The notes below the pieces were generated by a model, which saw nothing but the letters and a program-made list of their open reading frames with translations, was not told where the DNA came from and made no database searches. A program made the position numbers and the translations under genes. From NCBI GenBank assembly GCA_030706745.1, contig JAUZNX010000003.1:186001-250000 (forward strand): a stretch of 64,000 nucleotides of DNA, read 5' to 3'. Shown here one piece after another: positions 1 through 64,000 of this stretch (position 1 is its first letter; every line of letters starts with the position of its first letter). The stretch is from Bacteroidota bacterium. GTDB taxonomy: Bacteria > Bacteroidota > Ignavibacteria > Palsa-1295.

Positions 1-921
1 GGCAGCAAATAAGATGCTTTCATCAACAGCAGACTGAGATGGGGCTTCCTCCGAGAGCTTCATCTCTGACACAAAATAGAATGGCTTTTCAATTTCCGCC
101 ACGACGGCATCTTCATGTCGGATGCGGATGCGAAGCTTATAGGAATCTCCCGCCAGCCCATCAATATCGAGTGCACCGACGACTGGAAGAGTCTCGCCGG
201 CAATTGATAGTTTCACCGACCCGGTAAGTACCTCCCTACCTGTGCCATCGACCACACTGGATACGACTTCCATACTTTGGGAAGGATCAATCAGCGGACG
301 GGGCACATATACTTCCGTGTAATAGTAGAGTTTTGTGTAATTTTCACCAAACACCGCAGATGGATTCGGAGTCAATATCTCTCCTGCCTTCTCGAATGGA
401 CTTGTCTTTCCGAGTGACTTCTTCGCGGAGGACGCCATTTCAATCCCACCGAGCGCGAAGTGAGAATTCTCACGAGACGGAAGAGAAAGCGGAATCAGAA
501 TTGTATCATAAATTGGCTTTCCATCTTTTGCGCCTCGCTGCCAAAGAAATGCCGCGTTTGTCGTCGGTGCATATGGGATAGTAAATCCAGCGGCGCCCAA
601 AAGCTTATTCGCGCCTAAAGAATCAACCTGCGCCTTTGTGCCAGTATGGCGCAGAGTATCGTTAATATCCTTGTTCGCAATCAATGCTCCGTTTTGCCAG
701 ATTTCGGTGCGCGCCCGGACCAATGCTGTCCAATTGTTGCCACTTTGATGGAATGCCAGCGCACGCTCTAAGACACCATAGAAGATTTCGACTTCACAGC
801 GGGTGCTGTCATATCTGAACGCTACCGCATCAGCTTCGACAGGCCCTTGCTGAGCGCGAGTAGCGGTGATGAGAACGGAAAGCGTCGCGAGGGCGAAAAG
901 AATAGAGCGAGTTGAGATCAT
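1..921 (-). CDS. Secreted protein, C-terminus cut by window edge (GWxTD-like?)
   Basis: An open frame begins with ATG at 921 and stays open to base 1, so the C-terminus lies outside the window. The first 24 residues form a clear signal peptide (MISTRSILFALATLSVLITA, then TRAQ), so the product is exported. The following part has VEIFYGVLERALAFHQ and alternating hydrophobic residues typical of beta-rich domains. This resembles the N-terminal half of the GWxTD-domain proteins often found near type IX secretion genes in Bacteroidota, but the diagnostic motif would lie beyond the edge, so the family assignment is a guess. It follows the PorV-like gene by about 97 bases on the same strand and may be co-transcribed. 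Confidence 0.6.
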   Translation of the reverse strand, partial: MISTRSILFALATLSVLITATRAQQGPVEADAVAFRYDSTRCEVEIFYGVLERALAFHQSGNNWTALVRARTEIWQNGALIANKDINDTLRHTGTKAQVDSLGANKLLGAAGFTIPYAPTTNAAFLWQRGAKDGKPIYDTILIPLSLPSRENSHFALGGIEMASSAKKSLGKTSPFEKAGEILTPNPSAVFGENYTKLYYYTEVYVPRPLIDPSQSMEVVSSVVDGTGREVLTGSVKLSIAGETLPVVGALDIDGLAGDSYKLRIRIRHEDAVVAEIEKPFYFVSEMKLSEEAPSQSAVDESILFAA

Positions 922-1018
922 AATTATACAAAACGAGTCCCAATGTATCTCGCGAACAGAGAAAATGGTTTCAGCATCCCGCCTATCCAAACAACAAGGA
1001 TAAGCGGGAATCGAACTC

Positions 1019-2092
1019 TTATTGGAAGGTGGCGCTAAGTGAAATCCGATGAATCGATCCGAGCGCCCTTGTCAAATTGATCGAATAATCAACGGTGCCG
1101 GAAAAGTCTTCGCTCTTGTAGTGGTATCCAGCACCCGCACCCAGACCAAGCTGATCCTGATTGAACGCATAGCCAAGCCGGAACGCCGCCATATCATTGT
1201 AGATATACTCACCACCAAGGTTGAATTGCTCCGGACCATCAGAATGCGTCGAAAAATCGAAGTCAACATTTAACTTCTGATTTTCAACATTCCCTTGAAA
1301 TATGTCCGTTGCCGCGCCAATTCGAAAGATAAGTGGCAATGCAAAATTGGCCGTTCGGAGATCCGAAGAAAGCGGAGTGCTCTTTTGATTGACTCCGCTT
1401 CCATTGTTGATCAGGACTGACAATGAATTGCCGGTGAAATTCCGATCGGACCCCAAATTCGCCAGATCCATCGAGATCCTCATGTGATAGAAGTCGGTCT
1501 GGTATAAGGAGCCGGCATCGAATGCAAATCCGTCGGCAGCCATGTCTAAGATTGCACTTCGAAGGTACTTGACGGTCGCACCATAGGAAAAGCGATCCGT
1601 CAATGCACCCGCAAGAGTAAGCGCAAAGGATAGATCGTTCGCATTGAACGTTCCGGCATTCGCGTCGTTTTGAATGGTCGAATACGCCAAGCTGCCGTAA
1701 TCGACAAGAGTCAGCGCGGCGCCAAGACGATATCGATCGCTGATCGGCATGGACATACCGATGAATTCATGGGAAATGTCAGCAAACCAGATGGTATGCG
1801 TTGCTTCAACATTGATACCTGGCAGCCGGGCGATACCCGCTGGATTCCAGTACAGCGATGAAATATCGTCCGCCAGTCCACTATAGGCACCGGCCATACC
1901 AGAAGCACGGGCTCCGACCCAGATCTTTGTGAAGACCGACCCGGAGGCCCCAACGTTTGTGAAATTCGCAGACGTCGTCCCCGTCGTGGAAGCTCCTTGC
2001 CCGAACGCTAGATTCGAAACGGCAAGGAACCCACAAAGCAACGCAACGGCCCGCATCATATTTCTACGGCTCATATTAGACGCTCGGTTCAT
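1019..2092 (-). CDS. PorV/PorQ-family outer-membrane protein
   Basis: A 357-residue protein with a signal peptide ending near residue 31 (SNLAFGQ). The segment WVGARASGMAGAYSGLADD followed by SLYWNPAGIARL is the hallmark of the PorV/PorQ (UPF0164) family of FadL-like outer-membrane barrels. The rest alternates in the beta-barrel manner (GLGAGAGYHYKSEDF..GTVDYSIN) and ends in an aromatic residue near the C-terminus (SATFQ). In Bacteroidota PorV shuttles type IX cargo to the attachment complex; paralogues may have other roles. It starts 18 bases after the stop of the 1355-residue secreted protein, implying one transcript. The start with upstream GGAAGAGA was chosen; ATGs at codons 7, 12 and 13 are alternatives. 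Confidence 0.85.
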   Translation of the reverse strand: MNRASNMSRRNMMRAVALLCGFLAVSNLAFGQGASTTGTTSANFTNVGASGSVFTKIWVGARASGMAGAYSGLADDISSLYWNPAGIARLPGINVEATHTIWFADISHEFIGMSMPISDRYRLGAALTLVDYGSLAYSTIQNDANAGTFNANDLSFALTLAGALTDRFSYGATVKYLRSAILDMAADGFAFDAGSLYQTDFYHMRISMDLANLGSDRNFTGNSLSVLINNGSGVNQKSTPLSSDLRTANFALPLIFRIGAATDIFQGNVENQKLNVDFDFSTHSDGPEQFNLGGEYIYNDMAAFRLGYAFNQDQLGLGAGAGYHYKSEDFSGTVDYSINLTRALGSIHRISLSATFQ

Positions 2093-2110
2093 GTTCAGTT
2101 CTCTTCCTTA

Positions 2111-5100
2111 CTATTTTGAAATACCGACGACGACCGCGAATTTCGTGGTTGTTTCGCCGATGACGGCGTCATTATTATTCGGATCCTTGGCAATCACTCG
2201 AGCGATTAGAACTTGACTTCCAATACGCTGGCGGCCGGATGTCAGGAGATTCCATTCTTCGACCGAATTCCGGTCACCCGGTCCACGGTTGTAGAAGTAT
2301 GTCGTTGTTGTTTGTGCCGGATTACCAGGATCTTGATAAACAGAATCCTGATAGCCATAATGCTCAAGGGTGTTGATCAGCGTTCCATCGAGCGCATAAA
2401 TCTCGATCGTCGCGCGTGGTGGAAGCCGTGTAAAGAACAGTTTGGCATTGTCAGTAGATGTTTGTCCTAAATGCGTCACGACATACGGGTTCGGTACAAC
2501 CTGGACCTGATCGAGCACATTTTGTGTGTACAAGCTTGCATTCGCTGCATCGACGGTGCTGCCGCCAGTCGTCAGGATCCGGAACTTCGCGCCAGGGAAC
2601 GGCAGGTTCTTTGTGATCCCGCTGAAGGCAAGTGTCACTTTGTCGCCCGGCTGGAAATCACGTAGATGCGGGGTACCAAGCGTTGTGCGACCACCTGTTT
2701 GGAGGTCGGATTTTGCCTCGGGTGCATTGAATATGATCTCGGCACCGGCAACCTTCAAGCGATGGACAACGAGGTGGTTGTATCCACCATTCATGTTGCC
2801 ACTTGTGTCAAATCCTCCGCTCACCGGCACGTCAATCGGCCAGTAGAAGGGGCCGACGGTCGTTGCGATAAGAGTTGGCGAGGTGTGATTTGTTGTAAAT
2901 GGATTTGCATCATCATAATGATACGCATCCATTTCGTACCAGCCTGGATTGGGCACCTTCATAGTGTCAGGATCGGCAGGATGTGCATGGTTCGGATCGT
3001 TGAACCAAGGATATACGAAACCAGCAGAACCAAAGGTATCTTTATAGTAGAGACCATTGTATTCGATTGTATAATTGATGAGGCTGTCCTCAATATGGCG
3101 CAATTCTGCGGAAGGACATCCTGCGATGCGCACGTGTAACGGAAGCACCTGTGGACTAAATGTCACATTGTGCTTCGTATCGGTGATTGTTGGAGCCACG
3201 AAGGACACCTTTTGTGAAGGAGCAAGATCGTGTGGCACTGGAGCGACGGTCGCAGGAGTCTGTTGGAAGTTGTCAAATGACACTTCATACGCAACATTTC
3301 CCAGCGCGCCCATAAATGATGGTCGCGTGTTGCCTTTCGTCGCATTCGAAATCGCACCATAATTATCACTCAAGAGTGCGGTGCGGAGCGACATGCTCAT
3401 AATCGACGTATCGACGCCAGCCGATGCCGATACTCCATCGAGCGAATAACCTGCGCTATCCTGCGTGAAAGTCAGGTCGGCAAGTACCCGAAAGGTCCGA
3501 TCGATTGTTTGTTGCGGTGCGAACGCAGAGTTATCGGTTGTGAAGGCCGAAGAAAATGTCGTGTCAGGTAGAACCTGTCCCAGTTTCTGCTTAACGACGA
3601 TCGGCAATCTTGGTGAAACCTGCGGGAAGTTATAACCTTCCGTTGAGGCTGGCGGATTATGCATACGCGCATACGTATTGTCTAGTCCGTTCTTCGTATC
3701 CGTTACATCCACCCACTCCTGGAGGTAGCTCTTGAATAGAGCAGCCGGCCCATATTCTGCCCACCGAGGCTGGAAGGCGACGTCGATTTCATCATTGGTG
3801 TAGACGGAAAGGAATCGTCCCGAATCGATAATATCGAGCCGCACATCCTCAAGCCCACCGGCCATGCAATTGTTCGCAAGATCGTTCGAGGCGTTATCAG
3901 CGAAATGCGCAATGAACGGTGGCTTTGAAGGGATCTCCTGCACAAAATTCTTGTCTGGAACGATCGCAGTGAAGAGTGGCCCGACCTGGTTGATCGAGTC
4001 AAACTCATCGTACGCTACGAGATAGTAATAATAGCGCACCCCATTCAACAAACCTTCGCTCCCGTTGATGACACCGTCGTGGTTGTCATCGCCCACATCA
4101 AGATAATGATGAGGAATATCATGTGGGGTGCTATTTTTGCGCCGATAATGCCAATGGCTAAAGTGTGCCTGCAATGAATCGATTCGCGTCCATTTATGCA
4201 AGGTTGAACTGTACAAGCCGAATGTATCGATGGCGAACACAGAGTCTGTTGCAAAATCGTAAAGCTGCCATTGCTTCAAAAGCACATCCGGATTAATGCC
4301 ATCTGGACGAATCGTGCTATCATGATCGCTACGTGTCGAACGCCACAGTTGATAGCCAAGAAATGGCAGAGTGGTATCCAGCTTCGTCACACTGCGTCGG
4401 AGCTGTGGCACGAAGATCGTGTCCCGGGTAATGTTGTGCAATCCCGTTACGTAATCAAAACTCTTTTCAGCCGTCGAATCCCATGTGACGAGAACCGCAC
4501 GGTCGAGAGACTTCGTCGTTATAGTTGGAAGTGAAGGCGGGACCGGCGACAGAAAGTGATCCACAACGGCGACATAATTGGTGTCAAAGGCTCCGTTGGT
4601 GTCCTTCGTGATTGTACTATCAAGTACCTTTGGTTCTCCAAAGACTTGATGTGCAAAATCGGTCAGTTGGAGCAAAGCACCAAAGTTGGCTCTGGCATCG
4701 GTCGGGCTGACTCGCGCGACTGTGAACGCCACCGTTGTCTCTACATGCTGCCCTGGTGGCAGGGTAAACGGTCCAGTGCCCATACACATACGCTGATCGT
4801 TCGCGGTCGCGGCAGCGACGTCGCGGGAGCCGGCGGATACGAAGTCATATCGGAGATCTTGCGTCGCAGGATCGTTGTTGATATTCCATGCTCGGAACGT
4901 CACAAGTCCCTGTTGATTTGTCTGGAAGAGACTCTTCGAGCCATAATAACCGTTCAGTGCAGCGCTATCGTCATTCGGAATGATATTGCCATTTGGCCCT
5001 TTGACAGGACTCTCAAGGAAACTCATTCCCAGCATTCCGTGTGCTTGGCCCTTATAAGGAGCGGTCCGATATTGATAAGCCATGTTCAATGCAGAAGGAT

Positions 5101-6178
5101 GCGTATGATACGGCTCCCGAAGCTGTGCAAGATCGGAAACATTTGCATTTGTTGTGGCGACTGCGTCCGATACGTAGCTATTAAAATCATTTCCAGCCCC
5201 ACCGTCTGCAGTACCAAGATCAACATCAAACGCGGGAGCGATCCAGCAGTCTAGCAGACTGTCTGAAGATGAGTTTATGATTCGATAGCGGACAAACACC
5301 ATATCACGATATCGGCCAAAGCTCCAAGAATAAACGACCTCCTGCACATCGATCCCAAACGGATATCCTTGGCCTTCTCGAAACTCCGGATTATTTTTGG
5401 TGTCGGCGTCCGTGTAGAGATTCACAATGTCTTCCTCGGAAACAATTGCCGGCTTGGCCGTCGGCTTAATTTTTTGAAGCGTGGCCAAATCGCGCATGGA
5501 TACATCAGAGATGTAATCGCCGAAATAGAAATTGCGGAAGAGTGTTTTACCGGTCGCAGTATCCCAAAGTGGCCACGCACAGTATGGTGGCGGCACGACG
5601 GTAGAGCTCCCAGAAATGAACTTACCGGTGGTCTTATCATATCGGGGACTGACGTAACTGATGTACTTAGAATCATAATTCGTCTGATCGGTTGCAGTCT
5701 TACCGCCACCATCCACAGCCGCTTTTTCGCCTTCGACGTACCAACCAGCACCCGAGTTCGGATTATATCCGAGATCACAGAGTTTGCGTCGCTTCCCCTG
5801 AATCTGCTTTTTGGTTGCGAACCAAATTCCGCCACCAAAAATGTAGCTATCGCCGGATCCACGTGGCCAGAAGAGGCCTTCATCATTTCCATTGCCGGCG
5901 TAAAATAGCATCCCACTATTGGTATAGTAGAACGACATGTTGCTATAGACATTGAGCTGACGCCGGAAACTCAGCGGCGTCGAACTTCCCTTTTTGCCTT
6001 TCGGGACCAGACGCGCCGAAGAATCCGATGATGTGCATAGCACGAGCGTGAAAACCGCCAGAAGTCCAGCAAGCATAGAGCTTGCCGACCAAAGCGATGT
6101 CAGTCTGCGGATGCGCATGCTGTCAAGCGGCACGCCTGCGCTGAGGGCCGGTGCGCCCAATTGAGTGCGAATTGTCAT
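2111..6178 (-). CDS. Giant secreted protein with C-terminal beta-sandwich domain
   Basis: A 1355-residue protein exported by a hydrophobic signal (LAGLLAVFTLVLCTSS, about residues 37-52). The basic segment before it suggests that the true start may be the ATG at 6118 (residue 21). The body is rich in Thr/Asn/Asp and has a fibronectin-III-like stretch (LPTITTKSLDRAVLVTWDS). The end (VQVVPNPYVVTH, later IEIYALDGTLINTL) resembles the FlgD-like/T9SS C-terminal modules seen in large surface proteins of this group. It lies between a TonB receptor and a PorV-like protein with short gaps, suggesting a shared surface function. No catalytic motif was recognised. The annotation as an exported surface protein is firm; the exact role is unknown. 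Confidence 0.75.
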   Translation of the reverse strand: MTIRTQLGAPALSAGVPLDSMRIRRLTSLWSASSMLAGLLAVFTLVLCTSSDSSARLVPKGKKGSSTPLSFRRQLNVYSNMSFYYTNSGMLFYAGNGNDEGLFWPRGSGDSYIFGGGIWFATKKQIQGKRRKLCDLGYNPNSGAGWYVEGEKAAVDGGGKTATDQTNYDSKYISYVSPRYDKTTGKFISGSSTVVPPPYCAWPLWDTATGKTLFRNFYFGDYISDVSMRDLATLQKIKPTAKPAIVSEEDIVNLYTDADTKNNPEFREGQGYPFGIDVQEVVYSWSFGRYRDMVFVRYRIINSSSDSLLDCWIAPAFDVDLGTADGGAGNDFNSYVSDAVATTNANVSDLAQLREPYHTHPSALNMAYQYRTAPYKGQAHGMLGMSFLESPVKGPNGNIIPNDDSAALNGYYGSKSLFQTNQQGLVTFRAWNINNDPATQDLRYDFVSAGSRDVAAATANDQRMCMGTGPFTLPPGQHVETTVAFTVARVSPTDARANFGALLQLTDFAHQVFGEPKVLDSTITKDTNGAFDTNYVAVVDHFLSPVPPSLPTITTKSLDRAVLVTWDSTAEKSFDYVTGLHNITRDTIFVPQLRRSVTKLDTTLPFLGYQLWRSTRSDHDSTIRPDGINPDVLLKQWQLYDFATDSVFAIDTFGLYSSTLHKWTRIDSLQAHFSHWHYRRKNSTPHDIPHHYLDVGDDNHDGVINGSEGLLNGVRYYYYLVAYDEFDSINQVGPLFTAIVPDKNFVQEIPSKPPFIAHFADNASNDLANNCMAGGLEDVRLDIIDSGRFLSVYTNDEIDVAFQPRWAEYGPAALFKSYLQEWVDVTDTKNGLDNTYARMHNPPASTEGYNFPQVSPRLPIVVKQKLGQVLPDTTFSSAFTTDNSAFAPQQTIDRTFRVLADLTFTQDSAGYSLDGVSASAGVDTSIMSMSLRTALLSDNYGAISNATKGNTRPSFMGALGNVAYEVSFDNFQQTPATVAPVPHDLAPSQKVSFVAPTITDTKHNVTFSPQVLPLHVRIAGCPSAELRHIEDSLINYTIEYNGLYYKDTFGSAGFVYPWFNDPNHAHPADPDTMKVPNPGWYEMDAYHYDDANPFTTNHTSPTLIATTVGPFYWPIDVPVSGGFDTSGNMNGGYNHLVVHRLKVAGAEIIFNAPEAKSDLQTGGRTTLGTPHLRDFQPGDKVTLAFSGITKNLPFPGAKFRILTTGGSTVDAANASLYTQNVLDQVQVVPNPYVVTHLGQTSTDNAKLFFTRLPPRATIEIYALDGTLINTLEHYGYQDSVYQDPGNPAQTTTTYFYNRGPGDRNSVEEWNLLTSGRQRIGSQVLIARVIAKDPNNNDAVIGETTTKFAVVVGISK

Positions 6179-6248
6179 ACAGGTCTTTCGATTCTAAACT
6201 TTTCTTTTTCGTTAAAGCGGGAATTCAATCGTGTTGAGCGACGCTCCG

Positions 6249-9200
6249 TCAAAACCGAACGATCACGTTGAAATATGCGCGGCGAGGAATTTGATAGAAA
6301 AGATGCCGCGAGAGATTGTCATTGCGAAGCCGAGTGAAAGATGCTTGCTGATCGGCAACGGTGACAACGTCGCTCACATTGCCAATTTTATCATGCTGGG
6401 CGATTCTTGCATTATAAAGTGGCTTGCCGAATTGATCGAACGGTCCATTCACCGGGTCGTTCACGTAATCAATCGTACTGCCCCAGACGCCGAGAGAACC
6501 GTCATTATCACCCTGACCCGTCGTCGGAAACACCTCCAAAGGAGTAGTGCGATTGAACACGTTGGATATTTCAAGTTGGAGATCCATCGACAGGGACTTG
6601 AAACTCGGTCCGAGCAAGTCCTCGAATGGAATAGTGCGTGTCAACGTGGCATCCGTCTGGAAGTAATCTGGCTCGCGATCGCCATTGAAATCACCAATTT
6701 GCGCGCCACGGAGATCGTATCGCGTATACGGCACTCCGGACTGATATTCTGTTGTAGCAGCAAGCGAGAATTCCTCCAGGAGCTTCGAACCAAAGAGCGT
6801 CGGACCTTCGCCTTTATTGTAATTCAGGTTGAAGATGAGCTGCGCCACATGAGGCTTATCGAAACTAAGCGGGAACGGCTGGAGCGGAAGTACTGCCTGC
6901 TCCGAATTCGGATCGGCATTGATCAGCTGTGCATAGTTCTCTGTCGCGGAGGTCGATGTTCCTTTCGCGGATGAATACGTGTACTGGAGTTTGACCGAGT
7001 AATTATCTGACATTCGTTTCTCGAGGATGACTTCGATCGCGCGAGAGTTGCCGTATTGATCGTCTGAATAGAGTAAATAGCCAGTTGCGAGCAACGGACT
7101 GGAAATGCGTTGAAGACCAGCATCATTGCGAAGGTCCTTATAAATGCCGTGAATTGAAAGTGAAACGACGTCTGAAACCTGCGTAGAGAATCCAACGCCG
7201 ACTTCCCTGGTGCGTTCCGCTTTCAAGCCACCATTGCCAATGAGATTATTCCCACGCAGCAAAGCCAATCGAAGCAATGCATCGTTACCGGCTGCGTTCT
7301 GCAATGCAGAATAAAGATTCGGTTGCTTGAAATACCAGTTGTACCCAAAATCGAACGTCGTTTGGTCCGTGACGGCATAGGTGATAGCCAAACGCGGCGA
7401 CAACTGCGTTTGCAGCGGCGTTGCTGTTGTGCCCGTACCGATCGGATCATAGATATTATTGATCGTCTTGGTCCCGGGCTGATACATGTCAAATCGAAGC
7501 CCTGGGTTGAATGTAATGTCACTGAACTCCATCTTATCCGAAACGTTGATCGCCCCGGTATACGGATGAACGTAAAAGGAGTCCTTGAAAGGATTCGCAT
7601 CCCACGGGAGCCCGTTAGAATATTGAAAGAGTGACATATAATTGCCTTCGACTCCGCCTGATAGATAGTGCGATCCGATTTGCACCGAATACTGACCCTT
7701 AAATTGGCTCTGTCCGGTATTTTCCTGGCTGATCCCATAGACATTTCCTACCGTAGGAAATATGCCAGGAAGCCCGTAGGCGTTATTGGTTGTATACGTA
7801 ATCGGTGGTCCTTCAATATGACCAGTGAAGGGATTCACTCCGGGCACGGAATTTCCGTATGGCTGAGTCGGATTCGCTGGATTCGGAATCTGTTGCGAAA
7901 CTTGCGTGAAGATATCGATGATCCCGTCGCCGCCCTTTATGACACTCTGATCCTGATCGTTCCATGTGTAATTATCCGCGATGGACATGAACTTCGGTGA
8001 GTGAAGCGCATCGACGGGCTGGGATTGATCGTACTTGCCAGTCTGCGAATTGATGATGCTATACGCCCCGGTCAATTCGAGAACTCCATCGCCGATCTGA
8101 CCGCGAGCATTAAAATCATAGACATTATTGACTGTGTTCGAAGCAGGAAGGTAGTAAGGATCTAAATAGAGGAAGCTCGCATCGTTAATGAGATCGGTTT
8201 CCGAACTCAGTTCCGCATCAGCCGACATATTAAAGCCGAAAGCATCGAATGTCAATTTGGCACTTCCATAGCGGCGCCATCGGCTATCGTGTGGGAGTTG
8301 ACCAACATTGTTCCCCAGCGGATCGGTAACTCCAAGTCCATCATTGACAAGAGTCGGATCCGTAAAAACATTATAATACTTGAAGGAATTAAGTTTTGCG
8401 GTCACAGCATATTTTACCGCGTCCGTCACAAGTGGTCCGCTAACGGAGACTTCATAGAGGTTATCCCCTGCCGGCATCTGTTTAAAGCCGTTGGAAGACG
8501 TACCAAACAACGCCGGGATCTCGGTTCGATAGTGAGCCGACACATCCAGCGTATTGGTCCCCTGTTTGGTCTGCGTATTGACCATACCACCGGTAAATCC
8601 ACCTTTCGAGGCATCGGCATTGCCTGTTACAACGTCAACTTCGGAGATAGCCAGACGCGAAATTGATTGCTGGAGTGTGCTCGTGCGCCCAGTCAAGGGA
8701 TCGCTGATTTCGACATTGTTAATCTTAATAGCGTTCTGAGTACCACGGCTGCCATGGACTGAGAATCCGCCATTCGAATTGTCCTGGACCAATCCGGGAG
8801 TCAGCAAAATAACTTGATCGAGCCGCTGTCGTGAAGGCATGCTCATGAGGACTGACGGGGCGAACTTGGTCGAAATGTCAGTTTTCGTCTTGTCTACTTG
8901 TTTATCACTGGTGACGATAATAGTGACATTCTTGGAACCGAGCTTGAAGTTGAGTGAGGTCGTAATGTCGGACTGAACCTTTACATGGTAAGCCGTATCC
9001 GGTACGTAACCGGCGTACTTTGCTACCACGGTGTAATTCTCGCTCGGGGGGAGATTGATGATTGTCGCAACCCCGTTCTCTTTGCTGTACGCCCCCTGCT
9101 TGGTTTCGAGAACCTGCACGCTAGCATGGAGGAGCGGCTCGCCAGTCTTAGCGTCGACCAACTTCGCGCTGATCTTACCGTACTGCGCCTCGGCCGTTCG

Positions 9201-9293
9201 AGCGGTGCAAAGACCGACAATTGCCAGTGCCCCAAAGAGTAGAATTCTATGTCTCATACCAGTTTGAAATTTCCGTTTCACGAGTCTTCGCAT
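6249..9293 (-). CDS. TonB-dependent outer-membrane receptor with carboxypeptidase-like N-domain
   Basis: 1014 residues. After a signal peptide (ILLFGALAIVGLCTARTAEAQ) comes a carboxypeptidase-regulatory-like beta domain (GKISAKLVDAKTGEPLLHASVQV...GYVPDTAYHVKV, residues about 38-115), then a plug domain (RQRLDQVILLTPGLVQDN, GFSVHGSRGTQNAIKINNVEI, GGFTGGMVNTQTKQG) and a long barrel ending in YFNVIVRF with a terminal aromatic. This is the usual build of CarboxypepD_reg/TonB receptors (Pfam PF13715-type plus PF07715) that import large substrates. Substrate is unknown. Start at 9293 is preceded by GAGG; the ATG at 9257 would also leave a complete signal peptide. Only 70 bases separate it from the downstream giant secreted gene. 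Confidence 0.88.
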   Translation of the reverse strand: MRRLVKRKFQTGMRHRILLFGALAIVGLCTARTAEAQYGKISAKLVDAKTGEPLLHASVQVLETKQGAYSKENGVATIINLPPSENYTVVAKYAGYVPDTAYHVKVQSDITTSLNFKLGSKNVTIIVTSDKQVDKTKTDISTKFAPSVLMSMPSRQRLDQVILLTPGLVQDNSNGGFSVHGSRGTQNAIKINNVEISDPLTGRTSTLQQSISRLAISEVDVVTGNADASKGGFTGGMVNTQTKQGTNTLDVSAHYRTEIPALFGTSSNGFKQMPAGDNLYEVSVSGPLVTDAVKYAVTAKLNSFKYYNVFTDPTLVNDGLGVTDPLGNNVGQLPHDSRWRRYGSAKLTFDAFGFNMSADAELSSETDLINDASFLYLDPYYLPASNTVNNVYDFNARGQIGDGVLELTGAYSIINSQTGKYDQSQPVDALHSPKFMSIADNYTWNDQDQSVIKGGDGIIDIFTQVSQQIPNPANPTQPYGNSVPGVNPFTGHIEGPPITYTTNNAYGLPGIFPTVGNVYGISQENTGQSQFKGQYSVQIGSHYLSGGVEGNYMSLFQYSNGLPWDANPFKDSFYVHPYTGAINVSDKMEFSDITFNPGLRFDMYQPGTKTINNIYDPIGTGTTATPLQTQLSPRLAITYAVTDQTTFDFGYNWYFKQPNLYSALQNAAGNDALLRLALLRGNNLIGNGGLKAERTREVGVGFSTQVSDVVSLSIHGIYKDLRNDAGLQRISSPLLATGYLLYSDDQYGNSRAIEVILEKRMSDNYSVKLQYTYSSAKGTSTSATENYAQLINADPNSEQAVLPLQPFPLSFDKPHVAQLIFNLNYNKGEGPTLFGSKLLEEFSLAATTEYQSGVPYTRYDLRGAQIGDFNGDREPDYFQTDATLTRTIPFEDLLGPSFKSLSMDLQLEISNVFNRTTPLEVFPTTGQGDNDGSLGVWGSTIDYVNDPVNGPFDQFGKPLYNARIAQHDKIGNVSDVVTVADQQASFTRLRNDNLSRHLFYQIPRRAYFNVIVRF

Positions 9294-9350
9294 TATGATC
9301 CTCGTTCTTTGTCGCTATTTGATTCGAAGCAAGAACACATGAAGGCACTC

Positions 9351-9378
9351 GGAGTCGCGGCCATTTCGCCGCGACTCC
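9351..9378 (-). terminator. Perfect 11-bp hairpin downstream of T9SS cargo gene
   Basis: Arms GGAGTCGCGGC and GCCGCGACTCC are exactly complementary around a 6-base loop, 13 bases past the stop of the gene on the minus strand. It lacks a clear T tract in that direction, so it may be a weak terminator or mRNA-stabilising hairpin. Confidence 0.5.
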
Positions 9379-9391
9379 CTTTCGAAGCCAA

Positions 9392-11437
9392 TTATTGGAG
9401 ATACACTACTTTTTCGGTCGCCACAGATGCACCGTTGCTAACAGTAACGAAATACACACCCGGCGCGAGTCCTAACAGATTTGGGTTGAGCGTATAGCTT
9501 CCATTGGATGTAGCCCCAAGCTTGTGAGCATCGATGCTGAAGCATTCACGACCCAGTGCATCTCGAACATCGAGGACGGTGCTACCGGATGTTATCGACG
9601 ACCAGGAAATGGTCGTCGAGCCACTAAATGGATTCGGGCTCGCAGCGATTTGAGCGCTGGCAGTTGGGACTGCAGACACCGCCGCAGGGGCGGTAGTAAC
9701 CGTAGCATGCCCAAAGTTGATAATATCGAAGCCTGGCGTCACACCATTTTGAACGACCCAGCCTGCTGCGGAGTCAATCGATGTGAGCAGGTGATACGTC
9801 GGGGCACCTGATGATATCGGGTTATAGTAGGATGTTTGCGGATAGCGGTAATCATACTTCTGACCAGTACCACTATTGACTAACCAAGGGGTCGGTGTTC
9901 CCCATGTCAAACCACCATCCTGGCTTTCTGAATAATAAATGCTTCCGTAGGCCAGCGTGTCAAACGTGGAGCCGTCGTCAGTTACGAGGGCGCTGTCGCC
10001 GTTCGCATAGGTCTGATAGACGACAGCAAGACGCCCCGACTTCGGGGTAAGGGCAATGGCCGGGAAGTTAATCATCTCGCCCTGAATGTGAACTTGACTA
10101 CCAGCCGGAAGATGCATGACATTCGGGATTGGATTGTCTACGGTTGTGGTCGTATCAGCATGGGCTATTACCGTGCTATCGCCTGTCAGCATATTCTTAT
10201 AATAGAGAATTGCCGAATTCGGGTAGTACGTAATGGACGGTGCATTGCTGAAATTCCAGATCGAACGCTCGAGTACGAACTTTGGCGTCTCGCCGTCAAA
10301 CCAAAAATCAAAATTATCGGTCGGCGCAAACTGATTAAGAAGTTGATCCGTGTTCGGATCAACAGCCGAGACTACATCAGGATCCGCAGTCCAAGTCGCG
10401 CCGCCGTCTGTGGATTCCGAATAAAAGATAGTAAGTGTCGGATCGTCCGGCGAAGTTGGATACCCGCCGGAGCTCGCAAGGCACTCCCAGGCGACTCCAA
10501 TCCTTCCGGTGGCAGAAACCTGAATGCGATAGGCACCTCCGTAAGTCAGTCCGTCACCGGTTGCTCCAGAATAATCACCTGGTTTCGAAAGCCATTGGGA
10601 CTGACTGGTATTCTGCCCGAGAAAATATGCGCTATCTTTAGATGGCGTCAATGCAAATTTTCCGAACTGCAATTGATCAGAGGCGTTGCCATTCGAAGTA
10701 GGAGAAATTGACGCAAGCGCGTAAATAGTGTCATTCGTGGGATTTATCGCGAGGACCGGCCAAATAATATCAAGATTTCCAGTGCCGTCCGCGTTGATGC
10801 GGCTTGCAAGGCATTGAGAGAAATTGCCCGCTCCAGGCTGCCCCTTCTCAATATAAAGGGCGGTATAGAGATTGCCGTTGCCTCCGGGATAGTAGCGGTG
10901 GGCGATAATAATCGGCACCCACACATCACCGCGTTTCATCAGCGTCATATCGGCATATCCCTGACGGGCGCTCGAGAGCAAGACCGGATTGTTCCAATGA
11001 ACACCTCCATCGCTGCTGAAGAGATAGAAGCAGCGGCGTCCGGTATCGGCAGTAAATCCTGGGCCGGCAGCGGTCGCCGTATCAGACGCGGAAAGATCCA
11101 AATTCGCGGTGACGACGGCATGAACGTTCATTGGATTCGAGGGATCAACCTGAATATTGTGGAGTGAGCGCCCATTCGATTGCTGCACCCACGTGCCCTG
11201 GATTGGCAGAGTATTAATTCCTGGAATCGAAATGGAAGCCGGAAGCGGGTCCATCGGAACGGAGTGATACGATGCGGACTGCCCAACAAAATGACCGCCA
11301 GGGGCAGCGCTCTCGTTCGGAATGGAAATTCGTGAAGCTCGAGACGATTGGAGTACCCGAGACTGCTGGGAGTAGCCAGCGACGGAGCAAACGAGCACAA
11401 TCGCAATGGATGAGATACTTAGTAACGACTTCTTCAT
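9392..11437 (-). CDS. Secreted Asp-box (sialidase-fold-like) protein with T9SS sorting domain
   Basis: A 681-residue protein starting at the ATG preceded by GAGAAAG; an upstream in-frame ATG at 11491 adds 18 residues before the signal peptide and is less likely. Signal peptide: KKSLLSISSIAIVLVCSVAGYSQ. Asp-box motifs of BNR propellers are visible (SSDGGVHW, STDGGATW, SQDGGLTW), suggesting a beta-propeller of the sialidase-like fold; no catalytic arginine triad was verified. The last 85 residues (ASPNPFSGSTTISW...GVYFVTVSNG...KVVYLQ) are a type IX secretion C-terminal sorting domain, so the protein is expected to cross the outer membrane. It is upstream of the receptor/PorV block on the same strand. 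Confidence 0.82.
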   Translation of the reverse strand: MKKSLLSISSIAIVLVCSVAGYSQQSRVLQSSRASRISIPNESAAPGGHFVGQSASYHSVPMDPLPASISIPGINTLPIQGTWVQQSNGRSLHNIQVDPSNPMNVHAVVTANLDLSASDTATAAGPGFTADTGRRCFYLFSSDGGVHWNNPVLLSSARQGYADMTLMKRGDVWVPIIIAHRYYPGGNGNLYTALYIEKGQPGAGNFSQCLASRINADGTGNLDIIWPVLAINPTNDTIYALASISPTSNGNASDQLQFGKFALTPSKDSAYFLGQNTSQSQWLSKPGDYSGATGDGLTYGGAYRIQVSATGRIGVAWECLASSGGYPTSPDDPTLTIFYSESTDGGATWTADPDVVSAVDPNTDQLLNQFAPTDNFDFWFDGETPKFVLERSIWNFSNAPSITYYPNSAILYYKNMLTGDSTVIAHADTTTTVDNPIPNVMHLPAGSQVHIQGEMINFPAIALTPKSGRLAVVYQTYANGDSALVTDDGSTFDTLAYGSIYYSESQDGGLTWGTPTPWLVNSGTGQKYDYRYPQTSYYNPISSGAPTYHLLTSIDSAAGWVVQNGVTPGFDIINFGHATVTTAPAAVSAVPTASAQIAASPNPFSGSTTISWSSITSGSTVLDVRDALGRECFSIDAHKLGATSNGSYTLNPNLLGLAPGVYFVTVSNGASVATEKVVYLQ

Positions 11438-11618
11438 AGACTTTCTCGACGGTTGTTGAAAATCACTCTTCGGCTGGTCGGAATGCGACACGCGAACGGC
11501 GCGGCAGCCTTAGTCCTGCAAAAATACGGCAATTTTTGTCCGGACATGGAAAAGCTGGTCAAAAAGTCCGGATCGCGATTACTTATTTCTCAGACGAGCA
11601 CAAGAACCCATGAATAGA

Positions 11619-12206
11619 TCACTCGTCGCTCGATAATGCCGATTTTTTTATGAATTCTCGTAGCGGAGCGATCCCTCGTCCAAGCCGGCTCGATGTTGCC
11701 AGCACGGACCGCTCAGAACCGAACTCGGAAGTAATTGCTGATTTCAGCGATGCAAGATCTCTCTGTTTTGCATGATCGGATTTGGTGAGAACCACAAAAA
11801 ATGGTACTGAGTTTTCCTGCAGCCACTGCATGGCCTCGCGATCACTGGACATGAGCGAATGGCGGGCATCGATCAACACGCCAACGGCACGAAGCCGCGT
11901 ATTGGTCAGAAGGTACGATTCAATGAGCCTTGCCCATTTCGCCCGTTCCGTCTTCGCTCGACGAGCATACCCATACCCAGGCATATCGACCAGATAGTAT
12001 TCCTTCCCGATCAGAAAATAATTCAGTACCTGGGTTTTTCCGGGAGTCCCGCTAGTCCGGGCGAGTTGCTTCCGATTCGTCAGCGCGTTAATCAGCGAGG
12101 ATTTACCTACGTTCGATCGGCCTGTCAGTGCAACCTCTGCCAGACCATCCGCAGGGCAGTCCTCAAGTTGAGCGACGGAGCGGACGAACGAAGCACTCAG
12201 AGACAT
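11619..12206 (-). CDS. engB: Ribosome biogenesis GTP-binding protein EngB/YsxC
   Basis: 195 residues, normal for the family. G1 is GRSNVGKSSL (about residue 29), followed by the G2 region TSGTPGKTQVLNYF, G3 DMPGYGYA and G4 TKSD (VVLTKSDHAK). The YGYA after DMPG is the hallmark of the EngB (YihA) TrmE-Era-EngA-like GTPases that help assemble the 50S subunit. It is the last gene of the rpsF-ssb-rplI-engB series, 41 bases after rplI, which fits a ribosome-related operon. Confidence 0.96.
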   Translation of the reverse strand: MSLSASFVRSVAQLEDCPADGLAEVALTGRSNVGKSSLINALTNRKQLARTSGTPGKTQVLNYFLIGKEYYLVDMPGYGYARRAKTERAKWARLIESYLLTNTRLRAVGVLIDARHSLMSSDREAMQWLQENSVPFFVVLTKSDHAKQRDLASLKSAITSEFGSERSVLATSSRLGRGIAPLREFIKKSALSSDE

Positions 12207-12247
12207 ATCAGGCCTATGGGACCTATAGGCCCGGACGAAATCAATGG

Positions 12248-12691
12248 TTACTCAGCAATCACGTTCACACGGATTTTTCCAACGACGCCGTGCTTGAGAT
12301 GGACTGCCACCTCGTGCACACCTAGCGTGCGAATCGGATCCGCGAGGACGATGGCACGGCGGTCGATTTCATAGCCCTGGTTACCAATGCTATCCGAAAT
12401 CATCTGACCGGTAACCGAACCGTACAATCGGTCTTCCTCACCAACTCGCATCGGGATCGTGACTGTCACTCCTTCGAGTTTTTGTGCGAATTCGGTCGCA
12501 CTCATTCGTTCGCGTTCGATGACACGCGCTCGGAGCCGCATTTCGTGCTCGATCTTCTTGAGCGCGCCGGATGTGGCCACATAAGCTAGTCCGCGGGGAA
12601 CGAGATAATTTCGTGCAAACCCATCGCGCACTGTAACCGCATCGCCTGGATTACCTAATTTCGTAACTTCTTCTCTTAGAATGACTTTCAT
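12248..12691 (-). CDS. rplI: 50S ribosomal protein bL9
   Basis: 147 residues from the ATG preceded by AGGAG. Begins MKVILREEVTKLGNPGDAVTVRDGFARNYLVPRGLA, the typical bL9 N-domain with the RNYLVPRG signature, followed by the long helix (EHEMRLRARVIERERMSA) and the C-terminal domain (LYGSVTGQMISDSI). A longer reading to 12715 adds eight unlikely residues. It follows ssb by 24 bases without an rpsR between them. Confidence 0.97.
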   Translation of the reverse strand: MKVILREEVTKLGNPGDAVTVRDGFARNYLVPRGLAYVATSGALKKIEHEMRLRARVIERERMSATEFAQKLEGVTVTIPMRVGEEDRLYGSVTGQMISDSIGNQGYEIDRRAIVLADPIRTLGVHEVAVHLKHGVVGKIRVNVIAE

Positions 12692-12715
12692 CGTTGCTCC
12701 TAATTCAAACTTCAA

Positions 12716-13270
12716 CTATGCGTGCTTTGATTTCAGCTTGATCTCGATACCGATCGGTGCTTCCGCCACCTCGGCGAATAAGACTTCTTCAGCGCTTCCC
12801 TCGTCGAAACCTGCGGCAATGCGAGATTCCATTGACGGCTCCGAAGAATGTGGTTCACTGTGCGGAGATCCAATTTCAAAGTCGTCCGTTAAATCGACGA
12901 ACTCCTGCGCGAACTCCGGATGCTCTTGCTTGTTCAGAAATTGTATTCGGTGCGCTTTGATCTCAACAACCGTCCGAGCAGTTGCATCGTCTCCATGCCA
13001 TGTGCGGCTTTGGAGCTCACCATCAACAAGAACCGCACTCCCTTTGCGAAGCTTAGCCATGCAGCTATCCGCGAGTTTGCTCCAGGCGACTACGCCCACA
13101 TAGCAGACATCCTCGGACCACTGGTTGCTTGCATCTCGATACCGATGGTTCGATGCAAGACAAAAATTGATCACCGAAATCCCGTTCGTCGTCTTGCGAA
13201 TTGCCGGATCCTTGGTTAGGTTACCAGCGATCATCACATGATTGACCTCGGGCATTTTGAGACATGCCAT
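12716..13270 (-). CDS. ssb: Single-stranded DNA-binding protein, no acidic C-terminal tip
   Basis: 184 residues. The OB-fold is clear: VNHVMIAGNLTKDPAIRKT, INFCLASNHRYRD, DVCYVGVVAWSKLADSCMAKLRKGSAVLVDGELQSRTW. The C-terminal third is acidic but ends EIKLKSKHA; the canonical DDDIPF-type tip that docks SSB partners is absent. The first ATG (13270) has AGGAG at a suitable distance; MPEVNH (13255) would be the more family-like start. It sits between rpsF and rplI, the Bacillus-like place for ssb. A second, canonical SSB may exist elsewhere. Confidence 0.92.
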   Translation of the reverse strand: MACLKMPEVNHVMIAGNLTKDPAIRKTTNGISVINFCLASNHRYRDASNQWSEDVCYVGVVAWSKLADSCMAKLRKGSAVLVDGELQSRTWHGDDATARTVVEIKAHRIQFLNKQEHPEFAQEFVDLTDDFEIGSPHSEPHSSEPSMESRIAAGFDEGSAEEVLFAEVAEAPIGIEIKLKSKHA

Positions 13271-13306
13271 AGCGATTGCTCTCCTCGCTTTCCCTTCCTT
13301 GGGGAA

Positions 13307-13699
13307 TTACATCGTGGATCCACCCGCTGCGAGCGCCGCTGCTTCCCGACGCGCATGGACTTCTTCCGCTCGCTTGATCATGGCGATTCGACCCTTGATG
13401 GCCGATTCGGGCGTGACCAACGTCAGCCAGCGAATAATATTATCGTCGAGATCATACATTCGCTCTAAACGAGTGATCATTCCACCCGGCGCGGTAAAAT
13501 GTGCCGAAACGTAAAAACCTTGCGTTTCACGACCAATTTCATACGCGAGCTTTCTGCGTCCCCATCGCTCCATTTCGATGACTGCGCCACCATTCTTGGC
13601 GATGAAGTCCTCAATTTTGGAAATGGTCGCGTCAATTTGCTCGTCCTGTAGTGATCCTTTGACGATAACGGTCGATTCGTATCTCTTATTCTCTGCCAT
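13307..13699 (-). CDS. rpsF: 30S ribosomal protein bS6
   Basis: 130 residues, starting MAENKRYESTVIVKGSL with the bS6 pattern of beta1-alpha1-beta2 (ISKIEDFIAKNGGAVIEMERWGRRKLAYEIG) and FYVSAHFTAPGGMITRLER. The RRKLAYEI block is diagnostic. First gene of the rpsF-ssb-rplI-engB cluster, with a structured leader just upstream (13725-13781). C-terminal tail is Ala/Arg-rich. Confidence 0.97.
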   Translation of the reverse strand: MAENKRYESTVIVKGSLQDEQIDATISKIEDFIAKNGGAVIEMERWGRRKLAYEIGRETQGFYVSAHFTAPGGMITRLERMYDLDDNIIRWLTLVTPESAIKGRIAMIKRAEEVHARREAAALAAGGSTM

Positions 13700-13724
13700 T
13701 AATTTTTCCTATGGATACCGAAGC

Positions 13725-13781
13725 AGCCCCACAAGAAGCTGTGGAGCAGGAAACCACGAGATGGATTCACGTGGCGGGGCT
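13725..13781 (-). promoter_or_regulatory. Structured leader of rpsF (three-way-junction fold)
   Basis: On the transcript strand, AGCCCC and GGGGCT close two inner hairpins, CCACG...CGTGG (loop 11) and CCACA...TGTGG (loop 6). The fold ends about 25 bases before the rpsF ATG. Position and shape suggest an autoregulatory r-protein leader, as S6:S18 leaders are known in other bacteria; the actual ligand is inference. Confidence 0.4.
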
Positions 13782-13825
13782 AAACAATAATTGGGGAAAG
13801 AGGTTTCAGGACACAGAGCAATTCA

Positions 13826-15775
13826 CTATGGCACAAAGAAACTTGCGCCGATTCGCAGGCCCGCCGGAATGCCCTGATAGAATGGGGATTGGTGGTCGAA
13901 AGCGTCTCGCCAGGAGAACCGCATTAGTCCAAGGGTGACATCGGTGTGGGTCAGTAGCACAGTAACTCCAAGCGTTGTCTGAATGTCCCAGTGCAGGTCT
14001 CCTGATGGGTGGGGATCGCTACCCAAAAATGACTTCTCGAAATTTATGGGTTCAGTCGTTATAGCGAAATGTGGCGAAAAATGGTACCGCAGGACATACC
14101 CGAGTTCCGCAGAGAGAGAATAGTCCAACTCCACTCCATTAGCAAATCCGGGATTACGTTCTCCACTACTATTCCTATCCCAAAGGACTTGGAGTGATCC
14201 CCCATAGAGTCGATTTGCGAATTGGGTAAATTCGAAATTGATTGGGGTAATAGAAAAGCTCATACCAGTGCCGATGTGTGCACTCTTGATCTCAGCAGCC
14301 GCCGGTACTTTCCATGCCTCGCCTTTGAAGGGCATCGGTTCTCTGGTGCCGATCAATTCGGAGAACCACTCGCCCAAGTCCCAGCTATCAGACCAGCCAG
14401 CCGAGAAGCCAAAATCATTCTTAATCCAGCCGGTTGTCGTAAACCGCGGGATTTCAGCACGAAGCCAAAGCCTGCGATCGATGATGCCTTCAATTTGAAA
14501 GAACGATATCAGATTCCGGGTTTCCCCAATATGCGTGCCGAACACGAACTCCCGTTCGAAGGGAGTCACGCGAAGATCGAAGTCGTCGGCAAACTGAAAG
14601 ACCAGTGAATAGCCAAGCCGAAGTAATGGCGCAGTCGAGTGATCAGCATATTCGCGGATACCGTAATTCGCAATCAAAGCGGGTGTAACAGGTCCGACTG
14701 TCGGGACTGGAACGTCCAGATTAAGCACAAGACTATAGTCACGCGCTGTCCCATCTCCTGTTGGAGCCGTTTGGTGGAAATCAACTCCGGCATGAAGCAA
14801 TGGACGCCATTCGCGTTCATCCTCCCGCAACTTCCGCTCACGCGCCTGACTCTTCCAGCCTACAAAGAACTCATCGAGGTAGCGTTGCCAGGATCTTGCC
14901 TCGTACCCCGTATCGATGCGATGATCCCGTTGCTCATGGAGAACATTTTCGCACAGTACTATTAGTAATTCCTCCAGGGCATCCGCAGCGCGCAACGCTC
15001 CTTGTGAAAGGCAACTATCATCGACCTGGTAAGGATTCTTAGCTGAAGAGCAATCCACTCCATAAGCGATTTCTCTCCAGTACTCGGCGTCACGATGATC
15101 TGTGAACTTATGGTGCCATGGACCGAAATAGAACCGCTCTGCCGAGGGATGAAGAAAGAACGGAATGATCGCCGTCGGCTGCCAGAACCGGCAATAGACG
15201 ATACGGCCGAGAGAATCGCGTTCAACATGTGCTTCGGAGTACGAATCGGCAACGGAATGCATCAAGCCGTAGACATCATGATCGCCAGCGCGAGCTGCGA
15301 GCGCATTGTTCAAGACCTGTTGAAACATCGAGGTAATGAATGCAACGCAACGTGGATATGCCGAGTCGTACAGCATATGAGGGTAGCCACGAATCGGGTC
15401 TGTCGTCGTGTCCCAATACACGTCGCTGGATCGCGCAAGGAAATGGAAACACTGGGAATTGCCTTCGAATTGTCGTGAAAGCACCATATCAAGATTTCCG
15501 CTCCGAACGATCGGCAAAGAATTCAGCGGATCGGCGACAGCATTCTTACCCCACCGTCGCGGCTGATCCAGTATGCGATATGCAATAAGCGCATCGAGCG
15601 CGTCTTTGCCAGAGAACGTCCGACCAGCTATCGCAGAAAGCCGCTCGATGTTCGCTCGCGAAAGTAGATGCCGATAGGCAGTAGCCTCGATGACATTATG
15701 GCCATTAGCCGTGAATCCGGCGCATCGGGCAGTTACTAGACTACTCAGAAGCACGGCAAATCGAAGGCTCCGCAT
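13826..15775 (-). CDS. Exported protein: zinc phospholipase C/P1-nuclease-like N-half plus barrel-like C-half
   Basis: 649 residues with an N-terminal export signal (LRFAVLLSSLVTARCAG). Histidines and acids are spaced as in the all-helical zinc-dependent phospholipase C/S1-P1 nuclease fold: TANGHNVIEATAYRHLL (H25, H35), QCFHF (H110), GDHDVYGLMHSVADSYSEAH (H165, H172, D176, H182). From about residue 350 the sequence changes to alternating beta strands (YSLVLNLDVPVP, LGYSLVFQFADDFDLRV, LGYVLRYHFSPHFAIT) ending GLRIGASFFVP, like an outer-membrane barrel. The enzyme assignment rests on motif spacing only; the barrel half is inference. Runs alone, between rpsF and hppA. Confidence 0.55.
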   Translation of the reverse strand: MRSLRFAVLLSSLVTARCAGFTANGHNVIEATAYRHLLSRANIERLSAIAGRTFSGKDALDALIAYRILDQPRRWGKNAVADPLNSLPIVRSGNLDMVLSRQFEGNSQCFHFLARSSDVYWDTTTDPIRGYPHMLYDSAYPRCVAFITSMFQQVLNNALAARAGDHDVYGLMHSVADSYSEAHVERDSLGRIVYCRFWQPTAIIPFFLHPSAERFYFGPWHHKFTDHRDAEYWREIAYGVDCSSAKNPYQVDDSCLSQGALRAADALEELLIVLCENVLHEQRDHRIDTGYEARSWQRYLDEFFVGWKSQARERKLREDEREWRPLLHAGVDFHQTAPTGDGTARDYSLVLNLDVPVPTVGPVTPALIANYGIREYADHSTAPLLRLGYSLVFQFADDFDLRVTPFEREFVFGTHIGETRNLISFFQIEGIIDRRLWLRAEIPRFTTTGWIKNDFGFSAGWSDSWDLGEWFSELIGTREPMPFKGEAWKVPAAAEIKSAHIGTGMSFSITPINFEFTQFANRLYGGSLQVLWDRNSSGERNPGFANGVELDYSLSAELGYVLRYHFSPHFAITTEPINFEKSFLGSDPHPSGDLHWDIQTTLGVTVLLTHTDVTLGLMRFSWRDAFDHQSPFYQGIPAGLRIGASFFVP

Positions 15776-15814
15776 GAGCTGTTGGCAAGCGAGCGGCGTG
15801 CCAACGACACTACC

Positions 15815-16040
15815 TTATGGGTTCTCGAATAGAGCCCGCGCTGCAACTCCCTGATTGGTACGAAGTGCAAAACATTGACGTACGCGAGACATCCGGCTTG
15901 GGGATCCATCGTATTTCGCGGACGCCCGCGTGCAGATTGCCACCATCAATTCTATCCAACAGCCTTCGGTCCTCATTCCAGAAGTAGATATCGACTGGTC
16001 CGGATTTATCCAAAGGAAAGGACGTGCGATATCGCACGTC
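15815..16040 (-). pseudogene. Frameshifted remnant of a T9SS-type C-terminal domain
   Basis: One frame encodes RYRTSFPLDKSGPVDIYF.. then DGGNLHAGVREIRW, matching the first strands of a FlgD/T9SS sorting module. The match then continues only in another frame (CFALRTNQGVAARALFENP, stop), where such domains normally end. No upstream body or start exists, since hppA begins 38 bases further. It looks like a decayed tail of a secreted protein. Confidence 0.5.
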
Positions 16041-16044
16041 CTTT
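16017..16044 (-). terminator. Perfect 28-bp palindrome after hppA
   Basis: AAAGGACGTGCGAT is followed directly by its exact reverse complement, 34 bases past the hppA stop. It overlaps the start of the T9SS-domain remnant. A terminator or a REP-like hairpin; the core GGACGTGC/GCACGTCC recurs at 48203. Confidence 0.5.
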
Positions 16045-16077
16045 TGAAAAACAATTCAACATAGAGTCGCCTGAATG

Positions 16078-18669
16078 TTATTCCATTCCGATACGCATGC
16101 GATAGAATGAACGCCACACGAAGGTCGCTGAGATCAGAAAGAACACGAGAGCCAGAACTCGACTAATTCCCGGACCGGTCTCCACAGTAAGCTTGACTGC
16201 TAACTCGACTGCGAGCAATCCGAACAACGTGGTAAACTTGATGACGGGATTGAGAGCAACCGACGACGTGTCCTTGAAGGGATCGCCAACGGTGTCCCCG
16301 ACGACGGTGGCATCATGCAGTGGCGTCCCCTTCTGTTTCAATTCGACTTCGACAATTTTTTTCGCATTGTCCCATGCGCCACCGGCATTCGCCATGAAGA
16401 TCGCCTGGTACAAGCCAAAGATTGCGATCGAAATCAAATAGCCAATAAAAAAGTATGGCTCGACGAATGCAAATGCAAGCGTTGCGAAAAAGACAGCGAG
16501 GAAGATATTGAACATCCCCTTCTGTGCGTACTTCGTACAAATCTCGACAACCTTCTTGCTATCCTTGACAGAGGCCTTTTCAGTGCTTTCGAGATTGATA
16601 TTGGCCTTGATGAACTCCACTGCACGGTATGCGCCCGTTGTCACCGCCTGCATGGAGGCACCGGTGAACCAATAGATCATCGCTCCGCCAGTGATCAGTC
16701 CAAGCACAAATGGTGCATGCAACAGCGAAAGATACTCGGTATTTACCGTGAGTCCATTCGTGAGTGCCATGATGATCGAGAAGATCATCGTCGTGGCACC
16801 AACGACCGCCGTACCAATCAATACCGGTTTCGCGCTTGCCTTGAACGTATTGCCTGCACCGTCGTTCTCTTCGAGCATGTGCTTGGCCTTTTCGAACTGA
16901 ACATTGACATTGAAATCGCGCTTCAATTCCTGCTCGATATTCGGAACTTGCTCGATGAGCGAAAGCTCGTATACCGACTGCGCATTGTCCGTCACAGGAC
17001 CATAGGAATCAACGGCGATGGTCACAGGGCCCATGCCGAGGAATCCAAATGCAACGAGTCCGAATGCAAACACTGCGGGTGCAAGCATAAGCGGGGTCAT
17101 CGTGTTCGGCAACATTCCACCAAGGCCGTGCAAGCTGACTGTGTAGCCGAGCGCCATCAGGATTACCATGGTGAGCCCCAGCCAATAGGCCGAGAAATTC
17201 CCGGCTACCAGCCCTGAGAGAATATTGAGTGATGGACCGCCCTCACGTGAAGACGTGACGACCTCTTTTACGTGAGTGGATTTTACCGAGGTGAATATCT
17301 TCACCATTTCCGGAATGATCGCACCGGCAAGCGTGCCACATGAGATAATCGTCGCAAGTTTCCACCACAATGTCGTGTTGCCACCCAGACTCGGGATCAT
17401 CACCGATGAAACAACGAACGTGAGTCCGATCGAAATGATCGAAGTCAGCCATACCAATGATGTGAGTGGTGCCTCGAAATTCATCTCGTCGGCCTTGCCA
17501 TATTTCGCTTTGGCCCAAATGCCATTGAGAAAGTAGGCACCGGCGCTGGAAACAAGCATCATGATGCGCATCGCGAAGATCCAGACGAGGAGCTGTACCT
17601 GAGCAGTAGGATCCTTAACCGCCAGCAAAATAAACGTGATAAGCGCAACACCAGTCACGCCGTATGTCTCGAATCCGTCAGCAGATGGCCCGACAGAATC
17701 TCCGGCATTATCGCCAGTGCAATCGGCAATAACGCCAGGGTTACGCGCATCGTCTTCTTTGATCTTGAAGACGATCTTCATGAGGTCGGCTCCGATGTCA
17801 GCGATTTTAGTAAAGATACCACCGGCAATTCTCAGTGCTGCAGCACCAAGGGATTCACCGATCGCGAATCCGATGAAGCAGGGTCCCGCATAATAAGCTG
17901 GGACAAAGAGCAGAATACAGAGCATGATAAGCAGCTCGACGGAGATCAGCAACATGCCAATCGACATACCGGCTTCGAGCGGAATTGCAAAGATCGGATA
18001 CGGCTTGCCGCCCAATCCGGCAAAGGCCGTGCGCGAATTGGCGAAGGTATTGACGCGAATGCCAAACCAGGCCACGCCGTAACTGCCGAGAATACCGACA
18101 ATACTAAAGAGCAGGATGATCGTGACTGTTTGACCCACCGGGTGTCCGGGCGTAGGAGCGAGTACGCCGAAATAAAGGCCAATTACAATGGCGATGAAAA
18201 TCCAGAGAACGGCGATAAACTTTCCTTGAGTAATAAGGTAGGTTTTACACGTCTCGTAGATCAATTCCGAAATTTCGCGCATGGAGCGATGCACCGGTAG
18301 CTTCTTAAGATGCATGTAAATCATGAGGCCGAAGATAAGTCCCGCCGCACAAAAGAGGAGGCCAATGAGCAACAGGTTGTGTCCACTCATGCCGAGAAAT
18401 TGAACGCTCGAAAGATCGGGTAGAACCAGGTTCGCCTCCCCACCCGGTTCGTTGGTCGGAGCAAGCTTTTGGGCTGGCGTTTCCCCGTGACCTGCCAACT
18501 CTGCGCCGGGCTGCCCTTGCGCTGGTGCCGGTTGCTGCGTGACGACAGGGGCCTTTGCAGATGTTGTGTCGGTCTGCTGCGCCGAGAGCGGCGAACTGAA
18601 TGCCATTAGCATCAACGCCAGCACGCTGAACAGGGTGGTGCGGATCGTAGAAGTAACTCGAGATTTCAT
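16078..18669 (-). CDS. hppA: Membrane-bound ion-pumping pyrophosphatase
   Basis: 863 residues. PPi-binding motifs are present: DCTGDNAGDSVGPSADG (the DxxxxxxxD loop), and near the C-terminus GDTVGDPFKDTSS; GPVTIAVDSYGPVTDNA is the other conserved acidic segment. Many transmembrane helices are evident. The K+-site region reads NTFKA with Lys, which in this family marks K+-independent pumps (usually H+). It has an extra N-terminus: a signal peptide (LFSVLALMLMAFSSPLSAQ) and a Pro/Gln-rich stretch of about 60 residues before the first core helix. It couples PPi hydrolysis to proton (or sodium) transport across the inner membrane. Single gene with its own promoter candidate. Confidence 0.95.
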   Translation of the reverse strand: MKSRVTSTIRTTLFSVLALMLMAFSSPLSAQQTDTTSAKAPVVTQQPAPAQGQPGAELAGHGETPAQKLAPTNEPGGEANLVLPDLSSVQFLGMSGHNLLLIGLLFCAAGLIFGLMIYMHLKKLPVHRSMREISELIYETCKTYLITQGKFIAVLWIFIAIVIGLYFGVLAPTPGHPVGQTVTIILLFSIVGILGSYGVAWFGIRVNTFANSRTAFAGLGGKPYPIFAIPLEAGMSIGMLLISVELLIMLCILLFVPAYYAGPCFIGFAIGESLGAAALRIAGGIFTKIADIGADLMKIVFKIKEDDARNPGVIADCTGDNAGDSVGPSADGFETYGVTGVALITFILLAVKDPTAQVQLLVWIFAMRIMMLVSSAGAYFLNGIWAKAKYGKADEMNFEAPLTSLVWLTSIISIGLTFVVSSVMIPSLGGNTTLWWKLATIISCGTLAGAIIPEMVKIFTSVKSTHVKEVVTSSREGGPSLNILSGLVAGNFSAYWLGLTMVILMALGYTVSLHGLGGMLPNTMTPLMLAPAVFAFGLVAFGFLGMGPVTIAVDSYGPVTDNAQSVYELSLIEQVPNIEQELKRDFNVNVQFEKAKHMLEENDGAGNTFKASAKPVLIGTAVVGATTMIFSIIMALTNGLTVNTEYLSLLHAPFVLGLITGGAMIYWFTGASMQAVTTGAYRAVEFIKANINLESTEKASVKDSKKVVEICTKYAQKGMFNIFLAVFFATLAFAFVEPYFFIGYLISIAIFGLYQAIFMANAGGAWDNAKKIVEVELKQKGTPLHDATVVGDTVGDPFKDTSSVALNPVIKFTTLFGLLAVELAVKLTVETGPGISRVLALVFFLISATFVWRSFYRMRIGME

Positions 18670-19037
18670 GCGGTCCTTACAGTAACGTTCGTGAATGTGC
18701 GACTTGCACGGTACAATAAGCTACAAAAATACGCATATTTTGCCCGCAAGAATCAAAAAGGAGCCTGAACTTCATTCCTGCTTACTTAAGCTTTCGAGAT
18801 TCTAGCGCCCAAGATTCGTTTTTAGCGTATTTCAAATTCAACTTCGTTGAAGTTTCCAAATCAATTTTGCAATTCGAGCCGAAAGAATTCACAAAGCCAT
18901 TACCTCAATCCAATTCACTGCATGCCTTCCATCACTGCACAAGATTCTTCTTTCAGAATTGGGATGCGATCGAATAGGGAAATACGACTTTGACTTGTGG
19001 ATTGAACAGCGCCAAACCATCTCATTTGGCATGAGTC
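18670..19037. other. Intergenic region between hppA and DUF190 gene
   Basis: 368 bases without a supported gene. AT-rich; holds the hppA promoter candidate (18724-18759) and a short inverted repeat AACTTC/GAAGTT near 18840. Nothing else was recognised. Confidence 0.5.
18724..18759 (-). promoter_or_regulatory. Bacteroidota-type promoter candidate for hppA
   Basis: On the minus strand TATTTTTG fits the -7 consensus TAnnTTTG, with TTTTTG 22 bases upstream as a -33 element. It would start transcription about 45-50 bases before the hppA ATG. Confidence 0.4.
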
Positions 19038-19418
19038 CTACTTCCCCTTAGGATGCCGATAAATCACAACTTCGACCGGCTCAATTGTTACCATGCCGCC
19101 GGTGACGATCTCGTCGATCTCGGGCAGGATCGCGCGAATCCGGGACTCGCGATCAATCACTTCGACGATGATTGGAAGGTCGCTCGAAAGATATTCACTC
19201 AGGATGCTCCGCCGCTTCGCGCTCGCTCCGAATCCGGCAATCGCACGCTCGACGGTTGTGCCGGCCATACCACGCTCGCGAAAGTCATTCAGCAGCGCTT
19301 CCCACAGCGGCTTACCCTTCCATTCCCCTTCTTCGGCGCGATCGGACTCGCCGATGAAGATGCGCATCGTCACGAATGGATCGTTTGAATCGGCGGGTTT
19401 AACATCTGTTCCTTTCAC
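19038..19418 (-). CDS. DUF190 family (PII-like) protein
   Basis: 126 residues with the DUF190 pattern: MRIFIGESDRAEEGEWKGKPL, LNDFRERGMAGTTVERAIAGFG, LSSDLPIIVEVIDRESRI and the final VTIEPVEVVIYRH. These small PII-like proteins often sit next to crcB, as here (crcB starts 41 bases upstream on the same strand), and are suspected to regulate transport. ATG at codon 18 is an alternative start, but the first ATG gives a better length. The link to fluoride is context only. Confidence 0.85.
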   Translation of the reverse strand: MKGTDVKPADSNDPFVTMRIFIGESDRAEEGEWKGKPLWEALLNDFRERGMAGTTVERAIAGFGASAKRRSILSEYLSSDLPIIVEVIDRESRIRAILPEIDEIVTGGMVTIEPVEVVIYRHPKGK

Positions 19419-19459
19419 CTGGATTACGCTGATTATGTTTTGATTTCGCTAATGGACTT

Positions 19460-19849
19460 CTATAGTATTGCTTCCGCGACAGCAAATCCTACCATACATG
19501 CCGCCGGGGCGAGCACCATTGTGCCACCCATGTAAAATGCCGCCGTCAAGTATTGACGCTCGGTCATTAGTGAAATGAACTCATAGCTGAACGTGCTCAT
19601 CGTTGTATAAGCACCGCAGAAGCCTGTTGTGAGCATGAGGCGAACGTGCGGCGTCGAAGCAACACCAGTCAGATACCGCATCAGGAATCCAAGCAGAAGC
19701 GAGCCCGTGACATTGATAATGAACGTCGGCCATGGAAAGTCAGGTGGAGCGAAAGACCACCGCGAGAGCCACATGCCAATAGCATAGCGGCCCGTGGTGC
19801 CACACACGGCGCCGACAGCGAGGAATGCTAATGTTCGTAAACTAAACAC
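19460..19849 (-). CDS. crcB: Fluoride channel CrcB/Fluc
   Basis: 129 residues with four transmembrane helices. Family signatures: GAVCGTTGRYAIG near the N-terminus, TFIINVTGSLLLGFLMRY in helix 2, and GFCGAYTTMSTFSYEF in helix 3, whose TTxSTFS break binds Na+ and lines the pore. The product exports fluoride as an antiparallel dimer. Co-directional with the DUF190 gene, probably an operon. No fluoride riboswitch was recognised in the 137 bases upstream. Confidence 0.96.
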   Translation of the reverse strand: MFSLRTLAFLAVGAVCGTTGRYAIGMWLSRWSFAPPDFPWPTFIINVTGSLLLGFLMRYLTGVASTPHVRLMLTTGFCGAYTTMSTFSYEFISLMTERQYLTAAFYMGGTMVLAPAACMVGFAVAEAIL

Positions 19850-20010
19850 TGGTATGCTTTGAATGCCTCAGTAGCTTCGAAAACGGCGATCTGCTATCTT
19901 TTGTCTCTTTTCTTCCCGATTAACGTGTAACTATTTGGTTCGAAATGGATTATTAGGAAGAACGGTTAACGGAGTAACACCCGAGGATGAGCTTTATTCT
20001 TCTCAAAACG

Positions 20011-21084
20011 ATGAGATCAGCACAACTAAGCGTCTCGCATCGCACGGGGTACCTCGCACTCCTTTCGTTGCTCGCGCTCGGAGCCCTCACGGCGGGATGC
20101 AGCCAGTCAACAACCTTAACGACTGAACCAAGTATAACTCAGACCAGCCATGTTCACATCGATATTAGTGGTTCTTTCAGTGGATCCATGTGCGGTCGAA
20201 ACGTTGTGGCATTCAGTCCTGATGGGTCGAAAATCGCTCTCTTCCCATCATACTGTACTCCCGTGGTTATTTTCGATGTCAGCGCCGGAAAGCCGCTGGA
20301 AACAGATTGGCCATTCTCTAGTGAACCAATGGGCAACATCTCTCTCCAATTTAGCCGTGACGGCAACACGTTTCTGGCATACGGACAACGCTCTGGTATT
20401 GCTGGTGAAGGTGCGAACGTGAGTTGCTGGAAGAGCGACGGTACTTCGCTAGGGGGGCTCAATTCCAATCACTCAAATTACATTTATTCTGCAACCCTGA
20501 CGCCGGACGGTGCCTCGGTCATCATCGCGGATGTTTCCGGCGTATATAAATACGATATTGCCTCGCGCACTATCACGGCAAGATTCGCAGTTCCTGGATC
20601 CGTTAAGGTTGACGGTGTCACTGCAAATGGTACCCGGTTGGTTGTATCAAGCTCGGACACCGTCTACATTTGGGACATGGCCTCGAATCGGGCAGTTTCT
20701 AGCTTCAAAATATTAAGCGTTCGTGAAGGAGAAACTGGAATTCTTTCCCCAGACGGGGCAATCATTGCCTTCACATATCCTTCGCTGAACTTTTATAGCC
20801 TCACCTCTGGCACGGCTATAAACCCTGCCCCAATCATAGGCTACAATTTTGTCGGCATCCATCCAGACAACGCTCGATTCTTGGCATGGCACACCGGCCA
20901 GGGGAATGGTCCCGGCTTATTCAGCATCAGTGACGGTTCTGCCTCGCAGCTATTCGATGCGCCGGACAGTCTCGGATATCATTTCGGCGCCGCTATCAGT
21001 GCGAATGGGAAGTTGGCTGCGTCAGTCTATGGGAGTGGGAATGGATACGATGGAAGTGTGCTACGAATTTGGGACGTAAAATAA
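20011..21084 (+). CDS. Beta-propeller (WD40/YVTN-like) lipoprotein
   Basis: About 357 residues from the ATG at 20011; an ATG at 19987 is possible. The signal peptide ends in the lipobox ALTAGC, so it is a lipoprotein. Repeated blocks AFSPDGSKIALFPSYCTPVVIFDVS, TLTPDGASVIIADVSGVYKYDI, LVVSSSDTVYIWDMASNRAVSSF and KLAASVYGSG..LRIWDV are propeller blades. It is about as similar to the C-terminal half of the next gene as a tandem duplicate, including the first residues (KTM then RSA/KSA). Role unknown; no enzyme motif. Likely a periplasmic-face or surface scaffold. Confidence 0.8.
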   Translation: MRSAQLSVSHRTGYLALLSLLALGALTAGCSQSTTLTTEPSITQTSHVHIDISGSFSGSMCGRNVVAFSPDGSKIALFPSYCTPVVIFDVSAGKPLETDWPFSSEPMGNISLQFSRDGNTFLAYGQRSGIAGEGANVSCWKSDGTSLGGLNSNHSNYIYSATLTPDGASVIIADVSGVYKYDIASRTITARFAVPGSVKVDGVTANGTRLVVSSSDTVYIWDMASNRAVSSFKILSVREGETGILSPDGAIIAFTYPSLNFYSLTSGTAINPAPIIGYNFVGIHPDNARFLAWHTGQGNGPGLFSISDGSASQLFDAPDSLGYHFGAAISANGKLAASVYGSGNGYDGSVLRIWDVK

Positions 21085-21302
21085 TCTAGGAGCTTCGTTC
21101 TTTCAGCCAACCACCGCGAGAACGCCGATGGCATAGCGGCTTAGGTGCTACATAAGGCGCAATCCGCGAGGGATGCGAGAGTAGTCCTTCATAATTCATA
21201 TTTTCCCCTTCCGCGATGTAACTTCCGGACCTTTGAAGGGTTCTTGGTAGGGGCGGTATTGAGGGTTTCGCCCACCGATTGATTTATTTCATTCCCAAGA
21301 CC

Positions 21303-23597
21303 ATGAAATCAGCACATTCCCGAGTCTCGTTTCGGACTGGTATTTATACCTGTTATATCTTACTGACGGTTGCGGCGTTTGCATCCGGTTGCCGCCGCGC
21401 GCCCACGACTCCGCCAGAGACATCTTACATCTCAACGACGATCGCCGGTCAGATCACCGATGAATCGGGTGCTCCACTCGCAGGAGTATCGGTCACTGCC
21501 GGGCCGTTAGGATCAACTGTCGCAATGACTGATGCCAACGGACTATACTCCCTGCATAATGTTAGTGCCCAGGCCGACCACGCCTTTATCATTACACGGA
21601 AACCGGGCTACTTCAACGGCGCGCGGGCTGGTATTCCAAGTATGAACGGCGTCACATACCTGAATCTCTCGATGGCGAGCAGCGCCACGATCGGAACTAT
21701 AGATGCTGCGTCGGGCGGGACCGTAGCGCTTCCATCCGGCGGAAGCATCAGCCTGCGATCCGGCGGTGTCGTGACCTCCTCCGGTTCGGCCTATACAGGC
21801 ATGGTCTCCATCAGCGCGAAGCATCTCGATCCGACGAGCGCGAATTTTTCGAAGCTGTTCGCAGGCGATCTCAAGGGTCAGCACAGCGATGGCACTTCAG
21901 CAGAACTGGAATCGTATGGTGTGATCCTGGCGGAGTTACATGGCTCGAATGGGGAAATGCTGCAGCCAGCATCCGGCAGCCCCGCCACGTTGACGATGCC
22001 AATTGCGGCTACGCAACAAGCTTCCGCGCCAGCCACGATCCCACTATGGTATTTCAATGAAACGATCGGCCTTTGGAAGGAAGAAGGTAGCGCTACGAAG
22101 CAAGGCACAATCTACGTCGGGACCGTTAATCACTTCTCTTCGTGGAATTGCGATTGGAGTGGACCATGGGGTCAGGTGAAAGGCCAGATCCTTTGCAGTG
22201 GTGTGCCGATTCCAACCGTAGTCGTGAATTTGGGTGCGCCTGGTGAGCAAGTAATCACTGATGGTGGCGGATTCTTTACTGCCAGAGTGCCTGCTGACCC
22301 TGCGCGAATCCCTATTGCGATTCAAGTGATTGGAACTGATAATCATGGTCTTTTCTACATGCTTCATCCGATTCCCGTCAATGTACCTGCAAACGGGACA
22401 GTAGATATGGGACAAATTACACTCGATTCGCACTGTCCGAGTTATTTAGCTGGGACATTGGAGAATTGTAGCAATCGGCCGACTCCTGGGATGGTCATGG
22501 CCAATTACAGTGGCGGGATGAGTTACGTCTATACCGCCGACGGTAATTTCAGGATTACGGCGCCTGCGGGCACAGCCGTTATTTTGTCTGCAACAGCGAG
22601 CACGGGAGATATCGCGCAGCCGCAATCCATGACGGCCGGCCTCGAAGGCATCATAACATCGACACCAAATCTGGTCGCGTGCAGCAGCCAGACAAGCGAT
22701 ATTAATCTTGATATTTCGGGCACATATACGGGTAAGGCTCTCGCATTTAGCCCGGACGGTTCCAAACTTGCAACCATCGCTTCGAATGGGACAGATGTCG
22801 TCTTGCTCGATGCCACGACCGGCAACACGCTTGTGACACTTCCTGCTGCGTTTTCTAAGTATGCGTATTCTCCATCGATTCAGTTTAGCGGTAACGGGAA
22901 TACGATCCTGACTACTGCGGGGTATTATGGCGGATTTGACTGCTGGAAGCTCGATGGGACCCGTCTGACGCCTTCGACAGTAAGTTCAATCTCTGCTGTG
23001 CCCTCGATTGATGGCGCATCTGTAATTGGAAGCGACCAAGCTCACGGCGTCTTCAAGTATGATATCGGAACACATTCATTTGCGGCAACTTATTCCGTCC
23101 CTTCGACCAGAGGGCCGGGCATGGTAATGGGTCTCATGCCTTCTGGGACCCAGTTTGTCGTGTCCTCTGCCAATACAGTGTATCTCTGGGATATGAATAC
23201 AAACCAAGCTGTATCAAGCTTCCTGACGTCAAGTAACGTTCAAGACAGCATGGCACAAGGGAGTGCCCTCTCGCCAGACGGCAGTATTATCTGCCTGAGT
23301 GCATCGAGCATGAAATTCTTTGGAATCGCTACAGGCACGGCGATCAACACATCGACGATCAGCCAGTCGTATGGCCAATCCTTCGGTATACTTCCTGACA
23401 ATTCCCGATTCATCGCGCAGTATCGATCCGGCCTGGGCAATACCGTCGGCTTGTTCAACATTACTAATGGTATTCCGTCGTATTTATTCGATGCGCCGAG
23501 CAGCTTCGGGAATTCATCCGCAGTGGCGATCTCTCATAACGGAAAGCTCGCAGCGGCGGTCTATGCAAACAACTTGCGCATTTGGAGCGTGAAATAA
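21303..23597 (+). CDS. Lipoprotein with carboxypeptidase-regulatory-like domain and C-terminal propeller
   Basis: 764 residues from the ATG at 21303; a TTG at 21279 would add eight. Lipobox FASGC. The N-terminal region carries a carboxypeptidase-regulatory-like fold (ITDESGAPLAGVSVTAGPLG... TDANGLYSLHNV), then a beta-rich middle with a second such module (GQVKGQILCSGVPIPTVVVN) and a third CSNRPTPGMVMANYSGG. The last 300 residues repeat the propeller of the preceding gene (LAFSPDGSKLATIASNG, VYLWDMNTNQAVSSF, LRIWSVK). Probably a duplicated and extended copy of its neighbour; function unknown. Confidence 0.78.
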   Translation: MKSAHSRVSFRTGIYTCYILLTVAAFASGCRRAPTTPPETSYISTTIAGQITDESGAPLAGVSVTAGPLGSTVAMTDANGLYSLHNVSAQADHAFIITRKPGYFNGARAGIPSMNGVTYLNLSMASSATIGTIDAASGGTVALPSGGSISLRSGGVVTSSGSAYTGMVSISAKHLDPTSANFSKLFAGDLKGQHSDGTSAELESYGVILAELHGSNGEMLQPASGSPATLTMPIAATQQASAPATIPLWYFNETIGLWKEEGSATKQGTIYVGTVNHFSSWNCDWSGPWGQVKGQILCSGVPIPTVVVNLGAPGEQVITDGGGFFTARVPADPARIPIAIQVIGTDNHGLFYMLHPIPVNVPANGTVDMGQITLDSHCPSYLAGTLENCSNRPTPGMVMANYSGGMSYVYTADGNFRITAPAGTAVILSATASTGDIAQPQSMTAGLEGIITSTPNLVACSSQTSDINLDISGTYTGKALAFSPDGSKLATIASNGTDVVLLDATTGNTLVTLPAAFSKYAYSPSIQFSGNGNTILTTAGYYGGFDCWKLDGTRLTPSTVSSISAVPSIDGASVIGSDQAHGVFKYDIGTHSFAATYSVPSTRGPGMVMGLMPSGTQFVVSSANTVYLWDMNTNQAVSSFLTSSNVQDSMAQGSALSPDGSIICLSASSMKFFGIATGTAINTSTISQSYGQSFGILPDNSRFIAQYRSGLGNTVGLFNITNGIPSYLFDAPSSFGNSSAVAISHNGKLAAAVYANNLRIWSVK

Positions 23598-23641
23598 TCT
23601 TAGGGTATTGCCATCGTCCATCCTGTGGAAACGCAGGAATG

Positions 23642-23680
23642 ATCGGGTATCGGAGTTTTTCCGGTACCCGATTCTTTTTT
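23642..23680 (+). terminator. Rho-independent terminator
   Basis: Stem ATCGGGTATCGG / CCGGTACCCGAT with one wobble pair, loop AGTTTTT, then TCTTTTTT. It ends the propeller-lipoprotein transcript and isolates glmS. Confidence 0.88.
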
Positions 23681-23739
23681 AGGAGCCGGAACATCGAACA
23701 AGATTGTTCGTCTCAACGGAATCACCAGAACACCAGATT

Positions 23740-25629
23740 ATGTGTGGAATTGTCGGATATATCGGTAATCGCGAAGCAACCCCAATCCTCCTCTCAGGCT
23801 TGAAACGCCTGGAATATCGCGGCTATGATTCGGCCGGTCTGGCCTTGCTCGAAGATCTGCCTCGAGCAATCTCCAGCAATGGACACGGTACGGAACTTGT
23901 CACCGCCACGCGACTCGTAATCGAAAAGTGCAAGGGCAAGGTCGCGGACCTTGAAGAACTTTCGGCGCGCAATCCTCACCATTCCACGGTTGGCATTGGC
24001 CACACGCGCTGGGCGACCCATGGTGTGCCGAGCGATGCGAACGCTCATCCGCACAGCGATCAGAATGAAAAAATCGCTCTTATCCATAATGGGATCATTG
24101 AGAATTACTCCCAAATCAAGCGGCGACTAATAGATCGAGGCCATACCTTCCGGACCGAGACGGATACGGAGGTTCTGGCACATCTCATCGGAGAATTCTT
24201 CGAACAAAATCATAATTTGACGGAGGCTGTAAGGCTTTCGCTCAATGAAGTCATCGGGACATATGGAATCGCCGTTGTGGCTGCCGACGATCCGAATGAA
24301 ATCGTCGTTGCTCGCAAAGGCTCCCCACTCGTCATCGGAGTCGGCGCGGACCATGAGTATTTCGTCGCCAGCGATGCTGCAGCAATCATTGCACACACGC
24401 GGCAAGTGATCTATCTTTCGGATAACGAGATGGCGACCATCTCTCGAAGTGGAATCAAGACCCGCACGATTTCGAATATCGAGATCACGAAGCCCATCGA
24501 GCACATCGAGATGGAGCTCGAGGCGATTGAAAAAGGCGGATACGATCACTTCATGTTGAAAGAGATCCACGAGCAACCCCGCACAATCACCGATGGCATG
24601 CGTGGCCGCCTCATCGAAGAAGAAGGCAATGTAGTACTCGGAGGACTACAAAATCATTTACGAGAACTACGCCGCGCGAAACGCCTCATCATCACTGCCT
24701 GCGGTACGAGCTTCCATGCCGGACTCATCGGCAAATACATGATCGAGCAATACGCGCGAATTCCGGTTGATATTGAATATGCCAGTGAATTTCGATATCG
24801 CAATCCCATCGTCGGCGATGACGACGTCATGTTCGCGATCAGTCAATCCGGAGAGACCGCCGACACACTCGCCGCGCTTCGTGAAGCGAAACGCAAGGGT
24901 GCACTCGGCCTTGGCATGGTCAATGTCGTTGGTTCGACAATCGCACGGGAATCCGATGCCGGTGTTTATGTCCATGCCGGTCCGGAGATTGGCGTCGCAT
25001 CAACAAAGGCGTTCACCTCGCAGTTGACCGCGTTCGCGCTAATAACGATCATGCTTGGCCGCATGCGCCATTTATCCGTAGTCGATGGCCGCGCGATGAT
25101 CCGTGAGTTACTCTCCTTGCCAGAGAAGGTGCAGCGCACCCTCGAACGCACGGAAGCACAGGTCAAAGAGATTGCGGAGATTTACAAGGATGCAACGAAC
25201 TTCCTTTATCTCGGTCGCGGGTATAATTATCCAGTCGCGCTCGAAGGCGCTTTGAAGTTAAAGGAGATTTCCTATATCCACGCGGAAGGCTATCCCGCCG
25301 CCGAGATGAAGCACGGTCCTATTGCGCTCATCGATGAGAATATGCCGGTCGTCTTTGTCGCGCCGCATGATGATGTCTATGAGAAGATCCTTTCGAACAT
25401 TCAGGAAGTTCGTGCCCGCAAAGGTGTCGTGATCGCCATTGCGACGGAAGGCGATGAGCATATCAAGGAACTGGCCGAGCATGTGATATTCATTCCCGAA
25501 ACCCTCTCGATGCTCACACCCATCCTCTCCGTCGTACCATTGCAACTACTCGCGTATTATATTGCAGCGGCTCGTGGCTGCAATGTCGATCAACCTCGAA
25601 ATCTGGCAAAGTCGGTAACGGTGGAATGA
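23740..25629 (+). CDS. glmS: Glutamine-fructose-6-phosphate aminotransferase
   Basis: 629 residues, starting MCGIVGYIGN so that the nucleophilic Cys follows the removed Met; an upstream TTG-region reading was rejected for this reason. Glutaminase motifs: GLKRLEYRGYDSAG, IGHTRWATHG, HNGIIENY. Two SIS domains follow (ACGTSFHAGLIGKYMIEQYARIPVDI, ISQSGETADTLAALREAK; LYLGRGYNYPVALEGALKLKEISYIHAE) and the end is NLAKSVTVE. It makes glucosamine-6-phosphate for peptidoglycan and LPS. A short insertion of about 20 residues (residues 45-70) lengthens the glutaminase domain. Its stop overlaps the next start as ATGA. Confidence 0.97.
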   Translation: MCGIVGYIGNREATPILLSGLKRLEYRGYDSAGLALLEDLPRAISSNGHGTELVTATRLVIEKCKGKVADLEELSARNPHHSTVGIGHTRWATHGVPSDANAHPHSDQNEKIALIHNGIIENYSQIKRRLIDRGHTFRTETDTEVLAHLIGEFFEQNHNLTEAVRLSLNEVIGTYGIAVVAADDPNEIVVARKGSPLVIGVGADHEYFVASDAAAIIAHTRQVIYLSDNEMATISRSGIKTRTISNIEITKPIEHIEMELEAIEKGGYDHFMLKEIHEQPRTITDGMRGRLIEEEGNVVLGGLQNHLRELRRAKRLIITACGTSFHAGLIGKYMIEQYARIPVDIEYASEFRYRNPIVGDDDVMFAISQSGETADTLAALREAKRKGALGLGMVNVVGSTIARESDAGVYVHAGPEIGVASTKAFTSQLTAFALITIMLGRMRHLSVVDGRAMIRELLSLPEKVQRTLERTEAQVKEIAEIYKDATNFLYLGRGYNYPVALEGALKLKEISYIHAEGYPAAEMKHGPIALIDENMPVVFVAPHDDVYEKILSNIQEVRARKGVVIAIATEGDEHIKELAEHVIFIPETLSMLTPILSVVPLQLLAYYIAAARGCNVDQPRNLAKSVTVE

Positions 25630-26129
25630 TCGATCTGGAGATTCGTGAATTTGGAGAGCATGATTCAATCTCCGAACTCACCCAGTTGGTGCGAATAGCA
25701 TACAAACGGCTTGGCGATATGGGCCTCCAGTTCTGGGGCACCTGGCAGACGGACGATGTCACGCGGGATCGAATCTCAGATGCAGATCAGACTCTAATTG
25801 CACTCCGAAATCGCGAGATGATTGCAACGATCTCACTCTATCCATCTAGACCAGAAAGCAGATGCGAGTACTACCGGCAAGCGTGGTGCTTCGGACAGTT
25901 CGCCGTAAAACCAGACTTGCAGCGGACCGGCATTGGCTCTCACCTTCTCAACCTGGTCGAGGAACGCGCCAGAATGAAAGGTGCATCTTACATAGCTCTC
26001 GATACGGCTGAGACAGCATATCATCTGATTGAATACTATGAGAAGAGAGGCTACTCCTTCGTTCAGCACCAGCAGTGGGATCGTGTGAACTATCGAAGCG
26101 TCGTGATGAGCAAGAATCTGCAGCTATAA
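25626..26129 (+). CDS. GNAT-family acetyltransferase
   Basis: 167 residues. The acetyl-CoA motif is CFGQFAVKPDLQRTGIGSHLLNLVEERA, with Q/RxxGxG/A in the form QRTGIG; the C-terminal YYEKRGYSFV is also typical. It overlaps the glmS stop by four bases (ATGA) and is therefore translationally coupled. Substrate unknown; coupling hints at cell-envelope amino-sugar or resistance-type acetylation, but that is inference. Confidence 0.8.
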   Translation: MIDLEIREFGEHDSISELTQLVRIAYKRLGDMGLQFWGTWQTDDVTRDRISDADQTLIALRNREMIATISLYPSRPESRCEYYRQAWCFGQFAVKPDLQRTGIGSHLLNLVEERARMKGASYIALDTAETAYHLIEYYEKRGYSFVQHQQWDRVNYRSVVMSKNLQL

Positions 26130-26216
26130 AACAGTTTGCAGAAAGCTCAGCCATTCGCGACTGGAACGCGATTCGCTACATGATGGGACAACATAAAACG
26201 CTTAGGAGTTTCCATC

Positions 26217-26870
26217 ATGAAGTCATATCGACTATTATCACAGAACGCATCACTTAACCTCTGCTCATGGGCATTGCTTGGACTAATCGCCGCTGGAATT
26301 GCATCCTGCAGTTCGGCGCCATATACAACGACCTCGACTATGTATTCATCGGCCGCGACGGCATACCTAACACCGCCATCATGGGCACCGGCTGCAACGG
26401 GTATCAATCAGGTCCGCTATTATTACTTGCCGGATTGCGATTCATATTATGATGCCAGCACTCAACAATTTACCTATTTCTCACAAGGAAGTTGGATTTC
26501 GAGTACTGGTACCCCTCCTGCATGCGCCACGAGCGATCTCAGTACCTCATATATCGTGCTGCTGAACCGAAATACTGTAAATCCCTGGCTCAATGCGTCA
26601 TATTATCGGAAAAATTACCCGATCCACTCATATGATGAGTATGGCAATATCGTCGTGTCTAATCATTTGATCCCCGACATGCCGACCAACTACACCATTC
26701 TGCCTCGGGCCTTCAATGAGAATGCAAACTCGCTCGTAGTCATCGAGCAACCGGTTTATAATGGCAATTACGGCTATGTCACACGAGAGATTCCGATGAG
26801 TTCCATTGCCACCTATATGCCGCCGGAATCCAAAACTTTCAATTATGGTAGTGGTTATCGAAGTCGCTGA
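26217..26870 (+). CDS. Conserved hypothetical lipoprotein
   Basis: 217 residues with lipobox GIASC after a hydrophobic signal. Then VRYYYLPDCDSYYDASTQQF with a Tyr-rich pattern (YYYLPD..YYD) found in uncharacterised Bacteroidota lipoproteins, often with a following short beta domain. The C-terminus has NYGYVTREIPM. Start is preceded by AGGAG (cgctTAGGAGTTTCC). No function is recognised; single gene between GNAT and the convergent pgeF. Confidence 0.65.
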   Translation: MKSYRLLSQNASLNLCSWALLGLIAAGIASCSSAPYTTTSTMYSSAATAYLTPPSWAPAATGINQVRYYYLPDCDSYYDASTQQFTYFSQGSWISSTGTPPACATSDLSTSYIVLLNRNTVNPWLNASYYRKNYPIHSYDEYGNIVVSNHLIPDMPTNYTILPRAFNENANSLVVIEQPVYNGNYGYVTREIPMSSIATYMPPESKTFNYGSGYRSR

Positions 26871-26917
26871 GCATTCGCCACCTAATCGCATCTGCGTCAT
26901 TAACAGGCAATGAGGGT

Positions 26918-27652
26918 TCAAGCGCGTCGCAGAATGGCCGCGAGCATCCTTCCAGCTCGCGGTCCATCGCGGCGATAGGAATGCAGCCGTTCATCCGAAA
27001 TCGTACAGAGCTCAGAGATTTCGATTTGCTCCGCTGGTATTCCAGCAAAAAGAAGCTGTTCATGATTTGCTCCTTTGACATCCAGCATGTATTTCCCATT
27101 CTCGAGTTCAGTCGAGTGCTTGCTTTCGAACAGCGTTGCTACGTCAACACCAACCTCGTACTTCTCTTTTGAAGCGCTTGCACCGATGAAGGCATGAAGG
27201 TTTTTGGGTTCCGATCCTAATTCAACCATCCTCCGAACTGCTGCGAGTGCGATCATTTGCTCGGTTCCACGCCAACCGGCATGGACAGCAGCGATGACTC
27301 TTGTTACAGGATCATATAACAGAACCGGCGTGCAATCCGCGACCGTCACTCCAAGGAGAACGTTGGCTTCGTACGTGATCAATGCATCCGATTCCTTCAC
27401 GACACCTTCATCACCACGGACAAGATTCACATTGGCTGAGTGAACTTGATTCTGATAGACCGCTCTCGCACCAAGAGGTACACCCATCGTTTCGAAGAAC
27501 CTGCGGCGATTCTCATCCACATTCGCCTGGTCATCGCCAACATGGCTGCTCAGGTTCATGCCATATGGATTGGGCGATACGCCACCCAGCCGCGTTGATT
27601 GCGCAGCGATGATTTCTGGAAATTGGTCGAAAATAGTCGGGCGAATGATCAT
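26918..27652 (-). CDS. pgeF: Purine nucleoside phosphorylase/polyphenol-oxidase family (YfiH/LACC1)
   Basis: 244 residues. Zinc-site motifs of the family: NQVHSANV, GVTVADCTPVLLYDP and AAVHAGWRGTEQMIA, with SNPYGMNLSSHVGDD at the N-terminus; the usual GPSI segment appears as IGASASKEKYEVG. The family cleaves purine nucleosides and edits misincorporated serine in peptidoglycan precursors. The start lies one base after the stop of the HAD phosphatase, which itself abuts the truncated clpB. Confidence 0.92.
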   Translation of the reverse strand: MIIRPTIFDQFPEIIAAQSTRLGGVSPNPYGMNLSSHVGDDQANVDENRRRFFETMGVPLGARAVYQNQVHSANVNLVRGDEGVVKESDALITYEANVLLGVTVADCTPVLLYDPVTRVIAAVHAGWRGTEQMIALAAVRRMVELGSEPKNLHAFIGASASKEKYEVGVDVATLFESKHSTELENGKYMLDVKGANHEQLLFAGIPAEQIEISELCTISDERLHSYRRDGPRAGRMLAAILRRA

Positions 27653-27653
27653 C

Positions 27654-28358
27654 TCACTCCATCATTATCAATTCTTTGCGTCTTCGGTGCGCCTGCTCAC
27701 GGCGATACTTGGGGCGCTCCTTCAAGTAGGTCGAGAGAATCGCTTTCACCTCGTGAAAATCCTCAAATGGATGATGCGGGATACCGTGCTCCCCACACTG
27801 GCGCTTCAGATCGCGCGTGGCAAACACCACGTCTGCCATCAGCGCCGGACACCAATCGGAGTAGCCATCCCCGATATAAACAATCGTGTCCGCATCGTCG
27901 CTCGTGGTCAGCAGTCCGGCGCATTTGCATGAAGCGCAACGCGGACAGCCTTCCCGCTGATTTTGAAAAGTGACGGCAAGTGTCCCATCCTCATTGCAGT
28001 CAATCTTGTTCGTCCACACCGGGATCGGGAGCCGATGCTGGGCAAGAATCGAATCAATGTAGAAGGAGAACCCATCGCTCGTAATCCTCAGATCGACGCT
28101 TTGCGCCGAGCAGAACGCTACGAATTCCCGAAAGCCATCACGCAGATGCTGTTCGGCAACTAATGCCATCACATGTTCGGGATTTGCTCCCGTCATCGTC
28201 GCACACGCAATGCGTAGGCATTCGGCGGCAGTCTTTTCGCCACGGTCGAACTCCCTCCATACCTCGAAAGCTGCTGGTGTCCCGAACCGTGCTAAAATTT
28301 GCGAACCAACATCACGAGTCGTGATCGTTTCGTCGAAGTCGGAGTATACTTTGTACAT
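27654..28358 (-). CDS. HAD-IB family phosphatase (SerB/MtnX-like)
   Basis: 234 residues from ATG 28358 (MYKVYSDFDETITTRD). Catalytic motif I is DFDET, with further motifs RITSDGFSFYI and IGDGYSDWCPALMADVVFAT. The CPRCASCKC cluster and the segment VWTNKIDCNEDG resemble MtnX-type phosphatases, but no methionine-salvage gene is near. A longer reading of 43 residues enters the clpB gene in another frame and is not real. The start sits one base after the clpB-like stop. Confidence 0.85.
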   Translation of the reverse strand: MYKVYSDFDETITTRDVGSQILARFGTPAAFEVWREFDRGEKTAAECLRIACATMTGANPEHVMALVAEQHLRDGFREFVAFCSAQSVDLRITSDGFSFYIDSILAQHRLPIPVWTNKIDCNEDGTLAVTFQNQREGCPRCASCKCAGLLTTSDDADTIVYIGDGYSDWCPALMADVVFATRDLKRQCGEHGIPHHPFEDFHEVKAILSTYLKERPKYRREQAHRRRKELIMME

Positions 28359-28359
28359 A

Positions 28360-29679
28360 CTAGACCGTCGCTTGCTCCCGCCGGAGTGCCTCACGCTCGA
28401 TCTCGAGCGTACGGATTCGGCGCTCGATCTGATCGAGTTCGACTGGCATCGAATCGATTTCGATGCGGAGCTTGCTGGCGGCCTCATCGATCAGATCGAT
28501 CGCTTTGTCCGGCAAGAACCGATCGGCTATATAGCGATCGGAGAGCTGCGCAGCAGCGATGAGCGCCGCATCGCGAATGCGGACGCCATGATGCACTTCA
28601 TATTTCTCCTGAAGGCCACGCAGGATCGAGATCGTGTCTTCAACCGATGGTTCGCCAACGAAGACTGGCTGGAAGCGGCGTTCGAGTGCAGCATCCTTCT
28701 CGATATGCTTATGATATTCGTCGAGCGTTGTGGCGCCGATGGTGTGCAGTTCGCCACGGGCTAAAGCAGGCTTCAGGATATTCGCGGCATCCATGGCGCC
28801 TTGTGTCGCGCCTGCGCCAATGAGGGTGTGAAGCTCGTCGATAAACAGGATGATCTCCCCTGCCGACTCCTGCACCTCCTTCACGATTGCTTTCAGCCGC
28901 TCCTCGAACTGCCCTCGAAAGCTCGTCCCGGCGACGAGCGTCCCCATATCGAGCGCGACGATCCGCTTGCTTTTCAGTCCCTCTGGCACATCGCCTGAGG
29001 CGATGCGGTTCGCGATGCCTTCGACAATCGCGGTCTTCCCCACTCCCGGATCGCCAATCAGGACCGGATTATTTTTCGTCCGTCTGGCGAGCACTTGCAT
29101 CACGCGGCGCACTTCTTCCTCACGTCCGATCACCGGGTCGAGCTTTCCTTTCCGGGCAAGTTCGGTCAGATCCCGCCCGTATTTTTCGAGCGACTGGTAA
29201 CGCTCCTCGGCATTAGGGTCGGTCACGCGTTGGGTGCCACGCACGGATTGCAGCGCGGTCAGAATCCCATTCTTGGTGATTCCCTGCTCTTTCAAGAGCT
29301 TCGCAACCGGAGAACCTCCATCGATCGCGGCCAGCAGCAAATGCTCCGTCGAGACATACTCATCTTTCAATGCTTCGGCCTCTTGTCGCGCTTGGTCGAA
29401 GAGTTTATTCAAATTGTTCGATGCAAACTGCTGACCGCCCGTCGCGCCACCCACTTTGGGAAGCTTTTCGAGCAACCCGGTGGCGCGGATGCGGAGTTGA
29501 TCGATATTCACACCCATCTTCCGGAGCACGCTGGTGGCCGCGCCTTCCGGATCCTGCACGAGCGCGGCGAGCAAATGCTCCGGCTCCACTTGCGTATTAC
29601 CATAGTTGCCGGCGATCTCGATCGCGGCCTGCAGCGCCTCTTGCGCCTTAACGGTGAGCTTATTCGGATTGATTGCCAT
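28360..29679 (-). CDS. clpB: ClpB-type disaggregase truncated after first ATPase domain
   Basis: 439 residues against the usual 850-870. Clp N-domain repeats ([32 protein letters not shown]), then NBD1 with Walker A GDPGVGKT (about residue 206) and Walker [11 protein letters not shown] (about 273), sensor [14 protein letters not shown] and the [18 protein letters not shown] segment. It then stops in the first turns of the coiled-coil middle domain, ending [18 protein letters not shown]2 and most of the M domain are missing, and a HAD phosphatase begins on the next base. Start is ordinary, with SD-like GAGAAAG. It is either a real half-length protein, a broken gene, or a rearrangement. Confidence 0.9.
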
Positions 29680-29696
29680 AACTTTCTCTTATACGG

Positions 29697-29712
29697 CACA
29701 ACAAAAGTTGTG
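29697..29712. promoter_or_regulatory. Inverted repeat CACAAC-AAAA-GTTGTG before clpB
   Basis: Exact hexamer arms around four A, 18 bases upstream of the clpB start, an operator-like location. Not a CIRCE element; ligand unknown. Confidence 0.3.
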
Positions 29713-29865
29713 TTATAGGAGTCCGCCATATCGTAAAGAAATGGTGCCCGAAGTTAAAGTAATACTTTAGCTACCCTAAAATGCATTGTCATTTAATGAA
29801 CGCCCAGTCCGATTGTAAAATGTCATTCGCGCGAACGCTGCTTTTGCAAAACCCTACCGTAGGTA

Positions 29866-29936
29866 CGAATGGCGTAGGGGCGAATGGCATTCGCCCTTCG
29901 GCCATAAACGGGCTAACGCCATTAGCCCCTACATTG
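29866..29936. repeat. REP-like bipartite hairpin
   Basis: GTAGGGGCGAATGGCATTCGCCC and the reversed GGGCTAACGCCATTAGCCCCTAC; each half is itself a small hairpin, and the whole is an imperfect inverted repeat. It lies between the element left end and the 29955 gene. Confidence 0.6.
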
Positions 29937-29954
29937 CCTATCATGGTCATGCTC

Positions 29955-30740
29955 CTATACCTCCGCATTCCTCGCAACGTCCGGATATCCGCGTGGGATA
30001 TTGCGCCAGCGCTTGCTCCACTGCACTTCCTCGAACGTCGTCATGATCTTCCAGACCGAGGCCGCGTGCGCGCTGATCACGCCTAACGGTCCGCGGCCCT
30101 TGCGGTAGGGCGCGATGTCCGAGCGCATCTCCTGCGAGAAGATCACGATCGTGCACCGCGTTCTTGCGTAGAGATCGAGTAGCCCTTCGGCAAGGTGCTG
30201 ACGTTGCGACACGGTGAGAGCGGCGAACTCGAACGAATTGATAATGATCACGTCCGAATGGTGCAGTGCTACATCCTCCTTTATCCGCCACGGCGCACAG
30301 GTCGAGACGGGACAATCGAGCACGCGAAGATTTTGCGGGTTCGGGTCCGGCACGCCTTCCACGAAGCCCGCGGGGACGCCGCGCGCAAAATATGACGGTT
30401 CGAAATAGTCTTTGTAGTTCGGTGGCAGCAGGATTCCGCGCGTCAGCATGGCGTGCGCCAGTGTGCGCCGCATGAGCGCAGTGCTGGCGTAGGTATTCAC
30501 CAGCAGCACCTGTTTGTTTTGGAATTTCTGCGCGATGTGGACCGCCATCTCGCTCGCCATTTCGACCGAACCACGAATATCGCGGTTCATCACGATCGTA
30601 AAGCTCTCGCTTCGGGCTTCTAACATCTCGCTTAAGCCCTGCATCTTGCAGAGCACTTCGCAGTCCGGCTCCGGCGCGCCGCGAAATACTTCCGCCATAT
30701 CCAGTGTCCTCGGTTTCGGAATATCGACTATGATTGCCAT
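29955..30740 (-). CDS. Unknown RecA-like protein lacking a P-loop
   Basis: 261 residues from ATG 30740, which has AGAGGAAA upstream. It shows a RecA-like order of strands: FTIVMNRDIRGSVEMASEMAVHIAQK where a Walker A would be (no GKS/T), QVLLVNTYAS, DVIIINSFEFAAL like a Walker B strand, and CTIVIFSQEMRS, then RGPLGVISAHAASVWKI. So it may be a catalytically altered RecA/KaiC-type ATPase. An overlapping frame (29947-30837) is Arg/Gly-rich and not protein-like. The gene lies inside the TIR-bounded element (29735-30880), so it could be that element's own factor. No family was recognised. Confidence 0.6.
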   Translation of the reverse strand: MAIIVDIPKPRTLDMAEVFRGAPEPDCEVLCKMQGLSEMLEARSESFTIVMNRDIRGSVEMASEMAVHIAQKFQNKQVLLVNTYASTALMRRTLAHAMLTRGILLPPNYKDYFEPSYFARGVPAGFVEGVPDPNPQNLRVLDCPVSTCAPWRIKEDVALHHSDVIIINSFEFAALTVSQRQHLAEGLLDLYARTRCTIVIFSQEMRSDIAPYRKGRGPLGVISAHAASVWKIMTTFEEVQWSKRWRNIPRGYPDVARNAEV

Positions 30741-30980
30741 AACGTTTCCTCTTGAATGAAATATCAAAAGTATTTGACTTTTGGCAGGTGCCTATCACCT
30801 TGCCTTCTAATATACTTACTGAATTTGTCCAAGTCAAGAGCTTGGCGAAGAATTAATCAAACAGGCACCTATTTTCTTTTGGCAAATCGCCCGTGCGTCG
30901 GGCGTCGGACTCCCGGCACGCGATCTGTAGTTTTGAATTATTTTAGAACGTCCGGGCGTTGCATTGAACGAGGAGCAAAT

Positions 30981-31190
30981 ATGCATCAGCTTAGCTACGT
31001 TGTTTGGAAAGAGGACGACCAATACGTCTCGCATTGTCTGAATGTCGAGGTCGCCTCATGCGGAGACACGCGTGAAGAAGCCATCGATAATTTGAAGGAG
31101 GCGGTCGCACTCTACTTCGAGGATGGCGATGATCTGGAATTCTCCCATGTCGAGTCCGTCGAGACCGGCACGGCGATGATCGATGCCTGA
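30981..31190 (+). CDS. hicB: HicB-type antitoxin
   Basis: 69 residues, start chosen at MHQLSYVVWKEDD preceded by GAGGAG. The partial RNase-H-like HicB core is visible: YVVWKEDDQYVSHCLNVEVASCGDTREEAIDNLKEAVALYFED. It lacks a DNA-binding tail. It is followed by HicA with an 8-base overlap. Antitoxin-first order is the less usual but known arrangement. Confidence 0.85.
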   Translation: MHQLSYVVWKEDDQYVSHCLNVEVASCGDTREEAIDNLKEAVALYFEDGDDLEFSHVESVETGTAMIDA

Positions 31191-31398
31191 GCGATTTTCG
31201 TCCGTCGAAGTTGCCCGCGCCTTAGAGCGAATCGGTTTTCGAAAACGGTCGCAACGAGGGTCACATACCAAATATGCCGATCGTTCTGGCCGTACGGTTA
31301 TTGTCCCAGCCAATCGCAAGGTCCTTCCTGCCGGCACGTTTCGAAGCATATTGAATCAGGCTGGACTATCACTCGAAGAATTTAAGAAGCATTTGTAA
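31183..31398 (+). CDS. hicA: HicA-type mRNA interferase toxin
   Basis: 71 residues. HicA double-stranded-RNA-binding fold: VARALERIGFRKRSQRGSHTKYADRSGRTVIVPANRKVLPAGTFRSILNQAGLSLEEF. The active His lies in RGSH. HicA degrades mRNA and is neutralised by the upstream HicB; their genes overlap by 8 bases, so expression is coupled. Confidence 0.88.
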   Translation: MPERFSSVEVARALERIGFRKRSQRGSHTKYADRSGRTVIVPANRKVLPAGTFRSILNQAGLSLEEFKKHL

Positions 31399-31473
31399 GA
31401 CGAATTGCGATGTTATCCCGCCCACTGTGGCGCGCATCAGAACCTAACTTAAAACGGTTCAGGTTTACGCTCC

Positions 31474-31836
31474 GTGAGCGTTCTCGAAATGGCCGTCGAA
31501 AAGGCGAAGGGAACAGATTTCATCAATTTTTACAAACTCCCGAATATGGAAAAAGACAACCAACTCGGCGAACTCAACCGCATCTTTACCGGCGTTGATA
31601 TTAAGGAGAGCGGCCACATCCATTTTGAATATGATCCTTTCGCCGAATCCGGCAAGGAGATTCGCATGTCAATCGCTCCTCATCACACCCGCACGGCGGA
31701 CGCGATTAATTTTTATCTAAGCGCCGAAGAGGCTGCTACCCTCGCACGCGCACTCAACTCGATGCATAAGCACTGGTTGGACAACATTGTTTTCCATGCG
31801 GCCAAACGTAGCGTCGATAACAAACAAATCGAATAG
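31474..31836 (+). CDS. Hypothetical small acidic protein
   Basis: Up to 120 residues. GTG at 31474 gives the full frame; ATG at 31489 or 31546 (MEKDNQ) are alternatives. Sequence looks folded: GHIHFEYDPFAESGKEIRMSIAPHHTRTADAINFYLSAEEAATLARALNSMHKHWL. Coding bias supports it. No family recognised. It lies just after hicA and converges on the HNH nuclease with only six bases between stops. Confidence 0.5.
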   Translation: MSVLEMAVEKAKGTDFINFYKLPNMEKDNQLGELNRIFTGVDIKESGHIHFEYDPFAESGKEIRMSIAPHHTRTADAINFYLSAEEAATLARALNSMHKHWLDNIVFHAAKRSVDNKQIE

Positions 31837-31842
31837 TTTTTC

Positions 31843-32400
31843 CTACGGCTTTCCACCTGGTATAGGGCCGCCCATTACCTGCCTAAGCCTCGTACGATCA
31901 CCTTGCTTCCACGCCTCAATCAACTGTCGGCCTTTGTCGCTTATATTGACCGCGTATGTCACGATCTGCCACTTATTATTTGCCTTCTGATCAAAAGACG
32001 CTAATCCGGCTGCGATTAACCTTCCAAAGTGTAGTAGGCCGTCGCCAGTAACCACTAAGTCATCCTTCTTGAGAGGCTCTAAAAACAGAAGCCGATCAAT
32101 TGCTTCCAAATCGAAGGCCCGCGTAATGGCAACGAGCATGGCCTTCCATGTATAAATCGATTCAACTTTGTAAGTGCCGCGATGATAAAGAGCATGGCAC
32201 GTTGGACAAAGTGCAATGAGATTTGCTGGATCGTTACCGCCGCCGGCAGATACTTCATCGATATGGTGCATGTCGAGAGCGAGAATGCCGCGACAAGTTG
32301 GAACGGCGCATCGGTAACCCGATTCCGTCAACAATATATCGCGCGTTTTGGACGGGAGATTCTTCCGCTCGCGAGGTTTCGCCATCCTCTTTTTGGCCAT
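31843..32400 (-). CDS. HNH endonuclease
   Basis: 185 residues. HNH/zinc motif: YRCAVPTCRG, LDMHHIDEVSAGG, NPANLIALCPTCHALYH (CxxxxC ... HH ... CxxCH). A C-terminal half of about 100 residues has no recognised domain. Its start lies three bases after the fourth winged-helix gene, and it is the last gene of a five-gene operon. It probably cleaves DNA as an effector or restriction nuclease, by inference. Confidence 0.85.
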   Translation of the reverse strand: MAKKRMAKPRERKNLPSKTRDILLTESGYRCAVPTCRGILALDMHHIDEVSAGGGNDPANLIALCPTCHALYHRGTYKVESIYTWKAMLVAITRAFDLEAIDRLLFLEPLKKDDLVVTGDGLLHFGRLIAAGLASFDQKANNKWQIVTYAVNISDKGRQLIEAWKQGDRTRLRQVMGGPIPGGKP

Positions 32401-32403
32401 TAG

Positions 32404-32820
32404 TCACTTTTTGGTTTTCGCGTCACCCAAAATTGATTCGATCGTGGACTTCGGAAGACCACGAACGAGATCGCTCCACTCAAAGAATACTGTCCAATCT
32501 TGGTCATTTTCCACGACTTTCTCGCGAAGAAGATTGGCTACCATAAGCGGCTTAAGATGATGGTGCAGCGCCTGCTGACTATTGTAACCGAATTTCGTTT
32601 GAAGGTCCGCCTTCGTTTTTGGGTCCTCGCACTCTTTCATAATCTTCCGAGCGTCCTTAGTTTTGAGATGCCGTTGAACGTACTCCTTCACGACCTTCTC
32701 ATTTGAAATACTTTGAATCGTTTCGATCGCGCTCAGCCGATCTTTGATTCCTACTAATTCCATCTGTAGCGTGTCGGAAGTTACTTCAAGGCCATCCTTC
32801 TTTTTTTGCTTATCGTTCAT
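32404..32820 (-). CDS. Small winged-helix-like protein 4
   Basis: 138 residues. N-terminal coiled/helical part (LVGIKDRLSAIETIQSISNEKVVKEYVQRHL), then a winged-helix-like core (DPKTKADLQTKFGYNSQQALHHHLKPLMVANLLREKVV). It overlaps the preceding gene by ATGA and is distantly like the other three in the core. Function unknown. Confidence 0.65.
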   Translation of the reverse strand: MNDKQKKKDGLEVTSDTLQMELVGIKDRLSAIETIQSISNEKVVKEYVQRHLKTKDARKIMKECEDPKTKADLQTKFGYNSQQALHHHLKPLMVANLLREKVVENDQDWTVFFEWSDLVRGLPKSTIESILGDAKTKK

Positions 32821-33155
32821 GATTTGCTCCCCCTCGTGACTTTGGCATCGATCTCACCAACGAGGCCAAAGTCAGCTAAATCAAATAACCTGACACGCTT
32901 CTTGTCATCAGTGAGCTCCATTAAGCCCATAGCGGAGCATTGATTGGCGAGCACAATAAGTGCGTTAGGACTCATTTTGCATGCTTTTCGTACCTGATCC
33001 ATCGTGGCGGTTCCGTCAAGCAGCTGATATGCAGCGCGCGATTTCGGATCAGGGAGTGCTGCTTCCAGAAGTGCCTTCACCGGCGCATGCGCAGAAGCAC
33101 GAATCCAATTGCGGATTTCAACCAAGACTTCGAGAAGTTTTTCTTCACTCTGCAT
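32817..33155 (-). CDS. Small winged-helix-like protein 3
   Basis: 112 residues from the ATG at 33155 (MQSEEKLLEVLVEIRNWIR), which overlaps the end of the upstream gene by 11 bases. The core LLDGTATMDQVRKACKMSPNALIVLANQCSAMGLMEL parallels the DGTRTQ segment of its neighbours. A reading to 33212 adds a non-homologous N-terminus and is less likely. Function unknown. Confidence 0.65.
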   Translation of the reverse strand: MQSEEKLLEVLVEIRNWIRASAHAPVKALLEAALPDPKSRAAYQLLDGTATMDQVRKACKMSPNALIVLANQCSAMGLMELTDDKKRVRLFDLADFGLVGEIDAKVTRGSKS

Positions 33156-33480
33156 CGCTCTCGAAAAAGTTTGGTGGTATTGAAATAGCCAACTCTGGCA
33201 TCTTTGTATCACCCAAGAGCAGCTTCGCTTCGCGCATCTTGCCGACCATGGTGCTTAAGTTGCCTTTATGGAAGGAAGTCTCACTGTGAATCTGCGCTTG
33301 CGTGCGCGTCCCATCCATCAAAAAAATGGTTTTCTGCTTCGCGGCACTCGAACCAACAATCTCCCGCAAGGCAGCTCGCTGCTTGGCGTCACGTTGAGCG
33401 ATCTTGTCCTCAGCGAGAAGTGCCAAGAGATCGTGAATCTTCCGCACGGTTTCGAGGAGTTCAGTTGTATCGTTATTCAT
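33145..33480 (-). CDS. Small winged-helix-like protein 2
   Basis: 111 residues. Helical N-part (TVRKIHDLLALLAEDKIAQRDAKQRAALREIVG), then FLMDGTRTQAQIHSETSFHKGNLSTMVGKMREAKLL and a hydrophobic tail ELAISIPPNFFESD. A clear paralogue of gene 1. Start overlaps the preceding stop as ATGA. Confidence 0.7.
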   Translation of the reverse strand: MNNDTTELLETVRKIHDLLALLAEDKIAQRDAKQRAALREIVGSSAAKQKTIFLMDGTRTQAQIHSETSFHKGNLSTMVGKMREAKLLLGDTKMPELAISIPPNFFESDAE

Positions 33481-33806
33481 TTGGTTGCCCCCTTTAGGTC
33501 GAAGAAATTCGGCGGAAGTTTGGTGCGAAGTTTCGGATATTTTTCGTCAGAGCCGATGAGCGAGTTAGTTTTTAGATTTTTAACAAGACGACTTAACTGT
33601 CCTTGATCAATCTCGGCTTCCTTAACAATATTCGCTTGGGTACGGGACCCATCCATTAACAAGATAGCATTGCAACTCTTCTGGCTTTTGCCTGCGACTG
33701 CGAGAATACCATCTCGAAATTTCTCATCTCGTTTTGCGATTGCAGGCTCCGCCATGGCTTCCAGCAGGTCGCGTATCTCCGTCAGCAATTCAATTTCTCG
33801 TGACAT
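33477..33806 (-). CDS. Small winged-helix-like protein 1
   Basis: 109 residues from MSREIELLTEIRDLLEAMAE; ATG 33812 is an alternative. ILLMDGSRTQANIVKEAEIDQGQLSRLVKNLKTNSLI is a typical MarR-like recognition-helix region, and KLPPNFFDLKG closes it, as in gene 2 (IPPNFFE). First gene of the operon of four such proteins plus an HNH nuclease. Probably a DNA binder; role unknown. Confidence 0.7.
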   Translation of the reverse strand: MSREIELLTEIRDLLEAMAEPAIAKRDEKFRDGILAVAGKSQKSCNAILLMDGSRTQANIVKEAEIDQGQLSRLVKNLKTNSLIGSDEKYPKLRTKLPPNFFDLKGATK

Positions 33807-34057
33807 ATTCAAAAATAAACTGGATTCGGCAGAGAGTGTCGGGGTTCGCGGGACGAACTTGCGCTCAGGGTCGAAGTTTAGAACGCTTTATCCAACAGGC
33901 CGGCGAATTCGGGAGTTCGGGTAAATTGTCTGAACTGGGATGGGTGGGATGCGTTGGATGGATGGGATGGCATGTCAATGGCGCCGCCCGGCACCACGCG
34001 GATCATCCCCTTCGGATTGATTGCCACAACTCGTCGGTTTTGCCTCTCACTAATACG

Positions 34058-35641
34058 ATGAAAGCTCTATCGCGCGCCATCCTTCTTGTTCTCACGCTCG
34101 CCAGCGTGCAGGTGGGCCGTGCGCAGGACCGCGGACAGATTCAGATTACTGGCGATAGTCTCGTCGCTGGCGACATCAACGGCCAGCCGGTCGAGCAAAT
34201 CATCGGACACTTCCAATTTGTGCAAGGGCCGCTCTATGGCTCCGCCGACAAGGCAATAAAGTACACGAACGGTCATCGCGTGGATTTGATCGGCAACGTC
34301 GCGATCCATCAGGATACCCTCTCGCTCTATGCGCCTCGCGCCACGTACAATGATTCAACGCACCTCGGTCATGCCGATGGCGGCGTGCGGCTGTTCGATC
34401 GCGACATCGAGCTGACTGCCTCCGAAGGCGACTACGACATGGACAATCAGATCGCGCGGTTTCGGCGGCACGTGACGATCACACAAGGCAAGACCACGAG
34501 CGTTTCGGATTCGCTGGTGTATTATCGGGCTACCCAAACCACGATTTTGCTTGGCCATGCAGAGGCGAAAAGTGATTCCGGCTCCCTCTCCGGTGATACC
34601 ATTATTTACTTGAAGGCGCTGGACGAAACAACGGTCAAAGGCAATGTGCATCTTGCGAACGACTCGCTTCGGCTCTCCTCGGATTGGCTTCTCGATGCGC
34701 GGGCGCAGGGCCAGATGCGCGCGCGCGGGCATGTCGCGGTTGAAGATATCCCGAATCAGACGACCGTCTTTGGCGATACACTTGCCCGCTTCGCCAAGCT
34801 AAATTACATGATCGTGCCCCGCCGACCTCTGCTTGAAATGCTGGATAGCTCGCAAGTCCGCGACAGCACCGGCAAGATGGTCACGCACTTTGACACGACG
34901 TTCCTCCGGGCCGATACGATGAAGATCTTCCAAGGCGATTCGGCTCGATTTGTGGCGATCGATAGCGTTCGTCTCCTGCGTTTGGGCTTTAGTCTGATTG
35001 GCGGGACGCTTGTCTACGATCAGGCGCGCGAAGTCATTACCGTCTCGCACTCTGCTCGCCAGCGTGTCTGGAACGACTCGACCGAGATCAACGCCGATAG
35101 CATCGCGATGACAATGCGCGACCGTCACATTCAGCGCATTTATGCCTTGCGTCATGCCTTCGCCACAAGCCCGGTTGATTCGTTTCCGAACTCGGGCCGG
35201 ATCCATCAACTCGAGGGTGACAGCATGGTGCTCATCGTCACCCGGGATACCGCGCGGCAACTTTATGATCTCGGCAACGCCTTATCCATTTACTTTCTCA
35301 TCAGCGATGGCAAGCCGGACGGCGTGAATCGATCGAGCGGCGATACGATCCGCATGGACTTCAAGGGCAAGTCCGTCGAGCGGCTCGCGATTCTCTCCGG
35401 CACTGAAGGCGAGTACTTTCCCGAGCGATTCGTCGGCAAGCGCGCCAAGTCATTCCGGCTTGCTGATTACGAACGGCATACTCAATTGCGACCACGCCGG
35501 GAAGAATTTGTCCTGCCATGGGAATTGCCAGCGGCACCTCCGCCAACGCCACGAGCAAAGCCGCAACTGCCTAAGACACCAAAGCCGGGACAACCGGAAC
35601 CAACGCCAAAGCCGCCCGTTCAACGAAAGTCTGCAAGCTGA
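34058..35641 (+). CDS. OstA/LptA-like periplasmic LPS-transport protein
   Basis: 527 residues from [23 protein letters not shown]; a much longer frame upstream is spurious. Repeated OstA-type beta-jellyroll units: [104 protein letters not shown]. The C-terminus is Pro/Lys-rich. It lies four bases before lptB, an LPS-export arrangement. It is longer than LptA and may be a fused bridge-like variant. Confidence 0.82.
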
Positions 35642-35645
35642 CCTC

Positions 35646-36398
35646 ATGCAAGAATTACGCTCCGAGCACCTCAAGAAGATTTACGGCAAGCGGACGGTCG
35701 TCCGGGATTCCAGTGTCTACGTCGTCCCCGGCGAAATCGTCGGGTTGCTCGGCCCAAATGGTGCTGGCAAGACCACGACGTTCTACATGATCACCGGCCT
35801 CATCAAGCCGAATGAAGGCCGCGTGCTGCTGAACGGCGAGGACATCACTGCCCTGCCGATGTATGCCCGTGCGCGCAAAGGCATTGGCTATTTGCCACAG
35901 GAGGCATCGGTGTTCCGCAAGATGTCGGTCGAAGAGAATCTGCTCGCAGTGCTTGAACTCATGCCGCTATCGAGGAAAGAGCGCCAATCGCGGTGCGAGG
36001 AATTGCTGGAGGAGTTGAACATCGCGAATATTCGTAAATCGCCGGGCTATGCACTTTCCGGCGGCGAGCGGCGCCGATGTGAGATCGCTCGGTCGCTCGC
36101 GACCAACCCAGGTTATATCCTGCTCGATGAGCCATTCGCCGGAATCGACCCGATCACGGTCGAAGAGATCATGCAGATCGTCATTCGGCTCAAAGGCCGT
36201 GGCATCGGTGTGCTCATCACGGATCACAACGTGCATGAGACGCTCTCGATCACCGATCGCGCGTACATCCTGATTGATGGTACCATCTATCGCGCCGGAA
36301 GCGCCGATGAACTGGCTGAGGATGAGGAGATTCGGCGGCTGTATCTCGGCGAAACGTTTAAGTTGGAGCGATACCGGGATCGAGTTGATAGTCAGTAG
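35646..36398 (+). CDS. lptB: LPS export ABC transporter ATPase LptB
   Basis: 250 residues. Walker [11 protein letters not shown]-loop [10 protein letters not shown], signature [13 protein letters not shown], Walker [15 protein letters not shown] and switch His in [10 protein letters not shown]. The GERRR variant of the signature and length are typical of LptB. Powers LPS transport with the upstream OstA-like protein. The 3' end of the frame (VDSQ) runs into a 7-bp repeat array. Confidence 0.95.
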
Positions 36399-36500
36399 TT
36401 GATTGTTGATAGTGGATAGTGGATAGTGCATGGTCAAAGAACGGGATCCTCCCGTATTATTCTATCCACTATCAACTATCCACTATCCACCATCCACTAA
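36384..36500. repeat. Inverted 7-bp repeat array after lptB
   Basis: Left arm is made of 7-mers such as GTTGATA and GTGGATA, the right arm of CACTATC and AACTATC, i.e. the reverse complement. Between them ACGGGA/TCCCGT closes a small hairpin. It lies between lptB and the convergent aminopeptidase and likely ends both transcripts. Confidence 0.75.
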
Positions 36501-36530
36501 TTATGTAACAATCTCCCCATCGAAACTCAT

Positions 36531-38999
36531 TTATTGGCTCTCACCAAGACGCTTCCGCATTTTCGTGAGCGCTGCATCGTAGGTTGCTTTCATCTCCGGG
36601 CGAGTCATGCCTTGGGATTCCAACTCGTGCAGCGTCATCATATTGCCCATATCCGCCAATTTGTTGATCGCGGTGCCGCGGATACCGTTGTCACCGTTGT
36701 TTGTCAAATTCCACAGCGAGCGATACACAAGTCCTGAATCAACGGAGACCATGCCGCTGATCGCACCGATGAGGTTCGTCCGCGTCCACTTCGGCATGTC
36801 GTGCTGATTGATGAGTAGGATCAACTCATTAAGGGATTCCGGAGTCTTCGTTGCTTCAAGTACGCTTATTGCAGATTGCCGTATGCGATCGCGCGGCGAG
36901 TTAATCTTTAAGAAGTTCAACGCGTAACCATACGCTTTGGAATGATCGTAAAGCCAGAGAGCATTTAATGCACTGCCTACGACACTATAGCTGGAGTCAT
37001 GCTCGATCAAACCCATGAGGACTGGCTCGCCCATCTGTTGTGGCGCATGCGATGGAATCAGCATCGCGGCCTGTGCGCGCAAATCGGAGCGGTGGTCCTC
37101 CGTTGCAATCTCCATCAAGATCGGAGCGATGTCATGTGCGGAATCCGCAAATCTCGCGAGCGAAGCGAGCGCATGCTGGCGAACGGCCCAGAAGGTATCG
37201 GACACTGTCGTTTGACGTAGCGCCTCGAACGCGGCAGCGGAATACCCGACATTCTCAGGTGTCAGATTGAGCGCAGCCTGTGAACGCTCGATCGCCCATC
37301 TGGCGTGAGTTAGCTGATAGACCCACTCATCAGCAGTTTTATGAAAGCGTAACTCTTTGATGATGGTGTTGCCCTTATCGAATATCACCATGACGGGCTT
37401 TTGGGGCACGGAGAAGGTATAGGTTTGCGCTGAATCCTGCATCCGGACTGTCTCTTGCCTAACGGTACCATCTGGCATCGTAAATTCAATATCGATCGGA
37501 GTCTTGAATATTCCCGTCAGAGAATCGTGGGCTTGCGTCTGCGCGACATTCATATGCACTTGGTGCGCAACATCGTCGTAGGTGTATGCCACATCAAAGA
37601 TGGGATGTCCGCTCTTGAAGACCCACTCGTCGAAGAACCATTTCATGTTCTGTCCGGTGGCCTCTTCGATCGATCGCATCAAGTCCTGGGTCTCGACAGG
37701 TTGAAACTGATGAACCATGAGATAGTGGTGAATGGATGCCCACCATGCAGTATCACCAAGAATATGACGCAACATATTGAGCGTCGCGGCACCGCGCGGA
37801 TACGTGTTTACGGAGTACGCGTTTGTCGCCACAATGGGCCTCTTCCCCATACTGGTCTCGGCGCCGATCCCGGCATTTGCAGCACCCTGCATTTCCTCTT
37901 CGAATTCGTCCTGCCCATCCTGGTATTGGCGGAACATTCCTTCAAAGTATGTCGCAAATGATTCATTGAGCCACATATGAAGCCAGCCGCGGCAGGTGAC
38001 GACATCGCCAAACCACTGATGTGCAAGCTCGTGGGCGATGAGGCCTTCGGAGCTGAAATCGATTCCAGACCGCTTATCGAACATGACGTAATCGTTCAGC
38101 GTCGTGGCCGAGACGTTCTCCATTCCGCCGTAAGTAAAATCGGCGATGGCAATCTGCGCGTATTTTTCCCAGGCGTACTCAAAGCCGGTCTTGCTTGAAA
38201 AGAACTCGAGCATTCTTGGAGTAAGTCCGAAGATTCGATGCGCCTCGCTGGACCAACCCGGGTAGACCCAGTATTGCACTTCCTTGCCGCGCCACATGTC
38301 GGTCGGGACTTCATAATGGCCGATACCAAGCATGATGAGGTAAGTCGAGTATGGTTTATCTTCTTTCCAGTGCCAGGTAACTGAACCATCTTTATTCTTA
38401 TCCTTGCCGACGAGATGACCGTTTGAAAGCGCTTTTTGGTCCGAGCGGACCGTAACGTACATTTCGGTCGTGGTCTTATCATTGGGATAGTCGTATGTCG
38501 GGAGCCAATAGCGATTATCCTCGCCTTCGCCTTGTGTCCAAATTTGCTCGGGACGTTGTGTGTAAAATGTATCCGGTGCCATGAAATACATTCCCTTCTT
38601 CGGCATACCGGAGTATTGAATGCCGATCGTGATCGGCTGGCCGATCGGCATCGCATGACCAAACCGCATCGTCAGCTTATTATCCGCAGTATCGAAGCGA
38701 ACCGCAGTCTGCTTGCTCTTGCCTTCTTGCAGCCACACCTTCTCGATGTTTAGTCCATTTTCATCGAAGACGATCGTGTCCACCGGTCCGCGCTGCGGAA
38801 GTATTGTAAGTGTGTGCAACACAGTGCCCATTACCTTCTTTGCCGGCTCATCGAACGAAATATGCATTTCGATGTGCGAAATATCCGTCGCGTGAGTGCG
38901 GGATTGCTCCGGTGGATCCCAGCCTGTGAACTGAGCGCGAGCGAGCAATGGAAGAACAACAATGGCGAGTACAATCGAAAAATAGCGAAGTAGCTTCAT
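36531..38999 (-). CDS. Secreted M1-family aminopeptidase
   Basis: 822 residues with signal peptide (RYFSIVLAIVVLPLLARAQ). Catalytic motif HELAHQWFGD with the zinc Glu in NESFATYF, exopeptidase GGMENVSATTL, and the substrate segment TYDYPNDKTTTEMYV. A HEAT-like C-terminal region follows (ALEALRQ..., LNALWLYDHSKA). M1 enzymes remove N-terminal residues from peptides. Close to LPS genes but not in operon. Confidence 0.93.
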   Translation of the reverse strand: MKLLRYFSIVLAIVVLPLLARAQFTGWDPPEQSRTHATDISHIEMHISFDEPAKKVMGTVLHTLTILPQRGPVDTIVFDENGLNIEKVWLQEGKSKQTAVRFDTADNKLTMRFGHAMPIGQPITIGIQYSGMPKKGMYFMAPDTFYTQRPEQIWTQGEGEDNRYWLPTYDYPNDKTTTEMYVTVRSDQKALSNGHLVGKDKNKDGSVTWHWKEDKPYSTYLIMLGIGHYEVPTDMWRGKEVQYWVYPGWSSEAHRIFGLTPRMLEFFSSKTGFEYAWEKYAQIAIADFTYGGMENVSATTLNDYVMFDKRSGIDFSSEGLIAHELAHQWFGDVVTCRGWLHMWLNESFATYFEGMFRQYQDGQDEFEEEMQGAANAGIGAETSMGKRPIVATNAYSVNTYPRGAATLNMLRHILGDTAWWASIHHYLMVHQFQPVETQDLMRSIEEATGQNMKWFFDEWVFKSGHPIFDVAYTYDDVAHQVHMNVAQTQAHDSLTGIFKTPIDIEFTMPDGTVRQETVRMQDSAQTYTFSVPQKPVMVIFDKGNTIIKELRFHKTADEWVYQLTHARWAIERSQAALNLTPENVGYSAAAFEALRQTTVSDTFWAVRQHALASLARFADSAHDIAPILMEIATEDHRSDLRAQAAMLIPSHAPQQMGEPVLMGLIEHDSSYSVVGSALNALWLYDHSKAYGYALNFLKINSPRDRIRQSAISVLEATKTPESLNELILLINQHDMPKWTRTNLIGAISGMVSVDSGLVYRSLWNLTNNGDNGIRGTAINKLADMGNMMTLHELESQGMTRPEMKATYDAALTKMRKRLGESQ

Positions 39000-39059
39000 G
39001 CAATTTGAAATAATAGAACTGCAAATTTACCTTATCTTTCACCTCCTCCCCTAAAAAGC

Positions 39060-39088
39060 GAAGGGACACACTGTCCGTGTGTCCCTTC
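39060..39088 (-). terminator. Rho-independent terminator after Spy-like lipoprotein
   Basis: GAAGGGACACAC and GTGTGTCCCTTC pair exactly around a 5-base loop, and on the minus strand GCTTTTTAGG follows. It lies 22 bases after the stop at 39111. Confidence 0.8.
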
Positions 39089-39110
39089 AGAACGAGAGAT
39101 GTTGTTTCCC

Positions 39111-39899
39111 CTAACCATGTCTGTGGCGCCGGCGATCTCCCTCTCCGATCGGCTTCAAGACTGCAATTTGGTTGGCATTCAGGATGGTCTGAAGCTGAGC
39201 TTCGAACTGCGCCCGACGCGCCTGTGGCGTCAGCGTCGTATCCGCTTGAAGGCTGGCTTGCAGGTCTTCAATCAGGGTGATCTGGGTCGCGGTAAGTGTG
39301 TCACCGGCAGCCGCGAGCACCTGTTCCATCCTGGCAAGCACGATGCTATCGCGGACGGCGGGAGCCATTGACTGCAGGCTATCCAAGTCATGATTATTGT
39401 GTTGACGCCCCGAAAGCGGTCCACGTCCATAATGTTCAGGAGGAACAGCCGGAGGCATCAACGCTTTGAGTTGTACGAGCTGTGCAGGCGTTAAGATATT
39501 TGCGAGACCATTCTGCAGCGCGACCTGATATTGCTGCCGCAGTGCCCGAACTGAGTCGCGATTCAGTGTCCCCGAGGCTTTCATCGTCGTAATCTGTTTT
39601 TGAATTGCGAGCCGGAGTGAATCCTGCAATGCCTGAATTGCGATAACCTGGGTGTCGCTCAGACCAAGCTGCTCCTGCAGATATTGTACTGGGAAGCATG
39701 CCGGCGATGGAGTCCGGTCCGTATCACCCAACGGTTGCGTGTTAAAAAATGCGCTGGCTGAGTAACTGACCGGCGTCGAAGTTGCCGGCGCCGAGTTGGG
39801 GCTTGAACATGCTGTGATTAGAACAGGCGTGAGTCCAAGTAAAGCGAACAGAATCCGTTGAGTATACGCGCGGGCATACTCTGCGATGAATAACTTCAT
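39111..39899 (-). CDS. Spy/CpxP-like lipoprotein
   Basis: 262 residues with lipobox VLITAC. Several LTxxQ-type motifs of the Spy/CpxP family: LSDTQVIAIQAL, LTPAQLVQLKAL, LTATQITLIEDL, LNANQIAVLK. Helical, Gln/Ala-rich, ends in RRRHRHG. Such proteins act as periplasmic chaperones or stress sensors. Here a lipid anchor and about double length are unusual. Confidence 0.7.
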   Translation of the reverse strand: MKLFIAEYARAYTQRILFALLGLTPVLITACSSPNSAPATSTPVSYSASAFFNTQPLGDTDRTPSPACFPVQYLQEQLGLSDTQVIAIQALQDSLRLAIQKQITTMKASGTLNRDSVRALRQQYQVALQNGLANILTPAQLVQLKALMPPAVPPEHYGRGPLSGRQHNNHDLDSLQSMAPAVRDSIVLARMEQVLAAAGDTLTATQITLIEDLQASLQADTTLTPQARRAQFEAQLQTILNANQIAVLKPIGEGDRRRHRHG

Positions 39900-40113
39900 T
39901 ACAGACCTCGTCTAATTAATAACGTTCGTTGTGACTCGATTGACAGACCTCGCGCTGCTTCTTCAGCACAGGGTCGGCAGGCTACACAATCGGGCGGCTT
40001 CGCGACGACCTTGCGATTAGTTGACCTTCAGTGATAGAACGCCTTCAGGCACGACTTATCACAAGCATTTTTCTGAGTATGAAGTTAATTCCACTTCACG
40101 ATTGGCGATCGAA

Positions 40114-43100
40114 TCACATTAGATGGAGCGCCTGACTTACGGTCGCCTTCTGCTCCAATTCATGTACCGCAAAATAGCCGGTTGCCGGACTGGCACTCGC
40201 GTCGCGACCGACGTACCGAACCGCTAGATTTGGAAATAGCCCTTCAAGTCGTGGGCGGATGAATGTCCAGGCTCCCATATTCTTCGGCTCTTCCTGGCAC
40301 CATACGATCTCACGCGCATTTGGATAGTCCTCGACGATCCGTTGAAGCGCCTCACCCGGGATGGGATATAGTTGTTCGAGTCGCACGAGCGCAACCGTTT
40401 CGTTATCTCCGCGAGCCTCGAGCAAATCGTAGTAGACTTTGCCGCTACATACAACGACTCGCTTTACCTCCGTGTGGTCTTTCAGGCCCGCATCGTCAAT
40501 CACCGGAAGGAAACCGCCAGTTGTAAAATCATCAATCGTCGATCCCGCGGCTGGCAGACGAAGTAAACTCTTCGGGGTCATAACGATCAGCGGAATTCGC
40601 TCCACTTGAGTTGCCTGACGACGGAGTAGGTGAAAATACTGCGCCGGGTTTGTCGGATTCGCAACCTGAAGATTATTCTCCGCGCAGAGTTGCAGGAAGC
40701 GTTCGAGTCGTGCACTCGAATGCTCCGGGCCTTGCCCTTCATATCCATGCGGCAGCAACATGACCAGCCTAGACTTCTGCTTCCATTTTTCCTCTGCCGC
40801 GGCGATAAACTGATCGATAATCGTCTGCGCGCCATTAGCGAAATCGCCAAACTGGGCTTCCCAGATTACGAGATCATTTTCGGCAATAACCGAATATCCA
40901 TACTCGAAGCCAAGCACGCCCTCTTCAGAAAGAGAGCTGTCGTACACCTCGAACAAAGCCTTCGCGCCATTCAAATGTGCGAGCGGAATCCACTTCTCGC
41001 CGGATTCAATGTCATACATCGCGGCGTGGCGCTGGCTAAAGGTGCCACGACCGGAGTCTTGTCCGCTCAAGCGGACGTGCGTGCCTTCGAGGACGAGCGA
41101 GCCAAAGGCGAGCGCTTCGCCAAAAGCCCAATCGGCATTCGATTCTCCCGCACCCATCTTGGCTCGCCTGGCAAGTTGGCTCACCATCTTCGGGTTCAAG
41201 TGGAATGCCTGTGGTACGATCGAAATCTGTTGGGTGATCTCATCGAGTATCGCTCGATCCATACCGGTGGCGATACTAACCGAGCCGTCTCGCTCCGGTG
41301 TCGTTTCGGGAAGCGATTCAGTCTTCCTCAACCCGGCAACAACAACTTTCGCGCGCTGTAACGCCTCATTATAGCGACGGATCCGCTCTGCGACCAAGTC
41401 CTTGACTTCTTGCTCGGTGACGACTCTCTCCTTCACGAGCCGCTGTGCATAAATCGTGCGGACACCCGGGTGAGCTTTAACACGCGAGTACATGAGAGGC
41501 TGCGTATAGCTCGGCTCGTCTGATTCGTTATGTCCCAGACGACGAAAGCCGATGACATCGAGGACAATATCCTTGTGATAGGTCCGGCGATACTCGAGTG
41601 CAAGCAACAGGGTGCGATAGGCCGCATCGGGATCGTCACCGTTGATATGGAAAATCGGCGATTGGGTCATTCGCGCAATATCTGTCGAATAGACCGTTGA
41701 TCGGCCTTCGGCAGGATTCGTCGTAAAGCCAATCTGATTATTGACGACAATATGAATCGTCCCACCGACGCCGTAACCAGATAGCTGTGCGAGATTGAGC
41801 GTTTCCATAACGATGCCTTGACCGGCAAAGGCGGCATCGCCATGTATCAGCACCGGAAGAATCTTCTCCCAACTCAACGTTTGAATGTTGAATGCTGAGG
41901 ATGCCTTTCTTTCATCATTCATCATCCCTAACTCATCATTCCCCCGGAGCGCGTCCTGCTTGGCACGGACCATTCCTTCAACGACGGGATCGACGGCCTC
42001 GAGATGGCTCGGATTATTTGCGAGCGTGAGTTTGACCGTTCGCGACTGAGTCTGGCGTTCGCCAGTCGCGCCCTGATGATATTTTACATCGCCTTCATCC
42101 GCAGGAAAATTTGGATGGACCGAGCCTTCGAAGGATGTGAAAATGCGCTCGCAATAATGGCCAATCACATTCGCGATCACGTTTAACCGGCCACGGTGCG
42201 ACGACCCGAAGACAATTTCTTCAACACCATCGCCGGCGGCTTGCTCGATCAGTTGATCGAGTAATGGAATCAGCGTTTCGCAGCCTTCGACAGAGAATCG
42301 CTTTTGGCCGAGATAATTGGTGTGTAGGAACCGCTCGAACTGCTCGGCGGAAATTAGCTTCCAAAGAATCTGCTTGCGAACCTCTGGCTCGACTGGCTGT
42401 GCGGCGCTCTCCACGCGCTGCTGGATCCATAGCTTCTCTTCCCGGCTCTGGATGTGCCGGTATTCCACGCCGACCGTTCCGCAATAGGCCTGCCGGAGTG
42501 CATCGATGATTGTTCGCAGCGTCGCAATGCCGAGTCCAGATAAAGTACCGGCATCGAATTCGCGGTCCAGATCCCAGATTGTCAGACCATATGTCTCGAT
42601 GTCGAGTTCAGGATTATAACTGACCTTCACCGCATGGAGCGGATCCAGATCGGCGATGAGATGTCCACGCACGCGGTAGGCATTAATCATTTCGAGTACG
42701 CCGGCCTGCTTGCGCAATTGGAGCCGCTCTCGTGCCTGCGAGGAGAGGAGCGCAGGGTTTGTGTCGATCCCCCAGTGGAAAGGTCGTACCGGAATTTCTA
42801 TGTCCCCAAATATTCGAGCATAGAACTGGTCCTTACCAAGTAATAGCTCATGGATGCGTGCCAGCATTGCGCCGGATTCCGCACCCTGAATGAGACGGTG
42901 ATCGTAGGTATTAGAGATTTGGACGACCTTACTCACGCCCAGAAGCGTCAACGCTTCGGGCGTCATCGCCTGATACTCAGCAGGATATTCAATCGCACCT
43001 GTCGCGATAATCATCGACTGCCCGGACATGAGTCGCGGCACGGAGCCAACGGTCCCAAGCGTGCCGGGATTCGTTATAGAGATCGTGGTGCCTTCGAAGT

Positions 43101-43812
43101 CCGCAATTTCAAGCTTGCCAGTTCGAGCTCGTGTGACTACATCATCATAGGCCCGAAGAAATTCCGAGAATGTGAGCGTGCTCGCACGCTTGACGTTTGG
43201 CACCAGCAACGTTCGGCTTCCATCCTGCCGCTGGACATCAACAGCAACTCCTAAGTTTATGTCTGCTCGTTTGATTCTTGCAGGTCCCTCTGCGGAAAGC
43301 TTCAAAGCATCGTTCATCTGCGCAAACCCGTCCATCGCTCGGATGATCGCCCATGCAATAATATGTGTGTAAGAGACTTTGGATAAACCTCGTAGCACTC
43401 TGTAATCATTGATGACGCGTCGATTTTCCTCGAGCACCTTTACCGGAACCAACCGAACGGATGTTGCCGTCGGCACGGTAAGACTCTGCTCCATATTCTC
43501 GACGAGTTTTTTCGCGCCGCCGCGAAGCAGTTCAGCACCGCCTGTGAGTGTGGCGGGGGCAGCCATGGGACTGATCGGACCGGCAGGACTGATGGGTTCA
43601 ACTGTCTGAGTAGGAGTTTTTCCGTTTGAACTCGCCCCGCCAATCAGTTCTTCGAAATAGCTGCTCCAGCTTTCATCGACAAATGACGGATTGGATTGAT
43701 AGCGATCGAGAAGTGTTTCGACGTAGCTGGCGTTTGCGCCAAAATCCTGTGCGATCCTGGCTGAGATGTTTTTGTTGTTGTTTTGCATTCCGATAGATTC
43801 TATAGAATCCAT
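40114..43812 (-). CDS. kgd: Multifunctional 2-oxoglutarate dehydrogenase (E1-E2 fusion, KGD type)
   Basis: 1232 residues from ATG 43812; ATG 43788 is equally possible. N-terminal SucA-like helix (ASYVETLLDRYQSNPSFVDESW), then a catalytic acyltransferase domain (VSYTHIIAWAIIRAM, ITNPGTLGTVGSVPRLMSGQ, TYDHRLIQGAESG) and an E1 thiamine-diphosphate domain (HRGRLNVIANVIG, HGDAAFAGQG, RRLGHNESDEP, FEYGYSV, HGYEGQGPEHSSARLERFLQ). The domain order is that of mycobacterial KGD, of the TCA cycle. An in-frame insert of about 25 residues made of 7-bp repeats lies before the HGDAAFAGQG motif. No lipoyl domain. Confidence 0.93.
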   Translation of the reverse strand: MDSIESIGMQNNNKNISARIAQDFGANASYVETLLDRYQSNPSFVDESWSSYFEELIGGASSNGKTPTQTVEPISPAGPISPMAAPATLTGGAELLRGGAKKLVENMEQSLTVPTATSVRLVPVKVLEENRRVINDYRVLRGLSKVSYTHIIAWAIIRAMDGFAQMNDALKLSAEGPARIKRADINLGVAVDVQRQDGSRTLLVPNVKRASTLTFSEFLRAYDDVVTRARTGKLEIADFEGTTISITNPGTLGTVGSVPRLMSGQSMIIATGAIEYPAEYQAMTPEALTLLGVSKVVQISNTYDHRLIQGAESGAMLARIHELLLGKDQFYARIFGDIEIPVRPFHWGIDTNPALLSSQARERLQLRKQAGVLEMINAYRVRGHLIADLDPLHAVKVSYNPELDIETYGLTIWDLDREFDAGTLSGLGIATLRTIIDALRQAYCGTVGVEYRHIQSREEKLWIQQRVESAAQPVEPEVRKQILWKLISAEQFERFLHTNYLGQKRFSVEGCETLIPLLDQLIEQAAGDGVEEIVFGSSHRGRLNVIANVIGHYCERIFTSFEGSVHPNFPADEGDVKYHQGATGERQTQSRTVKLTLANNPSHLEAVDPVVEGMVRAKQDALRGNDELGMMNDERKASSAFNIQTLSWEKILPVLIHGDAAFAGQGIVMETLNLAQLSGYGVGGTIHIVVNNQIGFTTNPAEGRSTVYSTDIARMTQSPIFHINGDDPDAAYRTLLLALEYRRTYHKDIVLDVIGFRRLGHNESDEPSYTQPLMYSRVKAHPGVRTIYAQRLVKERVVTEQEVKDLVAERIRRYNEALQRAKVVVAGLRKTESLPETTPERDGSVSIATGMDRAILDEITQQISIVPQAFHLNPKMVSQLARRAKMGAGESNADWAFGEALAFGSLVLEGTHVRLSGQDSGRGTFSQRHAAMYDIESGEKWIPLAHLNGAKALFEVYDSSLSEEGVLGFEYGYSVIAENDLVIWEAQFGDFANGAQTIIDQFIAAAEEKWKQKSRLVMLLPHGYEGQGPEHSSARLERFLQLCAENNLQVANPTNPAQYFHLLRRQATQVERIPLIVMTPKSLLRLPAAGSTIDDFTTGGFLPVIDDAGLKDHTEVKRVVVCSGKVYYDLLEARGDNETVALVRLEQLYPIPGEALQRIVEDYPNAREIVWCQEEPKNMGAWTFIRPRLEGLFPNLAVRYVGRDASASPATGYFAVHELEQKATVSQALHLM
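41881..41941. repeat. 7-bp repeats inside kgd coding sequence
   Basis: Plus strand: TTGAATG twice, then CTGAGGA; further on TTCATCA twice, TCCCTAA, CTCATCA. The arms are partly inverted (11 of 13 match). In frame, they encode NDELGMMNDERKASSAFNIQT, which interrupts the conserved E1 sequence between AKQDALRG and LPVLIHGDAAF. Confidence 0.65.
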
Positions 43813-43930
43813 TGACTCTATACGATCTTTCGTACCAAACGTTGCGGACAATCGGGGACGGCAGTAAATGGAACGCCATAAAAATAGGCCCCTGCGCGGA
43901 GGACCGGAGTGCGCAAGAGCCTTGTCCCAG

Positions 43931-44003
43931 AGCCACCCACCGGACTTGAACCGGTGACCTGCTGATTACGAATCAGCTGCTCTACCAACTGAGCTAGGGT
44001 GGC
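43931..44003 (-). tRNA. tRNA-Thr (CGT)
   Basis: Acceptor GCCACCC/GGGTGGC, D-arm GCTCAGTTGGTAGAGC, anticodon loop TTCGTAA (anticodon CGT), T-arm with GTTCAAGTC. 73 bases, CCA not encoded. Transcribed toward kgd. Confidence 0.95.
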
Positions 44004-44085
44004 ATCGTGTAAGGCCGCCTCTTATGAGGCGCGCGTGTAACACCTTGCCTTTCATACGCGGTTCCTCTCGAAGTGCTTTAACTGC

Positions 44086-44186
44086 TGAGTGCTAAAAGCT
44101 ACGTCCTGAGATCAGTAATCACTTTTGCGAAACGATTTCCTGCCAACACATCTTTGCACTCAGCACTAAGGACTCAGCACTTAGTA
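44086..44186. repeat. Inverted 7-bp repeat array before tRNA-Gly
   Basis: Left side: GCTGAGT, GCTAAAA, GCTACGT; right side: CACTCAG, CACTAAG, GACTCAG, CACTTAG, the reverse complement of the left. A hairpin-forming intergenic array between two divergent tRNAs. Confidence 0.6.
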
Positions 44187-44196
44187 CGTGCTTGCT

Positions 44197-44268
<72 letters not shown>

Positions 44269-44270
44269 CA

Positions 44271-45260
44271 TTGAAAGTTCTCATCGTTCGTACCGACCGC
44301 TTGGGCGATCTCGTCCTGACGCTGCCTATGGCGTCTGAACTCAAGCGAGCGAATCCCAACGTCTCCGTCTCCTTCCTCGTCCACAACTACACCCGACCCA
44401 TAGCCGAGCGGTGCCCGGCGATCGACAAAGTGATTTCGTTCGAAGCTACAAATAGCCTGTGGCAAAATATCAGACTCTTTCGCGCCAGTGGTTGCGAGGT
44501 CGCAGTGTTTCCGAGTCCTCGATGGCCATTAGTCCTTGCGGCCTTTCTCGCCCGAATTCCAGTCCGGATTGGCACAGGCTATCGTTGGTATTCTCCACTT
44601 TTCAATCGGCGCATTCGAGCGCATCGGCGCCTAGGCGGCCTCCATGAGGCAGTGCACAACCTGCGAATGCTTCGATCGATCGGTATCGAAGCTGATCCGC
44701 AGGCACTCCCTCAAGTTGAACTCCGCGATGAAGAACATTCAGTGGCACGCGAGTGGCTCTATGCCACACTGCCAAATGCTGCCGACAAATTTGCGGTGCT
44801 TCACATCTCGACAGCCGGTTCGAGTAAGGACTGGTCGCTGGAGCATTTTGTTGAGCTTGCGAACACGATGCGCTCCGAATTTGGATTGGAGATCGTGCTT
44901 ACTGGCACAGAGGGCGACCGGGAGTTGCTGGAGCGCGCAAAGAATGAAATTGGCGCTGGCGTCCATTTATTCGTCGGCAAATCTCTTCCGGAGCTTGCAG
45001 CATTGCTGACCAAGGCATCGATTGTGATTTCGAACAGCACCGGCCCAGGTCATTTGGCTGCCGCTGTTGGCACGCCCAGCGTCGGGCTTTTTCCGTTGCC
45101 TCCTGCGTTAGCACGCGAGCGATGGGGATTTCGCGGGACGCGTGCATTCAATCTTGCGCCGGAGCCGATCTCTGGATGCCCGAACTGCAAAGTATGTACC
45201 TGCATGGAACGAATTCTTGTGCGTGACGTAATGGAGATCATACGCAGCATCCTTAGCTGA
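44271..45260 (+). CDS. Family 9 glycosyltransferase (heptosyltransferase-like)
   Basis: 329 residues from TTG at 44271, encoding LKVLIVRTDRLGDLVLTLPMASELKRANP, which is the usual start of this family. The region upstream is tRNA-Gly, and no other in-frame ATG comes before residue 20. Second domain: FAVLHISTAGSSKDW, LEIVLTGTEGDRELLE, LFVGKSLPELAALLTKASIVISNSTGPGHLAAAVGTPSVGLF, typical of ADP-heptose:LPS transferases. Probably adds a sugar to the LPS core. The C-terminal NCKVCTC has a Cys cluster. Confidence 0.85.
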   Translation: MKVLIVRTDRLGDLVLTLPMASELKRANPNVSVSFLVHNYTRPIAERCPAIDKVISFEATNSLWQNIRLFRASGCEVAVFPSPRWPLVLAAFLARIPVRIGTGYRWYSPLFNRRIRAHRRLGGLHEAVHNLRMLRSIGIEADPQALPQVELRDEEHSVAREWLYATLPNAADKFAVLHISTAGSSKDWSLEHFVELANTMRSEFGLEIVLTGTEGDRELLERAKNEIGAGVHLFVGKSLPELAALLTKASIVISNSTGPGHLAAAVGTPSVGLFPLPPALARERWGFRGTRAFNLAPEPISGCPNCKVCTCMERILVRDVMEIIRSILS

Positions 45261-45299
45261 AGCGCTATTCATGTATACAGTCCAATTGAGGTTATTGGC

Positions 45300-46133
45300 T
45301 TGAGCTTAAAGCACTTGTTCTCACACCGGGTGGCACTGATTGTCCTCGCTCTCGCGGCGAGTGTCGCAACGGTTGCCGCTATCGAGGCGCCCGACCAATC
45401 CGCCGTTGCGGATCAGCAATTCCGCTCCTGGCCCAATAATGCATTTACCGTTGGGGAGCGGCTTAGCTTCGATATTTCGTATGGGTTTATTACCGCCGGT
45501 CATGCCGTGATGTCTATTCCGGCGTACCGGTATGTCAATGGTCGCAAGACCTATGAGACTCGGATTGAAGCAAGTTCCACCTCGGGATTCGATTGGGTCT
45601 TCAAGGTTCGGGACCGTTACGAGACGTTCATGGATGTCGATGGGATCTTTCCCTGGCGTTTCGAGCAGCATGTTCGCGAAGGAAATTACTCCAAGGACTA
45701 TGACGCGTTTTTCGATCCGGTATCCGAAACGGCGGAGACCAGCGATGGAAATCATTACAAGATTCCGAAGTACGTGCATGATATTGTCAGTGCATTCTAT
45801 TATGTGCGGACGCTCGATCTGACACACTCACGAAGGGGTGATGTGATCCATCTTCAAAATTTCTATGATGGACAGACGCATCCTCTGGATGTTCGTATTC
45901 TCGGCCACCAAAAAGTTGAAACCGATGCGGGCACATTCGAATGCGCGGTTGTCGAGCCGATGGTCGTCCAGGGCGGGCTGTTCAAAAGCGAAGGATCGAT
46001 CAAGATTTGGCTGACCGACGATGACAATCATCTGCCGGTCAAAATGACCTCCAAAGTCATCATCGGTGAGATTACTGCCACGCTCACAAAGTATGAAGGT
46101 GCTCGCGGTCCCGTGACGGCGAAGACGGAATAA
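45300..46133 (+). CDS. DUF3108 family exported protein
   Basis: 277 residues from a TTG start preceded by TGAGGT. Signal peptide (VALIVLALAASVATVAA). Pattern of DUF3108: FTVGERLSFDISYGFITAGHAVMSI, ASSTSGFDWVFKVRDRYETFMD, PWRFEQHVREGNY, LTHSRRGDVIHLQNFYDG, VVEPMVVQGGLFKSEGSIKIWLTDD, LPVKMTSKVIIGEITATLTKY. Beta-rich periplasmic protein of unknown role, often near envelope genes; here after a heptosyltransferase. Confidence 0.8.
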   Translation: MSLKHLFSHRVALIVLALAASVATVAAIEAPDQSAVADQQFRSWPNNAFTVGERLSFDISYGFITAGHAVMSIPAYRYVNGRKTYETRIEASSTSGFDWVFKVRDRYETFMDVDGIFPWRFEQHVREGNYSKDYDAFFDPVSETAETSDGNHYKIPKYVHDIVSAFYYVRTLDLTHSRRGDVIHLQNFYDGQTHPLDVRILGHQKVETDAGTFECAVVEPMVVQGGLFKSEGSIKIWLTDDDNHLPVKMTSKVIIGEITATLTKYEGARGPVTAKTE

Positions 46134-46169
46134 CTGGTGGCCGCTCATTTTTCCTGAGTATTTTTGTGC

Positions 46170-46817
46170 ATGGTGATACGTCCGATACCCGCAGCCGCAC
46201 TAATCTTCCTGACATTGTTCGTGACTGGCTGCAGCTTGTTTGGACCGACGACCAAACCGCTTAGCCCCACTTCGCCGTACCTGCCGCTGCCAAACGCGCT
46301 CGACGAAAATTACTTCCGGTCTCCCTCTGGCGATATTGCGGCCCGCTACCCGAAGGGCTGGCTCAGGGTGGACATTCGGAGTATTCCGATGGAGAATGTC
46401 CTCGAAGTCTATACCGATCCGGAGCGCGAACGAGCGCTCGTACTCGCGGAGATTCCCGCAACGGCCGAGTTTCGGCGTGAAGTCCAACGCGATGGAATGA
46501 GCGCGCTCACGGAGCAATCGTTTCATCTGAAGTCATCGCGCTTGCCTGGCAAACTCAGCATTTCGCGGCCAACCACGCTTTACACCGTGAAGAACAAGCT
46601 GTTCGCAAGCTATGATTATGTGGAGAATTCACCTGATAGCATGCACCAACGGCAACACAGCGTAACGCTTTTCACGACAGGCGCTCGGTTTTATGAACTC
46701 AGTATGATCGAGTTGAATGTTCCTCGGGATCCTTCCGTACATGTTCAGAACTTCCGTCTATTAGCCTCTGTTATCGCGTCGCTCGAAGGGGCGGCCGAAG
46801 TGCGGGACACCCTGTAA
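46170..46817 (+). CDS. Hypothetical lipoprotein
   Basis: 215 residues from ATG 46170; TTG 46164 is an alternative. Lipobox FVTGC. Mature part has ARYPKGWLRVDIRSIPMENVLEVYTDPERERALVLAEIPA and a later TLYTVKNKLFASYDYVENSPDS, which resembles PsbP/DUF1795-like folds for lipoproteins, but no family is certain. Co-directional after the DUF3108 gene by about 36 bases. Confidence 0.65.
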   Translation: MVIRPIPAAALIFLTLFVTGCSLFGPTTKPLSPTSPYLPLPNALDENYFRSPSGDIAARYPKGWLRVDIRSIPMENVLEVYTDPERERALVLAEIPATAEFRREVQRDGMSALTEQSFHLKSSRLPGKLSISRPTTLYTVKNKLFASYDYVENSPDSMHQRQHSVTLFTTGARFYELSMIELNVPRDPSVHVQNFRLLASVIASLEGAAEVRDTL

Positions 46818-46938
46818 AATATGAAATATGAAGTATGAAATATGAAAGTGGCACGCACTGGTAGTAAATTGTGCGTCGAGCGCTAACCTGATTTCATACC
46901 TCACATTTCATACTTCATACTTCATCTTTCATATTTTC
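46818..46938. repeat. Inverted 7-bp repeat array
   Basis: Left: GAAATAT, GAAGTAT, GAAATAT, GAAAGTG after the stop at 46817; right: TTTCATA, CTTCATA, CTTCATC, TTTCATA just before tRNA-Gln. Arms pair over about 25 bases; likely also terminates the upstream gene. Confidence 0.7.
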
Positions 46939-46946
46939 CCACTCGC

Positions 46947-47018
46947 TGGGGCGTCGCCAAGTGGTAAGGCACCGCCCTTTGGAGGCGGCATTCGGAGGTT
47001 CGAATCCTCCCGCCCCAG
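46947..47018 (+). tRNA. tRNA-Gln (TTG)
   Basis: Acceptor TGGGGCG/CGCCCCA, anticodon loop CTTTGGA (TTG), T-arm GTTCGAATC. Flanked on both sides by copies of the 7-bp repeat array. Confidence 0.95.
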
Positions 47019-47021
47019 CGA

Positions 47022-47187
47022 AGGGAAAATATGAGATATGAAGTATGAAATGTGGTGCAGGGCTTTAGTACGAGACATTCTTGGCATCAACAGACTTGTA
47101 TTGCATTGAACGACTTGTCATCACCACCACCCTCCTTCAAGTGAAGAAGCAGCCCGGAAATAACGCTTCATCTTTCATACTTCACAT
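47022..47187. repeat. Second copy of the 7-bp repeat array, after tRNA-Gln
   Basis: GAGATAT, GAAGTAT, GAAATGT just after the tRNA and TTCATCT, TTCATAC, TTCACAT just before prs. Same heptamers as the copy at 46818; the arms are about 110 bases apart. Confidence 0.6.
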
Positions 47188-48132
47188 TTGAAATTCTCCC
47201 CCGTGTCTCACCCAAAGATCGTTTCCGGCCGTAGCAATCCGAAATTCGCGGAAGCGGTTGCTGCGGCGCTCAACGTGCCGATGGCTTCCGTTCGCATCAA
47301 GAATTTCTCGGATGGAGAGATGTGGGTCAAGTACGACGAGAACATCCGCGGCGAGGACCTCTTTATCATCCAGTCCACTAACCCACCGGCGGAGAATCTC
47401 CTCGAGTTACTCATGCTGATTGACGCCGCTCGGCGCGCCAGCGCCAAACGCATCACGGCTGTCATCCCCTACTTCGGCTATGCGCGGCAAGATCGCAAGG
47501 ACCAGCCCCGCGTTGCCATCACGAGCAAACTCATTGCAAACCTGATTGCCAAGGCCGGCGCCGACCGCGTGATTTCGATGGATTTGCATGCGCCGCAGTT
47601 ACAAGGCTTCTTCGATATTCCGGTCGATCACTTATACGCCTCGAACACCTTCGTCAAGCACTTCAAGGAGCAGAAGATCAAGAAGATGATCATTGCTTCG
47701 CCGGATGTCGGTGGCACCAAGATGGCCCGCGCGTATGCCAAGCGATTCAATACCGATCTTATCGTAATCGATAAGCGCCGTCCCGCGCCGAACGTGGCCG
47801 AGGTGATGAACATCATCGGCGATCCCAAAGGCAAGAACGTGATTATGGTAGACGATCTCATCGACACCGCCGGCACGTTCACCAACGCCGCCGTGGCACT
47901 GAAGAAGGCCGGAGCCAACCGAATCTTTGGCGCGTGCACGCATGCCGTCCTTAGCGGCGAGGCCATCAAGCGGATCGAAGATTCGCCGCTCGAGTCGCTC
48001 ATCGTTGCGGACACAATCCCGCTGCTCCATCACTCGCCCAAGATTCGAGTCCAGTCCGTGGCCAAGGTCTTCGCCGAAGCCATCAAACGGACGCATGAGG
48101 ATAAGTCGATTTCCTCGCTGTTCGATACGTAA
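47188..48132 (+). CDS. prs: Ribose-phosphate pyrophosphokinase
   Basis: 314 residues, as E. coli. Start is a TTG (KFSPVSH) or GTG at 47203; no ATG fits. Motifs: FSDGEMWVKYDENIRGEDLFIIQSTN, TAVIPYFGYARQDRKDQPRV, ISMDLHAPQLQGFFDIPVDH, and the PRPP loop VMVDDLIDTAGTFT. Makes PRPP from ribose-5-phosphate and ATP. In many bacteria prs is followed by rplY (ctc) and pth; here those two are 3.9 kb away after an insertion. Confidence 0.96.
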   Translation: MKFSPVSHPKIVSGRSNPKFAEAVAAALNVPMASVRIKNFSDGEMWVKYDENIRGEDLFIIQSTNPPAENLLELLMLIDAARRASAKRITAVIPYFGYARQDRKDQPRVAITSKLIANLIAKAGADRVISMDLHAPQLQGFFDIPVDHLYASNTFVKHFKEQKIKKMIIASPDVGGTKMARAYAKRFNTDLIVIDKRRPAPNVAEVMNIIGDPKGKNVIMVDDLIDTAGTFTNAAVALKKAGANRIFGACTHAVLSGEAIKRIEDSPLESLIVADTIPLLHHSPKIRVQSVAKVFAEAIKRTHEDKSISSLFDT

Positions 48133-48198
48133 TTGGGGCCGGGAACTGGCGCACGTCATTGACAGTGAAAAAGCCGCGTAGGGAAATTGCTATGATAA

Positions 48199-48232
48199 CC
48201 GTAGGGACGTGCTGTGCACGTCCTGCCGCAGG
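48199..48232. repeat. REP-like hairpin after prs
   Basis: GTAGGGACGTGC-TGT-GCACGTCC forms an 8-bp stem with a 3-base loop, then CTGCCGCAGGGCAG forms another. It resembles the hairpin at 16017 and the element near 29866, and marks the left edge of the region that separates prs from rplY. Confidence 0.55.
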
Positions 48233-48311
48233 GCAGCAGAGACATTCCGGTTATCCTGGAAGAGTGGAGGATGTGTCAGGGGAACAAGGGAGGTTGTTGT
48301 AATTTCACACC

Positions 48312-49160
48312 ATGTTTAACAAGACTAGACGGATCAAGGATCATAGAACTTCCACTATTGAGAAGTGGGGGCCTTATGAGTGGTTCGCAATTGTCGCGAT
48401 CTTTTCAGGGCTCGCAGTGCTATTGCTTTTTCTCGGCATTGTCGCATTTACAGGCCGCGGGCCTATTTGGAATTATGATGGGCCTGAGACCGGGGCCATA
48501 GGCGAGTTCATTGGCGGTATTGTTGGCTCGCTCTGGTCGTTTGCCGGTGTACTACTCATCTACAGCACCCTGAAAATTCAGAGACGAGGAATGAAACAGG
48601 TGCGATTACAAATGAAACGAGATCGGAGACGCAATGAGAAGGAGGACTTTGAGAGAACGTTCTTCAATCTATGTACCCACCTTCGTGCGTTGAAGGCGAA
48701 TTTACGTGTGCGCGGCTTGCGCTTCGATGCGAGTGTAATGAGCGGGATGAGCCAAACCTCCTATGAGGGAGCAGAGGTATTGAAGTACCTCGAAGAGATG
48801 TTAAGACAATTCGTGGTTGAGAATCCAAATCATCCGCTGGATGACCAGTTGACTGAATTCTTTGATAAGACTGATTTTGCAGCACATTACTATCGGTCGG
48901 TTTATCACATTTTGAAATTCATCAAACTCAGCGCGCCAGCCGACAATATTCATCCTCCGAAGTTTTATGCCGACATTCTTCAGGCTGAGTTATCATCTTC
49001 CGAACTATTCCTGATATGCTATAACTCATGGCTTCCGAGATTTTCAAAGCTTAAGGTTCTAAGAATAGAATTTGATTTCATCCAGAATCTGCGATACGAT
49101 TGCCTTATTAGCGACGATCATAGAGCTTTAAGAAGAAAGGAAGAAGCCCATGAGAGCTAA
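48312..49160 (+). CDS. putAbiC-like phage abortive infection protein
   Basis: 282 residues. Two N-terminal membrane helices (WFAIVAIFSGLAVLLLFLGIVAF, residues about 24-46, and IGEFIGGIVGSLWSFAGVLLIYSTL, about 65-90). GAIGEFIGGIVGSLWSFAGVLLIYSTL followed by an FERTFFNLCTHLRAL helix is the pattern of the putAbiC family (PF16872); later FAAHYYRSVYHILKFI and ADILQAELSSSELFLICYNSW fit it too. Ends overlapping the KAP gene by 11 bases. Anti-phage action is known for relatives and inferred here. Confidence 0.78.
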   Translation: MFNKTRRIKDHRTSTIEKWGPYEWFAIVAIFSGLAVLLLFLGIVAFTGRGPIWNYDGPETGAIGEFIGGIVGSLWSFAGVLLIYSTLKIQRRGMKQVRLQMKRDRRRNEKEDFERTFFNLCTHLRALKANLRVRGLRFDASVMSGMSQTSYEGAEVLKYLEEMLRQFVVENPNHPLDDQLTEFFDKTDFAAHYYRSVYHILKFIKLSAPADNIHPPKFYADILQAELSSSELFLICYNSWLPRFSKLKVLRIEFDFIQNLRYDCLISDDHRALRRKEEAHES

Positions 49161-51216
49161 CTTCGACCTAGACAAAGACGAGGCAATCGCTCATAAGGAA
49201 GAGGATCTTTTAGGCCGATGGCCCTTCGCATCAAACATTTGCGAGATTATCGACTCCATTCCAGAAGGGCAAAGTATTAGAATCGGCCTGATCGGCGAGT
49301 GGGGTAGCGGCAAAACCGTAATACTGAATTTCATCAAGACGATTGAGTCGCAACAAAATGAAGTTGTGTACGTCAAGCTCTGGGGAACAGCCTCTGTTCC
49401 AGTCGTTTTACAAGAGATTGTTCGGCAGCTAAGCAATAGCCTGCGTCCACAAGATTCAGAGTTCACATGGAACTTCCTTGGCGGATTATCCCCAAACGCC
49501 GCGAGTATTCTGAACAGCGAAGGAGCATACTTCGGAATGGATCTCCCCTCTTCCCTGCGCTCCATAAAGAGCTTGTCCAACATTCCTGGGAAACGCGTCG
49601 TAGTCTTGTTTGATGACTTGGAAAGAGCTGAGCCGAACTTAACACCGGACCTCTTCTACCTCTTGAGAAATGGACTAAACATTCCAAACATGTCCTTCGT
49701 GGTAGCGTACGATCCTGAAGCAATCAAGGAGCGATTTCAATTCGGTTCTTCCTCAACCTACGCAAGGAAGGATTACCTGAATAAGATCTTCGACTTCAGT
49801 TTTCGTGTGCCTGGCCTGGAGAGTGACGGCATTTGGTCTCTTATCGACAACGAATTCAAGGCACTTGATATTCCTCTGGACTTCCTGGAGGCGGCGGCGG
49901 CTTTTAAGTTTCTTCCCTGGAATCCAAGGAGAATTCGATCATTTGTCAGGCATTTATCCGCGTCGAGCCACATCTTAGGCCGCTTTGACCGTGAGGAGGT
50001 TGACGCTGAGTTGGTTTCCATGACTACCCTTCTTGAAGTATTTTCGCCTGGCCTTTGTGACATTATTTTAGGGTCGGCATACTGGGCGCAAGATCACTTT
50101 TCACTCGGAGGCTCAAACAGAGAGGCTGGAGTGAAGACGATCATGGAATCGCTAACGAGCCAAAATATCGTTCCTCTTGCCGACTCTGAAAGCGTAAGTC
50201 GCATTATTTCACGGCTTGATGAGAGATTTATAAAACGTTCGGACTTCCAGATGTACTCTCACCTATTGGATCACCCTCCAATCGTTACGGAAAAGGAGTG
50301 TAAGGTGATCATGCTTCGCTCGAAAGAGGAGGGCACCACCTTAGAAAGTGTGATTCGAACCTACAGTGCAGAAAGTGGGCACAGCATTCAATCTGTCTTC
50401 CTTGCGCTGTTTTTGGAATCCGTTGACATATACGCTCGTCAATTACAGCCTTACTTGGAAATACATTTTGAAAACACTGGCATAGCGGCGGATGGACTTC
50501 GAACGCTTAGTTTCTTGGACGAGCTCGTCTCCCTAAGTTCAGTTGAAGACTTCAAGTATGGATTAGGTTCGAGCTGCTTCGAAGGGATACTAAAGGTGCA
50601 TCAGGCGTGGGGCAATTGGACACGCGAGTACTTACCCATACGCGAACGCGAACGCTCTCTGTTGAAATCCTTCATTGAAACGGGACCTCATTCTGATGAT
50701 AGCCTATTGCGAATGGTTGCTCCCTGGAGCCAGATGTTTAGTGATGACAAAGTCTTTTACAGAGAAACTTGTGATCTCCTTTTTGCGTGCTTGAGGGAGA
50801 ATGTTATTAAAGAAACGGAGGCTTCATTTCCCTGGCTTTCCCTTGCGTCAAAGTTTCGCGATTTTCCATATTTTTATTACCCCCTTTTTTTGGACAACGA
50901 TTCGGTCTTTTGGAGGCCAGAAAATCTCGAAAGATTGAAGCAGATACTTTCACTCATTCCGGCACAATCTGGCATTACGGAAAATGCTTATCTCATTTTG
51001 ATCACGCTCTCTACCGTCTTGCTCGGGAAGAATCCATTCTATGCTTCTTTTAACAACAATGTTTTGAAGGATGCTGGTACCCTGCAGTTGCTTTTCGATT
51101 TTGCTACCGCATCTAGGTTGTCATCTCGCAAACGGGGTGAACTTTCTCTTGCAAAAGCTAACATTGAAAGTGAGCTGAAGGTGACTTTAACCACTCCAGA
51201 TTGGCTCTCTCAATAA
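49150..51216 (+). CDS. KAP-family P-loop NTPase
   Basis: 688 residues. Walker A is GEWGSGKT (residues 49-56) and Walker B RVVVLFDDLERAEP (about 148-160), with LFYLLRNGLNIPNMSFVVAYDPEAIK and YLNKIFDFSFRVPGL, the usual KAP layout. Unlike many KAPs, no transmembrane helices were seen inside the ATPase part. The C-terminal 350 residues are helical and unassigned. Its start overlaps the putAbiC-like gene, so the two form one unit; the KAP protein probably acts as the energy-using or sensing partner. Confidence 0.85.
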   Translation: MRANFDLDKDEAIAHKEEDLLGRWPFASNICEIIDSIPEGQSIRIGLIGEWGSGKTVILNFIKTIESQQNEVVYVKLWGTASVPVVLQEIVRQLSNSLRPQDSEFTWNFLGGLSPNAASILNSEGAYFGMDLPSSLRSIKSLSNIPGKRVVVLFDDLERAEPNLTPDLFYLLRNGLNIPNMSFVVAYDPEAIKERFQFGSSSTYARKDYLNKIFDFSFRVPGLESDGIWSLIDNEFKALDIPLDFLEAAAAFKFLPWNPRRIRSFVRHLSASSHILGRFDREEVDAELVSMTTLLEVFSPGLCDIILGSAYWAQDHFSLGGSNREAGVKTIMESLTSQNIVPLADSESVSRIISRLDERFIKRSDFQMYSHLLDHPPIVTEKECKVIMLRSKEEGTTLESVIRTYSAESGHSIQSVFLALFLESVDIYARQLQPYLEIHFENTGIAADGLRTLSFLDELVSLSSVEDFKYGLGSSCFEGILKVHQAWGNWTREYLPIRERERSLLKSFIETGPHSDDSLLRMVAPWSQMFSDDKVFYRETCDLLFACLRENVIKETEASFPWLSLASKFRDFPYFYYPLFLDNDSVFWRPENLERLKQILSLIPAQSGITENAYLILITLSTVLLGKNPFYASFNNNVLKDAGTLQLLFDFATASRLSSRKRGELSLAKANIESELKVTLTTPDWLSQ

Positions 51217-51301
51217 TACAGTTCCGCTCCGCTCCACCCCAGTCTGCGGGTACTTCCTTCGACACGTTCAGGCCGCCTCCGGCACTTTGTCGCTGCCGCG
51301 C

Positions 51302-51424
51302 GCAGCGTAGGCGCGTGAGGCAGCGTAGGCGCGTGAGGCAGCGTAGGCGCGTGAGGCAGCGTAGGCGCTGAGGCAGCGTAGGCGCGTGAGGCCGCGTAGG
51401 CGCGTGAGGCAGCGTAGGCGCGTG
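51302..51424. repeat. Tandem array of 18-bp units
   Basis: Seven near-identical units of GCAGCGTAGGCGCGTGAG (the last is 16 bases, one has a 1-base deletion, one a single change). A related GCGTAGGCGCGAG piece is also found inside the following REP hairpin at about 51445. Confidence 0.9.
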
Positions 51425-51430
51425 CAATCC

Positions 51431-51523
51431 GTCATTCCCGCGAAGCGTAGGCGCGAGCCGGGAATCCAGGTTCGATTCAGCACGATCGAGTGGGGCCTGC
51501 ATCCCCGCTTTCGCGGGGATGAC
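51431..51523. repeat. REP-type inverted pair
   Basis: GTCATTCCCGCG...CGGGAATCC at left, GCATCCCCGC-TTTC-GCGGGGATGAC at right, in opposite orientation. The left hairpin is interrupted by a GCGTAGGCGCGAGC piece. Confidence 0.6.
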
Positions 51524-51573
51524 ATAGAAGGCTTTTCGCAGGACTGACAGAGTGGCCGTGGGCTTTCTAAAAA

Positions 51574-51794
51574 GAAACAGGTGCCCGTACGATTAATTCT
51601 TCGCTTGCCTCTTGACTTCCGTGTTTCGGCGCCCTATATTCGAGTGGGTGATGATAGGCACCTCTTGCTCATTGACAATCAAACCTCTTGCCATTTGACA
51701 ACATGGCGATTTTGATGCAATGGAGAGGACATTCATTAAATGACAACTCAAAAGAGAGAGTTAAAGTATTACTTTAACCACGGGCACCTGTTTC
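51574..51794. mobile_element. MITE-like 221-bp element with 15-bp TIRs
   Basis: Ends GAAACAGGTGCCCGT and ACGGGCACCTGTTTC are exact inverted repeats. Read on the minus strand, its halves match the left and right ends of the element at 29735-30880 in order, without the 1-kb interior. No coding capacity. Confidence 0.65.
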
Positions 51795-51997
51795 CGGCGG
51801 CAAAGAACGAAACACGAGCCAATCTTGCGGGTGATGATTTGCCACGCTGGGAGCCATTCCCGACTCAAATTGTTAAGAGGCCGCAATTCAAAAGTCCGTA
51901 CGAGCGATCGGCGGGCACAATTTCCAACAGCGCTGTTGGGCACTGCTCGATGTGAGCGATCATGTTGACGTAAGTGTGCAGCGGCTGATAGAATATC

Positions 51998-52651
51998 ATG
52001 GCACAACTCCAAATCAACGCTGAAAAGCGTAGCAAACTCGGCGGCTCGACCGCATTACAGCTTCGCAACAAAGGCCGAATTCCCGGCATTGTTTATGGTC
52101 ATGGCGAAGCCAGTATTCCCTTTCATGTCAAGGAACTCGATCTGCGACCGCTTATCTATACGCATGAGACGCATACAGTCAACCTGAATATCGATGGCGA
52201 GCCGACGCTCTGCATCTTGCGCGAAGTCCAGTTTCATCCTGTGACCGACCGGGTATCGCATATCGATCTGATCGCAATCCATGCGGGAGAAAAGATCAAG
52301 GTTGACGTGCCGGTCCGTTTGGTCGGGACTGCGATTGGAACAAAGGATGGCGGTATCCTCAATTTTGTTCTCCACAAACTGAACATCGAAGTTCTGCCGG
52401 ATGCCATCCCGGAGCATATCGATGTTGATGTGAGCGACCTGAAGATCGGCCACGCCAAACACGTATCGGATCTTCCTGAACATCCGGCCTACACGATTTC
52501 GGGCGAAGCCAACGCCGTCATCGTCGCGGTTGTACCGCCGAAGGCAGCGGAGGAAGCAGCAGCCACGACCGAGGCTGTTGTGACCGAACCGGAGCAGATC
52601 AAGGCGAAGGGCAAGAAGGAAGAGGAAGAGGGCGCTTCCGCGAAGGCGTAA
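51998..52651 (+). CDS. rplY: 50S ribosomal protein bL25 (Ctc/TL5 type)
   Basis: 217 residues: the L25 domain (INAEKRSKLGGSTALQLRNKGRIPGIVYGHGE) and the TL5 C-domain (DVPVRLVGTAIGTKDGGILNFVLHKLNIEVLPDAIPEHIDVDVSDLKIGHAKHVSDL). The tail is acidic/basic and low-complexity. Binds 5S rRNA. Followed by pth. Confidence 0.96.
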   Translation: MAQLQINAEKRSKLGGSTALQLRNKGRIPGIVYGHGEASIPFHVKELDLRPLIYTHETHTVNLNIDGEPTLCILREVQFHPVTDRVSHIDLIAIHAGEKIKVDVPVRLVGTAIGTKDGGILNFVLHKLNIEVLPDAIPEHIDVDVSDLKIGHAKHVSDLPEHPAYTISGEANAVIVAVVPPKAAEEAAATTEAVVTEPEQIKAKGKKEEEEGASAKA

Positions 52652-52661
52652 TCCCCTTAGA

Positions 52662-52765
52662 GGATAGTTGAGAGTGGATAGTGGAGAGTGAATAACGGGG
52701 ACAGTCTATCTCCCTCTCTCAACTAACCACTATCAACTATCCACTATCCACTTTCAACTACCAAG
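52662..52765. repeat. Inverted 7-bp repeat array between rplY and pth
   Basis: Left: GATAGTT, GAGAGTG, GATAGTG, GAGAGTG; right: AACTAAC, CACTATC, AACTATC, CACTATC, CACTTTC, AACTACC, ending just before the pth ATG at 52766. Confidence 0.75.
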
Positions 52766-53350
52766 ATGTGGCTCTTTGCGGGACTTGGTAATATTGGCCG
52801 TGAGTATGCCGGAACGCGGCATAATGTGGGCTTCGAGGTGGTCGATCGCGTCGAGCGGGATCTGACTCGTTCAACGGGTTGGCGTGCCGGTAAAGGCGAT
52901 TATTATGTTGCAAAAGGCGCGCATGCCGGCGAAGATGTTCTTCTGATCAAGCCGACGACCTACATGAATCTCTCGGGCCGCGCGGTCCGGGATGCACTTC
53001 AATTCTATAAGTGCGATATCTCGAATCTGGTCGTGATCGTCGATGATATCGCGCTGCCATTGGGGACACTTCGGCTACGGCTGCTCGGCTCTGATGGCGG
53101 ACATAACGGCCTCTCCTCCATAATTTACGAGCTTGGCACGAATGACTTCGCTCGACTTCGATGCGGCATTGGTGGAGAATTTCGGAAAGGCGATCAGGTC
53201 CGCCATGTGCTATCGCAATTCAAGCCAGACGAATTGCAGCGAGCATCCGAAATGATCGATCGCGCCGCAGGCGCTTGTGAACGAATCGTTGCTTCGGGAC
53301 TATCGATGGCGATGAACGTCATCAATGTAAACGACGCGACGCAAGCGTAG
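52766..53350 (+). CDS. pth: Peptidyl-tRNA hydrolase
   Basis: 194 residues. Core: GLGNIGREYAGTRHNVGFEVVD (usual GLGNPG has Ile instead of Pro), KPTTYMNLSGRAV, VVIVDDIALPLGTLRLR, GSDGGHNGLSSI. Catalytic His is in TRHNVGF. Releases peptides from dropped tRNA. Confidence 0.96.
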   Translation: MWLFAGLGNIGREYAGTRHNVGFEVVDRVERDLTRSTGWRAGKGDYYVAKGAHAGEDVLLIKPTTYMNLSGRAVRDALQFYKCDISNLVVIVDDIALPLGTLRLRLLGSDGGHNGLSSIIYELGTNDFARLRCGIGGEFRKGDQVRHVLSQFKPDELQRASEMIDRAAGACERIVASGLSMAMNVINVNDATQA

Positions 53351-53408
53351 AAAATGGAACAGGCTGAAGAAGCCCTCTGTTAGACCGTCCCCATTAAGAA
53401 TGGGATCA

Positions 53409-53492
53409 GCCCGAGTGGTGAAATTGGTAGACACGCGGTGTTCAGGGCGCCGTATTCGTGAGGATGTGGGAGTTCGAGTCTCCCCTCGGGCA
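53409..53492 (+). tRNA. tRNA-Leu (CAG)
   Basis: 84 bases, acceptor GCCCGAG/CTCGGGC, anticodon loop TTCAGGG (CAG), a variable arm, T-arm GTTCGAGTC, A discriminator. Confidence 0.95.
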
Positions 53493-53583
53493 CAAAAGAC
53501 AGAACCTGGATTCCGCCGATAATGTGGATTCTTGGGATCGGTTCACAGGCAGTTTCTCACGATCACCGTTTGGAGTTCTCTCA

Positions 53584-55029
53584 ATGCGAAATCCTGAAGA
53601 TCACGGGAGAAATTCCTCAGCGAGTTCGGAACACACGAGTCCTCGCCCGAAACTGCAGATTGCATGGATTTCGCTGTTCGTTACCCTCTTTCTCCTTAGC
53701 ACGAAATTAGTTGTCGGTCTGATGACTGGTTCGCTGGCGATTCTCTCGCTCGCGGCCGAATCCGGCATCGATCTAATCTCCGTCACCATAACACTGCTGG
53801 CGATTCGGGTCAGCTCGACACCACCGGATGAGGACCATCCCTATGGTCACGGAAAATTCGAGAGCCTTGCGGCGCTGGTCGAAGGTCTGCTGCTACTCGG
53901 TGCGACACTCTGGATTGCCTGGAATGCCGCAACCCATTTGCGAGGGACTCCGAGGAAGATCGAGGTCAATATCTGGAGTTTTGCGGTTCTGATTGTCTCG
54001 ATCGCACTTGATTTCTGGCGATCGCGCCGGATGCATGCTGCCGCCCGCGAGCACCATTCGCATGCATTCGAAGCCAGCGCACTCCATTTTTTCAGCGATT
54101 CTCTGGGTGCCATCGTCGCAATTGTTGGACTCTTACTCGTGCGCTATGCTGGCCTGCCGGCTGCTGATGATATTGCGGCACTTCTCCTAGCGGGATTCGT
54201 CGTCTGGCTCAGTGTGAAGCTATTGATACGGGCGCTCAATGGCTTGACTGACCGCTTTACCAGCCGAGAAGACTCGGAGCAGCTCCTCGCGCTTGTCCGC
54301 AACGTACCCGGAGTTGAAGCGGTCTCACGTCTTCGAATGCGACAAGCAGGTTCGACGCTGTTTGTCGAAGTCAGCATACAAATTAGCCGGATCCTGCCAT
54401 ATGCGGCCATCGAGCGCGTACTCCAGGAAGTTGAAGAAGCGATTACTGCCGACTTTACAAATGCCGAGGTTACGGTCCACTGGCGTCCAGTTCGGACGAC
54501 GGCGGAGGCGCCTTTCGAATCGCTGAAACTCGTTGTGGCACAGTACGGCCTGCAACCACACAATATCGAATTAGCTGAAACCTCCGAGGGCAAGATCGCT
54601 CTCGATTACCATCTTGAGTTTCCGCCCGGTACTGCGTTAGCCGAAGCCGAGTCTCTTTCCCGGGAAATTGAAGAACATATCCGCAAAGAGCTGCCTCAGA
54701 TCGAGTCGATATTCGTCCACTTGGAAGAGCAGCGAAGTGATCTTCGGCTTCCGAAGGTCGATGATATTGGTGCGCGGCAGACCCAATTACTTCACGACAT
54801 CGAGGCCTACTCTCTCGCGGCAAACCCGGCGGTGCGTCATGTGCACGAGGTTCATTTGTATCGGGATTCGGATGGCGAGATGCACAAGTTGGTCCTCACA
54901 GCTCAGGTGGCGGCTAATCTCTCACTTGCCGAAGCGCATGACATCGCAACCGAAGTCGAGCAAGCACTGAAAGTGAGATTCCCGGAGTTGACGCGCGTGG
55001 TTATCCATGCCGAGCCGGAATCACTTTAG
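53584..55029 (+). CDS. Cation diffusion facilitator transporter with extended cytoplasmic domain
   Basis: 481 residues from MRNPEDHG (a longer frame would enter the tRNA-Leu region). Six helices of the CDF type: KLQIAWISLFVTLFLLSTKLVVGLMTGSLAILSLAAESGIDLISVTITLLAIRV with E..D site, PYGHGKFESL, and the second site HAFEASALHFFSDSLGAIVAI (H..D). After the membrane part come about 220 residues with three ferredoxin-like units (LRMRQAGSTLFVEVSIQI; GKIALDYHLEFPPGTALAEAESLSREIEEHIRKELPQI; VRHVHEVHLYRDSDGEMHKLVLTAQVAANLSLAEAHDIATEVEQ). Exports a divalent metal such as Zn2+. The 3' end overlaps the convergent gene by 9 bases. Confidence 0.88.
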   Translation: MRNPEDHGRNSSASSEHTSPRPKLQIAWISLFVTLFLLSTKLVVGLMTGSLAILSLAAESGIDLISVTITLLAIRVSSTPPDEDHPYGHGKFESLAALVEGLLLLGATLWIAWNAATHLRGTPRKIEVNIWSFAVLIVSIALDFWRSRRMHAAAREHHSHAFEASALHFFSDSLGAIVAIVGLLLVRYAGLPAADDIAALLLAGFVVWLSVKLLIRALNGLTDRFTSREDSEQLLALVRNVPGVEAVSRLRMRQAGSTLFVEVSIQISRILPYAAIERVLQEVEEAITADFTNAEVTVHWRPVRTTAEAPFESLKLVVAQYGLQPHNIELAETSEGKIALDYHLEFPPGTALAEAESLSREIEEHIRKELPQIESIFVHLEEQRSDLRLPKVDDIGARQTQLLHDIEAYSLAANPAVRHVHEVHLYRDSDGEMHKLVLTAQVAANLSLAEAHDIATEVEQALKVRFPELTRVVIHAEPESL

Positions 55030-55743
55030 AAGTCCGAGCTTTTCGTCGATCCGGTTAAGATTGAACCGGAACGTGGACTCATTCGCATCCTCAGAATAGA
55101 TAAAGCAGGATGTGACGAGATCATTCAGGACAGTTGAGAGATCATAGCGGGCTCCTGAAAGTATCGTGCAGACCTCTTCAGGATAGTAGTATACATACTC
55201 ATAGCCTTCTTCTTCCGCCCGTTCATAACAATTATGATTCAGGAAGCTCCAGGCAACTCCGAAGGTCGAGTATTGTAGTGCGCGATCGAGCAGACGCAGG
55301 AGCGACGAGAGACGGTGCTTCTGTGGGAAGATGAACTTCAGGCACGGTGCCACGCCAAACATTGTGATAACATCATATGTCTGTTCGAATTCGTACGTAA
55401 AGAAGTCACCTTCGATTGCGTGCACTTCTGGGTATTGCTCTCGGATGACGGCAATCTGGCCCGAGGAAATATCGATCGCGGTGATGCTCGCTGGCTTGAT
55501 ATTGCGCTTTGCAAGAAAATCGAATAGCAAACCATTGCCCGCGCCAACATCGAGAAGTGTCTTGCCATTGAGATCGACATGCTCGACGAGAAATTCAAAT
55601 TGCGCGAGCATTTCCTCCGGTTCGCCCCAATCGTTGGCGGCAAAGCCAGCGTGTGAATCCTGCGCATTCTTTGAATAGTAATCTGCGAGCGATTGTGGCG
55701 AGAGCTTTTGACCGGGAATGAGATATTTACCGAGCGATTGCAT
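55021..55743 (-). CDS. SAM-dependent methyltransferase (class I)
   Basis: 240 residues. SAM motif LLDVGAGNGLLFDF (about residue 62), ITAIDISSGQIAVIREQYPEVHAIEGDFFTYEF, DVITMFGVAPCLKF. Upstream helical N-part (AQFEFLVEHVDLNG). It starts on the last base of the LarE stop, so it is translationally coupled to larE. Substrate unknown. Confidence 0.85.
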   Translation of the reverse strand: MQSLGKYLIPGQKLSPQSLADYYSKNAQDSHAGFAANDWGEPEEMLAQFEFLVEHVDLNGKTLLDVGAGNGLLFDFLAKRNIKPASITAIDISSGQIAVIREQYPEVHAIEGDFFTYEFEQTYDVITMFGVAPCLKFIFPQKHRLSSLLRLLDRALQYSTFGVAWSFLNHNCYERAEEEGYEYVYYYPEEVCTILSGARYDLSTVLNDLVTSCFIYSEDANESTFRFNLNRIDEKLGLLK

Positions 55744-56633
55744 TACAGATATCCTTGTTTAGTTTCTTCCGTTAACACTTCATTCATGCTGCCACTACGG
55801 AAGCCTTGAAGATCGAGCGTGACATACGTAAAATCCAATGCCTTCAGAGCAGTCACGATCTGTTCGCGATGCGCGGGCTCAATGGCCCTCATAAGTTCTT
55901 TCGTGCCCAGTTCAATACGTGCGGTGCGCGCGTCGTGAAAGCGGACTCGTACGGCAAGAAAACCCATATCGCGAAGGATGTTTTCGGCCTTGTCGATCCG
56001 CTTCAACTTATCTCGGTCAATCGCCATGCCATAGGGGAATCGCGATGACAGGCAAGCAAAGGAAGGCTTGTCAGCGGTTGTCAGTCCTAATTCACGCGAT
56101 CGTTCGCGAATTGCGAACTTAGTCAGCCCAGCTTCGGCTAGCGGCGAGCAAACACTTTGTTCGTGAAGTGCACGTAGTCCAGGACGGAATTCATGCGTGT
56201 CATCGGCGTTCGTGCCATCGATGACAGCGCCAAATCCGATGCGGGCACGAATACCCTCGAGTTTCTCGTAGAGTTCGGTTTTGCAATAGTAACAGCGGTC
56301 TGGAGGATTTTCCGCAAATTTAAGGACGTCCGTCTCTTCTGTTCGGACGGTTTCATATTCGGCATCTATCTCCTCTGCCAACCGGACTGCTTCCACCAAT
56401 TCTCGTTCGGGATAAGTCTCGCTGATACCAATTACCGCTCGGACGCGCTCGCGTCCCAATACGTCACGCGCGACCTTCAACAAGAATGTTGAATCGACTC
56501 CACCGGAGAATCCGATAACAACCGAACCGAGGGAGAGCAGAATTTCCTCAAGGCGGCTGAGAGCCGATCGCTGATCGACCTGGACATGCTCTTGGTCTCC
56601 ATCCTCCATTATTACAAGTTCAAGTGTTTCCAT
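55743..56633 (-). CDS. larE: LarE-family ATP-dependent sacrificial sulfur transferase
   Basis: 296 residues. PP-loop GFSGGVDSTFLLKVARD (SGGVDST about residue 43), CYYCKTELYEKLE with a C-x2-C pair, GTNADDTHEFRPGLRA, and KPSFACLSSRFPYG with the Cys that in LarE-type enzymes gives up its sulfur. LarE normally makes thiolated nicotinate pincer cofactor for lactate racemase; larA, larB and larC are not seen here, so it may serve another thio-product. Middle gene of an ATP-grasp/LarE/methyltransferase operon. Confidence 0.85.
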   Translation of the reverse strand: METLELVIMEDGDQEHVQVDQRSALSRLEEILLSLGSVVIGFSGGVDSTFLLKVARDVLGRERVRAVIGISETYPERELVEAVRLAEEIDAEYETVRTEETDVLKFAENPPDRCYYCKTELYEKLEGIRARIGFGAVIDGTNADDTHEFRPGLRALHEQSVCSPLAEAGLTKFAIRERSRELGLTTADKPSFACLSSRFPYGMAIDRDKLKRIDKAENILRDMGFLAVRVRFHDARTARIELGTKELMRAIEPAHREQIVTALKALDFTYVTLDLQGFRSGSMNEVLTEETKQGYL

Positions 56634-56645
56634 TACCCTCGTTCC

Positions 56646-57602
56646 TCATCTCCAATCACTTAAGCACTTTCGCTTGCTGGCCGCAAGCGAGAGGCGGTCA
56701 ACAATGCGTTCGCGCAGCACGTTCGGAATTCCATCATCGGGAAATCCCGAAATGGCATCACACGTTGCGCGCATGTCACACATGTCGTTCACGTAATCAA
56801 CAACGACAAATTGCGATCGCTCATACGGCGTGGGTTGCCTCAGCGCGATCTCACTCGAAAAGAAGTTGAGGCCAGAAACCTGCCCGATGGTTCTCATGAT
56901 CCGGCGAAGCGGACGCAAAGTGTAGTAATGCTCCTCATGGGGTGTCACCAGTGCATAGCGGTGAGTCTGGTCGTCCCACCACGTGAGTAGGATTTTATCA
57001 AATACGTAAAAGCAACGGAACCAGCAGCGGCGATCTCCGATGATTCTCGGAATGATCCTTTCCTGGAGCAAGTATTTGTCCGCCTGGAGCTCTTTGCGTG
57101 CCTCAATGACATCAAGTAGCGACTCCGCGCCGGTTACAACGCCGATGCCGCCTCCAGTCGTGTTCGCTGGCTTAATGATAAAGGGACGACCAAGATGCGC
57201 AAGATCGTGCGGAGTAAGTCCAACCTCTTGCCGCTCTTTGTAAGGCGATATGATAATGGTAAACGGAACGTGCAACCCTGCCTCGATGAATTCGAGGTGC
57301 ATCGTGGCTTTATCGATCGCTTCAACGGTATGATCGTAGGAATTAACGACAGCCCCTCCCCTACGCTCGATGGATCGGCCCAGCCGTTCGAACCGTTCAT
57401 CGACATCGAACGCACGGTCCAAATAGAGGCCAAACTCTAATTTTCGCTGGCGATGGCGCGCGAGGACTTCCTCGATGTTCCCTTCGTGTACTTGAAACGT
57501 CGAGAGCCGCCGTTTCGCCTGAGCGTGACGCTCCAGCGCAAGCACGAAGTCGCGGTCATATTCCCAGGTCCAGCCAATGAGCAGATCATAGCATTCATTC
57601 AC
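56646..57602 (-). CDS. ATP-grasp domain protein
   Basis: 318 residues. ATP-grasp signs: FIIKPANTTGGGIGVV (about residues 140-156, phosphate-binding loop), DKYLLQERIIPRIIGDRRCWFRCFYVFDKILLTWWDD, and the acidic pair SSEIALRQPTPYERSQFVVVDYVNDMCD. The N-domain has no recognised match. Probably ligates an amine to a carboxylate. Stops 12 bases before larE; likely an operon. Confidence 0.78.
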   Translation of the reverse strand: MNECYDLLIGWTWEYDRDFVLALERHAQAKRRLSTFQVHEGNIEEVLARHRQRKLEFGLYLDRAFDVDERFERLGRSIERRGGAVVNSYDHTVEAIDKATMHLEFIEAGLHVPFTIIISPYKERQEVGLTPHDLAHLGRPFIIKPANTTGGGIGVVTGAESLLDVIEARKELQADKYLLQERIIPRIIGDRRCWFRCFYVFDKILLTWWDDQTHRYALVTPHEEHYYTLRPLRRIMRTIGQVSGLNFFSSEIALRQPTPYERSQFVVVDYVNDMCDMRATCDAISGFPDDGIPNVLRERIVDRLSLAASKRKCLSDWR

Positions 57603-57632
57603 ATCAGCATAACGTGATGTCCGATGACTCCG

Positions 57633-60230
57633 TTACTGTATGTGCAAGACTCGAATCCACTTCGTGCGATTGCCCATTTCCACGCGTAAGCCAAAGACGC
57701 CGGATGGTAATGATGTGAGTGGGATGTCTAACGCCTCGCCAGCTTTGATAGAACCTTGCTTCGAAAAGCAAGGGGTGCCTAAGGCATCGAACAGCGTAAT
57801 GCGCGCATCGTCTATTGCGCTGTTTGATAGCAGAGAAGCACAATCCATTGCCGGATTTGGACGGACCCAGAGCATCAACTGCGAGTTCCGCATCACATCG
57901 ACGATAAAGGGAGTATAACATGTGTATTCTGGACAAAGCGAATACGCAAATGACCACGTATCGAGCTTACATGGTAAAGCCGTCGTACCCAGAATCACAA
58001 CAGAATCGCAAACTATCGAGGTACAAGAATCCGAAGTAGGATAGAACTCGAATTGGGAATAGGCGAGCATATTCGTGGCATCTCCCTGGCTGCCTTTCGG
58101 TAATTCGATTTCAACCTCACCGGATGATGTCAATTTGGATCGCCGCGAACCATCTGGGCCAAACGTGCCAATGAAGATGACTTTCGACGTGTCGAATCTC
58201 ATTCGGATCGAGACATCATAAGGCAAGACTTTGAGATTGCATTCGATCGGGAGAGTAATGTCTCCAATTGTATCAATCGGGTTATGTATTCGCTCCGGTC
58301 CAAGGAATACTGGCTCCGTTGCGTGTGCAATCATGGGAATCGTGAGTTCGGTCCCATCTGAGAGATGAATCAGGAGCGTTGCTTGAAAATCCCCCGGTGC
58401 AGGACATACGAATGTCACCGATATGGTATCATGGCCTTGGAGGGGCGAAGGATAAGTGTTTGCGATAGAAAAATCCACCGAGTCGGATCCAACGATAGTC
58501 ACTGAATCAACCAACCACGGAAGGCATGAGCTGTCTTCGAGAATGACTGAGCGTGTAAGCAACGGTGCGCAGAGCAGGATCGTATCAGTGTCGAATAATC
58601 GCCCTGGAGCAAAGCGAACAGTTCTTCGCGGAGCAACGCAAGCTCCCTGTAACGGCACAACGATGTGCGTTGAATCATCCAGTAAGACCACGAGAGAAGC
58701 TGCATACGCGCGCACGGAGTCGGGCTGAAACCAAATGACAGCGGAATCCGCAAGTCCAAGCGAATCCGGCAGTCTTTCGCTAAGTCGGTAATAGCTCGAA
58801 TCCGCACCAATGAACCGTTGCGAGATCACTCTGTGACGCCAACATGTGCTATCAAATATTCGGAAGATCGCAGATCGAGCCGGGTCGCAGGGTGTTACGC
58901 TATCGCGTTCGAACAGCGGACCGTTCTGATATGCGAGACTCGCACCCAGGGCCAAGCCGTGTCCGGCGAGCGCGATATGTCGCTCGGAATCACCATCGAA
59001 GGTAAGCGTAAGGATTCCGTGAAAATCCCGCAGCCCGTTGGGACGAAACGCAATCCGAATAGAATCCGCCCCACTAAGCACAGTTGGAATAGACGAGAAA
59101 ATGTGGTAGGACGTGCTGTCGCTGCCTGAAATATGCGCAGAAAGAAGATGCAATCCACTGCAAGGACCACTGCTAACAATTACCACGTCCGATATGGAAT
59201 CGCAGTTGTTCAGCGAATCATTTGCAAACAATATCGTGGGCGAAACAACCACATGCGCGGACGCAGGGCGGCTTGTGTCGGTCTGATAGCGCCAAATGTA
59301 TCCGAGCGAGTCCGACGCAATCACCCAGCGTTCGCCAATCGCGCAAATCGTCCGTGAATCGACATGCTGATGCGGCCCACCGATCGAGATCCAGCTTCCA
59401 CCATTCCTATCGCAAACACACACGCCCTTGCTCAACGACTGGACATAGACGGCAGAGAGTGATGTACAGACTGACCCGCACAAGAACGGAAGATCCCCTT
59501 CAAAGACCGATTGCCATACATCGCCATTATAATGCGCGTGTACAACACTGGATCGCGTCAGGTTATGCGCGAAAAATTCCTCGTTCACCACATAGGTACC
59601 GCCACACGAATCACTTGCGAATGACCAACAGTCGCCACCAAATGGTGCACCAATCCTGGTGAAAGTCGTGCCATGGTCTGGACTTTGGCTCAAGGATGCG
59701 GTTGGAGTGTAGCCGTTAAGTAGCGTCAGCGAGCCATCTGGCATAAAGGTGATATGCGTCGGGAAGCTCGGAGTCGGGCGCGTTTGCCATGTACTCCCTG
59801 CGTCCACGGAAACGTGGATCATATTGCCACCGGAGACGCAAACTATGGTATGGCCATCACCGGCTAGGGTTGCAGACTGTATTACGCTACTGGGCGAAGT
59901 CGACCAGGACGTTCCGCCATCCGTGGTATACGCAATCTGGTCATGCGTTGAGACAACACCGGTATCCCGATTAATAAAATCGATTGATGTAATATAGCCG
60001 CTGCCGGGCAACGCAACGTCACGCCAGGTGACGCCCGAATCATCAGACCGCATGAGTTCGGCGTGAGCGGCCCAAACCACGCCGTCGCAAAACTGGATCG
60101 CACATCCACCGTTGGTAGCCTGGTTCTGAGTCAGGAGAGGAGATGGCGAGCGAGTCCATTGCGCACTTCCGACCAAAGGCCGTGCGGTGGAGACCACAAG
60201 GAGTAGCAGGACGTAGCAGAACGCTCGCAT
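57633..60230 (-). CDS. Secreted Asp-box protein with Ig-like choice-of-anchor repeats and T9SS tail
   Basis: 865 residues with signal peptide (AFCYVLLLLVVSTARPLVGSAQ). N-half: Asp-box blades (RSDDSGVTW, TTDGGTSW, SVDAGSTW, SPDHGTTF). Middle: three or more repeats of the choice-of-anchor/ASPM-SPD-2-like type (YRLSERLPDSLGLADSAVIWFQPDSV, YPSPLQGHDTISVTFVCPAPGDFQATLLI). C-terminal: LWVRPNPAMDCASLLSNSAIDDARITLFDALG...SGVFGLRVEMGNRTKWIRVLHIQ, a type IX sorting domain. Likely a surface or secreted protein; no enzyme assigned. Confidence 0.82.
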   Translation of the reverse strand: MRAFCYVLLLLVVSTARPLVGSAQWTRSPSPLLTQNQATNGGCAIQFCDGVVWAAHAELMRSDDSGVTWRDVALPGSGYITSIDFINRDTGVVSTHDQIAYTTDGGTSWSTSPSSVIQSATLAGDGHTIVCVSGGNMIHVSVDAGSTWQTRPTPSFPTHITFMPDGSLTLLNGYTPTASLSQSPDHGTTFTRIGAPFGGDCWSFASDSCGGTYVVNEEFFAHNLTRSSVVHAHYNGDVWQSVFEGDLPFLCGSVCTSLSAVYVQSLSKGVCVCDRNGGSWISIGGPHQHVDSRTICAIGERWVIASDSLGYIWRYQTDTSRPASAHVVVSPTILFANDSLNNCDSISDVVIVSSGPCSGLHLLSAHISGSDSTSYHIFSSIPTVLSGADSIRIAFRPNGLRDFHGILTLTFDGDSERHIALAGHGLALGASLAYQNGPLFERDSVTPCDPARSAIFRIFDSTCWRHRVISQRFIGADSSYYRLSERLPDSLGLADSAVIWFQPDSVRAYAASLVVLLDDSTHIVVPLQGACVAPRRTVRFAPGRLFDTDTILLCAPLLTRSVILEDSSCLPWLVDSVTIVGSDSVDFSIANTYPSPLQGHDTISVTFVCPAPGDFQATLLIHLSDGTELTIPMIAHATEPVFLGPERIHNPIDTIGDITLPIECNLKVLPYDVSIRMRFDTSKVIFIGTFGPDGSRRSKLTSSGEVEIELPKGSQGDATNMLAYSQFEFYPTSDSCTSIVCDSVVILGTTALPCKLDTWSFAYSLCPEYTCYTPFIVDVMRNSQLMLWVRPNPAMDCASLLSNSAIDDARITLFDALGTPCFSKQGSIKAGEALDIPLTSLPSGVFGLRVEMGNRTKWIRVLHIQ

Positions 60231-60364
60231 CGTTGCATAGAAGAACCTTGAACGCGAAAAAGGATTACACCCAAAAGTAAAAAATCGGATGCTGGACCAA
60301 TGATGGGCATTTTGAATGCCAGAATTCTGGAAGCGAATTGGCAGTGGCTCTGGTTATCCCGCCA

Positions 60365-62167
60365 ATGTTTGATACCCATTGTCACCTTCAGGATGCCGCG
60401 TTCGATGCCGATCGCATGGATGTGCTTGCCCAGGCCCGAAAGGCCGGCGTGACACACATCGTCGCACCGGCAACCGATCTGGCGAGTTTCGATGGCACGC
60501 TCTCACTGCTGGAGCACGGGGAAAATGTATTCGGCACACTCGGAATCCACCCTCATAGTGCGACTGAATGGAGCAAGGATGTGCGGGACCGAATCCTCAC
60601 AGAATGCCAGTCAAACGCGAAGATTGTCGGAATTGGTGAGATCGGGCTGGATTATCATTATGATTTTTCACCTCGAGACGTGCAGCGACAGGCATTTCGA
60701 GAACAGATCGAATTGGCGCAGGAACTTCGCAAGCCGATCGTCGTACATACTCGGGAGTCCGACGCGGATGTATTCACCATTGTGAGGGAATGTTACAAAG
60801 ATGTGGCGCCGGACCTGCCTCGCGGTCAATTCCATTGTTTTTCTTCGACCATCGATCGTATGCACGAAGCGCTGGAACTCGGCTTTTACATGAGCTTTAC
60901 CGGGAACATTACATTTACGAAGAGCACTCTCAGGGAGGTGGTCCGTGAGACTCCGCTCGATTGGCTCCTGCTCGAGACAGATTCGCCGTACCTCACGCCG
61001 CATCCACATCGAGGCACGCGGAACACACCGGCTCAGCTTGAACTTGTGGCCCGAAAAGTCGCGGAGATCAAGGACCTTGAACTTTCGGTAGTTGCTAAAC
61101 AGACATTCGAAAACGCTTTGCGATTCTTCAATCTGACTCTCTCACGATCGTTGCTGATTCTGATGCTTTCCCTCATGGCTCTCGCCACGGCAGCCGGGAC
61201 GGCTTCCGCACAGCGCGAGCAACCGGCCGGGGGCGCACCGCCGGACTCCGTGCTGACTGCCGAGCGCCGTCGCACCGAGGAAATGCGAAAGAAACAGGAG
61301 GCCGAATTGGCGAAGGAAGCTGAAGCCCATCGACTCGATTCGATCAAAACTGCTGCGAAGGAGCAGGAAGAGATTATTGCCAAGATTCAGGCACAAGCAC
61401 GGCAGGACTCCATAAAGGCTGCAGAACTACTCAGCGAAGAACAACGCCGTGCGGAGTTTCTGCTCACTCCAATGCCATGGAAGGCTGTTGGACTTGGGTT
61501 CTCGGCGGGAATTGGAGATATGCCGATGATCCTTGGCAAGCCGTCACTCACTCCGCTTTCCGTATTGTGCTGGACAGTCGATGCGAGTACTGCCGTGACG
61601 CGAAGGTTGGATTTCGATCTCTCGTATTCCCACATGAATGTTGGAGATAGCTTCATCAATGACTCCGTTTGGAATAATGGCCCTGGCACAAACACATTCA
61701 ATAAGCCGGTCCGATTCATTGCCGGACAGACCTATCTGGTCGCCAGCGAGAATATCGGTATCAGCGCGTACTCTCTTGATTTGAGATATGTCATTACGAG
61801 GCCAGCTTCCGTCATCAAGTTCTATTTTGGCATCGGATATACTCACCTTTCGATGACGAACGAGCAGCACTCATTACTGATGAAGGACTCTGTGACGACG
61901 ATCGTTGGAACACCGGAAAAAGTCGTTGACCAAACGTGGAGTCGCGGTGCCATCAAACTGCTCTTCGGCGTTCGGGACGACTTCGAAATCGGCAGTGGAT
62001 TTACGCTCGAACCCTTCGCACAGATTGCGGGGATTGGTGCCTTCCAAGGTGATCTGCCAAGCCAAACATTTGTCTTTCGACCCGACCCGCAGCAGATTAT
62101 CATGACACAGGTCAATGCCGGCTTCACTCTATACTTCGGCTGGTTCGGCGTCCCGCGCCAACAGTAG
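60365..62167 (+). CDS. tatD: TatD-family nuclease fused in frame to an exported outer-membrane protein
   Basis: 600 residues from ATG 60365 (MFDTHCHLQD); a TTG at 60338 adds nine. Residues 1 to about 256 are a complete TatD: HCH metal site, GTLGIHPHSA, GIGEIGLDYHYDF, VVHTRESDA, FHCFSS, LLLETDSPYLTPHPHRG and the normal end NALRFFNL. Without a stop the frame continues with SRSLLILMLSLMALATAAGTASAQ, a signal peptide, then a Glu/Lys-rich coiled coil (ERRRTEEMRKKQEAELAKEAEA), then a porin-like beta barrel (LDFDLSYSHMNVGD...AGFTLYFGWFGVPRQQ). Either a fusion or two genes, the second starting at ATG 61163. Confidence 0.85.
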   Translation: MFDTHCHLQDAAFDADRMDVLAQARKAGVTHIVAPATDLASFDGTLSLLEHGENVFGTLGIHPHSATEWSKDVRDRILTECQSNAKIVGIGEIGLDYHYDFSPRDVQRQAFREQIELAQELRKPIVVHTRESDADVFTIVRECYKDVAPDLPRGQFHCFSSTIDRMHEALELGFYMSFTGNITFTKSTLREVVRETPLDWLLLETDSPYLTPHPHRGTRNTPAQLELVARKVAEIKDLELSVVAKQTFENALRFFNLTLSRSLLILMLSLMALATAAGTASAQREQPAGGAPPDSVLTAERRRTEEMRKKQEAELAKEAEAHRLDSIKTAAKEQEEIIAKIQAQARQDSIKAAELLSEEQRRAEFLLTPMPWKAVGLGFSAGIGDMPMILGKPSLTPLSVLCWTVDASTAVTRRLDFDLSYSHMNVGDSFINDSVWNNGPGTNTFNKPVRFIAGQTYLVASENIGISAYSLDLRYVITRPASVIKFYFGIGYTHLSMTNEQHSLLMKDSVTTIVGTPEKVVDQTWSRGAIKLLFGVRDDFEIGSGFTLEPFAQIAGIGAFQGDLPSQTFVFRPDPQQIIMTQVNAGFTLYFGWFGVPRQQ

Positions 62168-62174
62168 CAGCGAG

Positions 62175-62235
62175 GTGTAGGTGAAAGCTCCAGCTTGCAC
62201 AATGTTGTGGTGCAAGCTGGAGCTTGCACCTACAC
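62175..62235. terminator. 26-bp inverted repeat between convergent genes
   Basis: Arms GTGTAGGTGAAAGCTCCAGC.. and its reverse complement differ at one base, with a 9-base loop. It ends both convergent transcripts or is a REP element starting with GTGTAGG. Confidence 0.75.
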
Positions 62236-62243
62236 ACCACTTG

Positions 62244-64000
62244 TTAGCGCAATAGCATCACCGCTAGCTTCTCGACTCGCCCGTTCATGCGGACGAGGCA
62301 TTCGTATATCCCATCTGACAAGCCAGTGGGATTCCACGTGAAGGTGCGCTCCCCTGCCGCGAGCTCCCCCGAGAATATCCGCGCGACCTCCACGCCTAGC
62401 AAGTTCACGACAGAGACATCCGCATAGCCGCTCGCCTCCGGTGTGAAGGAGATTGTTGTGGATAGGGAGAAGGGGTTGGGGTAAGCGGCTGCAATTCCAT
62501 CCGTCCTGGCCGTCTGCGCGCCAGAGCTAATGCCAAAATCCGCGAGCGGGCGGCGCCAGAAGCCCCATCCCCCTAATGCGTAAAGATAGCCGTCGGCCAC
62601 GAAGAGTTTGTTTATCTGAGTATCGGCTAATCCCGCATTGATGGGCAACCACGAATTGCTGGTCGCCTTCAAAACAAAGACTCCGCTATCGTATGTACCA
62701 GCGAAGATGTTCGGTCCTGACGCAGCCCAAACGATCTGATGGTTCGAAGGCAAATCGCTGCTAACCGGAGTCCAGACACTACCTTCATTGGTCGAAAAAT
62801 ATACACGTGGGTAGCTTATGCCAAAGAGACTATTTCCACTTACAGCGATTGGATCGGGGCTTTTGCTGTTATCAAGCCAGGTGACCCCACTGTCGGTTGA
62901 CCGAAGGCCATTTGCGAAAAGGTTTGTCTCGCTTGCAAAAAGATCGATTCGCCAAATCGAATCCCCTTCTTCCAAAAAGTTCTTGATTTCGGACCAACTT
63001 CCTCCGTTGTTAGTCGATCGAAAGATTCCGCTACCAACCAGCCATACTTTAGGCGGGTATCTTGGGTCGGGATTTGAAATCCCCTCTGCCGATATCGCTC
63101 CAGCATAAAGATAAGAACCGATTGTTGCGAGAGACTGAACCATGTTGCTCGACAGACCATCGTTAGCCGCCTCCCATGTCACACCATCATCGGAGGAAAC
63201 ATAAACACCGAAAGCGGTACCAGCGAAAAGATAGTCGCCATTCTTTGCTAATGCAACTATGGAGCTTAGTAGCGTTCCGCTGTCAGCCCGTGACCATGTT
63301 TCGCCACTATCCAATGATCTCCAAATACCACCATCGCCCATTAGAAGGCTTTTGTCCGCCGCAATGAATGGTGTTTGTGCCCCAAACCCACTTGGCCCAC
63401 TGACTAAACTCCAAGTTGTTCCGCTGTCCAATGAGCGATAGATTGCGCCATCAGAGGATTCAACGGAATAGACGGTTGTGCCATTGACATAAAAACATGT
63501 TGGAACTATGGCATTGCTGTTGATCCAATGTGCCCCTTTATCGTGGCTTACACCAACACTATATCCCCCTCCAATGATAATATTCTCTCCGAGAATCGCA
63601 ATTGCCACTGCCCAAGACTTTCCGATTTCAACCCAGGTTCGTGCGGAGTCGGTTGATCTAAAAAAACCTACGCTACCCGCAATAACGGCTCCTGAAAAGA
63701 TTGTGTCGCCACTTACCTCAAGGCACATGATAGTAGTCTGATCGGGATACTTCGGGTCTGCCAAACCACTATTCATTCGGTTCCAGCTTGCGCCGCTGTC
63801 AGTCGAGAGGAATATTCCCTCTCGCGTTGTGCCCGCGAAGAGATTTGATCCGACGATGCCTAATGCCGTTATGGTGTCGCTGGTTAGACCAGTATTCATT
63901 TGTTTCCAACTCAGACCGCCATCCGTTGATCGATAAACACCACTATCCGCTGTACCAGCGAATAAAATTGAACCAATAGCTGTAAGAGCATTGACTCCAT
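62244..64000 (-). CDS. Secreted multi-Asp-box protein with T9SS sorting domain, N-terminus cut by window edge
   Basis: The frame is open to base 64000, so the start is outside; at least 585 residues seen. About ten Asp-box repeats (STDGGLSW, STDSGASW, STDSARTW, SHDKGAHW, SLDSGTTW, SLDSGETW, SSDDGVTW, STNNGGSW, STDSGVTW, STNEGSVW) give a beta-propeller of the VPS10/sortilin/YCF48-like type. Tail: AAAYPNPFSLSTTISFTPEASGYADVSVVNLLGVEVARIFSG...RVEKLAVMLLR is a type IX sorting domain. Secreted or surface protein. Confidence 0.87.
   Translation of the reverse strand, partial: GVNALTAIGSILFAGTADSGVYRSTDGGLSWKQMNTGLTSDTITALGIVGSNLFAGTTREGIFLSTDSGASWNRMNSGLADPKYPDQTTIMCLEVSGDTIFSGAVIAGSVGFFRSTDSARTWVEIGKSWAVAIAILGENIIIGGGYSVGVSHDKGAHWINSNAIVPTCFYVNGTTVYSVESSDGAIYRSLDSGTTWSLVSGPSGFGAQTPFIAADKSLLMGDGGIWRSLDSGETWSRADSGTLLSSIVALAKNGDYLFAGTAFGVYVSSDDGVTWEAANDGLSSNMVQSLATIGSYLYAGAISAEGISNPDPRYPPKVWLVGSGIFRSTNNGGSWSEIKNFLEEGDSIWRIDLFASETNLFANGLRSTDSGVTWLDNSKSPDPIAVSGNSLFGISYPRVYFSTNEGSVWTPVSSDLPSNHQIVWAASGPNIFAGTYDSGVFVLKATSNSWLPINAGLADTQINKLFVADGYLYALGGWGFWRRPLADFGISSGAQTARTDGIAAAYPNPFSLSTTISFTPEASGYADVSVVNLLGVEVARIFSGELAAGERTFTWNPTGLSDGIYECLVRMNGRVEKLAVMLLR

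Follow-up and report, generated by a model that had tools for sequence, protein, structure and literature searches.

A putAbiC-KAP NTPase gene pair between prs and rplY of a Bacteroidota bacterium as a candidate abortive-infection operon

In a Bacteroidota bacterium assigned to the Ignavibacteria (assembly GCA_030706745.1), a gene for a putAbiC membrane protein and an overlapping gene for a KAP NTPase are inserted together between prs and rplY. Both genes lie in the window, which here denotes the whole analyzed stretch of 64,000 nucleotides (contig JAUZNX010000003.1, positions 186,001 to 250,000 of the forward strand). The pair is tentatively read, with a probability of roughly 0.4, as a translationally coupled two-gene abortive-infection operon, in which the KAP protein would serve as sensor or switch and the putAbiC protein as membrane effector. 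Its novelty would lie in the combination of two known kinds of abortive infection.

Insertion of the gene pair between prs and rplY

The inserted genes are flanked on the left by prs (ribose-phosphate pyrophosphokinase, 47188-48132; Pfam Pribosyltran_N, 1e-46) and on the right by rplY (ribosomal protein L25/TL5, 51998-52651; Pfam, 5.5e-26 and 2e-26), which is followed by pth (peptidyl-tRNA hydrolase, 52766-53350; Pfam, 9.6e-61), with all genes of the region on the + strand. In relatives, rplY and then pth are found directly downstream of prs. In the congener G002, prs and rplY are separated by 272 bp that contain no insert, and pth and the next gene follow in the same order. Further genera of the family (L009-L012) and numerous genomes of the class likewise have prs-rplY-pth with no insert. 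Within the genus, the empty site is documented by G002, because the contig ends in G001 and the region is rearranged differently in G003-G006. No putAbiC match was obtained in any other family genome searched, and the family contains no close relative of the window KAP protein, as its KAP-like matches are weak and restricted to the NTPase domain. In addition, the GC content of the two inserted genes (0.453 and 0.463) lies below that of prs, rplY and pth (0.544-0.568), and the GC3 value amounts to about 0.50 as compared with 0.56-0.75. The empty prs-rplY site, the lack of relatives in the family and the low GC content therefore indicate a recent insertion that is probably of foreign origin. A phage origin of the pair was considered and rejected, as phage records contain no match to the KAP protein and three weak matches to the putAbiC protein.

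According to the list of open reading frames, the putAbiC gene (48312-49160) and the KAP gene (49150-51216) overlap by 11 nt and both frames are intact. A purine-rich stretch resembling a ribosome-binding site, AAAGGAAG (49136-49143, + strand), is located inside the putAbiC gene just 5' of the KAP start codon ATG. The overlap and this stretch make translational coupling of the two genes likely. A preliminary description, made from the DNA sequence alone, had proposed an 11-base overlap with a 688-residue KAP gene and an insertion of the pair next to prs, rplY and pth. The open reading frames, the Pfam matches of the flanking genes and the empty site in relatives bear out these proposals; the interval had been drawn from 48133, whereas the inserted genes begin only at 48312.

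The putAbiC membrane protein

The putAbiC protein (282 aa) passes the curated cut-off of PF16872 with 47.1 bits as compared with 22 (residues 191-263, E=3.5e-12) and also matches PADLOC AbiP (6.3e-9) and PHROG 8999 (2.9e-23). Hydropathy analysis places one hydrophobic helix at residues 26-44 and a second one at 66-84, and the AlphaFold model (mean pLDDT 88.8) contains helices at residues 21-46 and 57-129. Pfam, hydropathy and AlphaFold thus agree with the two-helix membrane protein of the putAbiC pattern recognized in the preliminary description. In the model, residues 57-129 form a single long helix that is followed by a beta-hairpin and a helical C-terminal domain. This helix is predicted to exit the membrane and to continue into the cytoplasm, the direction being deduced from the model. 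No significant match for the fold was detected in the PDB or among viral models, and sequence comparison with solved structures returned marginal, meaningless matches only.

The family motif HYYRSVYHI (residues 192-200; 48885-48911, + strand) was defined in alignment A5; a first putAbiC alignment had been too divergent for scanning. Across 62 putAbiC relatives, F118, H192, Y193, R195, Y198, H199 and I200 are invariant, although the invariance of the motif residues is partly a matter of construction, as 61 relatives were retrieved via a motif that fixes H192, Y193, R195, Y198, H199 and mostly I200. The motif region is the best conserved part also in a more diverse set gathered by Pfam family and by a search of plasmids. 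The HYxRxxYHI motif may represent an active or binding site. PADLOC assigned 54 of the 62 relatives to AbiP and 34 to AbiC. The window protein carries both the six invariant motif residues and the two N-terminal membrane helices, shares about 20-32% identity with its nearest relatives and, judged by its sequence, is a member of the AbiC/AbiP group.

One protein with an AbiP-like structure, PdpSau, is reported to stop phage DNA replication and to alter membrane polarity and permeability (PMC10127798). The same source assigns PdpSau one N-terminal membrane helix, in contrast to the two found in the window protein. The literature consulted describes no partner for AbiC, AbiP or PdpSau, whereas the window putAbiC gene overlaps a KAP gene.

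The KAP NTPase

The 688-aa KAP protein exceeds the cut-off of PF07693 (KAP_NTPase) with 86.5 bits as compared with 20 (E=2.6e-24) and matches the PADLOC model for PifA (8.4e-24), to which all 28 of the compared KAP proteins were assigned. Its NTPase domain (about residues 10-270) is complete. The Walker A motif GEWGSGKT, already noticed in the preliminary description, occupies residues 49-56 (49294-49317, + strand) and its G52, G54 and K55 are invariant in the 28 KAP proteins. The Walker B-like sequence VVLFDDLER (49600-49626, + strand) includes D155 and D156 within FDDLER. D156 and R159 are invariant in the same set, as are K212 and R260, and D155 is nearly so. No segment of the protein exceeds the hydropathy threshold for a membrane helix. 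Such helices are present in many, though not all, KAP_NTPase members and are likewise missing from PifA, so that their lack does not exclude membership in the family.

The C-terminal part of about 400 residues was previously described as helical and unassigned. Indeed, it shows no Pfam match above the cut-off and is all-helical in the AlphaFold model, where it is predicted with low confidence. A structure search with the KAP model revealed resemblance to ORC/Cdc6, plant NLR resistosomes, RdrA of RADAR and EfAvs5, the whole-length TM-scores being low since the alignments cover mainly the NTPase half. A sequence comparison of the KAP protein with solved structures gave no match.

Among named proteins, the nearest relative is the PifA protein of plasmid F, which shares 25% identity over residues 10-225, the same order of NTPase motifs and the absence of membrane helices. 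Past about residue 230 no significant match was found, and the homology does not extend over the whole length. The gene contexts differ as well, since pifA adjoins pifC and not putAbiC, whereas the window KAP gene has prs, putAbiC, rplY and pth as neighbors. Further KAP-type NTPases whose P-loop region matches the window protein are QatA and two PADLOC candidates, PDC-S20 and PDC-S49. Membership in PDC-S49 was rejected, as the P-loop region alone matches. For QatA the window protein scores 44.9 bits against a curated cut-off of 600; no component of QatABCD adjoins the KAP gene, and the only QatD-like match is located 9 kb away. The association of both families with defense, as put forward earlier, is in line with the PADLOC matches to AbiP/AbiC and to PifA/QatA. 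No defense island was found around the pair, as for ten neighboring proteins PADLOC returned only two matches, both of them weak and to enzyme families that are common.

Neighbors of putAbiC and KAP genes elsewhere

The sampling covered 395 genomes from the phylum, 274 from the class and 398 from another phylum (Pseudomonadota, that of locus L148), along with 74 loci from GTDB, 14 from viral contigs of IMG/VR and 9 from plasmids. Each collected locus was scanned with profiles of the two families, and the KAP profile recovered the KAP gene in nearly all KAP loci. A KAP neighbor was identified at one of 154 putAbiC loci, which is the window itself, and putAbiC was found beside none of the other KAP genes in about 80 KAP loci. 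The linked pairs that the preliminary description led one to expect in other genomes were thus not encountered. Single-protein scans of viral contigs yielded no matches, and a literature search retrieved no paper on putAbiC together with KAP. The loci from GTDB and from viral contigs were retrieved with a single motif, which the window also has; many loci cover only about 1.5 kb per side, and some few of the KAP loci belong to prophages that are nearly identical. A rare or recent pairing is therefore compatible with the samples, but a widespread KAP-putAbiC system is unlikely. The lack of recurrence counts against the pair as an established system and leaves the defense function of each gene unrefuted.

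Other partners of putAbiC do recur. A DUF262/GmrSD_N gene is located immediately 3' of putAbiC at four unrelated loci, on a Klebsiella plasmid (L071) and in Arenibacter (L143), Herminiimonas (L162) and a member of the Cellvibrionaceae (L179), and 189 nt from putAbiC at a further locus (L165). In the former four, putAbiC lies immediately upstream of its partner or overlaps it, as in the window; the partner there is a recurrent DUF262/GmrSD_N protein, in contrast to the non-recurrent KAP NTPase of the window. At L172, L185, L186 and L188-L191, which we take from a neighboring gene to be P2-like prophages, an ASCH-type gene (127-139 aa; domain tested in L185) is found directly upstream of putAbiC. 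In Vibrio, putAbiC exists as a single integron cassette, and one plasmid copy is situated near a DUF3375/DUF4194/SbcC-like cluster, presumably Wadjet-like. These contexts agree with the idea that putAbiC is a mobile membrane effector that could be coupled to different regulators. The coupling to DUF262 elsewhere shows close pairing to be a habit of part of the putAbiC family, and these contexts make cooperation with KAP plausible, without proving it.

Possible function of the pair

In the preferred model, the pair would have been acquired horizontally and would form a translationally coupled operon that acts against phages by abortive infection. The soluble PifA-type KAP NTPase would monitor the cell, probably via its family-specific helical C-terminal half, and a phage product would change its nucleotide or oligomer state. 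The KAP protein would then activate the putAbiC protein made along with it, whose long helix leads to the predicted cytoplasmic domain with the invariant HYxRxxYHI motif. Finally, putAbiC would depolarize the membrane or block phage replication, and the infected cell would stop. The analysis establishes the insertion, the gene overlap, the family memberships, the membrane topology and the intactness of both the nucleotide-binding motifs and the family motif; the course of events between sensing and killing and the cooperation of the proteins are deduced. The roles of switch and effector are proposed by analogy with PifA and PdpSau. PifA is reported to sense T7 proteins and to kill by membrane depolarization (PMC8594841); a link between the KAP protein and membrane damage is thereby suggested, whose mechanism the literature consulted does not explain. 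If KAP and putAbiC cooperate, control over a separate membrane effector of the AbiC/AbiP type would lie with a soluble NTPase of the PifA type, and this would provide a testable answer to the question of how KAP NTPases cause membrane damage.

The two-component defense unit claimed in the preliminary description thus stands as plausible, though it rests on a single example and its expected recurrence was not observed. Nearly as likely are two independent, single-gene abortive-infection genes, a PifA-like KAP gene and an AbiC/AbiP-like gene, which share an insertion and a transcript and of which each would be sufficient. The missing recurrence of the pair fits this explanation, as do the occurrence of putAbiC alone in integron cassettes or beside unrelated genes, the occurrence of KAP genes as single genes and the existence of single-protein PADLOC models for AbiC, AbiP and PifA. 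However, the 11-nt overlap with its likely translational coupling and the close two-gene units of putAbiC with a DUF262 partner argue for a joint function. It is rather improbable that the pair is not directed against phages and instead represents, for instance, a module for membrane stress or an addiction unit maintained by the mobile element that introduced it. Close relatives have no known phage phenotype and another primary role has been suggested for PifA (PMC8594841), yet relatives are annotated or modeled as abortive-infection proteins and reside in prophages, plasmids and integrons. Very improbable, and rejected as the main reading, is a split KAP receptor in which putAbiC supplies the membrane anchor that in many KAP proteins is part of the NTPase domain itself: several KAP relatives have membrane helices between or before the Walker motifs and the helix-free window protein has the shortest Walker A-B distance of those measured (102 aa), but helix-free KAP proteins, PifA included, are common and none of those examined had an adjacent putAbiC gene.

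A broader version of the two-component operon is more doubtful than the operon itself. It would regard putAbiC as an exchangeable effector under the control of DUF262, ASCH or, here, KAP, whose C-terminal half would be a new sensor, and the window as the first two-component case to join PifA with AbiC/AbiP abortive infection. The analysis also points to exchangeable partners of the membrane protein putAbiC, for which the recurrent putAbiC-DUF262 operon would be the better first target.

Repeats at the borders of the insertion

REP-like hairpins, an 18-bp array and a MITE-like element had been described at the borders, and the repeat analysis agrees. The left border carries a REP-like dispersed repeat (48197-48262, + strand) that recurs at about 24 further sites of the genome. 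Downstream of the KAP gene, an 18-bp tandem array of 6.9 copies (51302-51424, + strand; 6 matches as compared with 0.01 expected), absent from the rest of the window, is followed by a REP-like inverted repeat (GTCATTCCCGCG...CGCGGGGATGAC, 51431-51523) and by a MITE-like dispersed repeat of 240 bp (51564-51803), for which the genome yields 41 matches and which has perfect 15-bp terminal inverted repeats (51574-51588 and 51780-51794). Directly 5' of rplY, a hairpin (51930-51985, + strand) is conserved in both arms among the seven family loci compared. As this hairpin is intact, the insertion is situated between prs and the hairpin.

Gene partners and settings of putAbiC

A gene pair consisting of putAbiC and DUF262/GmrSD_N recurs in unrelated bacteria and was identified at five loci, namely on a Klebsiella plasmid (L071:5893-8486), in Arenibacter (L143:4848-7501), Herminiimonas (L162:4800-7388) and Cellvibrionaceae (L179:4968-6900), and at L165:4983-7871. 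The two genes overlap or are separated by at most 9 nt in four of these five pairs. As a candidate two-gene defence system, this arrangement is better than the putAbiC-KAP NTPase pair inserted between prs and rplY (48312-49160 and 49150-51216).

Other putAbiC genes directly follow a small ASCH-type gene in prophages of P2-like appearance (L172, L185, L186, L188-L191), or form an integron cassette in Vibrio alginolyticus (L101:4950-5804), amid DUF3265 markers and a toxin-antitoxin pair. One putAbiC protein (L048:901-3144) carries an acidic, repetitive C-terminal extension of about 460 residues.

Hairpin and repeats around prs and rplY

A hairpin with the arms GCGCYGTTGGGCACT and AAGTGTGCRGCRGC is located directly 5' of rplY (51930-51985). 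Both arms are kept in all seven loci compared from the source organism's family, with one base pair altered on both sides, as judged by eye. No Rfam family matched the hairpin, which is a candidate leader regulating ribosomal protein L25. The conserved block upstream of rplY is a different one in L013 and L015-L018, which belong to another family.

The MITE-like dispersed repeat at 51564-51803, also present at loci L276-L279 and L304-L313 (approximately 240 bp, 15-bp perfect inverted ends), has 41 matches in the genome, most of which again contain a shorter core around TTCATTAAATGACAACTCAAAAGAGAGAGTTAAAGTATTACTTTAAC. That this core represents the start of a conserved gene was ruled out. The tRNA-Gln gene ahead of prs is flanked, within 46816-47207, by copies of an AT-rich repeat, TATGAAATATGAAGTATGAA, in both inverted and direct orientation, and similar copies adjoin the MITE-like repeat at other genomic sites (L304, L305, L307, L313).
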